Shown: positions 1 to 34,294 of the stretch, one piece after another
How positions within the stretch are numbered: position 1 is the first letter of the stretch
Layout of the letters: the number at the start of each line of letters is the position of its first letter
DNA from: a virus
Direction: 5' to 3' (one strand)
Virus record (IMG/VR): IMGVR_UViG_3300030102_005918
Location: 1-34,294 of that record
DNA length: 34,294 bases
Program-made: the position numbers and the translations under genes
Notes under the pieces: model-generated
What the model was told of the DNA's origin: nothing
Seen by the model: only the letters and a program-made list of their open reading frames with translations
Databases searched by the model: none

Positions 1-15
1 GGGGTTCAATATACT

Positions 16-342
16 ATGATGAGGTCTGAACATGGCGCGACTACACGTGAACTAATGGCAGCTACTGGATGTTCTGAGCAGAGAGTTCGTGCAAGAGTGA
101 CAGAGATTAGACAGCGTGTAGGGCATCAAGCCGTTATCACTCACACACAACAGGCACAGGGCATGCGCAATGGGGACGGCACAGACTATACACGCTATCA
201 AGTTCCTATGACTTATATAATTGGATCAGACGAACCAACATTGCGTCCAGAAAATCGCATTGGCCTAGCGTCAATATGGGCGGGTCTAAATGACGATCTA
301 TTTGAGTGGTGGCAGAATAGAATAATAGGATTGCGTGGTTAA
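16..342 (+). CDS. HTH-like small protein, possibly partial at 5' end
   Basis: A 108-residue reading frame that stays open to base 1, so ATG 16 may be internal and the N-terminus may lie outside the window; a GGGG at 1-4 is the only ribosome-site candidate. Residues about 8-36 (TTRELMAATGCSEQRVRARV) look like a helix-turn-helix or winged-helix segment of the type that reads a short regulatory or origin site. The C-terminal part is Trp/Asn-rich and not recognised. It is directly followed by a strong terminator, so it appears to be the last gene of an upstream transcription unit rather than part of the virion module. Function beyond possible DNA binding is not supported. Confidence 0.55.
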   Translation: MMRSEHGATTRELMAATGCSEQRVRARVTEIRQRVGHQAVITHTQQAQGMRNGDGTDYTRYQVPMTYIIGSDEPTLRPENRIGLASIWAGLNDDLFEWWQNRIIGLRG

Positions 343-370
343 CACCACGCGACACCACCTAAGAGCCAAT

Positions 371-403
371 ATAAGCCCCGCCTAGTGCGGGGTTTTTCTT
401 TTT
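371..403 (+). terminator. Intrinsic terminator ending the upstream module
   Basis: A perfect stem CCCCGC (376-381) / GCGGGG (387-392) with loop CTAGT is followed by TTTTTCTTTTT (393-403). This is a textbook rho-independent terminator for + strand transcription, placed about 30 bases after the stop of the preceding gene. It separates the HTH-like gene from the late genes, which start from a new promoter at about 533. Confidence 0.9.
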
Positions 404-532
404 CCAAGGTACCCTAAGCCGAACAATTGTATTACTTAGAACGGGCGGGCATGGGGTTATAGCCCCCCTTGTAAAATCTGCTGTATATGCGCAGCATTTA
501 CACTAAGTTTTCCACGAATATTTAGCGCACTA

Positions 533-561
533 TTGACAGGTACCCTAGAGTGTTACATAAA
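533..561 (+). promoter_or_regulatory. Sigma70-like promoter of the late operon
   Basis: TTGACA at 533-538 matches the -35 consensus fully; a 17-base spacer leads to CATAAA at 556-561 (4/6 match to TATAAT). A strong ribosome site AAAGGAG and the first gene start at 591 follow. The rest of the gap 343-590 holds the terminator, a short hairpin GGGG(453-456)/CCCC(463-466), a small inverted repeat TGCTG(479-483)/CAGCA(492-496) and two copies of GGTACCCTA (408-416, 539-547). The second copy lies inside the promoter spacer and could be an operator. Confidence 0.6.
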
Positions 562-570
562 GTAGCACAA
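555..570 (+). repeat. Copy 1 of a promoter-associated 16-bp motif
   Basis: ACATAAAGTAGCACAA, overlapping the -10 element and the likely start site of the 533-561 promoter. It matches 14 of 16 positions with 9889-9904, which lies in the promoter of the minus-strand gene. Both placements suit a regulator-binding site; this is inference. Confidence 0.4.
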
Positions 571-590
571 TTTGCTATAAAGGAGAAAAA

Positions 591-851
591 ATGGCACGTT
601 TTGTAAAATTGACCGCTTGGGAAGACGGTTCTGAATTTTTTGTAAATCCAGAATTTGTTGTAAATTTCGAGACAGTCAGCATAGATTGTGAGGGCGGTCC
701 TGTGACTCGCGTGAACACTGGGGGATTTTTTGAGTTAATTCACGCCGAAGCAGTAGAAGATCCTAAAAACGCTCAAGTACCGCCATTTTCTGTACTTGTT
801 GTTGGTACGTGTGAGCAGATTCATGCGAAGCTTACTGGGTTCGATGCCTAG
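591..851 (+). CDS. Small conserved-looking protein, FlbD-like pattern
   Basis: 86 residues, first gene after the late promoter, with a strong AAAGGAG ribosome site seven bases upstream of the ATG. The layout 'MARFVKLT...DGSEFFVNPEFVV...VNTGGFFELIHAE' resembles short beta-rich proteins of the FlbD type (start MIKLTRLNG, then VNPDLI, then a glycine turn and a V-x-E segment). That is a weak pattern match recalled from the family, not proof of relationship. No membrane segment or catalytic motif is visible. Its stop overlaps the next start by eight bases, so the two genes are probably translationally coupled. Function unknown. Confidence 0.75.
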   Translation: MARFVKLTAWEDGSEFFVNPEFVVNFETVSIDCEGGPVTRVNTGGFFELIHAEAVEDPKNAQVPPFSVLVVGTCEQIHAKLTGFDA

Positions 852-1083
852 ATATCGTTTAAAATATGGCAAACATCGTGAGTTTGACGCTCAAACTGCG
901 GGTGAAGTTGTTCCTTTTATTCAAGAGGGGCACTTTACTGGTGCGAGTGATCCAGAAGATGAGTTTGTTCGCAGACTTGCGATGGAAATGTGTGAGTGGA
1001 ATGGTAAGTGGTATAGGGTAAATAGCCGTGATTTATTGGCAAAAGACATGATAAAACATGGTTTATTAGAGTGTGTTGATTAA
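844..1083 (+). CDS. Small hypothetical protein
   Basis: The frame is open from 796, but ATG 844 is preferred: it overlaps the stop of the preceding gene (ATG at 844, TAG at 849-851) as expected for a coupled pair, and gives a 79-residue soluble protein starting MPRYRLKYGKHREF. The upstream extension would lie wholly inside the previous gene and has no ribosome site. The body is rich in charged and aromatic residues (EDEFVRRLAMEMCEWNGKWY). No family recognised. It is followed by a 44-base gap before the next gene. Confidence 0.65.
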   Translation: MPRYRLKYGKHREFDAQTAGEVVPFIQEGHFTGASDPEDEFVRRLAMEMCEWNGKWYRVNSRDLLAKDMIKHGLLECVD

Positions 1084-1127
1084 ATTTCCTTTTATTGCTA
1101 CTATGGGGCAAATTATAGGGAATTATC

Positions 1128-1835
1128 ATGTCAATTGCAAATCTATCTAGTGGATTTCTTGAGCAGCTTCTTGCTAACCGTTCTTCTCAAATAAGAAAGC
1201 AGCCACAAAATGATTTTGGTGGTGGTTTAGCTATGGAACCGCAAGGGCCAGACGGTGGCATGGAATCTCCTCAACCAAGAATACCGTATGGGGGTAAACG
1301 CCCTAGTCCTTTTATAAGTGGCTTTCCACAGACACCTAGCCGTGATTTTGGTCCTAGCAATTTTGGCGGTTTTGGTGGTTTTTCACAGCAACCTCGCCGT
1401 GGTTATGGCGGTTATGGCGGTATGGGTATGAACCCTATGATGGGCATGGGTTTAGGCGGCATGTTTGGCGGCGGTATGGGACAAATGGGAGGTTTTTATG
1501 GTGGTGGATTTGGTGGGGGTTTTATGCCTCAGCGTAATCCGTATAGTTACGGTGGCCTTGGCGGGTTTGGGGGTTTTGGGGGTGGCTATAGCCCTATGTA
1601 TGGTGGTATGGGCGGTTTCGGTATGAATCCGTACCAAAATCAATACAATAGACCTCAATTTCAAAATCAACTTACATCAATGAATCAAGGTCTTGGTCAG
1701 CCACAACCTCAAGTCGCGCAGTTTACGGGGGGTTTAGGGCAACAGCAGCAACAAATAGCACAACCTCAATTTCAGCAAGCGCAACAAGCGCAACCTCAAA
1801 CTTTAAATAATCAGTATCAAAGGGCGTTTTATTAA
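1128..1835 (+). CDS. Gly/Met-rich low-complexity protein
   Basis: 235 residues, ribosome site AGGGA nine bases upstream. Residues 1-30 could form a helix (SGFLEQLLANRSSQIRK). Residues about 75-170 are almost entirely Gly, Met, Phe and Tyr in GGYGG, GGFGG and GMGMG strings, and residues 170-235 are Gln/Pro-rich. The composition resembles prion-like or phase-separating segments and is unlike a folded enzyme. It runs into the next gene through TAATG, and that gene also opens with a Met/Pro/Gly-rich stretch, so the two probably act together. Codon choice is consistent with true coding. A virion or assembly role is inferred from position only. Confidence 0.8.
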   Translation: MSIANLSSGFLEQLLANRSSQIRKQPQNDFGGGLAMEPQGPDGGMESPQPRIPYGGKRPSPFISGFPQTPSRDFGPSNFGGFGGFSQQPRRGYGGYGGMGMNPMMGMGLGGMFGGGMGQMGGFYGGGFGGGFMPQRNPYSYGGLGGFGGFGGGYSPMYGGMGGFGMNPYQNQYNRPQFQNQLTSMNQGLGQPQPQVAQFTGGLGQQQQQIAQPQFQQAQQAQPQTLNNQYQRAFY

Positions 1836-4684
1836 TGGCTTTACCACCTAATCCCATGCCGGGAATGATGGCACCACCTCAAGCAATGCAACCTCAAGGC
1901 GGTCCACAGGGATTAGGCGGTGCTCCTATTGGCGGTGCCGATAAAAATCGCCGTAAGAATTTTAGTAATTTTTTGGAAAACACGATTAGCCCTGCAGGTG
2001 GTTCTCCTCAAACTGAAAGACAGTTAGCACCTGTGGCGGCTCCCCCAAAAATGGGCGGTGGCTTAAACATGGGACCGATGAAGCCTATGGGAATGCCACC
2101 AAAGCCTATGATGGGTGGTGGAATGCCTCCCGTTCCCCCACCCGGAATGCGTGGTGGATTGGGTGCGATGCCACCAAAACCTATGCCTAAACGTCCTATG
2201 CCGCCTCGCCGCATGGCAGATGGTGGTCAGGTTCCCCGTGAGACATTTATTGCAGGTCAGCCACATATGTTGGCGTACATTAATCCTGAAGAAGAAGGTA
2301 TACTTCAATCTTATCGTCAAGACGCTCCTACTGTTCCCGGCCCCGGCGGTATTCCTTCTTATTACTATGGTCAGGGTATGGCGAGTACCGCAGGTAACAA
2401 GAATTTTCAGGTTAGCAGCCCACAAAGACCTTCAACTGGCATTTCTAATGATAGAAGGAGACAAAGAAGGCGAGAAAGAAGGCTTGCAAAACAAGCGGAA
2501 GAGGCAGCTAATGCGGCAATAGCTGCGCAGCAAGCGGAAGCGGCAAAGCAAACGCCTTCTGGCAAAATGGATTTTGGCGATGATGAAGATTACACACCAA
2601 CATCTGCTGCGTTAAATCAGGAGTTACTTGACATAGGTGCGCCTGATAAGCGTACTGATACTCATACTTCGACTAATTTTAACACGACAAGTAGTGGTCA
2701 AGATTACAATACTGCTGCGCAAGCTGACACAGATGTTTCTGGTTTTGAGTATGTAGCAGGAACGGGTGGTGGTGATGATAATAATAATGTAACCCTTGCT
2801 TCAAACCAACCTGCTGTTGTTGATAAACCCCCAGTTATTTTTAAAGATGACCAAGGTAATACTCACAGTTCACAAGCTGCTGCTAACGCTGCAAACGATG
2901 CAATTCGTGAAGAGGCTCAAAGGGCTGCTGAAGCACAAGCTGCTGCGGAAGAAGCTGAAAGGCAAAGAAAAGCTGCTGCTGCGGCAAAAGCGGCAGAGGA
3001 AGCTAGATTAGCTGAAGAGGCAAGACTTCAAAAAATTGAAGATGATCGTTTAGAAAGAAACCGTATTATTTTTCAAAACCAAGCCCAAGCTGAAGAGGCT
3101 ATGGGTTTAGGAACACCTGTTCCAAATGTTACAAATACATCTCTTACTGATCAAATTATGAATTACAATACAGGAAATGCTACTTTACAGGATTTTCAAA
3201 ACACTGCTCAACAAACATTGGGTGGTAATCAAACAGACAATGAAAAAATAGCATCATATGCTCAAAGTGCTTTTGATATTTACAACAACATTGATCCTGC
3301 AAATATTGGCGATGCTCCTGATGCTGAAACTTTAATAGCGCAAGCCGCTTTAGAAGATACTTCGCAAACTCTTCCAGAAGAATTAAGCAACTTGCCAAAT
3401 GATCAACGTGATCAGGTTATTGGTTTAATGGAACTAATGCAAACTATGAGCGATGATGAGCTAGAAAACGTAGTTTCTTCATTTATAACGCCAGAAACAA
3501 CAGGTTTAGAAGATCTTGAGGACGAATTGTTTGGTGGTCAAATGACTGACAGGGGTTTTGATCCTAATGAAGATCAAGTCCCACCTCAAAATTTAATGAA
3601 TGATAGGGGTTTTGATCCAAGTCCTAAAGATGCTGAAAATGTTAGTTCTAATGTAGAAAAATTAGAATTTGGTAATGTTCCTGTAGGACAATTACCACCA
3701 GATGAAGAGGCCAAAGAAGAAGTAGAAAAAATTGCAAATTCATCTAAAACAGATCAAGAGGTTTTAGATAAATTAGGTTTAGGAAGCACTCTTGCATCAG
3801 GTCGTGACTTTGCAACGCCAAACGCTGCAGAATCTAGATTGCTTCAAGAAGCTTTAAAATATTATCAAAACGATCCAAATATGCTTGAAAAAATTATTGG
3901 CGGTGCATTAAAACAGTTTAGTTTTGGCGCAGTTGATCCAAATCAAATGAATATAAATCAAGCAACTGAATTGCTTGGAGAATATTTAAAAACTGGTAAC
4001 TTTGTATATGATGAGGACACTCCGGGTAAACTTCTTGGTGTAAAAACGGGAAGCTTAGATGACATTACTGACCCAGAAGAAAGGGCAGCAGTTGAAGAAC
4101 GCCTAGAAGAAATTGGTTTTAATGATCTAGAAGAAAACAAAACTGGTCTTGAAAAAGTCGATGACTTTTTGGGTGGAATTTTTGGTGCAGAAGATCCCGG
4201 TTATATTAACTTACCGGGCAATATAAGTTTTCAAAACACTGAGGATGGTCCTGTTCAATTTAATACTAACGAAACTGATGATGTAATTGACGATGATGAT
4301 GATGACAGTCCTCCACCTGAAGAAGTAGATCCTTCACTTGATCCAGAAACAGGTTTTACAGAAGACGAAGACGGTAATATAGTCTGTAACAAAGCGGGTT
4401 ACATTTACAATGAAACATTAGGTATGTGTGAACCACCCCCTGAAGAAGAGGAAGAAGATAGCGGCGGCGGCGGTATTTTCCGCGATGACGATAGCGGTTC
4501 AAGCACAACATCAGTTGTAGAAGCTGCTCCAACTTATACTAGCAGATTTGGTCCTAGCACTAGCAGAGAATACAGGGCCACATTTGGTGGCAGTAGACCA
4601 GTAACTGAAATGCAGCAAGGTGGCATGGCAGGTATTAGCAACGTTGCAGATAACTTTTTGAGGGCTGTGCAAGGTGCTGCATGA
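1835..4684 (+). CDS. Large disordered structural/assembly protein
   Basis: 949 residues, joined by TAATG to the gene before and by ATGA to the terminase after. Visible segments in order: Met/Pro/Gly-rich head (1-125) ending RRMADGGQV; a segment FIAGQPHMLAYINPEEEGIL that looks folded; an Arg-rich stretch near 205; an Ala/Glu/Lys-rich coiled coil at about 349-425; acidic helical middle with two copies of DRGFDP near 570 and 590; a run of six Asp near 818; a CX13C pair (Cys851, Cys865) in a C-x-x-GYIYNETLGMC segment; and a tail with MQQGGMAG. Such proteins next to the terminase are familiar from marine phages but have no assigned function. Internal virion protein or packaging accessory are the main options; no small-terminase fold is recognisable. 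Confidence 0.8.
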   Translation: MALPPNPMPGMMAPPQAMQPQGGPQGLGGAPIGGADKNRRKNFSNFLENTISPAGGSPQTERQLAPVAAPPKMGGGLNMGPMKPMGMPPKPMMGGGMPPVPPPGMRGGLGAMPPKPMPKRPMPPRRMADGGQVPRETFIAGQPHMLAYINPEEEGILQSYRQDAPTVPGPGGIPSYYYGQGMASTAGNKNFQVSSPQRPSTGISNDRRRQRRRERRLAKQAEEAANAAIAAQQAEAAKQTPSGKMDFGDDEDYTPTSAALNQELLDIGAPDKRTDTHTSTNFNTTSSGQDYNTAAQADTDVSGFEYVAGTGGGDDNNNVTLASNQPAVVDKPPVIFKDDQGNTHSSQAAANAANDAIREEAQRAAEAQAAAEEAERQRKAAAAAKAAEEARLAEEARLQKIEDDRLERNRIIFQNQAQAEEAMGLGTPVPNVTNTSLTDQIMNYNTGNATLQDFQNTAQQTLGGNQTDNEKIASYAQSAFDIYNNIDPANIGDAPDAETLIAQAALEDTSQTLPEELSNLPNDQRDQVIGLMELMQTMSDDELENVVSSFITPETTGLEDLEDELFGGQMTDRGFDPNEDQVPPQNLMNDRGFDPSPKDAENVSSNVEKLEFGNVPVGQLPPDEEAKEEVEKIANSSKTDQEVLDKLGLGSTLASGRDFATPNAAESRLLQEALKYYQNDPNMLEKIIGGALKQFSFGAVDPNQMNINQATELLGEYLKTGNFVYDEDTPGKLLGVKTGSLDDITDPEERAAVEERLEEIGFNDLEENKTGLEKVDDFLGGIFGAEDPGYINLPGNISFQNTEDGPVQFNTNETDDVIDDDDDDSPPPEEVDPSLDPETGFTEDEDGNIVCNKAGYIYNETLGMCEPPPEEEEEDSGGGGIFRDDDSGSSTTSVVEAAPTYTSRFGPSTSREYRATFGGSRPVTEMQQGGMAGISNVADNFLRAVQGAA

Positions 4685-6159
4685 ACGATCTAAGCGGTAT
4701 TCTAGATTACCTTACGGATGAGGAGTTAGAAAAAGTAACCCCCATGTTGGAAAGGTTACAAATTCTTGATAATCGCACAGACAAACAGGACAATTTTATA
4801 AATTTTGTAAAGCATGTTTGGCCTCAGTTTATTGAGGGTAGACATCACAAAATTTACGCACAGAAACTACAAGATGTTGCAGATGGAAAATTAAAACGTC
4901 TTATAATTAATATGCCGCCTAGACATACAAAGTCTGAGTTTGCTAGTTATTTGTTCCCAACTTGGTTGATGGGCAAACGGCCTGATTTGAAAATTATTCA
5001 GGCAACACACACGGCTGAATTAGCCGTTGGTTTTGGTAGGAAAGTTAAAAACTTAATAGATAGTGAGGATTTTAGAGATGTATTCCCTGATGTTAAACTT
5101 GCTTCGGATGCCAAAGCGTCTGGTCGTTGGAGTACTAACAAAGGCGGCGAATATTATGCGGTCGGTGTGGGCGGTGCTTTGGCGGGTCGTGGCGCGGATT
5201 TGGCGATTATTGATGACCCCGTTTCGGAACAAGACGCGCTAAGTGTTACTGCGCTAGATAATATTTACGAATGGTACACTTCTGGGCCACGACAGCGTTT
5301 ACAGCCGGGTGGTTCTATTATTATTGTTATGACACGTTGGAGCATTCGTGATTTAACGGCAAAAGTTTTAGCAAAACAGAGTGAATCTGGCGCAGATCAG
5401 TGGGAAATAGTAGAATTTCCTGCAATTATGCCATCTAATAAACCTTTGTGGCCTGAATTTTGGTCAAAAGACGAATTAGAAGGTGTAAAAGCCTCTATTC
5501 CTGTATCCAAATGGAATGCTCAATACATGCAAAACCCTACTGCAGAAGAGGGTGCGATTATTAAGCGTGAATGGTGGAATATATGGGAAAAAGAAGACCC
5601 ACCCGCGTGTGATTATGTAATTCAATCTTACGATACTGCGTTTAGTAAGAGTGATAGGGCAGATTACAGCGCAATTACTACTTGGGGTGTTTTTCACCAT
5701 GACGAAACTGGTGTTGATAATATAATTTTACTTGATGCAATTAGGGGTAGGTGGGAGTTTCCTGAATTAAAACAGATGGCTCATAATTCATTTAAGGAGT
5801 ATGATCCTGATATGATTTTAATCGAACAAAAAGGTTCTGGTATGCCTTTGACGCAAGAATTAAGGAGAATGGGCATTCCTGTAACACCATTTACACCCGG
5901 AAAAGGTGCGGATAAATTTACTAGAATGCATGCTTGCGCCCCTGTTTTTGAAAGCGAAATGGTGTGGTGCCCTGAAACTAATTTTGCTGATGAAGTTATG
6001 GAAGAATGTGCAGCATTTCCAAATGGTGAACATGATGACTTGGCTGATTCGATGACACAGGCTATACTACGTTTTAGGCAGGGTGGTTTTATTACTACCC
6101 CAAGTGATTACGAAGATGATGATTTAATGCATTCGCGTAGAAGAAAGGAATATTACTGA
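4681..6159 (+). CDS. terL: Terminase large subunit
   Basis: 492 residues, the usual length. This is the DNA-packaging motor: an N-terminal ATPase pumps DNA into the procapsid and a C-terminal RNase H-like nuclease cuts it. The Walker A-type loop is MPPRHTKSE (Met78, Lys84, Ser85); Walker B is LAIIDD with Asp178/Asp179 and the following Glu183. Nuclease acidic residues are Asp318 in QSYDTAF, Glu382 in LIEQKGSG and Asp452/Asp453/Asp456 in HDDLADS. All key residues are present, so the protein should be active. It starts within ATGA of the preceding stop and ends at TGATG with the next gene. The family is clear; whether packaging is headful or site-specific cannot be told here. Confidence 0.97.
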   Translation: MNDLSGILDYLTDEELEKVTPMLERLQILDNRTDKQDNFINFVKHVWPQFIEGRHHKIYAQKLQDVADGKLKRLIINMPPRHTKSEFASYLFPTWLMGKRPDLKIIQATHTAELAVGFGRKVKNLIDSEDFRDVFPDVKLASDAKASGRWSTNKGGEYYAVGVGGALAGRGADLAIIDDPVSEQDALSVTALDNIYEWYTSGPRQRLQPGGSIIIVMTRWSIRDLTAKVLAKQSESGADQWEIVEFPAIMPSNKPLWPEFWSKDELEGVKASIPVSKWNAQYMQNPTAEEGAIIKREWWNIWEKEDPPACDYVIQSYDTAFSKSDRADYSAITTWGVFHHDETGVDNIILLDAIRGRWEFPELKQMAHNSFKEYDPDMILIEQKGSGMPLTQELRRMGIPVTPFTPGKGADKFTRMHACAPVFESEMVWCPETNFADEVMEECAAFPNGEHDDLADSMTQAILRFRQGGFITTPSDYEDDDLMHSRRRKEYY

Positions 6160-6389
6160 TGGCGAAAAAAAAGAAAAAAAGTTTTGTAGAATCTCAGCCT
6201 GAAGGAATGTTGAAAGGCACTTTTTTTGATTACATTCCTGACGCTATGCAGATGAGCAATTATCTTAAACAATTTTTGTCTACAGAAGGAAAAGAAAAAA
6301 AATCAAAAGGCAAAAAAAAGCCCCGTGCTTTTCAAAACGGTGGGGCTGTTATGAAGGGCCGTGGGCCAAAATTTAAAGGACAGTCATAG
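6159..6389 (+). CDS. Small Lys-rich protein with GGAV tail
   Basis: 76 residues, starting in the TGATG that ends the terminase. The N-terminus is MAKKKKKS, a middle part could be helical (MQMSNYLKQFLS), and a second basic tract is followed by FQNGGAVMKGRGPKFKGQS. The end resembles that of the next gene (GGAV, then Gly-rich, then KFxG). The high positive charge suggests nucleic-acid or capsid-interior contact. No enzyme motif. Function unknown; similar short proteins occur near marine phage terminases in my recollection. Confidence 0.75.
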   Translation: MAKKKKKSFVESQPEGMLKGTFFDYIPDAMQMSNYLKQFLSTEGKEKKSKGKKKPRAFQNGGAVMKGRGPKFKGQS

Positions 6390-6398
6390 GAGATAAAA

Positions 6399-6593
6399 AT
6401 GGCATCTAAACCTGATTTTATAGACATAGATGGTGATGGAAATACAACAGAGCCAATGAAAACTGCTGCAAAGCAAAAAAAAGTTGCCAAAAAGAAAAAA
6501 GGTGGCGCAGTTAAAAAAATGGCAAGTGGTGGTGCTGTTTGTCGTGGCGGTGGTGCTGCTATAGCAGGGACAAAGTTCTCAGGGGTTAAATAA
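6399..6593 (+). CDS. Small Lys-rich protein, GGAV/KFSG tail
   Basis: 64 residues with a good ribosome site (AGGAG) nine bases after the previous stop. The head FIDIDGDGNTTEPM contains a Asp-rich DIDGDGN string like the start of an EF-hand calcium loop; the middle is Lys-rich; the end is MASGGAVCRGGG...GTKFSGVK. The shared tail with the preceding gene suggests duplication or a common docking signal. Ends in TAATG with the next ORF. Function unknown. Confidence 0.75.
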   Translation: MASKPDFIDIDGDGNTTEPMKTAAKQKKVAKKKKGGAVKKMASGGAVCRGGGAAIAGTKFSGVK

Positions 6594-6811
6594 TGACTAA
6601 AATCGTTACTAATATTGATATAAATGCCCTAAATTCTGGTATTAATCAGTCCGTTGATGATGATATTGGTGACGAAATTGTGAGGTTGGGGCGGGGAAGC
6701 AAACGGATAGATTCCCCTTCCGTTTTGTGGCGTAGATCCCAAAGTGTGACTGCTCCGCTTAGGTCGATCACCCTCGTTCCAACACTAAAAGGAGAATTTT
6801 ATGGCTATTGA
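6593..6811 (+). CDS. Small ORF overlapping the portal start
   Basis: 72 residues. The start sits in TAATG and the first 30 residues (MTKIVTNIDINALNSGINQS, then Asp/Ile-rich) look like the neighbours in codon use. From about base 6680 codon choice becomes GC-rich and unlike the rest (ttg ggg cgg gga), the protein turns Arg/Ser-rich, and the frame runs 11 bases into the portal gene. The second half may therefore be constrained by the RNA/DNA structure at 6686-6742 rather than by protein. A real small protein is likely but not certain. Confidence 0.5.
   Translation: MTKIVTNIDINALNSGINQSVDDDIGDEIVRLGRGSKRIDSPSVLWRRSQSVTAPLRSITLVPTLKGEFYGY
6686..6742 (+). other. Interleaved complementary segments, candidate RNA structure
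   Basis: Three pairings are visible: TTGGG (6686-6690) with CCCAA (6738-6742); GGGGAA (6693-6698) with TTCCCC (6712-6717); AAACGG (6701-6706) with CCGTTT (6720-6725). The inner two are interleaved, so they are either mutually exclusive hairpins or an H-type pseudoknot topology inside an outer stem. The element lies about 60 bases upstream of the portal start in a locally GC-rich patch. It could control portal translation, be an RNA-processing site, or be part of a packaging site near terL. No known riboswitch or tRNA fits. Confidence 0.4.
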
Positions 6812-9260
6812 AAGAGATATGGGAGCAGGTGGTGTACCTGATGTAACAGTTGCCCCAGAGCCACCTGAAGGATCAGATCTTACTAGTGTCTTTTTAGATA
6901 ATTTAGAAGCTAATGCTAACGTTGTTCAATTAGATGATGGTTCTGCTATTGTTGGCGAAATGGAAGAAGAAATTCCTCTAGCCATAGATGCTCCATTTGA
7001 TGCTAATTTAGCAGATTATTTAGGTGAGAGTGAAATTGGTCGCATATCATCTGATATTATGAGCAGCGTTGAGGATGATTTATCTTCTCGTTCAGATTGG
7101 GAAGATACATATACGCGTGGTTTAGAATTTTTAGGCATGCAGTACGAAGAGCGTTCAGAGCCTTTTGAGGGTTCTTCTGGCGTTATTCATCCGTTGTTGG
7201 CTGAATCTGTAACACAGTTTCAAGCGCAAGCTTACCGTGAATTATTACCTGCTACTGGACCTGTTAGAACACAAGTTGTTGGCGCACAAAATGAAATGAT
7301 CGTCAAGCAAGCCGAACGCGTTAAAGATTATATGAATTATATGATTACTTATGAAATGGAAGAATACGATCCTGAGTTAGATCAAATGTTATTTTATCTT
7401 CCTGTCATTGGTTCTACGTTTAAAAAGATTTATTTTGACCCACTAAAACAACGTGCGGTGAGCAAATTTATTCATGCTGAAGATTTAGTTGTTCCATACG
7501 GTGCAACTGATTTAGCTTCTTCTCCACGCATTACACATGTAATTAAAATGGATTCTAATGACGTTCGTAAAATGCAATTAGGTGGATTTTACAGCGATAT
7601 TGAACTTTCTGAGGGATCTATTGATGACGATTCAGTTTCAAGTGAAATACAAGAGGAAATAGACAATATACAAGGCATAAGACCTTCAGGTTCCTCTGAG
7701 GAAATGACTATATATGAGGTTCACACAGATTTAGATATTGAGGGTTTTGAAGATATTGGTGTGGATGGTGAACCTACAGGTTTAAAATTGCCATACATTG
7801 TTACAATTGCAGCCGACAGTAATGACATTTTAGCAATTCGTAGAAATTATGATGAAATGGACCCTACAAAACGCAGAATTAACTATTTTGTGCATTATAA
7901 GTTTTTGCCGGGTTTAGGTTTTTATGGCCTTGGTTTAACACACATGATTGGTGGTTTAGCACAGGCTTCTACATCTATTTTGCGTCAACTCATAGATGCA
8001 GGTACGCTATCTAACTTACCTGCAGGTTTTAAGGCCCGTGGCGCACGTATTCGTGATGAAGAAAGCTCCATTCAGCCCGGAGAGTTTAGAGATATAGATG
8101 TTGCAGGAACCGATATACGCTCTTCCTTAATGCCTTTGCCGTTTAAAGAGCCATCTGGCACCTTATACAATCTTTTGGGCACTCTAGTGGACGCAGGGCG
8201 GCGATTTGCGTCTATGGCAGATATGAAAATAAGTGAAATGGGTGGAGAAACACCTGTTGGCACTACAATGGCTATTATGGAGCGCGGCACAAAAGTTATG
8301 TCTGCAATTCATAAAAGATTACATTATTCTCAAAAAGTAGAATTTAAACTTTTAGAAAAAATCTTTGCCAAAACAATTCAAGCATATCCTTATATGCCAT
8401 CTGTTGAGGCAGGTCCAGAAATTGCAGCGCAAGATTTTAGCGCACAAATTGATGTTCTTCCTGTAAGTGATCCAAACATCTTTTCTATGTCTCAAAGAAT
8501 TACACTGGCTCAAACTGAGTTACAATTAGTTCAATCAAACCCACAAGTGCATGGTGGGCCGCAAGGTTTGTATCAAGCATATAGAAAAATGTATGAGGCT
8601 CTTGGCGTAACAAACATTGATGGTATTTTACCGCCACCCCCACAGCCTCAACCAATGAATCCTGCAAAAGAAAATCAAATGGCGTTAATGGGTTCGCCAT
8701 TACAAGCTTTTGCAGACCAAGATCACAAGGCACACATGGAAGCGCATTTAGCGATTATGTCTACGCCTGTAGTACAAAACAATCCAATGTCTTCTGGTGC
8801 CTTACAGGGGCATATAATGGAGCATATTGGCATGTTGGCAGAACAACAGGCGCAGCAAATGGTTATGGAGCAAGCAGGACCAGAGGTTCAGCAAAATCCA
8901 GATGCAATGCAAATGTTGCAACCTGCAATTCAGCGTCAAGCTGCTATGTTGATAGCAGATATGATTGAAGAATACGCACAAACAGTAGAGCCAATTCAAG
9001 ATGCTCAAGATCCGCTTGTTGGAATTAGACAGCAGGAGTTAGAAATTAAAGCTGCTGATATACAGCGCAAATCAAAAGAATTTGAAGCAAAACAAGAGAT
9101 GGAAATGCAAAAAGAAGCTTCTGATAATATGTTGGAACAAGAAAGATTGCAACTACAGCAAAATGCTTTGGCTGATAAAACCCGTGTTGCAGAAGACCGC
9201 ATTCAAACGCAAAGAGATATTGCGTTTATGAATGCACAAACAAAAAGGAACCCACAATGA
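6801..9260 (+). CDS. Portal protein, P22 gp1-like
   Basis: 819 residues, with an AAAGGAG ribosome site. The portal is the 12-mer ring at one capsid vertex through which terminase packages DNA and to which the tail adaptors bind. After an acidic N-terminal arm (about 1-70) comes the typical podovirus portal core, including SSGVIHPLLAESVTQFQAQA, LPVIGSTFKKIYFDP, GLGFYGLGLTHMIGG and GETPVGTTMAIMERG. From about residue 560 the protein becomes Gln/Met/Ala-rich and helical, as expected for the long C-terminal barrel that projects into the capsid in P22. It is somewhat longer than P22 gp1. It ends by ATGA overlap with a small basic gene. The family call is strong; the subfamily is from memory. Confidence 0.92.
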   Translation: MAIERDMGAGGVPDVTVAPEPPEGSDLTSVFLDNLEANANVVQLDDGSAIVGEMEEEIPLAIDAPFDANLADYLGESEIGRISSDIMSSVEDDLSSRSDWEDTYTRGLEFLGMQYEERSEPFEGSSGVIHPLLAESVTQFQAQAYRELLPATGPVRTQVVGAQNEMIVKQAERVKDYMNYMITYEMEEYDPELDQMLFYLPVIGSTFKKIYFDPLKQRAVSKFIHAEDLVVPYGATDLASSPRITHVIKMDSNDVRKMQLGGFYSDIELSEGSIDDDSVSSEIQEEIDNIQGIRPSGSSEEMTIYEVHTDLDIEGFEDIGVDGEPTGLKLPYIVTIAADSNDILAIRRNYDEMDPTKRRINYFVHYKFLPGLGFYGLGLTHMIGGLAQASTSILRQLIDAGTLSNLPAGFKARGARIRDEESSIQPGEFRDIDVAGTDIRSSLMPLPFKEPSGTLYNLLGTLVDAGRRFASMADMKISEMGGETPVGTTMAIMERGTKVMSAIHKRLHYSQKVEFKLLEKIFAKTIQAYPYMPSVEAGPEIAAQDFSAQIDVLPVSDPNIFSMSQRITLAQTELQLVQSNPQVHGGPQGLYQAYRKMYEALGVTNIDGILPPPPQPQPMNPAKENQMALMGSPLQAFADQDHKAHMEAHLAIMSTPVVQNNPMSSGALQGHIMEHIGMLAEQQAQQMVMEQAGPEVQQNPDAMQMLQPAIQRQAAMLIADMIEEYAQTVEPIQDAQDPLVGIRQQELEIKAADIQRKSKEFEAKQEMEMQKEASDNMLEQERLQLQQNALADKTRVAEDRIQTQRDIAFMNAQTKRNPQ

Positions 9261-9508
9261 CAAGTAGTATCCGTGAAAAACGAATTGCTGTTGAAAAAGA
9301 AAAAAAGATAGCACGAAGAGAAGCAGAAAATGCTCCTGTAATGGTTCGCGCAAGAGATGATAAAGGACATTATGTAAAAGATGACCCAAGCACCCCTCAA
9401 AACGAAGCGTGGGTTGAGGCAAAAAAAGTTGCAGAAAAACCTGCAGCAAAGAAAAAAGCCGCTCCCAAAAAAACAGCAGCCAAAAAAAGTCGCGCTAAAA
9501 AAGTTTAG
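9257..9508 (+). CDS. Small basic protein with histone H1-like tail
   Basis: 83 residues, starting in the ATGA at the portal stop. The N-terminal half is charged and helical (REKRIAVEKEKKIARREAEN), followed by VRARDDKGHYVKDDPSTPQNEAW, which looks like a conserved folded core. The C-terminal 30 residues are Lys/Ala/Pro repeats (AAKKKAAPKKTAAKK) like histone H1 tails, suited to binding DNA. The end of the gene carries the terminator of the opposite-strand gene, so the A-rich Lys codons also serve as its U-tract. A role in packaged-DNA contact is inferred. Confidence 0.75.
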   Translation: MTSSIREKRIAVEKEKKIARREAENAPVMVRARDDKGHYVKDDPSTPQNEAWVEAKKVAEKPAAKKKAAPKKTAAKKSRAKKV

Positions 9509-9522
9509 TAAAATAGCGCGAC
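9482..9522 (-). terminator. Intrinsic terminator of the minus-strand gene
   Basis: A perfect 9-bp inverted repeat, GTCGCGCTA (9489-9497) and TAGCGCGAC (9514-9522), is followed on the minus strand by a run of seven T (9482-9488 read in reverse). On the + strand no T-run follows, so it should stop only leftward transcription. It spans the stop codon of the 9257-9508 gene and ends the 9545-9847 transcript. Confidence 0.85.
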
Positions 9523-9544
9523 CTCAAAGATTTCAGGGTGTGTT

Positions 9545-9847
9545 TTAGTTTCTAACGAAAAAGTGCGTTACTCCACCTTTTAAAAAGGTTTTTCCATTTG
9601 GGTATTCAACGGTCACGTTTTCGTTTTTGCTCTCATGTGCATCTTTTAAACAATCAGAGCAAAGCACAACCCATCTAGATTCTGGCTCACCTTCTTCGCT
9701 TTTATATACCCCTTCAACATTAAACGTTTGAGTTGGTAAACTTCGATGCATCTTAGGACCACCATATTGATTTGGACCTAATTGTTGACACATACCACAA
9801 TAGTCGTGGTTCTCTTCATGGATAATAAAAGTTAATTTGTCAGTCAT
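9545..9847 (-). CDS. Zinc-ribbon-like moron protein
   Basis: 100 residues, the only minus-strand gene. Two CxxC pairs (Cys17/Cys20 in CGMC and Cys63/Cys66 in CSDC), about 42 residues apart, suggest a single zinc-ribbon or treble-clef site; the rest is beta-rich with Trp59 and a KTFLKGGVTHFFV end. The ribosome site AAAGGA precedes the ATG, a sigma70-like promoter lies at 9881-9909 and a terminator at 9482-9522. It is therefore a self-contained unit inserted between portal and co-chaperonin genes, the definition of a phage moron. Morons are often expressed outside the lytic late programme and can alter the host or exclude other phages; its actual role is unknown. Confidence 0.85.
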   Translation of the reverse strand: MTDKLTFIIHEENHDYCGMCQQLGPNQYGGPKMHRSLPTQTFNVEGVYKSEEGEPESRWVVLCSDCLKDAHESKNENVTVEYPNGKTFLKGGVTHFFVRN

Positions 9848-9880
9848 TTTTGTTTTCCTTTATGTGTTACTAATAGTAGT

Positions 9881-9909
9881 ACTTTACCACACAAAGTAGC
9901 ATAAGTCAA
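9881..9909 (-). promoter_or_regulatory. Sigma70-like promoter of the moron gene
   Basis: Read on the minus strand: TTGACT (9904-9909), a 17-base spacer, then TAAAGT (9881-9886), 5/6 and 4/6 matches to consensus. It lies about 35 bases upstream of the gene start. The spacer holds copy 2 of the shared 16-bp motif. Confidence 0.6.
9889..9904 (+). repeat. Copy 2 of a promoter-associated 16-bp motif
   Basis: ACACAAAGTAGCATAA, 14/16 identical to 555-570, lying between the -35 and -10 of the minus-strand promoter. A weaker partial copy (ACAAAGTGCTA, 9933-9943) sits just before the + strand promoter at 9951. Possible shared operator; inferred. Confidence 0.4.
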
Positions 9910-9950
9910 TATAAATAAAGAAAAAAATTCTTACAAAGTGCTATTTGTTC

Positions 9951-9978
9951 TTGTCTTTCGTTGAAAGTTCGATAGATT
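9951..9978 (+). promoter_or_regulatory. Candidate promoter for the capsid operon
   Basis: TTGTCT (9951-9956), a 16-base spacer and TAGATT (9973-9978), each 4/6 to sigma70 consensus, 17 bases before the start at 9996. It is divergent from the moron promoter and would restart rightward transcription after the inserted gene. Weaker than the two other promoters listed. Confidence 0.4.
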
Positions 9979-9995
9979 CTGGGTGGGAGTAAGGC

Positions 9996-10193
9996 ATGGA
10001 CGCAACAAATTTAGCAGAACACCTTTACAGGAAGATTCGTCAAAGAAGAGATGATCTTCAAGTATCGTTAGGGACCGGGAATATTGGATCATTTGATGAG
10101 TACAGATATGCGGTGGGGCAGGTTAAAGGATTAACGTTTGTGGAAGAAGAATTAAGAGCAGCAATGAAACATATTGAGTTAGAAGATGAATAA
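9996..10193 (+). CDS. Small hypothetical protein
   Basis: 65 residues, ribosome site GGGAG about seven bases upstream of the ATG. It is mostly helical and charged (NLAEHLYRKIRQRRDDLQVS, then EYRYAVGQVKGLTFVEEELR), ending in an acidic helix. Short helical proteins with a 'VGQVKGL' core are common between portal and capsid genes of phages and may be assembly helpers; I do not recognise a defined family. It overlaps the following co-chaperonin gene by eight bases, so the two are coupled. Confidence 0.75.
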   Translation: MDATNLAEHLYRKIRQRRDDLQVSLGTGNIGSFDEYRYAVGQVKGLTFVEEELRAAMKHIELEDE

Positions 10194-10629
10194 AAAATTA
10201 TACGTTCCAAATCCAAAAGCAATTAAAGCTGCATTTGGAAAAGACAAAGAAGAAAGTAAAAATGAGAATGATCCTTCTCAAATGGAATCTTCAGCGTTAG
10301 AGCGATTACCTCAGCCCACAGGTTATCGAATGCTTATTATTCCATATTATCCAAGTGAAAAAACAAAGGGTGGTGTATACGTTCCAGACCAAGTTAGGGA
10401 TCGTGAGGCTTTTGCAACTGTAGCAGCTTATGTTGTTAAATTAGGTCCAGATGCATACCAAGACTCACAGAAGTTCCCAACTGGTCCTTGGTGTTCCGAG
10501 AAAGACTGGGTACTTATAGGACGTTATGCGGGAAATAGGTTCAAAGTAGAGGGTTTAGAGGTAAGAATCATTAATGATGACAATATTATCGCAACAATCC
10601 TTGACCCAAAAGATATTTCGTATGTATAA
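10186..10629 (+). CDS. GroES-like co-chaperonin
   Basis: 147 residues: an N-terminal extension of about 44 charged residues, then a Cpn10-like fold. Residues 45-56 (TGYRMLIIPYYP) match the first GroES strand, EKTKGGVYVPD (58-68) the KT-x-GG segment before the mobile loop, TVAAYVVKLGPDAY (78-91) the strand plus G-x-G-like turn, and EKDWVLIGRYAG (105-116) with VRIINDDNIIATI (126-138) the last strands. GroES caps GroEL; phage versions such as T4 gp31 let GroEL fold the capsid protein. Its position two genes before scaffold and capsid supports that role. The mobile loop is altered from bacterial GroES, as expected for a viral form. Confidence 0.85.
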   Translation: MNKKLYVPNPKAIKAAFGKDKEESKNENDPSQMESSALERLPQPTGYRMLIIPYYPSEKTKGGVYVPDQVRDREAFATVAAYVVKLGPDAYQDSQKFPTGPWCSEKDWVLIGRYAGNRFKVEGLEVRIINDDNIIATILDPKDISYV

Positions 10630-10649
10630 GAAAGTAGAGGATAGGTTTT

Positions 10650-11549
10650 ATGCAGCAAGAAGTTGAACAGGAAAAATTAGAAGATTCAGAAATTGTAGAA
10701 TTGCCTGATGATAACAATTCTGATGAGCAATCAATTGTTGTCGTTGAAGAAGAAACCCGAACAAATGTTCAAGATGACGATGATGAAGAACTTTCTAGTT
10801 ACAGTCAAAAAGTTCAAAAAAGAATTAAAAAGCTGAATGATCAGCGTAGAACTGCGCAAGAAGAAGCAGATGCTGCAGTGCAGTATGCGCAGCAAATCCA
10901 TGACGAAAATGAAAAGATGCGTCAGCGTCTTGCTAATTTAGACAAGGCACACGTTGCTGAATATGAAGGGCGTGTAAACGCTCAAAAAATTCAAGCAAAA
11001 CGTGCTTTAGCTGAAGCCCATGAACAAGGTGATTACGAAAAAGTTGCAAACGCTCAAGATGCAATGGCAAAACTTGCTATTGAAGAAGAGCGCATTCGCA
11101 ATCAAAAAGTTCGTGCAGCTAAAAACAAACATGAGCAAAATAATGCACCACAACAGGTTGAAGTTCCGCAAAGACAACAGCGTGATGAAAAATTAGAAGC
11201 GTGGATGGACAAAAACCCTTGGTTTGGGCCACAGGGCGATAAAATTATGTCTGCTACCGCTAGAGCGATACATGAGGTTCTTGTTGGTGAAGAGGGTTAT
11301 AGCCCGTCTTCAGACGATTATTACGCTGAAATTGATAAACGTATGCGTAAAGAAATGCCTCATAAATTTCAGAGTGATAAGCGCGTTCAGTCTGTCACTC
11401 CTGCGTCCGATACAAGTCGGACAGTTAAATCTGGACGTAAAAAACAGGTCGAATTGACCAGAGGCCAAGTCTCTCTTGCGAAAAAGTTGAACATACCGCT
11501 TGAAAAGTATGCGCAAGAAGTGGCAAAGCTAGAAAACAGGAGAACATAA
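10650..11549 (+). CDS. Scaffold-like protein
   Basis: 299 residues, ribosome site AGAGGATAGG. Acidic N-terminus (1-48), then a long Glu/Lys/Gln-rich coiled coil (about 50-165, e.g. RIKKLNDQRRTAQEEADAAV), a short ordered segment AWMDKNPWFGP (about 188-198), and a basic C-terminus with LTRGQVSLAKKLNIPLEKYA, the kind of 'helix-then-LGxPxEEYA' end seen in phage scaffolds. Composition and placement upstream of the major capsid gene fit a scaffolding protein that guides procapsid assembly and is later removed. No protease domain is visible here or nearby, so release rather than cleavage may occur as in P22. Confidence 0.8.
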   Translation: MQQEVEQEKLEDSEIVELPDDNNSDEQSIVVVEEETRTNVQDDDDEELSSYSQKVQKRIKKLNDQRRTAQEEADAAVQYAQQIHDENEKMRQRLANLDKAHVAEYEGRVNAQKIQAKRALAEAHEQGDYEKVANAQDAMAKLAIEEERIRNQKVRAAKNKHEQNNAPQQVEVPQRQQRDEKLEAWMDKNPWFGPQGDKIMSATARAIHEVLVGEEGYSPSSDDYYAEIDKRMRKEMPHKFQSDKRVQSVTPASDTSRTVKSGRKKQVELTRGQVSLAKKLNIPLEKYAQEVAKLENRRT

Positions 11550-11550
11550 A

Positions 11551-12009
11551 ATGGCAAACCGTACATCACGCGAATCAGACACGCGAGAACGCCAAGAGCG
11601 ACAAGTCTGGAAACCCGGTGGTGCCTTAGATGCTCCTGAACCCCCGTTGGGTTACAAACATCGTTGGATTCGTGAATCCGTAATGGAGTTCGATGATAAA
11701 ACAAACGTCCACAAAAGACGACAAGAAGGATACGAACTAGTTCGCGCAGAAGAGTATCCTGATGAAGATTATCCTACTGTAGATGAGGGTCGCAACGCAG
11801 GTGTTATCGGTGTTGGCGGTCTTATTCTTGCCCGCATTCCTACAGATATAGCTGATCAACGTAAACAGCACTACCAAGGGGTTACACAAAACCAAATGGA
11901 AGCCGTTGATCGTGATTGGATGCGCGAAAATAACGCTGCTATGCCTAAAATGGCAGCACAACGTAAATCTAGCGTTTCTTTTGGACGCAAAAACTTTGAT
12001 GGAGATTAA
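11551..12009 (+). CDS. Conserved-type capsid-region protein
   Basis: 152 residues, ribosome site AGGAG right after the scaffold stop. Charged, with W20 and a conserved-looking core LGYKHRWIRESVMEFDDKTN followed by GYELVRAEEYPD and GVIGVGGLILARIPTDIADQ. The C-terminus is basic. It resembles small proteins often found between scaffold and capsid genes in marine phages, where the function is not known. Candidate head-completion or scaffold partner. Confidence 0.8.
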   Translation: MANRTSRESDTRERQERQVWKPGGALDAPEPPLGYKHRWIRESVMEFDDKTNVHKRRQEGYELVRAEEYPDEDYPTVDEGRNAGVIGVGGLILARIPTDIADQRKQHYQGVTQNQMEAVDRDWMRENNAAMPKMAAQRKSSVSFGRKNFDGD

Positions 12010-12011
12010 AG

Positions 12012-12587
12012 ATGGCAAATGATGATGCCCCTTTTGGCCTTCGTCCTGCACGAACAAGCATTAGTGCGCAGCACCAAAACCGTTATCGGATAGCTGCTAA
12101 CTACAATACCTCTATTTTCCAAGGCGATCTAGTTGCTATGGTAACTGGTGGTGGTATTGAGCGTGTTGCTGCAGGTGGTTCTGGTTTGATTCTAGGCGTT
12201 TTTAACGGCTGTTTCTACACAGATCCAACTACGAACAAGCCAACATTTTCTAACCACTATCCTGCAAATACAAACGCTTCTGACATCATGGCTAACGTTA
12301 TTGATGATCCGAGCGCAACGTTTGAAGTACAAGCTGATGCTGCATTTCCAGTAGCAGACTTGGGTGGTAACTACGATATTCTAGCAACTGCAGGAGATAC
12401 CGTATCTGGTAAATCTCGTATTGAGTTAGAAGTAGGAACTGCGGATAGTACGGTATCAACCCTACCACTAAAAGCAATCGACATTTCTCAAGATCCTGAG
12501 AATAACGATGTTTCGTCAGCGAACACTAACGTGATCGTTAAAATCAACAACCACTTGTACAGCGGTGGAACCGCTGGCTTGGCATAA
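12012..12587 (+). CDS. Capsid-associated structural protein
   Basis: 191 residues, ribosome site TGGAGAT. Begins MANDDAPFGLRPARTSISAQ, a start typical of phage head proteins placed just before the major capsid gene, and continues as a Gly/Val/Thr-rich beta protein (GDLVAMVTGGGIERVAAGGS). No signal peptide or membrane segment. It is probably a decoration or minor head protein made in step with the capsid protein; the exact role is inferred from position and fold type. Confidence 0.75.
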   Translation: MANDDAPFGLRPARTSISAQHQNRYRIAANYNTSIFQGDLVAMVTGGGIERVAAGGSGLILGVFNGCFYTDPTTNKPTFSNHYPANTNASDIMANVIDDPSATFEVQADAAFPVADLGGNYDILATAGDTVSGKSRIELEVGTADSTVSTLPLKAIDISQDPENNDVSSANTNVIVKINNHLYSGGTAGLA

Positions 12588-12599
12588 GGAGACTGAGTT

Positions 12600-13508
12600 A
12601 TGGCTATATCACGCGCACAACTCGTTAAGGAACTGGAGCCGGGCCTAAACGCATTGTTTGGAATGGAATACTCCCGATACGAACAACAGCATACAGAAAT
12701 CTTTGATACTGAGTCTTCGGACCGTGCATTTGAAGAAGAAGTAATGTTGGTCGGATTTGGAAACGCTCCAACAAAGTCAGAAGGTTCAGGCGTACAGTTT
12801 GATGACGCAAATGAAGCATACACTGCTCGTTACACTCACGAAACAGTGGCACTTGCATTTGCACTAACTGAAGAGGCTGTAGAAGACAACTTGTATGATC
12901 GTCTTGGTCAGCGTTATACACGTGCCCTTGCACGTTCTATGGCGCATACAAAGCAAGTTAAAGCTGCGTCTGTTCTTAACAACGCTTTCGATGCAAATTT
13001 TGCAGGTGGCGATGGTAAAGAACTTTGTGCTACAGATCACCCATTGTCTGGTGGTGGTACATTTCGTAACGAACCATCAACTGCTGCTGATTTGAACGAA
13101 ACTTCGCTTGAAAATGCACTTATCGACATTTCAACATTTGTTGATGAGCGCAATATGATCGTTGCTCTACGTGGCATGAAGTTAATTGTTCCACCACAAC
13201 TGCAATTTGTTGCAGATCGTTTGTTGGAATCAACTCTTCGTGTTGGTACTGCTGATAACGATATTAACGCACTCCGTAATATGGGTATGCTTCCAGAAGG
13301 TTATACTATTAACCATTTCTTGACAGACCCAGATGCATTTTTTCTTAAAACTGATGCACCAAACGGTTTCAAGCATTTTGATCGTTCTCCAATGCGCACA
13401 AGCATGGAAGCTGATTTTGATACAGGAAATATGCGTTATAAGGCCCGTGAGCGTTACAGCTTTGGGTTTTCAGATCCACGTTGCGTATTCGGTTCTCCCG
13501 GAGCGTAA
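12600..13508 (+). CDS. Major capsid protein
   Basis: 302 residues, with a strong AAGGAG ribosome site. Recognisable as a phage major head subunit: N-terminal arm (MAISRAQLVKELEPGLNALF), FEEEVMLVGFGNAPTKSEGS, the helix ALTEEAVEDNLYDRLGQRYT, the loop CATDHPLSGGGTFRN, and the end KARERYSFGFSDPRCVFG. The length is at the short end for an HK97-fold shell protein, close to Mu gpT-type heads. The gene is followed by a strong terminator, which may give a distinct, stable capsid mRNA. Two genes upstream and the co-chaperonin probably serve its folding and assembly. Confidence 0.9.
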   Translation: MAISRAQLVKELEPGLNALFGMEYSRYEQQHTEIFDTESSDRAFEEEVMLVGFGNAPTKSEGSGVQFDDANEAYTARYTHETVALAFALTEEAVEDNLYDRLGQRYTRALARSMAHTKQVKAASVLNNAFDANFAGGDGKELCATDHPLSGGGTFRNEPSTAADLNETSLENALIDISTFVDERNMIVALRGMKLIVPPQLQFVADRLLESTLRVGTADNDINALRNMGMLPEGYTINHFLTDPDAFFLKTDAPNGFKHFDRSPMRTSMEADFDTGNMRYKARERYSFGFSDPRCVFGSPGA

Positions 13509-13542
13509 TGTAAATCATAAAGATTTACCTCTTTATAAGTTT

Positions 13543-13571
13543 GGGGCGGCTTCGGTTGCCCCTTTCTTTTT
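13543..13571 (+). terminator. Intrinsic terminator with UUCG tetraloop
   Basis: The segment 13543-13562 folds as GGGGCGGC - TTCG loop - GTTGCCCC: six standard pairs plus two G-U pairs closed by the very stable C(UUCG)G tetraloop, followed by TTTCTTTTT. It ends or attenuates transcription after the capsid gene. Downstream, an AT-rich TATTATAAAG (13585-13594) could be the -10 of a new promoter and a small hairpin CAGTT(13605-13609)/AACTG(13619-13623) precedes the next ribosome site; neither is strong. Confidence 0.88.
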
Positions 13572-13648
13572 GTGATTTTTCATGTATTATAAAGACATCC
13601 CTGACAGTTGCGCGGTGTAACTGACATTTACCAAGACAGGAGATTGAC

Positions 13649-14110
13649 ATGGGTACAACAACTTTTTCTGGTCCTCTTAAAGCGGGACCAATCAAGCATA
13701 CAACTGGGACAACACTTGGAACGGACATTGCTAATGTCGGTCAAGTCGTTATGATGCAAACTTTTTCAGCAGATTTATCTGGTGGAGCATTGGCTGCACA
13801 AGTTACTGACGTTGTGATTCCTGCAAATTCACAAATTATTGACTGCGTAATTGATATTATTACGGCGGCTAATTCTACGACAAACTTGAGTGTTGGAGAT
13901 ACCGTAGGTGGTGCGGCTACTATTGTTAATACGTTTGCATCTGGAACTGATGCGGGTAGAAAGTATCCAACTACTGAAGCAGGTGGGGCACTTGCGTGGC
14001 AAGACACAGGAACATCAGACATTCGTTTGACTGTAACTGCTTCAGCAGCAACAAATGCGGGTTTAGTTCGTTTCACTATCCTATATGCTCAAAACAATAA
14101 TTTAGCATAA
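13649..14110 (+). CDS. Small beta-rich virion protein
   Basis: 153 residues, ribosome site AGGAG. Starts MGTTTFSGPLKAGPIKHTTG, then a Val/Ile/Thr/Ala-rich beta pattern (VTDVVIPANSQIIDCVIDII) and ends with a jelly-roll-like strand series (GLVRFTILYAQNN). Similar proteins follow the capsid gene in marine phages I remember and are taken to be head decoration or fibre-like parts. First gene after the capsid terminator. Function inferred. Confidence 0.75.
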   Translation: MGTTTFSGPLKAGPIKHTTGTTLGTDIANVGQVVMMQTFSADLSGGALAAQVTDVVIPANSQIIDCVIDIITAANSTTNLSVGDTVGGAATIVNTFASGTDAGRKYPTTEAGGALAWQDTGTSDIRLTVTASAATNAGLVRFTILYAQNNNLA

Positions 14111-14122
14111 TAGGGGGCTGAA

Positions 14123-14404
14123 ATGGCAGGTCCAGTAAAGGCATTTAATTTTAGTCAAGGTGACGCTGCAGGTGTTGTCGGTCCTTCACGCTCACGTATT
14201 CGGCAAGTTGTAATATTTGCAGATGCTGCAGGAGCGTTTACTATCAAAGACGGTTCAGGAAGTGGTGATACCCTTATTGAGCAAAGTTTTGGTACAGGAC
14301 TGCATCATTTAAACATTCCAGATGATGGTATTATCGCTACATCTGGTGCATATGTTTCAGCGTTTACGGGTTCAGGAAATATATTAACTATTTTCTTGTC
14401 TTAA
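14123..14404 (+). CDS. Small beta-sandwich virion protein
   Basis: 93 residues, ribosome site GGGGGCTG. The pattern RQVVIFADAAGAFTIKDGSG...LNIPDDGIIATSGAYVSAF is a short beta sandwich with repeated Gly/Ala turns. It shares character with the preceding protein, and the two probably decorate the same structure. No known catalytic motif. Confidence 0.7.
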   Translation: MAGPVKAFNFSQGDAAGVVGPSRSRIRQVVIFADAAGAFTIKDGSGSGDTLIEQSFGTGLHHLNIPDDGIIATSGAYVSAFTGSGNILTIFLS

Positions 14405-14416
14405 CGGAGAAAATTC

Positions 14417-14674
14417 ATGGCGGCTAAAAAGAGAAAGAAAAAAAATGTATCTCTCTCAGTTGGTCGCGGTGAAAAGCTATCTGTAAAGAGGGGCGGCGGT
14501 CTTACTGCAAAAGGAAGAGCCAAATACAATCGCGCCACAGGTTCTAAATTAAAAGCACCCGCCCCTAACCCTAAAACTAAAAAAGATAAAGGTAGGAAAA
14601 AATCTTTCTGCGCACGTTCTCGCAGTTGGACAGGAGAGCGCGGCAAAGCTGCGCGTAAACGTTGGAAATGTTAG
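14417..14674 (+). CDS. Small basic protein (DUF6321-like pattern)
   Basis: 85 residues, ribosome site CGGAG. Lys/Arg-rich head (AAKKRKKKN), then GGGLTAKGRAKYNRATGSKL, KAPAPNPK, and SFCARSRSWTGERGKAARKRWKC with two Cys in the last 20 residues. I recall this arrangement as a common small family of marine phages (DUF6321), without known function; a database search would confirm. The strong charge suggests DNA or RNA contact. Confidence 0.75.
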   Translation: MAAKKRKKKNVSLSVGRGEKLSVKRGGGLTAKGRAKYNRATGSKLKAPAPNPKTKKDKGRKKSFCARSRSWTGERGKAARKRWKC

Positions 14675-14675
14675 A

Positions 14676-14909
14676 ATGAAATTAGATTTACAGCATATAT
14701 CAAGTGCAGTAATAATTTTGTTATTAGGTTGGGGTTCTTTTCAGCTTTATGGAATGAATGCTAATGTTGCTGTTATTAGTTATAAGGTTGAAGAAAACTA
14801 CAAAATGATAAAACCTATGTGGCAAGATTTTTTGGTAAGGAGCGCAAATAATGCCAATATCCAGAAGCCAAATGACGAAACAAATTTCACGTGGAACCAA
14901 AAGGAGTAA
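14676..14909 (+). CDS. Small single-pass membrane protein
   Basis: 77 residues. One membrane segment at about 9-26 (SSAVIILLLGWGSFQLYG), then a short helical soluble part with SYKVEENYKMIKPMWQDFLV. The last 20 residues are read from DNA that also begins the next gene. Size and topology would allow a holin or spanin-like part, but the position among virion genes and the absence of a lysin nearby leave this open. Ribosome site weak (TTAGA before the ATG); it may be coupled to the preceding gene. Confidence 0.65.
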   Translation: MKLDLQHISSAVIILLLGWGSFQLYGMNANVAVISYKVEENYKMIKPMWQDFLVRSANNANIQKPNDETNFTWNQKE

Positions 14910-15087
14910 AAAAATGGCTAAAAGACCCGGACTTTATGCAAATATCGCTGCTAAACGCCGTAGAATAAAGGCAGGTAGTGGTGAAAAAATGAGAAAACCC
15001 GGAGCCAAAGGTGCGCCAACGGCTAAAAATTTTAGAGATGCGGCAAAAACTGCTAAAAAAAGAAAAACAACAAAAAAGAAAAAATAA
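14851..15087 (+). CDS. Small Lys/Arg-rich conserved protein
   Basis: 78 residues starting at ATG 14851 behind AAGGAG; it overlaps the previous gene by 59 bases in another frame. A second ATG at 14914 has its own AAAAGGAG, so a shorter form starting MAKRPGLYANIAAKRRR is possible. The core PGLYANIAAKRRRIKAGSGE and KMRKPGAKGAPTAKNF is familiar from many marine phage genomes; the C-terminus is nearly all Lys/Arg/Thr. Likely nucleic-acid contact; role unknown. Confidence 0.8.
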   Translation: MPISRSQMTKQISRGTKRSKKMAKRPGLYANIAAKRRRIKAGSGEKMRKPGAKGAPTAKNFRDAAKTAKKRKTTKKKK

Positions 15088-15098
15088 GGGTTTGTTAA

Positions 15099-15767
15099 AT
15101 GGCGGTATCTGCATCAACTGACTTTGAGTTAGACGTAGCTGAGTATGTTGAAGAGGCTTTTGAACGTTGCGGTTTAGAAGTACGAACAGGTTATGATTTA
15201 AAAACCGCTAGACGATCTATGAATTTAATGTTTGCGGAATGGGCTAACCGTGGTTTAAATCAATGGACCATCAAACAAAGAACACAAACAGTTACTGAAA
15301 ATGATGGAGAATATGATTTAGGTGCAGACGTTATAGACATTGTAACTGCTGCAATTCGCAGAGATAATGTTGATTTTTCATTAGATAGAATTGGTAGGGA
15401 TGAATACTTAAACATTCCTACTAAAACAACAAAGGCAAGACCAACTCAATATTTTCTTGATCGTCAAATAACTCCAAATTTAAAACTTTGGCCTTTGCCA
15501 GAAAACAGCACAGACATTATTGTTTATGATTGTTTAACAAGAATAGATGATGCTGATAATTCTCAAAATACTGTAGATATGCCATTTAGATTTTATCCAT
15601 GTTTGGCTGCAGGTTTAGCTTACTATATTTCCATGAAACGTGCCCCAGATAGAATTCAAATGTTAAAGGCTTCTTATGAAGAAGAGTTTAGACGCGCAAT
15701 GGATGAGGATCGTGATCGTGCTTCTTTTCAACTTACTCCAAGTTTGAGGAATTATCGTATTGTCTAG
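15099..15767 (+). CDS. Head-tail adaptor, P22 gp4-like
   Basis: 222 residues. Opens with a helical part (DVAEYVEEAFERCGLEVRTG, ARRSMNLMFAEWANRGLNQW) followed by a beta segment (EYDLGADVIDIVTAAIRRDN, KLWPLPEN) and a C-terminal helix bundle (RFYPCLAAGLAYYISMKRAP). This is the pattern of short podovirus connector proteins that bind under the portal after packaging and lengthen the channel. Two genes downstream a second adaptor-like protein occurs, so the pair may form successive rings. Recognition is from memory of the family. Confidence 0.75.
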   Translation: MAVSASTDFELDVAEYVEEAFERCGLEVRTGYDLKTARRSMNLMFAEWANRGLNQWTIKQRTQTVTENDGEYDLGADVIDIVTAAIRRDNVDFSLDRIGRDEYLNIPTKTTKARPTQYFLDRQITPNLKLWPLPENSTDIIVYDCLTRIDDADNSQNTVDMPFRFYPCLAAGLAYYISMKRAPDRIQMLKASYEEEFRRAMDEDRDRASFQLTPSLRNYRIV

Positions 15768-16257
15768 ATTTGCCACAGGTAAAAATGCTTACGGTATATC
15801 AGACCGTTCTGGTTTTCGTTATCGTTTAAAAGACATGCGAAAAGAATGGAATGGTTTGTTTGTTGGCAAAGATGAATTTGAAGAAAAACATCCACAACTT
15901 GAAGCACCAAGGGTTCCTGCAGACGCACAAGCTATTAGAAATGCAAGGCCATCAAGAACCGAACCAAAAGTAGAAGTTTTATTAAGAAAAAATCCTTTTA
16001 CAACAACTACAAGTAGTAATGTAATTTCTGTTTTTGAATCAGGTCACAACAGAAAAACAACTGATGTTGTTAGATTTAGAAATGCAGTTGGTTTCGCAGG
16101 GGTAACGTCAACAAACATTAATAAAAATACAGGATACTCAATTACTAAAGTTGATGCAGATAATTATACATTTCAAGTTGATGGAAGTGCAGCCAATGCC
16201 TCTGATAAGGGTGGTGGAGTAGTAGCTTCTGCAGGACCAGTTACGGTGGAGGCATAA
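15760..16257 (+). CDS. Conserved-type tail/adaptor-region protein (TTG start)
   Basis: 165 residues. The start is TTG at 15760, overlapping the previous stop by eight bases, with GAGGA (15746-15750) nine bases before it; the resulting N-terminus MSRFATGKNAYGISDRSGFR looks like the conserved start of this kind of protein, supporting TTG over any later ATG. N-terminal half is Arg/Lys-rich with ISDRSGFRYRLKDMRKEWNG; the C-terminal half is a Thr/Val-rich beta domain (VVRFRNAVGFAGVTSTNINK, DNYTFQVDGS). Likely part of the connector or tail hub. Confidence 0.75.
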   Translation: MSRFATGKNAYGISDRSGFRYRLKDMRKEWNGLFVGKDEFEEKHPQLEAPRVPADAQAIRNARPSRTEPKVEVLLRKNPFTTTTSSNVISVFESGHNRKTTDVVRFRNAVGFAGVTSTNINKNTGYSITKVDADNYTFQVDGSAANASDKGGGVVASAGPVTVEA

Positions 16258-17238
16258 ATGGCGTTTACATATGCACAGTTAAAACAAGCAATACAAGATT
16301 TTACTGAAAACAGTGAAACTACATTTGTTAATAATTTACCTACATTTATTCGGCTTGCTGAAGAAAAAATATTGCAAAATGTGCAGTTAGAGTTGTTTCG
16401 CAAAACGCAAACCGCAAATCTTGTAGTTAATAATAAGTATTTAAACGTACCAAGTGATTTTCTTGCTCCTTTCTCTTTAAGTTATTCATCAAATCCGTTT
16501 CCTTTTAGCAACCCTTTGCCAAGCGGTAACTATAAAATAGCTGACAGTATTTTAAATGCTTTTTTAGGTTTTCCTGCAGACATAGCTTTATTTCAAACAC
16601 CTCAAGCTATAACTGGAAGGGCTTTAGGTGATATAGATGGAACTAATGATGGAAATGTAAGTGCAAATGATGCGCTTTTAATGCAAATATATATTGTGCA
16701 AAAATTTACAGGTGTAATTGAACCTACCTTAACAGCAACACATATAGATTATATTGAAACTACAATGCTTCCTTATATGGCGGCAAGACCTGTAGAATAT
16801 TCTGATTACTACAATCCAACATTAGAAGTTCTTACTGATTTTTTAGACTTTAAAGATCCTAGTTTTCTTCGTGAATATCAAAATGATGATAGGGTTAGAG
16901 CAAAACCTAGATATTATGCTTTATTTGATAACACTAATTTTTGTGTAGCACCAACACCAGATCAATCTTATAAAGTACAGTTAAGTTATTTTTATAGACC
17001 TTTAAGCATAACTGCAGGTGCAGATGGTGAATCAACTTGGCTCAGTACAAACGCAGAAACCACTTTATTTTACGCATCTTTAGTTGAGGCAAATATTTTT
17101 ATGAAAGGGGAGCCTGATGTTACTCAATCATACATGATGAGGGTATCAGAAGGTATAAAACAACTTAAAATGTTAGGAGAAGCAAAGCAAACAACTGATT
17201 TGTATAGAACAGGTCAAGTTGTTCGCGCTAAAGAATAA
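16258..17238 (+). CDS. Phage adaptor protein with dockerin-like insertion
   Basis: 326 residues, start directly after the preceding TAA. Residues 1-78 (TFVNNLPTFIRLAEEKILQN, YLNVPSDFLAPFSLSY) and 195-326 (FLDFKDPSFLREYQ, PRYYALFDN, FMKGEPDVTQSYMMR) match the usual adaptor that joins portal to tail; the usual protein runs from the first straight into the second. Here about 115 residues are inserted. They include GDIDGTNDGNVSANDALL (124-141), a dockerin/EF-hand-like calcium loop with Asp125, Asp127, Asp131 and Asp138 but two residues longer than a standard dockerin loop. The insert probably forms a separate surface domain. Ends by TAATG with the next gene. Confidence 0.8.
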   Translation: MAFTYAQLKQAIQDFTENSETTFVNNLPTFIRLAEEKILQNVQLELFRKTQTANLVVNNKYLNVPSDFLAPFSLSYSSNPFPFSNPLPSGNYKIADSILNAFLGFPADIALFQTPQAITGRALGDIDGTNDGNVSANDALLMQIYIVQKFTGVIEPTLTATHIDYIETTMLPYMAARPVEYSDYYNPTLEVLTDFLDFKDPSFLREYQNDDRVRAKPRYYALFDNTNFCVAPTPDQSYKVQLSYFYRPLSITAGADGESTWLSTNAETTLFYASLVEANIFMKGEPDVTQSYMMRVSEGIKQLKMLGEAKQTTDLYRTGQVVRAKE

Positions 17239-17519
17239 TGTTAAATACAACACAAATTGGATCAGCAGCAGTTCATACAACTAATAATAGAGGACATTCA
17301 CCAGAGGAAATTGCATCTTTTTGTGTGGATGAATTAATGCACGTTGCAGAAACTGCTCCCCCTGTAATCAGGGATCAAGCGATAGCCTTTAAAAAACAAA
17401 TGCTTTCTGTTATAACTAAGTATGTGCAGCAGGGTATTCTCAGTGACCGCACAACTGTGTATAATGCACTAAACGATGCAGGGCACCCTGAACTTGCTGA
17501 ATTAATTAGGAGATTGTAA
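17238..17519 (+). CDS. Small helical conserved-type protein
   Basis: 93 residues between TAATG junctions on both sides. All-helical: GHSPEEIASFCVDELMHVAE, VIRDQAIAFKKQMLSVITKY, then SDRTTVYNALNDAGHPELAE. I recall the 'HSPEEIA...C...E.A' pattern as a small protein that regularly accompanies these adaptors in marine phages. No membrane segment or catalytic motif; structural or assembly partner is likely. Confidence 0.8.
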   Translation: MLNTTQIGSAAVHTTNNRGHSPEEIASFCVDELMHVAETAPPVIRDQAIAFKKQMLSVITKYVQQGILSDRTTVYNALNDAGHPELAELIRRL

Positions 17520-17998
17520 TGGCGATTACACAGGCACTATGCACAACATTTAAAGAAGAATTAATGTTGGGTGGGCATGATTTTAGTACTTCAGGTGCAT
17601 CTGCAGGTACATTTAACATAGCTTTATATACATCTAGCGCAACATTAGGGGCATCAACAACAGCCTATACTAATAGTGGGGAAGTTAGCAGTAATAATAC
17701 ATATACAGCAGGTGGACCTAGCGCGGGGCAGCAATTAACTGTAAATACTGCGCCGGGAAATGGCGGTTCTGGAACTGTTGTATTTACAAGTTTTGCTACT
17801 AAAACTTTTAGTGCTGTAACAATTACAGCCCGTGGTGCGCTAATTTATAATAGCACTCCTGCAGGAAATGCTTCTGGTAGAACAAACCCTGCTGTAATAG
17901 TTTTAAATTTTGTTACAGATAAGTCTTCTTCAAGTGGAGATTTTACTATACAATTCCCAACAGCAGATGCCTCAAACGCCGTAATAAGGATTAATTAA
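17519..17998 (+). CDS. Small tail/collar structural protein
   Basis: 159 residues starting at TAATG. Begins MAITQALCTTFKEELMLGGH, then FNIALYTSSATLGASTTAYT, a Gly/Thr/Ala-rich beta body, and ends DFTIQFPTADASNAVIRIN. This start and end are characteristic of a family of marine phage virion proteins placed before the fibre genes, presumed fibre attachment or collar parts. The family recognition is from memory; the molecular role is not established. Confidence 0.8.
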   Translation: MAITQALCTTFKEELMLGGHDFSTSGASAGTFNIALYTSSATLGASTTAYTNSGEVSSNNTYTAGGPSAGQQLTVNTAPGNGGSGTVVFTSFATKTFSAVTITARGALIYNSTPAGNASGRTNPAVIVLNFVTDKSSSSGDFTIQFPTADASNAVIRIN

Positions 17999-18339
17999 TG
18001 CCTAAAGTTGCTGAGAGAGTTAGACAATCTAGCCTGTCAACTGGCACAGGTAATTTTACTCTTAGCGGCACATATCAGGGGTTTCAAAGTTTTAGTGAGG
18101 TTTTTTCTGTAGGCGATACAACTTACTATGTTATCGCTGATGATTTAGGTAATTGGGAAGTTGGAATAGGAACATATTCTTCAGCAAATACCTTAACAAG
18201 AAATATTGTTTATGAAAGCAGTAATGGAGATGCAAAAGTAACTTTTCCTGCAGGTGACAAAAGGGTATTTGTGTCGTATCCTGCAGCAAGATCAATTACA
18301 TCAGACCAAACGGTGGCATTGGCAATAGCGTTAGGATAA
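17998..18339 (+). CDS. Small tail structural protein
   Basis: 113 residues starting at TAATG. Pattern KVAERVRQSSLSTGTGNFTL, GYQ-like segment SFSEVFSVGDTTYYVIADD, NWEVGIGTYSSANTLTRNIV, then a beta end with FPAGDKRVFVSYPAAR. This is the common phage 'T-G-T-G...W-E-V-G-x-G-T-Y' protein found next to tail fibre genes; it is thought to be an attachment or baseplate-like element. Good codon use and placement; the exact role is open. Confidence 0.8.
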   Translation: MPKVAERVRQSSLSTGTGNFTLSGTYQGFQSFSEVFSVGDTTYYVIADDLGNWEVGIGTYSSANTLTRNIVYESSNGDAKVTFPAGDKRVFVSYPAARSITSDQTVALAIALG

Positions 18340-18342
18340 ATA

Positions 18343-21300
18343 ATGGGTAAGAAGCTAGTTTTTAATTATACATTTGATGCGTCTGCTCAAACAGTTCGTT
18401 TAGATGATGATATTTATAGTGCAAAAAGATTACTTTTAATAACGAACACGACTACAGGCGATATTATTTATCAATTTAATGATGCCAATTTAGGCATTGC
18501 AAATATCGCTTTTGATTATGAAAATACCACGACTACACTTACCTTAAATTTTGACACTACATCTATGAACGACACTGACGTTTTACAGATATTAGTCGAA
18601 ATGGATAGTGCAGATATGACCGTAAATGAACGGTTTGTAGATCCTGTTTCTAAAATACGTGTTTCTAATCCAGAAAACTTAATTGATACTGATTTTGAAT
18701 ACGGTCTTCAATCTACAAAGTGGGAAACACTAGAGTTAACTAAAAATATTCCGACATTTTTTAGTCGTAGTGGTGATATACCAATTGAACTTACAAGCAT
18801 TGATACAATCAATGGTAGTGATCAAGTTCAGGTAGTAACTGCTGTTGATCACGGTTTGCGCCGTGGCACACCAATAATTGTACAAGCAACTGCTAACATT
18901 GCTTGTGATGGTGGGTTTGTTGTTGATGCTGTTATTGATAACACAACATTTACATATACAGCAAAAAACCAAGTTAATTTTACAGGAAATGTTGTTGAAA
19001 CTTTCTCGCAACTATTTCCTGCGTCTGTATATGCAGGTACAGAATTTAAACTTTCAAACATTGGTGGAATTACTACAAATGAAGCTGCTCAAAGTGTATT
19101 AACTGTAAGCACTCAGTTTCCTAATGATTTTGAAAACGGAACTAGCATGGCTTTATCAAACAGCTTTGCTAAAGCAACAATTAATATTGATACAGATCAA
19201 GTAGAATTTAATAATTATACTAGTTTAAACAAAAGCACTACATCTAACGCAGCCACAGGCGAAACTGGAAATTTTGTATTAGGTGGCGTTCATCCTTTTA
19301 ATTGGCAACCCACAGATGGTTATTATTTTACTGAAGGAACAACATCAGTAGACACAAACAATAATGTTATCACCACACCAACTCCTCACGGTTTTACTAC
19401 AGGACAAGCAATTACTTATCTTACTGATACGGGAACGAACACTGCAATTGGTGGCTTAACATCAGGTAAAACATATTATGTTGTTAGAATAAATGATACA
19501 TCATTTTATTTACATAATTATAGAAGCACTAGTAGTTTTTATAGAACAAATCTTAGTTCAAACGGAGTAAGCGGCGGTATTTCAAAAGGATGTTTTGCTA
19601 GAGCTTTTTGGCAATATTATCAGTATAGCTTTGAGCAAAACAGACTTTTAAACGGTACATTTAATTGGTCACCATTTACAGGTGATGTTAAAGTAGATTT
19701 TGGTTCTAGCGTTGCAAATGCACCTGCGAAAGACCGTCCTTTGTTTGCTACTGATGCTTGGACTCTTACTCAATATGCTGACATAACAGGAGATATTTTT
19801 AGAGGGAACAATACTTCAAGCTATGATTGGTTTTTTCAACAATATTATACTTCTGGCTTTGCTTCTACTTATTCAGTAAGAGTTTATAGTACCACTTCTT
19901 TTGGTTATTATAATATATCCAGTGGTTCTTATAATGTTGGTTGGTTGCCATTTTTGCCTAATCCAACAGGATGCTCCTTTTATGTAGCAAACCACGGTCT
20001 TACAACAGGAGATGCCGTTACAATTACTGCAACTTCTGGCACTTTACCCTCACCTGTTGCTTCTGGCACGGTATACAAAGCTGTTGTGATTGATGCTAAC
20101 AGAATTAGTCTCCAAACTTTAGCAGGTGCAGATATTGTGTTTACAAATGGTGGAACCACTAATCTTGCTTATCAAGTCACAGCATATTTTCCATTAGAAA
20201 ATCAAGATACAATTTTTGTTCCAGATACTACCTTAAAAGACGGTGATGCTGTTGTTTATAGTAATAATGGTGGTACAGATATTGGCGGTTTAACAAACGG
20301 AAGCACTTATTATGTAGCATTTAAAAACGGAAGCCGTTTTATGCTTTCAACTACAGCAAATACATTTGGTGATAGTTATACAATTGCGAATCAAGGGCTT
20401 AGTTCGTCTGTTGACTTAACGAACGATTATATTGATTTTGATAGCACTGCTCTTAGCACTGGGGATGCAGTAAGATACACCACTACCAGTACTCCGATTG
20501 GTGGTTTGTCAAATGGTCAAATTTTTTGGGTTCGTTTTGTTTCTGGGCAAGATTACACACTTCACTACTCTAAATCAGATGCTACTTCAAATGCTAACAA
20601 AGTAAATCTTGGTTCTTACGGAACAGGAACTGGCGTAATACAAAAGTTAAATATTATTGATTTAACAAGCAAACCTTCAGGTGAAACACACATTTTTACT
20701 GCAGACTTTGTTGGGGCGGCTGATGGTCTTTATAGTGTGGCAAGTAGTGCCGCAGATGGTCTTTCATTTACATTTAATGCAGGTGATAAAATTGAAGCTC
20801 GTTCTGTTTCTTCTGTCTCTCAAAAATCTTTTATAGCAGGTTTAAATGCTTTTAGAATAAACAATCATGGATTAATTACAGGCGATTCTGTAGAATATAC
20901 TGAAACTGGAACAACAAATGTTAGTGGTTTATCAAGTGGATCTTCATATTTTATTATTAGAAAAAATAAAGATTTTTTCTCTTTAGCTACATCTCAAGAA
21001 AACGCCATATTAGGAACAGCAATTGCTTTATCAGATTCAGGAGGTCAATCATCTGAAATTACTGGTACTGTAAGTTTTGCTCCTACTAGTATTGTTGGTG
21101 AATTTAATGGTGATGGAACAATAAGCTATGAAGCAGATTCTTTATCTGCGACAGGAGAAGATACAAACTTTACTTCCTTTTACAATAAAGGAGATTCATT
21201 TTTTATAAGCATTCCTGAAACAACAGTTACAGCTACAATTAGCAGTGTTAATACATCATCTAATGTTATTACAACGTCTGCAGATCACAATTTTAGCACA

Positions 21301-23961
21301 GGTGACGCTGTTAGGTTTGAAACCACAGGATCTTTGCCGAGTGGTTTAGATGCTGATGATATATATTTTGTAAGAGTAACAGCAGCAACTACGTTTACTG
21401 TTCACTACACAGCTACAAATGCCAGTGGGAATAGTGGTATAGTTAACCTTACAAACGCAGGTTCTAATAGCACTGTTGTTCACATTGATGATGCAGGATC
21501 TACTCTTGAGCGCATAGTAGATTACGTTAATTCAAATGTAAAAATAGAGTTTTCAGAAGCATTACCATCTACCGCTCAAACAGACATTAATTATTTGCAA
21601 AGAACGTCATTGTTGTTGCGACCTGATGGATTTGCCCTTCATAGGCCATATGATGGTGGCGTGGAACTTATTCCATCTACAAATCCAGACAGTCAAATGG
21701 TTCGCCAAACACGTAAATATTTCCGTTACCAATCTGGTAAAGGTATTCAGGTTTCTTTTGCTGTTAATTTTAGCCCAACATCACAAATTGATACATTCAC
21801 AAGAATTGGTGCCGTTGGATCTATAAAAACTCGTTTTCCTCACAGATTAAGCACTGGATTAAATATTGTTACATCAGGGTCTACAAATACAAACCAAGAT
21901 GTTCTTGGTACAATAAATAAAACAGTAGTTGTTACACAAAACGATGATGCTCAAAATAAATTTACTATTGATAATAGTTATGACACTTTTACTCTTTTAG
22001 AGGGTAGAACGTATCGGTTTGATATGTCAGATTCATCTTTAAGTGGGCATCCTATGTATTTTTCTAGTGATCCTGCTGCTTTGACTGACAATACCGTTGC
22101 TCAATACACTACAGGAGTTACGGAAAATTACGCTTCTAACCCGCCCGGAACATCTGGCTCTTATATTGAGATTGCTGTGGCTGCAAGCGCACCAACATTA
22201 TATACCATGTGTGGTGTTCATAATAATATGGGACAGCAAGTTAATACTGACTTTGATGCTTCTAATAACAGAGCAAACTTATGGAATGGCACTTTAGCAG
22301 TAGCAAGTATTGTAGATGATTATAATTTTACTGTGACTTTAGATGGAACTCCATCAGACGTATCTGCTACTGGAATTATTGAATATTACGTTAACGGTTG
22401 GGAAAGAAGTTCTCTACGGTGCGGTCTTTTTGATGATCAAAATGGATTGTTTTTTGAATATGATGGACAAAAACTGCAATGTTGCAGAAGAAGTTCTATT
22501 CAACAAATTAGCGGTTTTGCGAACGTTGAGTTTAGATCAAGTAAAATAACGGGTGTAGATACACAGTTTGCAAATCAATTAAATGTTGGTGAAAAAATTG
22601 TAATTAAGGGACAAACGCACGTTATTTCTAAAATAGACAGTAATAACCTAATGTATGTTACACCTAGTTACCGTGGAGTTACAGCAGACAAAGTTGTTGT
22701 TACAAAGACAAACGATACAAAAGTACCACAAGGTCAGTGGAATTTAGATATTTGCGATGGAACAGGCGAAACTGGATTTAATTTAGACATTAATAGAATC
22801 CAAATGGCTTACATTGATTACTCTTGGTATGGTGCAGGTAAAGTTCGTTTTGGTTTCAAAGACCAACATGGTAATGTGCGTTACGTTCATAGTTTTGTGC
22901 ATGGTAACTTCTTTACTGAAGCATATATGAGATCAGGTAACATTCCTGCTAGATATGAAATTGAAAATATAGGTCTTCCAACATATGTCCCCGCATTGGC
23001 CCATTGGGGTACATCTGTTATTATGGACGGTAGATTTGATGCTGACGAAGCTTATATCTTTAATGCTACATCACCAAATATTACCCTAACAGGTGCAGCA
23101 AGCGTTGCTGCGCAAGCTAAAGTTGAATTTACAGGGCAATATTATCAGCGTTTGTATAACAGAAACTGGCAAGCAGGATTTGCAATTTTATTAGATAGTT
23201 CTGATCCTGCGCTATCCTCTGTTGCTGCAGGAACGCCCGTTACAGGAGCAGATTTAGCTGCTGATACTGTAACTGCAAATCCTATAAGTAATCTTGTTTT
23301 TCCTTTTCAACCTTACCTACCATCAATTACGTCAAGACAAGGAACAAGTTTTGCTACGCAAGCTACAAGATCACTTCTTCTTATTAATAAACAACCAACA
23401 GGGACAACTGGTTCAAGTAGCACTTACACAATTGGTACGGCAGGTCAAAGTAACATTACGGACGAAATTCCATTAATTAGTGTTAGGTTGGCACCATCAG
23501 TAGATACAAGTGCGCCGGGATTTTTGGGGGAACGTGAAATTATTAACAGAATGCAATTAATTTTAAATTCTGTTGGTATTTTAAGTACACATGGCGTAAC
23601 AATTAGACTTGTTTTAAATGGTTTGCTTTCGTCAAACGCTTGGGAAAGAGTTACAAACCCAAGTTTAAGTCAATTAATACTTCACACCAATGAAGACACT
23701 ATTAATGGTGGATTGAGTGTGTTTAACTTTGAGGCTCAAGGTGGAACAGGCACAACTGGTCGAACCCCTGTTTTAACTACTTCTGAGTTAGGAAGCGTTA
23801 CCACGCTAGGCAATTCTATTTTAGGTGGTGATGGTGTTTTTCCTGACGGTCCAGATGTTGTTACAGTTACTGCAAGACTTGCAGAAGATCCATCGACAGT
23901 TGCTTCAAATAATCCATTTCAAATCTCAGGTCGTTTAAGTTGGTCTGAATCTCAAGCATAA
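18343..23961 (+). CDS. Giant fibre/appendage protein with cupredoxin-like domain
   Basis: 1872 residues, ribosome site TAGGAT. Seven degenerate copies of a beta repeat (HGLTTGDAV...GGL..G..Y.V......F.L) lie at about residues 167, 347, 550, 629, 703, 842 and 980. Residues about 1192-1300 look like a cupredoxin: His1236 in SGHPMYF and Cys1290, His1293, Met1296 in YTMCGVHNNMG, the full ligand set of a type 1 copper site. Then comes INRIQMAYIDYSWYGAGKVR, a segment I know from cyanophage structural proteins, and a C-terminal beta region. The protein is probably a host-contacting appendage. Whether copper is bound is untested; the copper-site geometry is inferred from spacing. Confidence 0.85.
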   Translation: MGKKLVFNYTFDASAQTVRLDDDIYSAKRLLLITNTTTGDIIYQFNDANLGIANIAFDYENTTTTLTLNFDTTSMNDTDVLQILVEMDSADMTVNERFVDPVSKIRVSNPENLIDTDFEYGLQSTKWETLELTKNIPTFFSRSGDIPIELTSIDTINGSDQVQVVTAVDHGLRRGTPIIVQATANIACDGGFVVDAVIDNTTFTYTAKNQVNFTGNVVETFSQLFPASVYAGTEFKLSNIGGITTNEAAQSVLTVSTQFPNDFENGTSMALSNSFAKATINIDTDQVEFNNYTSLNKSTTSNAATGETGNFVLGGVHPFNWQPTDGYYFTEGTTSVDTNNNVITTPTPHGFTTGQAITYLTDTGTNTAIGGLTSGKTYYVVRINDTSFYLHNYRSTSSFYRTNLSSNGVSGGISKGCFARAFWQYYQYSFEQNRLLNGTFNWSPFTGDVKVDFGSSVANAPAKDRPLFATDAWTLTQYADITGDIFRGNNTSSYDWFFQQYYTSGFASTYSVRVYSTTSFGYYNISSGSYNVGWLPFLPNPTGCSFYVANHGLTTGDAVTITATSGTLPSPVASGTVYKAVVIDANRISLQTLAGADIVFTNGGTTNLAYQVTAYFPLENQDTIFVPDTTLKDGDAVVYSNNGGTDIGGLTNGSTYYVAFKNGSRFMLSTTANTFGDSYTIANQGLSSSVDLTNDYIDFDSTALSTGDAVRYTTTSTPIGGLSNGQIFWVRFVSGQDYTLHYSKSDATSNANKVNLGSYGTGTGVIQKLNIIDLTSKPSGETHIFTADFVGAADGLYSVASSAADGLSFTFNAGDKIEARSVSSVSQKSFIAGLNAFRINNHGLITGDSVEYTETGTTNVSGLSSGSSYFIIRKNKDFFSLATSQENAILGTAIALSDSGGQSSEITGTVSFAPTSIVGEFNGDGTISYEADSLSATGEDTNFTSFYNKGDSFFISIPETTVTATISSVNTSSNVITTSADHNFSTGDAVRFETTGSLPSGLDADDIYFVRVTAATTFTVHYTATNASGNSGIVNLTNAGSNSTVVHIDDAGSTLERIVDYVNSNVKIEFSEALPSTAQTDINYLQRTSLLLRPDGFALHRPYDGGVELIPSTNPDSQMVRQTRKYFRYQSGKGIQVSFAVNFSPTSQIDTFTRIGAVGSIKTRFPHRLSTGLNIVTSGSTNTNQDVLGTINKTVVVTQNDDAQNKFTIDNSYDTFTLLEGRTYRFDMSDSSLSGHPMYFSSDPAALTDNTVAQYTTGVTENYASNPPGTSGSYIEIAVAASAPTLYTMCGVHNNMGQQVNTDFDASNNRANLWNGTLAVASIVDDYNFTVTLDGTPSDVSATGIIEYYVNGWERSSLRCGLFDDQNGLFFEYDGQKLQCCRRSSIQQISGFANVEFRSSKITGVDTQFANQLNVGEKIVIKGQTHVISKIDSNNLMYVTPSYRGVTADKVVVTKTNDTKVPQGQWNLDICDGTGETGFNLDINRIQMAYIDYSWYGAGKVRFGFKDQHGNVRYVHSFVHGNFFTEAYMRSGNIPARYEIENIGLPTYVPALAHWGTSVIMDGRFDADEAYIFNATSPNITLTGAASVAAQAKVEFTGQYYQRLYNRNWQAGFAILLDSSDPALSSVAAGTPVTGADLAADTVTANPISNLVFPFQPYLPSITSRQGTSFATQATRSLLLINKQPTGTTGSSSTYTIGTAGQSNITDEIPLISVRLAPSVDTSAPGFLGEREIINRMQLILNSVGILSTHGVTIRLVLNGLLSSNAWERVTNPSLSQLILHTNEDTINGGLSVFNFEAQGGTGTTGRTPVLTTSELGSVTTLGNSILGGDGVFPDGPDVVTVTARLAEDPSTVASNNPFQISGRLSWSESQA

Positions 23962-23970
23962 GGTTGTGAA

Positions 23971-24342
23971 ATGTTATATGGCGAATATTCTTTTTCAGAA
24001 GAGCCATTTAGCAATGGTGGTATAAGTTACAGAGAAGAGGTTACAGGAAGTGAAGCAGTCACTTTTACTAATAATGTAGCAATAGCAGCTTCAGCAGTTG
24101 TTGATGTAACAGGCGTTGAAGCACAGACATTTATTAACAACGATGGTATAACAATTATAATTAATTCAGTTGTGGTGCCTACTGGTGTCGAAGCTGAAAC
24201 TTTTGTTGCGAATGTAAATATTTGGTCTTTTGAAACAGGAGATGCAAATGCAGAATATGCTTTACTTAATCCAAATCCAGACGCTTCATATGCTAATTCA
24301 AATCCTTCTCCATCAAACACGTGGGATGATCTAGTCATATGA
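23971..24342 (+). CDS. Short TGVEA-repeat protein
   Basis: 123 residues, ribosome site AAGG, between the two fibre genes. After MLYGEYSFSEEPFSNGG come three repeats of about 23 residues: VTGSEAVTFTNN, VTGVEAQTFINN and PTGVEAETFVAN, each followed by a Val/Ile-rich strand. The end is Asn/Pro-rich and ends NTWDDLVI. The repeat also occurs once at the end of the 31392-31751 protein. Probably a small fibre or attachment protein; no known enzymatic motif. Confidence 0.75.
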   Translation: MLYGEYSFSEEPFSNGGISYREEVTGSEAVTFTNNVAIAASAVVDVTGVEAQTFINNDGITIIINSVVVPTGVEAETFVANVNIWSFETGDANAEYALLNPNPDASYANSNPSPSNTWDDLVI

Positions 24343-24380
24343 TATTTTTTAGGTTATATTGTTTTTAAAGGAGTCTTGTT

Positions 24381-25769
24381 ATGCCAAGCACGTACAGTAC
24401 TAATCAGGGTTTAGAACTGATTGCCACGGGTGAACAATCAGGTACGTGGGGTTCATCTACCAACAATAATTTAGAAATTGTTGATCGTGTATTGAGCGGA
24501 GTTGGAACCATAGATCTTTCTAGTTCTGCTGCTGCGCATACATTAAGCACTACAGATGGAGCATTATCTGATGGTCAATATAAAGTTCTTGTGTTTACGG
24601 GCGCAACACAAGCTTGTACAGTAACAATTGATCCAAACAATCAAGCTAAATTATATTTTGTTGATAACAATTCTGGTCAGACCTTAACATTTACTCAAGG
24701 GTCTGGTGCAAATGTTACTGTCACAAACGGAGATTCAAAAGTAATTTATGCAGATGGTGCGGGTGCTTCGGCTGCAGTTGTTGATTTTTCTAGCAGTTTA
24801 GAAATGTCTTTAGTAAACATTACAGGTGGTTCAATTGACGGAACGCCTATAGGTGCAAACACAAAAAGCACAGGTGCATTTAATGTTGTAGACATTGATG
24901 GTGGTGGCGGTAGTGTTATTGATAATACAGACATAGGATCTACAACTCCAAAGTCTGGATCGTTTACCACCTTTACTGTTAACGCATCAGGATCAACTTT
25001 TACTGTTGCTCCTGTGAGTGGCATAGGAACGTTAGATAACGTCAATATTGGAGCCACCACAAGAGGCACAGGAGCATTTACAACTTTAAATGCAAACTCT
25101 AATGCTGCAATTTCAGGAAATCTTCAGGTTGATGGAAACGTTGATTTAGGTTCTGATAATAACGATACTGTTACAATTAACGGACTAGTTGATTCAGATA
25201 TTTTGCCTACAGGCACACGTGATCTTGGTTCAGCTTCTGCAAAATTTGAAGATCTTCATTTAGATGGAATAGCTTACGTTGATGACATTCATGCGTTAGA
25301 TTGTGACATTGATAGCGGGACAATTGATAATACAGTTATTGGTGGCACAACTGCAGCAGCAGGTACATTTACTACTTTGAACGCTACTTCAGTTACAACT
25401 GGGTCTATATCTGCAGGTAACTTTTACGAATTACAAACATCTCCTGCGCAATCAGGAACAACTTTTACTTGTAACGCAAATGATGGTAGTATGTTTGTGT
25501 GCAATCATAATAACGCTTCTGGTGCGGCTTTTGTTTTCACCAATTTACCTTCAACGGGTAGAGTTTATACAGCTACAATAATTCACGAATATACAGGTGG
25601 TAGCGCAATGTCTAGCATGTCATTTCCTTCTGGAACAGAATGGCCTAATGCAACTCAACCATCTCCACCCGGTCCGGGAGAAACAGATATTTACACCCTG
25701 TTTACCTATGATGGTGGAACAAATTGGTATGCAGGTCTTTCAGGAGCAAACTTTGGCGAACCTTCGTAA
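24381..25769 (+). CDS. Tail fibre protein with D-N-T-x-I-G repeats
   Basis: 462 residues, strong AAAGGAG site. The N-terminus STNQGLELIATGEQSGTWGS is the anchor found in many marine phage fibres. Four degenerate repeats of the type IDNTxIGxTTxxxGxFTTL begin near 24829, 24913, 25027 and 25318, as in trimeric T4-type fibre shafts. The end (YTATIIHEYTGGSAMSSMSF ... NWYAGLSGANFGEPS) is a common fibre cap. The stop at 25767-25769 falls just before a downstream frame continuing RKLWGWKHSQ, so the gene may really be fused by a +1 shift to the next ORF. Confidence 0.85.
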   Translation: MPSTYSTNQGLELIATGEQSGTWGSSTNNNLEIVDRVLSGVGTIDLSSSAAAHTLSTTDGALSDGQYKVLVFTGATQACTVTIDPNNQAKLYFVDNNSGQTLTFTQGSGANVTVTNGDSKVIYADGAGASAAVVDFSSSLEMSLVNITGGSIDGTPIGANTKSTGAFNVVDIDGGGGSVIDNTDIGSTTPKSGSFTTFTVNASGSTFTVAPVSGIGTLDNVNIGATTRGTGAFTTLNANSNAAISGNLQVDGNVDLGSDNNDTVTINGLVDSDILPTGTRDLGSASAKFEDLHLDGIAYVDDIHALDCDIDSGTIDNTVIGGTTAAAGTFTTLNATSVTTGSISAGNFYELQTSPAQSGTTFTCNANDGSMFVCNHNNASGAAFVFTNLPSTGRVYTATIIHEYTGGSAMSSMSFPSGTEWPNATQPSPPGPGETDIYTLFTYDGGTNWYAGLSGANFGEPS

Positions 25770-28700
25770 ACTTTGGGGATGGAAACACAGTCAAGTAGGA
25801 GCGTCCAACACTGAACCTTGGCCTGATGTTCAAAGGGGGCCGTGGGACCAAGGTGCTTCAGGTTATGGTGGTGGCGCATCTGGCGGTTCAAATACAGAAA
25901 CAGCAGCATTTCCAGATGATGCTTACAACTCTGCTCTTTTTTACAATAACAATCTTCAAACGGATGAAGTAACTGATCCTTGGGCACAATTAGATTTTTT
26001 ATATAGAGATGCGCCCTACAGTCCCGTACAAATGTTCGCCTTACCTGATGGAACATGGGGCACCTCTAATGATATGAATTACGCTTTGCAGCCCGGAAGT
26101 GATCTTATTTTAATGCAAATTAATGCTTTAGAGGATGTAAATACAACTTGGGGAACTGGTCAATTTGGGTTTGACAATAATTTTGGCACAACCTCTTGGG
26201 TTACAGAAAATAGAAAATTAGTTCCGGGAACAACTAGCCGTGCATGCATATATCAAGTTGGAAGAATAAAATCTAATTACGCAATGGTTTTTAATCAAAC
26301 TGCTTTTGGCGGCGGTGTTTCTGGTAGTACTCCACCTATTTTTGAAAATGGAGATGCATTTAATGTTGGTAATGTTGGCACTCAAGCAAGTACGTCAATG
26401 GATGCGTGGAACACTTCTGTAGATTTAGCAGGGGCTAAAGGAACTGGTGCAAATGCTTTGTATCATAGTTCATTAGACAGAACAGTAACGTCACGTGAAA
26501 ATTTCTTAAAAAACAAAGGTAGATGTGTTAGAAAAATATCTACAACAAATAATTTAAATGGGTATTTTCAAAATCCCTTATACGGAAAAACTGTTGATAT
26601 TGCTTATGAGATTGAGCGAACTTTAGAAAAATATGGTGTTGCCACAAATACTTTGCACATTAAAAGTGGTACTAATTCTACCAGACAAGTTACTGTTCTT
26701 TCTTATGTAGCAGGTCAGCTTCATTTTTGCGCTGCACCTGCACAACAGAACGAAGGTTCTGTAATGTATATTCCTTGTTATGTAAGAATGCATATAAGAG
26801 ATTATAACAATGGCAGACCTACTGCACATTTGGGTCATGCCCCAATGTATCGTTATGTAACCGTAGCAATTAGATTAGAAAGGCGTTTTTGCCCCGGCAC
26901 ATATTTGCCCGGAAGTGGAGTAGTTATTGATTGGAATATGACTAACAAAACTATTCTTGGTTCGCCAGAAATACCATTTACTGAAAGTTATATTTCGGGA
27001 GAGGGATGGGATAATTGGACAAATAAAGGTTATGAGTCACAAGATGAATTATTAAATCAACCAAGTAACGCAGGTGATAAACCTGTTCGATGTTATAGAT
27101 GGGGAACTAATGGTCAATCTTTTTACATAGTAGGTGGTAACATAGGGCAAGCTGCACCCACAAAAAGTGGTGGCGGTTCTAATATATATCACTGTCTAAA
27201 AAAGATTGACGTTGCTGATGAAACAGCGTTTGAATATGATCGTTTTTATCAAGTTGGCACACATAAAGATGCTAATACAGATCAATTTAATGAAACACAA
27301 TTTAGCGATGTAGAAGAAAATAGAATTATTGATCTTGATCCACGCGAAACAGGTATATGGGATAACGCATGGGTAAATGGTTTAGAAGAATATTATTATG
27401 CAAATCAGTCAGATTTGTTTGCGGATAGAAGAACTTGGGTTGGCAGTAAATACGGTTTTAATTCTAGCGCAACAAACCCGCCAGAAGTAGCACCTAAATA
27501 TCCTCAATCATTTACAATAGATGGTAGAACATACGAAGAAGAAATATTGTCATTTCGTTGGAGTGAAGATGGTTATTATTTATATGTGATTTGGGGTTTA
27601 GATCACCATCATAAAACCAGTAATACAGCAAGCGGTAATGTTAGAAGTTGGATGGCTCGTTATAGAACAACTCAACCTTATACTCCTGCGTATTTAAAAT
27701 GGTGCGGTGAAACTGACTCTACAGATACGCCACTTACACCTGCTGACGGAGCAAACAATATTGAAGATTACTATGGAATAAGAGACTTTACTATTTCTCC
27801 AGATAGAAACCATGCAATTGTTCTAGATAATCCATATAATGGTTTGTGGTCAGATGGAAAAGCTACTTATCCCGGTGGAGCAACGCCAGATGTAACAAAT
27901 AGAAGAAGATGGCCTAGTTTATCTCAATACAACTTTGGTGAGTTTGATTCAGAATATTCTAATATGCCTTACAAATATGAAGCAGGTGCTTACGGGGCTT
28001 ACGTTGTAGATACAACCCATGAGTCATTTAGGTTTTCTACTAATCCTTTAGCTACCTCAGTTAATGCCCCAAATTCAACTTCTATAGGTGGCCTTGGTCA
28101 ATATGGATATGTAAGAAAAGCTTGGTGGAAATGGCCTCAAAATACAATAAATTTAGGATCACCAGACAGTGGCACACTTACTGGAACAACAGTAACGCAA
28201 GAAAACTTTATATGGTTAAATAAAAGAATTGTAGGAAATGGAAATAATAAAAATTTAAGAGCGTGGAGTGATTATTACCGCAAAAGAGTAATAGGTGGAA
28301 GCACCATTCCAAGCACTAACACAGTGTCCCAAACTCAATACGTTAGACCAACAGCCATAGAATGGAATCCAGACGGTAGCATTTTATACTGTTTTCAACA
28401 ATGTGATTCTTTTAGTCGTGGTTCTAGTTTATATACAGCTTCTGGCGGTGGTTCATATGCCGTAAGCCGACCATACGGACCAGACTATGGCGTTGTTATG
28501 TATCCATTGCCTGTACATCCAAAAGAAGAGTGGTATCCAAATCCACCGAGGCCCGGTGGGGCAACTGAACCTACAGCTATTTCTGATAATATGGGAACTT
28601 TTGATTCCGAATACTATCCACCGTTTTTATACAATTACACACTTCGCGGGTTTTTTGAGCAATCTAATTGGATGAGAGAAAATATAAATGATACTGCTAG

Positions 28701-31389
28701 AGGTGGTTCAGCCCCGTATACTATAAATTCTAATAATTTTCTTTCAAACTATGGAATACCTGCTACAGAGCATGTAAATTCAGGGACTAACAACCCCGCA
28801 TTTACATATAATTATTTAGGAACAGGTGATGCTGCAACTTTACTTTACAGAGATAGGTACAGTTATTTAGCTAGTGATAACGAAATTGATTCTAGCAACG
28901 TAGATTCTTTTGCAATTCCCGTTCGCTCTTGGTCATATTACAGTAATGCTACTGATGATGGTCAATTTTATGTTCCGGGTGGGCAATACAAAAATACTAA
29001 CGAATTTGGTTCTACAGACAAAGTATTAGTTGCTTTTTCTTTAAGTGGTCATTTTATGACTCTTATAGGGCAAATGGGTTATCCTAACATTTTAGGTTCT
29101 GTAAAAAGTTATAATCAATATATTAAAACATTTCCTATTTACAGTGATTCACACGAAACATTAACTGACTCTTCTGCAAGATCAAACTATGAATTTATAG
29201 GAAGTGCTTATGATTCATCAACTCCAAATGGTAGGTATGTAACTTCTAATGGAAATAATATTTATGGATTTTTTCCTTTAAGATCTAGAAACTGTTTATC
29301 TGGCGTTACAACTGATGATTATTTATTTGACACAAGTTATTATAGCTCTCAGGCAAATCAACTTGTATTAGGCCCATTGCAAAGAGATGATACATATTTA
29401 GGCTCTTTAAGATGGGGATCTATTCAGTCACATAGTTCAGGTCAGTTAAACGTTTCTTACTCAATGCTTGGATCAGAAGATAATGGTTTTATGGGTACAT
29501 TTCAGGCCGAAAAAGAAATGAAATTAGATGATTTTGGAACGCAAAGTTATATGGCTCTTACAGATCCTAGCAGTGCGTTAAAATTAACTTCGTCTAGAGT
29601 CTTGTCTAGTAACGGTTTAGTTGAGGTAAGTTTTAATGATATTCCCACAATGTACGACCAAGGCGGTTTTCGCGGGTCAAATATTGTTAGGCAATATAAT
29701 TCAAATTTTCACAGTTATGCTTATAGAAAAGATAAACGTGGTGGAAGGTTTGGAATATCTATGTACGTTGTTAGTTATAGTGATATACAAAGACTTTCAA
29801 CTTATAGAAGTAATAGTTTTGAATATTCAGGAAATTATGAAAGTTCGGGAACAAGTTATTCTTTATTAAATAGTACATTTTTTACAATAAACACACACCT
29901 TACTACTTATGCAGAAGATTTGCCTCAAGTAAGAATTGTTAGCACACATGCATATTACAATGCATCTCCATATCTTTATGGCACAACAAGTTATTTAAGT
30001 GATATTTCATATTGTGTTTGGCTAGATAGAGAGCGGCATGTTGGTGGTTTTGGTGGTACTGAAACAATGCCTATTATTTGGAAGAAACAACTTCTAAGAT
30101 CAGGTGATTTAAGTACTGCTTATCAAGCATATAAAGACGGTGGGGAAAGAAAGTTAGATGTTTCAATATCTGTAAGTGGAACTGCTGATGGTGACAATGC
30201 CGTTTATTATCATACTGGCGCAACAAATCAAGGACCGTGGCTCTTTGTAAGAACTGAAGGAACACCTATAAACACTTCTGCTCGTTCTGGTTTTTATGGA
30301 AAATTTAACTCAATAAGATTTGAAGATAATGGTTATAAATTATATGTTTTATGGAATGGAAGGGCAGAAGACAGATACCTTTATCAAGGCGGTAGTTTAG
30401 TTAGTTCTGATCCCTCAACTGATCAATGCATAGTTTTATCAAGATACAACCTTACATCACCATATGATATAAATACTGCAACATATACAAATGGTTTTAT
30501 AATAGAGGCAGGACCGTATCAAAATCAATGGGTCAGTTTTGCTCAACAAAGAGCGTACAATTCTTTTGCTACAGATTTTGTTTGGAAACCAGATGGAACT
30601 AAATTTTGGACTATTGGAATAGAAACAACTTCTACATCATATTTTGGTGTGCAGGGTAGATCATGTGAAACAAGAGTAAGAGAATATTCAGTTGGAACGC
30701 CTTGGGATTTAAGTACAGTTACTAACACAAATAATGTAAAAGCTTACGATACTGCACCTGCAGGTATAAATCTTAATACAAGTATATGGCTTCCTACTAA
30801 TTTAGAATTAAGCCCTGATGGAACTAATGTTTATTGGGCATGTAAGAGAGTTGCTTCTAGTCTTACAAATGCAGATTTAGAAATATTGCAATTTAAATCA
30901 ACATTGCCCAGTGCTTATGATGTAACCAATCCATCTCAAACCGTTACAAGAACAGAGCAAAATGCAACCCGAACACTTGTAGGAAATTATCACAGTGCGA
31001 GTGATGGGGGAGCAGAAAGGCTTAGATTTATAAATAGTGAAGGAAGATTATACAGAACAAACTCTACAGATACAGTAACAACAACTAGTGAATCTCAAAG
31101 TGAACGTTGGGGTCAATCATGGCCTATGGGCGGTATTTCTGTTTTTGATCCAAAACAAAAAACACAAAAATTTAATGGTCAAATATCTATTGGAAATTAC
31201 ACAATGTTTCCTAATTATCATAGCCCAACAAGCTATACTCAAGCTAGTACGGGTGGGATAGTTGACGATCAAATGTTTAACTTTGCAGTAAGCCCAAGGG
31301 AAGACATTATATTAGTTAATGATGGGCAAGCTGTCATTTATCAGTTATTATTTAACAACAACACAAGAAAGTTTGGAATAGGACCGTAG
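25729..31389 (+). CDS. Giant propeller-like fibre/receptor protein
   Basis: About 1886 residues if it starts at ATG 25729, but that start has no ribosome site and the frame is open back to 25597, inside the fibre gene; the next in-frame ATG (26032) would remove about 100 residues. Real expression may be by a +1 frameshift from the preceding gene. The first residues after the junction (KLWGWKHSQVGASNTEPW) resemble an RCC1-type start. At least six SPDG-like motifs occur: FRWSEDGYYLYVIWG (near 27553), FTISPDRNHAIV (27788), IEWNPDGSILYC (28360), IRFEDNGYKLYVLW (30310), FVWKPDGTKFWTIG (30576), LELSPDGTNVYW (30800), the signature of beta-propeller blades. Rich in Tyr, Ser, Asn and Gly. Probably the receptor-binding tip. 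Confidence 0.75.
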   Translation: MQVFQEQTLANLRKLWGWKHSQVGASNTEPWPDVQRGPWDQGASGYGGGASGGSNTETAAFPDDAYNSALFYNNNLQTDEVTDPWAQLDFLYRDAPYSPVQMFALPDGTWGTSNDMNYALQPGSDLILMQINALEDVNTTWGTGQFGFDNNFGTTSWVTENRKLVPGTTSRACIYQVGRIKSNYAMVFNQTAFGGGVSGSTPPIFENGDAFNVGNVGTQASTSMDAWNTSVDLAGAKGTGANALYHSSLDRTVTSRENFLKNKGRCVRKISTTNNLNGYFQNPLYGKTVDIAYEIERTLEKYGVATNTLHIKSGTNSTRQVTVLSYVAGQLHFCAAPAQQNEGSVMYIPCYVRMHIRDYNNGRPTAHLGHAPMYRYVTVAIRLERRFCPGTYLPGSGVVIDWNMTNKTILGSPEIPFTESYISGEGWDNWTNKGYESQDELLNQPSNAGDKPVRCYRWGTNGQSFYIVGGNIGQAAPTKSGGGSNIYHCLKKIDVADETAFEYDRFYQVGTHKDANTDQFNETQFSDVEENRIIDLDPRETGIWDNAWVNGLEEYYYANQSDLFADRRTWVGSKYGFNSSATNPPEVAPKYPQSFTIDGRTYEEEILSFRWSEDGYYLYVIWGLDHHHKTSNTASGNVRSWMARYRTTQPYTPAYLKWCGETDSTDTPLTPADGANNIEDYYGIRDFTISPDRNHAIVLDNPYNGLWSDGKATYPGGATPDVTNRRRWPSLSQYNFGEFDSEYSNMPYKYEAGAYGAYVVDTTHESFRFSTNPLATSVNAPNSTSIGGLGQYGYVRKAWWKWPQNTINLGSPDSGTLTGTTVTQENFIWLNKRIVGNGNNKNLRAWSDYYRKRVIGGSTIPSTNTVSQTQYVRPTAIEWNPDGSILYCFQQCDSFSRGSSLYTASGGGSYAVSRPYGPDYGVVMYPLPVHPKEEWYPNPPRPGGATEPTAISDNMGTFDSEYYPPFLYNYTLRGFFEQSNWMRENINDTARGGSAPYTINSNNFLSNYGIPATEHVNSGTNNPAFTYNYLGTGDAATLLYRDRYSYLASDNEIDSSNVDSFAIPVRSWSYYSNATDDGQFYVPGGQYKNTNEFGSTDKVLVAFSLSGHFMTLIGQMGYPNILGSVKSYNQYIKTFPIYSDSHETLTDSSARSNYEFIGSAYDSSTPNGRYVTSNGNNIYGFFPLRSRNCLSGVTTDDYLFDTSYYSSQANQLVLGPLQRDDTYLGSLRWGSIQSHSSGQLNVSYSMLGSEDNGFMGTFQAEKEMKLDDFGTQSYMALTDPSSALKLTSSRVLSSNGLVEVSFNDIPTMYDQGGFRGSNIVRQYNSNFHSYAYRKDKRGGRFGISMYVVSYSDIQRLSTYRSNSFEYSGNYESSGTSYSLLNSTFFTINTHLTTYAEDLPQVRIVSTHAYYNASPYLYGTTSYLSDISYCVWLDRERHVGGFGGTETMPIIWKKQLLRSGDLSTAYQAYKDGGERKLDVSISVSGTADGDNAVYYHTGATNQGPWLFVRTEGTPINTSARSGFYGKFNSIRFEDNGYKLYVLWNGRAEDRYLYQGGSLVSSDPSTDQCIVLSRYNLTSPYDINTATYTNGFIIEAGPYQNQWVSFAQQRAYNSFATDFVWKPDGTKFWTIGIETTSTSYFGVQGRSCETRVREYSVGTPWDLSTVTNTNNVKAYDTAPAGINLNTSIWLPTNLELSPDGTNVYWACKRVASSLTNADLEILQFKSTLPSAYDVTNPSQTVTRTEQNATRTLVGNYHSASDGGAERLRFINSEGRLYRTNSTDTVTTTSESQSERWGQSWPMGGISVFDPKQKTQKFNGQISIGNYTMFPNYHSPTSYTQASTGGIVDDQMFNFAVSPREDIILVNDGQAVIYQLLFNNNTRKFGIGP

Positions 31390-31391
31390 TT

Positions 31392-31751
31392 ATGCCTTTA
31401 CAAAAACTTCAATTTAGACCCGGAATAAATAGAGAAGGAACTAACTACTCTAACGAAGGTGGTTGGTTTGATTGTGATAAAATAAGATTTAGAAATGGTT
31501 TAGTAGAAAGAATAGGCGGTTGGCAGAAAGCAAGTTCTGTAGAATTAGATGGAAGAACTAGCAAATTATACAAGTTTACAAATTTACAAGCAAAAAACTT
31601 TCTTTTTATTGGGACTTCAGCTAGAGTATATTTAGAAGAAGGGGGCACGTTTACAGACATCACCCCTTTAAGAAGGGCTGTTCAGCTTCCTTTTACGACT
31701 ACAGGTGTTGAGGCAACTACTCAGATTAATAGTGTAACGGTTGTGACATAA
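31392..31751 (+). CDS. Tail-stabilization protein, N-terminal part (P22 gp10-like)
   Basis: 119 residues. Begins LQKLQFRPGINREGTNYSNE, then GGWFDCDKIRFRNGLVERIG and FLFIGTSARVYLEEGGTFTD, the well-known N-terminus of podovirus tail-stabilization proteins, which usually run on for several hundred residues more. Here it stops after TTTGVEATTQINSVTVVT, at a TAATG that begins the rest of the protein. The TGVEA string also appears as repeats in the 23971-24342 gene. Either the two cistrons act as a split protein or the stop is a mutation or sequencing artefact. Function: seals the adaptor channel and holds the tail needle and fibres. Confidence 0.8.
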   Translation: MPLQKLQFRPGINREGTNYSNEGGWFDCDKIRFRNGLVERIGGWQKASSVELDGRTSKLYKFTNLQAKNFLFIGTSARVYLEEGGTFTDITPLRRAVQLPFTTTGVEATTQINSVTVVT

Positions 31752-33340
31752 TGGCGATTACATTTACAACAACAAACAATAGCGCAACAGTCACTGTTAA
31801 TGACCCAAATCATGGTGCATCAGTTGGTGATTTTGTTTTGTTTAGAGATGTAAGTGGTTTATCTGGAACTAATGTTGCAACATTTATTGAAAACGGTGAT
31901 CAACCTCATAGAATAGCAACTCAAACAACAAATACTTATACAATAACACTTACTTTAGGTCTTGCAGATGGCAATAATTCAAGCGCAGGTCAAGCTTCTG
32001 GGTACTACTATTTAGAAACAGGAATTGCAGATGCAGTATTAGGGCCGGGATGGGGTGCAGGAACTTGGGGCCGTGGAACTTGGGGTAGTGAAATAGATGA
32101 TATTGTTGGTGAGCAAATTCGTCTTTGGTCTATAGATAGTTTTGGTGAAGATATTATTGTTAATTTATTTGATGGTGATCTTTATTACTATCATGGTGAT
32201 GCAACAGCAGAAAGATTAGTGCCTCTTAGAGAATTTGGTTTAAGCACACTAGCACAAAATGCTGTTCCATCTATATCAAGATTTGTTGCTGTTTCTGATG
32301 TTGATAGGCATGTTTTATGTTTTGGCGTAACTCCAAACGGATCTACGCTGCAAGATAAACTTTTAATAAGATGGTCAAGTAGGGAAGATCCGTTTGATTG
32401 GAATCCGACAACATCAAATACAGCAGGTGATTTAAGAATATCTCAAGGTACAGAGATTACTGGTATTGCACAAACACGTAAAGAAATACTTGTTTGGACA
32501 GACCAAAGCTTACATACAGTTCAATATCAAGGAACTCCATATTATTTTGGGCAAGCTTTAATTGCAGAAAGTGTTAATATTGCTAGTCCAAACGCATCTG
32601 CAGCAGTAAATGACCTCATATTTTGGATGGGTTATGATAACTTTTATCGTTATGATGGTCGCGTTCAAGTAATGCCATGCACAGTAAAAAGATATGTATT
32701 TGATGATATAAATCGTTCACAACTTGCAAAAATATATTGTAGCACAATGACAAAAGAGAGTGAGGTTTGGTGGTTTTATCCATCTTCACTTTCAGATGAA
32801 AACGATAGATATATTATTTTTAATTATCAAGAAAATGCTTGGTATTATGGAACATTATCAAGAACAGCAATGATTGATGCCTCTTCTACAATTAGAACAA
32901 ACCCACAGGCTACAGGCGGCACAGGAAATAGCTTTTTATATAATCAAGAAAGAGGTCTTGATGATGGTGAGCAAAGCCCTGCGATTCCCATTGATGCATT
33001 TGTAGAGTCTTCTGATTTTGATTTAGGTGAGGGCGATAGATTTATGCTAACTCAAAGAATAATTCCAGATATTACTTTTACGGGATCTATTACAGATTCT
33101 GGCAATCCTGCAGTTAATTTTAAAATTAAAGTAAGAGATTATCCCGGAGTTAGTTATTCTGACGAACCAAGCGATACAACAACCCGAACATCTACTACAC
33201 CAGTTGAGCAGTTTACAAAGCAAGCATTTGTTCGGGCTAGGGGAAGATCTGCTGCATTAAGGATAGAGAGCGACAGGTTGGGAACAATGTGGCAATTGGG
33301 ATATCCAAGACTAGAATTACGTCAGGATGGCAGAAAATGA
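31751..33340 (+). CDS. Tail-stabilization protein, C-terminal part (P22 gp10-like)
   Basis: 529 residues, starting in the TAATG that ends the N-terminal part. The start FTTTNNSATVTVNDPNHGAS continues the same protein in other phages; GWGAGTWGRGTWG (about 99-112) and IRLWSIDSFGEDIIVNLFDG (about 120-140), LLIRWSSREDPFDWNPTTSN, and a long beta-rich end (FDLGEGDRFMLTQRIIPDI) complete the family. Together the two parts make about 650 residues, usual for the family in marine phages. No separate ribosome site is evident, so translation probably depends on reinitiation. The stop overlaps the next start by ATGA. Confidence 0.85.
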   Translation: MAITFTTTNNSATVTVNDPNHGASVGDFVLFRDVSGLSGTNVATFIENGDQPHRIATQTTNTYTITLTLGLADGNNSSAGQASGYYYLETGIADAVLGPGWGAGTWGRGTWGSEIDDIVGEQIRLWSIDSFGEDIIVNLFDGDLYYYHGDATAERLVPLREFGLSTLAQNAVPSISRFVAVSDVDRHVLCFGVTPNGSTLQDKLLIRWSSREDPFDWNPTTSNTAGDLRISQGTEITGIAQTRKEILVWTDQSLHTVQYQGTPYYFGQALIAESVNIASPNASAAVNDLIFWMGYDNFYRYDGRVQVMPCTVKRYVFDDINRSQLAKIYCSTMTKESEVWWFYPSSLSDENDRYIIFNYQENAWYYGTLSRTAMIDASSTIRTNPQATGGTGNSFLYNQERGLDDGEQSPAIPIDAFVESSDFDLGEGDRFMLTQRIIPDITFTGSITDSGNPAVNFKIKVRDYPGVSYSDEPSDTTTRTSTTPVEQFTKQAFVRARGRSAALRIESDRLGTMWQLGYPRLELRQDGRK

Positions 33341-33558
33341 GCGGAAAAAACATTGTTCGACCTATCTTGCCGTTTCCACCAGAGGAATATGATGAGTCAT
33401 ATATGATTCAGTTAATTAGAATATTAGAAGAATTAATATCTAAAACAGAATTACCACTAACAAATATACCAGAGATAGCAGACGTTTCGCAATTATCATC
33501 ATTAGAAATAGGGGATGTTTATAAAGACGCATCAGGATTTGTTAAAATAAAAACATGA
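33337..33558 (+). CDS. Small hypothetical protein
   Basis: 73 residues from ATG 33337, which forms ATGA with the preceding stop; the frame is open from 33289, but that part lies inside the previous gene. Sequence MSGKNIVRPILPFPPEEYDE, then a helix YMIQLIRILEELISKTELPL and a beta end SLEIGDVYKDASGFVKI. The end (IGDVYKDASGFVKI) is a short beta hairpin of the type found in phage tail-tip proteins. Likely virion part; not recognised further. Confidence 0.75.
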   Translation: MSGKNIVRPILPFPPEEYDESYMIQLIRILEELISKTELPLTNIPEIADVSQLSSLEIGDVYKDASGFVKIKT

Positions 33559-33565
33559 GTTAGTT

Positions 33566-34042
33566 ATGGACCCAGTAAGTTGCGTTGCTTTAGCGACAGG
33601 TAGCTTCAAGGCTCTTAAAGCAGCTATTGGAGCGGGAAAAGACCTACAAGATATGTCGGGAACTTTGTCTCAATGGGGCAAAGCTTTCTCTGATTTTACT
33701 AATCTTGAAGAAAGAGAAAAAAATCCCCCTTGGTGGAAACAGACGTTTAAAGGTAGTGACGAAGAAACAGCTTTAGAAATTTTTGCAAATAAAAAAAAGA
33801 TGGAACATATGCGCTCTGAAATAAAAGAGCATATTACTTGGCACTATGGTAAGTCTGCATGGGATGAGGTTTTGGCAATTGAGGCTCAAATGCGTAGACG
33901 TAGAAAAGAAGAGCTTTATGCAAAACAACAAAGAATTGATACAGCAATAAATTTTGCAATAGGGTTTGTAATTTTTTTAATTAGCGGTGGTGTTTTATTT
34001 TTAGCCTTTTACATCTGGGGCAAATATCAGGGGCGTTGGTAA
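33566..34042 (+). CDS. Small membrane-anchored conserved-type protein
   Basis: 158 residues, weak ribosome site. N-terminus MDPVSCVALATGSFKALKAA with an amphipathic helix, the central part NPPWWKQTFKGSDEETALEI, a helical charged segment (AQMRRRRKEELYAKQQRI), and one membrane segment at about 127-151 (AINFAIGFVIFLISGGVLFL). I recall this 'MDPVS...A..F...K' family as common in marine phages near the tail genes; a role in the virion interior, in DNA ejection or in lysis has been suggested by position only. Ends by TAATG with the next gene. Confidence 0.8.
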   Translation: MDPVSCVALATGSFKALKAAIGAGKDLQDMSGTLSQWGKAFSDFTNLEEREKNPPWWKQTFKGSDEETALEIFANKKKMEHMRSEIKEHITWHYGKSAWDEVLAIEAQMRRRRKEELYAKQQRIDTAINFAIGFVIFLISGGVLFLAFYIWGKYQGRW

Positions 34043-34203
34043 TGTGGGTTTTGCTTTGGTTGCAACTTTTAAACGGTTCATTTGACCATTATCACATTGG
34101 AAGTTATTCTAGTGAAGAAGCGTGTAAAAGTAATATGTCTAAGGCAAAAGTATTAGTAAACAGTGAAAAATCTAAAGTTGTTTGTATAGAAATAAAACGG
34201 TGA
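34042..34203 (+). CDS. Very short secreted-like protein
   Basis: 53 residues starting in the TAATG of the previous stop. The N-terminus MWVLLWLQLLNGSF is hydrophobic and short; a soluble part with two Cys (at 29 and 48) follows: YHIGSYSSEEACKSNMSKAK and ends KVVCIEIKR. This is the shape of a small conserved phage protein in the tail region whose role is not known. Confidence rests on the clean overlaps at both ends (TAATG before, GTGA after) and normal codon use. Confidence 0.65.
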   Translation: MWVLLWLQLLNGSFDHYHIGSYSSEEACKSNMSKAKVLVNSEKSKVVCIEIKR

Positions 34204-34294
34204 AATTAATTGAACGCGGTGGAAAATACATTGTATATGACAAACGTGGAAAAATTGTTATAATAACAAGAGATAAAAAAGTAGCTATTTCTTG
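34200..34294 (+). CDS. Partial small protein at window end
   Basis: GTG at 34200 overlaps the preceding TGA (GTGA) and opens a frame that runs off the window: MKLIERGGKYIVYDKRGKIV, then IITRDKKVAIS. About 31 residues visible, basic and beta-rich. The GTG overlap matches the coupling style of this operon, so it is probably a true gene start. No family assigned. Confidence 0.5.
   Translation, partial: MKLIERGGKYIVYDKRGKIVIITRDKKVAIS

Follow-up and report, generated by a model that had tools for sequence, protein, structure and literature searches.

The window, the whole 34,294-base stretch of a virus record that was analysed here, groups by its capsid and portal with the HTVC023P-type podoviruses; its capsid protein is 73% identical to that of DSL-LC04 and 70% identical to that of Pelagibacter phage HTVC023P. 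Between the portal gene and a GroES-type co-chaperonin gene lies an open frame that encodes 100 amino acids from an ATG start, with cysteines at positions 17, 20, 63 and 66, and all genes neighbouring it run in the opposite direction. This gene is called the cargo below, and the interval that holds it the slot; sites with a minus-strand gene in the slot are called loaded, and those with no gene in it empty. The features are as follows.

9257–9508, plus strand: Lys-rich 83-aa gene after the portal gene, the upstream flank; conserved in relatives
9381–9548, plus strand: overlapping +1-frame ORF with the conserved tail KKFSKIARPQRFQGVF, which runs to the cargo stop codon and forms the left border of the slot
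9482–9523, minus strand: predicted intrinsic terminator of the cargo gene (fold z −4.0; compensatory change against the loaded site L111; 4/4 loaded vs. 0/49 empty sites)
9545–9847, minus strand: cargo gene, a CxxC...CxxC protein (open frame; 25 IMG/VR homologs, none at this site)
9857–9861, minus strand: putative ribosome binding site AAAGG, 9 nt from the cargo ATG (sequence)
9881–9909, minus strand: promoter-like site TTGACT-17-TAAAGT with a TG element, the presumed start of the cargo transcript; recurs at loaded sites
9951–9978, plus strand: forward promoter-like element TTGTCT-16-TAGATT of the GroES/capsid block, right border of the slot (by consensus inspection only)
9996–10193, plus strand: 65-aa gene preceding the co-chaperonin gene, the downstream flank
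10186–10629, plus strand: GroES-type co-chaperonin gene (Pfam Cpn10, 8e-9; PHROG 3188)

Morons usually, though not necessarily, differ from their neighbours in base composition. A foreign composition of the cargo was sought in G+C and GC3, against its neighbours and the window, and was not found: the gene has 37.0% G+C, compared to 38.7% for the window, and a GC3 of 28.7 compared to 24–30, like its neighbours. A search of Rfam with 9200–10250 gave no match.

Borders of the slot

In empty relatives the forward element of about 9951–9978 keeps its position, and its conserved form there reads CTTGTNTTTCCC-N-GTATAAAGT, with TAGTGGGAG after it. Its position before the 65-aa/GroES/capsid block suggests an independent capsid operon, and two operons probably meet in the portal–GroES interval. 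Directly 3′ of the capsid gene, in a gap of 140 nt, the plus strand has a strong terminator-like hairpin in forward direction, GGGGCGGCTTCGGTTGCCCC-TTTCTTTTT, at 13543–13562.

On the left side, the end of the +1-frame ORF, RFSSIARPQRFQGVF, extends beyond the stop of the Lys-rich gene and is conserved in 43 distinct forms. Changes at the three codon positions of this ORF numbered 89/65/159, an excess at the third position in a count that is biased, as the motif search fixes some residues. Among relatives the ORF lies, for example, at L019:3232–3540, and in some lineages it is a protein of 101–112 residues with a start like MPLKKGTS or MPLAKGKS. It may be either a separately started overlapping gene or the product of slippage at the A7–A8 runs just before the stop. 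Two more small Lys-rich proteins, encoded on the plus strand at 6159–6389 and 6399–6593, end in similar GGAV..G..F.G tails, and a C-terminal tail of this kind is a shared motif in these phages.

Occupancy and predicted signals of the slot

The portal–GroES interval was empty in 52 of 77 distinct IMG/VR sequences, and only four loaded sites are known. A search for more, with the conserved DNA pattern of the forward element and with the 65-aa protein, found none. The distance from the tail to the 65-aa gene is 62–63 nt in nearly all empty sites and 52 nt in two distant ones; it is 447 nt in the window, 383 in L111, 525 in L101 and 228 in L019. The last three hold minus-strand ORFs of 78, 128 and 44 amino acids, respectively, which are mutually unrelated in sequence. 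A tree of the 65-aa gene and GroES spreads the loaded sites over three places, and L101 is nested among near-identical empty sites; its 65-aa protein is 100% identical to that of one of these, L104. Comparison of these loci has shown a slot that is usually empty; in a minority of the phages it is filled by a single small gene on the minus strand, flanked by a promoter-like element and a strong predicted terminator.

The CxxC gene itself occupied this site in none of about 108 IMG/VR loci with both flanks, a number that includes some pieces of the same contig, and it was absent from the whole of 11 larger records of site relatives (four of 55–60 kb). Only plus-strand genes occupy the interval in the isolates HTVC023P, HTVC027P and DSL-LC04. 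The earlier note had proposed a moron on the layout of the locus, a single minus-strand gene with its own signals between portal and co-chaperonin, and had called for a comparison of presence and absence in related genomes. The gene, the predicted terminator, the ribosome site and the promoter-like site all lie at the positions given in that note, and the comparison supports the moron layout: the gene is absent from the site in every relative examined, and the interval is empty or otherwise filled.

Other fillings occur in sister groups. In the lineage of L033 (4361–4819), L047 (3372–3824) and L095, from which the +1-frame tail is missing, the interval is filled by a gene on the plus strand that encodes about 150 aa (MADAATVVMKTTILPDEIAKTIEATTTVSP...); the product in L033 and L047 resembles a capsid decoration protein by eye only and has no Pfam match. 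The G001 group (L276:4303–6439; L277:3543–5675) carries a lysis cassette there, consisting of a glycosyl hydrolase 108 endolysin and small membrane proteins. The same interval is thus also a place of gene gain in L276, L033 and L047, but the genes gained there share the plus strand with the late genes and lack the promoter–terminator frame.

The predicted terminator clearly exceeds chance expectation. The arms of its hairpin, in plus-strand letters, are GTCGCGCTA (9489–9497) and TAGCGCGAC (9514–9522), which give a 9-bp stem with a 16-nt loop, followed on the minus strand by a U7 tract supplied by 9482–9488. The tract is the complement of Lys AAA codons in the convergent gene at 9257–9508, and L111, L101 and L019 likewise have a near-perfect stem and a U-tract in the same Lys codons. 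The folding energy of the RNA is −17.8 kcal/mol (z = −4.0), and none of 200 shuffles was as good. Between the window and L111 the stem shows one compensatory change, U-A to C-G. When a strong stem was defined as at least nine pairs, of which at least six are G-C, followed by a U-tract, a threshold set after the data had been seen, it was present on the minus strand at this place in all four loaded sites and in none of 49 distinct empty ones. Such a split would arise by chance about three times in a million if the sites were independent, and as they are related the figure is a guide only. Fold and sequence thus predict a terminator that belongs to the cargo gene itself.

The hairpin could instead be a plus-strand element that aids slippage of the ribosome or RNA polymerase, after the A-run in the Lys-rich gene, into the +1 frame with its tail ARPQRFQGVF. 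The tail is conserved beyond the stop of the Lys-rich gene, A7–A8 runs are common ahead of that stop, and a weaker stem is found at some empty sites (L066 and the L020 group). However, the strong stem is missing from every one of the 49 empty sites that bear the tail, the U-tract abuts the stem on the minus strand only, and in most relatives the tail can be reached from an ATG in its own frame (9381). A plus-strand frameshift stimulator is therefore disfavoured as the purpose of the hairpin, by its presence at 4/4 loaded and 0/49 empty sites, and this explanation is considered unlikely.

With respect to the promoter, matches of this type numbered 32 across the window compared to 28.4 expected in shuffled sequence, which is chance level, and such a match alone proves nothing. 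The site at 9909–9881 on the minus strand, scored with the TG that stands ahead of its −10 element upstream of the cargo ATG, gave a shuffle p of 0.011. Elements of similar sequence occupy the same position in L111 (p 0.0185), L019 (p 0.0045) and, weaker, L101 (p 0.19), and ribosome sites of the AAGG type also precede the cargo ATG in these three. A promoter of the cargo's own is supported as a predicted site. The empty site L066, of 89 nt, retains TTGACTT, a −35 remnant, at the promoter position with the gene absent, and L030 has a shortened remnant, TTTACTT..TATAAT; both look like the scars of a lost cassette.

Probable gene exchange and the CxxC protein

Upstream of the cargo ATG 84 of 102 positions are identical between L111 and the window, and downstream 83 of 99 are, or 82–84%; the coding regions agree at 157 of 225 positions, the level of a shuffled control (149/220). 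As the flanks are alike and the coding regions are at the control level, either one gene replaced another between a retained promoter and terminator, or two different genes came into one shared frame. An assembly chimera, in which the contig had taken up an unrelated fragment, would account for a single contig having this gene at this site, but both flanks, promoter and terminator, have homologous counterparts in L111, an independent contig with a different gene inside, and a chimera is most improbable.

The 25 IMG/VR homologs of the CxxC protein are mostly 42–62% identical to it, and none lies at the window's site. Where the surroundings were read, the homologous genes are in sense orientation within small-gene clusters, and lie shortly upstream of the gene for the terminase small subunit in L004, L014 and L016 (Pfam Terminase_2 in L004 and L016). 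Four carriers of the gene have capsids 73–78% identical to that of the window, and are thus relatives with the gene elsewhere. The cargo of L111 has an 83% homolog in L285, upstream of a probable terminase small subunit gene (a weak Pfam Terminase_2 match), and that of L101 an 89% homolog in L282, in a small-gene cluster adjoining a DUF6378 gene. Both homologs are in sense with the preceding genes and by inspection are followed by a terminator-like hairpin. Since homologs of three of the cargo genes lie in the small-gene clusters of related phages, the slot appears to be filled from those clusters, the genes of which would be early ones, judging by gene content.

These homologs also bear on a regulatory role, in which the gene would be mainly antisense and its promoter would send polymerase against the portal block or away from the promoter of the capsid genes. 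The convergent layout, with stop codons overlapping at 9545–9548, fits such a role. Against it, the predicted terminator would let the transcript reach no further than the final 30 nt of the gene next to it, and the protein family is under clear selection, with invariant cysteines, and is in sense orientation elsewhere. A mainly regulatory function is very improbable.

Cys17, Cys20, Cys63 and Cys66 are invariant in 18 sequences, as are His34 and the loop G-x-K-M-H-R-x-L-P. The conservation of the four cysteines expected in the earlier note was thus found, and zinc binding by this Cys4 protein is likely from its sequence. Two AlphaFold models (pLDDT 74 and 76) agree on a strand, a CxxC knuckle, a loop, a beta hairpin and a helix that begins with the second CxxC; the loop, residues 24–38, is modelled with low confidence. 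Judged by secondary structure, the predicted order of knuckle, beta hairpin and helix would be closer to a treble clef than to a zinc ribbon. The zinc ribbon suggested earlier, a fold whose ligands sit at two beta-hairpin knuckles, is a putative reading: the four candidate ligands are conserved, the models place the second pair where a helix starts, and there is no match to a solved fold. Known Cys4 zinc proteins, both treble clefs and zinc ribbons, likewise have two CxxC pairs, and in the models the second pair of the window protein lies at a helix start; the protein differs from them in the long conserved GxKMHRxLP loop between the pairs and in matching no profile or solved fold.

Searches of Pfam, PHROGs, NCBIfam, PADLOC, PDB sequences, PDB folds (with both models) and viral folds gave no named match, the results otherwise being at chance level. 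The sole viral homolog from these searches was A0A516MFM4, 37% identical and without a name, and tblastn against 50,697 phage records gave no match. One weak match of 19 residues to a bacterial genome was dismissed. An HNH nuclease, considered for the pattern C..C-H-P-C..C, was rejected for want of a profile match, and by eye the expected catalytic pattern is absent. Among Cys4 zinc proteins, the Lar-type anti-restriction proteins offer a lead only.

Lifestyle of the phages and proposed role of the cargo

Morons have been described as single coding regions with their own promoter and terminator, lying between genes that are adjacent in relatives (PMC4378225). The window cassette is likewise a single coding region with a predicted terminator and a promoter-like site, inserted between genes adjacent in relatives. 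It differs in that the window has no sign of a temperate phage and the composition is not foreign, and in that one promoter–terminator frame holds different genes in different genomes. That this region is a moron cassette is highly probable, and that it sits in an exchangeable slot separating the portal block from the GroES/capsid block is, from the compared sequences, probable.

A classical moron of lysogenic conversion would belong to a temperate phage and would protect or help the host when expressed from the prophage. A single antisense gene with its own promoter in a lytic region is a typical prophage accessory locus (PMC7067206; PMC4378225), and some pelagiphages can integrate (PMC9599517). 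However, the integrase family PF00589 was absent from the window and nine relatives (eight of them 50–61 kb) in a search that matched 14/14 control genomes, and the survey of HTVC023P-type genomes (PMC9599517) never uses the word integrase. Lysogenic conversion is thus quite unlikely. The prophage-like setting implied by the earlier moron reading finds no backing in these ten records; because no phage integrase was found in them, expression in a lysogen is unsupported, and early expression during lytic infection is rather the likelier. Small genes at such prophage sites often prove to be anti-phage or other host-interaction factors.

The moron cassette favoured here would work as follows. Transcription of the cargo would begin with infection, within the first minutes and ahead of the late genes, by the host's RNA polymerase and housekeeping sigma factor, and the terminator would halt the transcript before it could run antisense into the portal block; both of these steps are read from the sequence. 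Recombination with the small-gene clusters of related phages may bring genes into the slot, with the shared promoter and terminator sequence providing the homology. Going by the general behaviour of such genes, the product would act on the host or on host defences. By this analogy a role in host takeover or counter-defence is a tentative suggestion, and profile, sequence and PADLOC searches gave no tie of the protein to either. With low confidence, the cargo could be an early protein of this kind built on a Cys4 zinc site in a treble-clef-like order.

The P2/P4 hotspots of temperate phages and satellites, with their tested anti-phage defence genes (PMC9122126), resemble the slot in having different small systems at a fixed locus of related phages or satellites. 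In contrast to the P4 hotspot, which takes genes in either orientation, the genes of the slot are always on the minus strand, with one tiny gene per site, and any defence function of theirs would be putative. What is new is the exchange of genes inside one promoter–terminator frame, and its occurrence in phages without a detected integrase.

It is quite possible, if short of probable, that marine podoviruses without an integrase maintain a dedicated expression slot where two late operons meet, with a minus-strand promoter and terminator that stay fixed and between which single early genes are swapped in from related phages, giving each genome one individually expressed host-interaction gene. 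Such a slot would offer a simple rule for spotting host-interaction genes in unannotated marine phage genomes, and it provides an uncharacterised family of Cys4 proteins as a candidate for testing.
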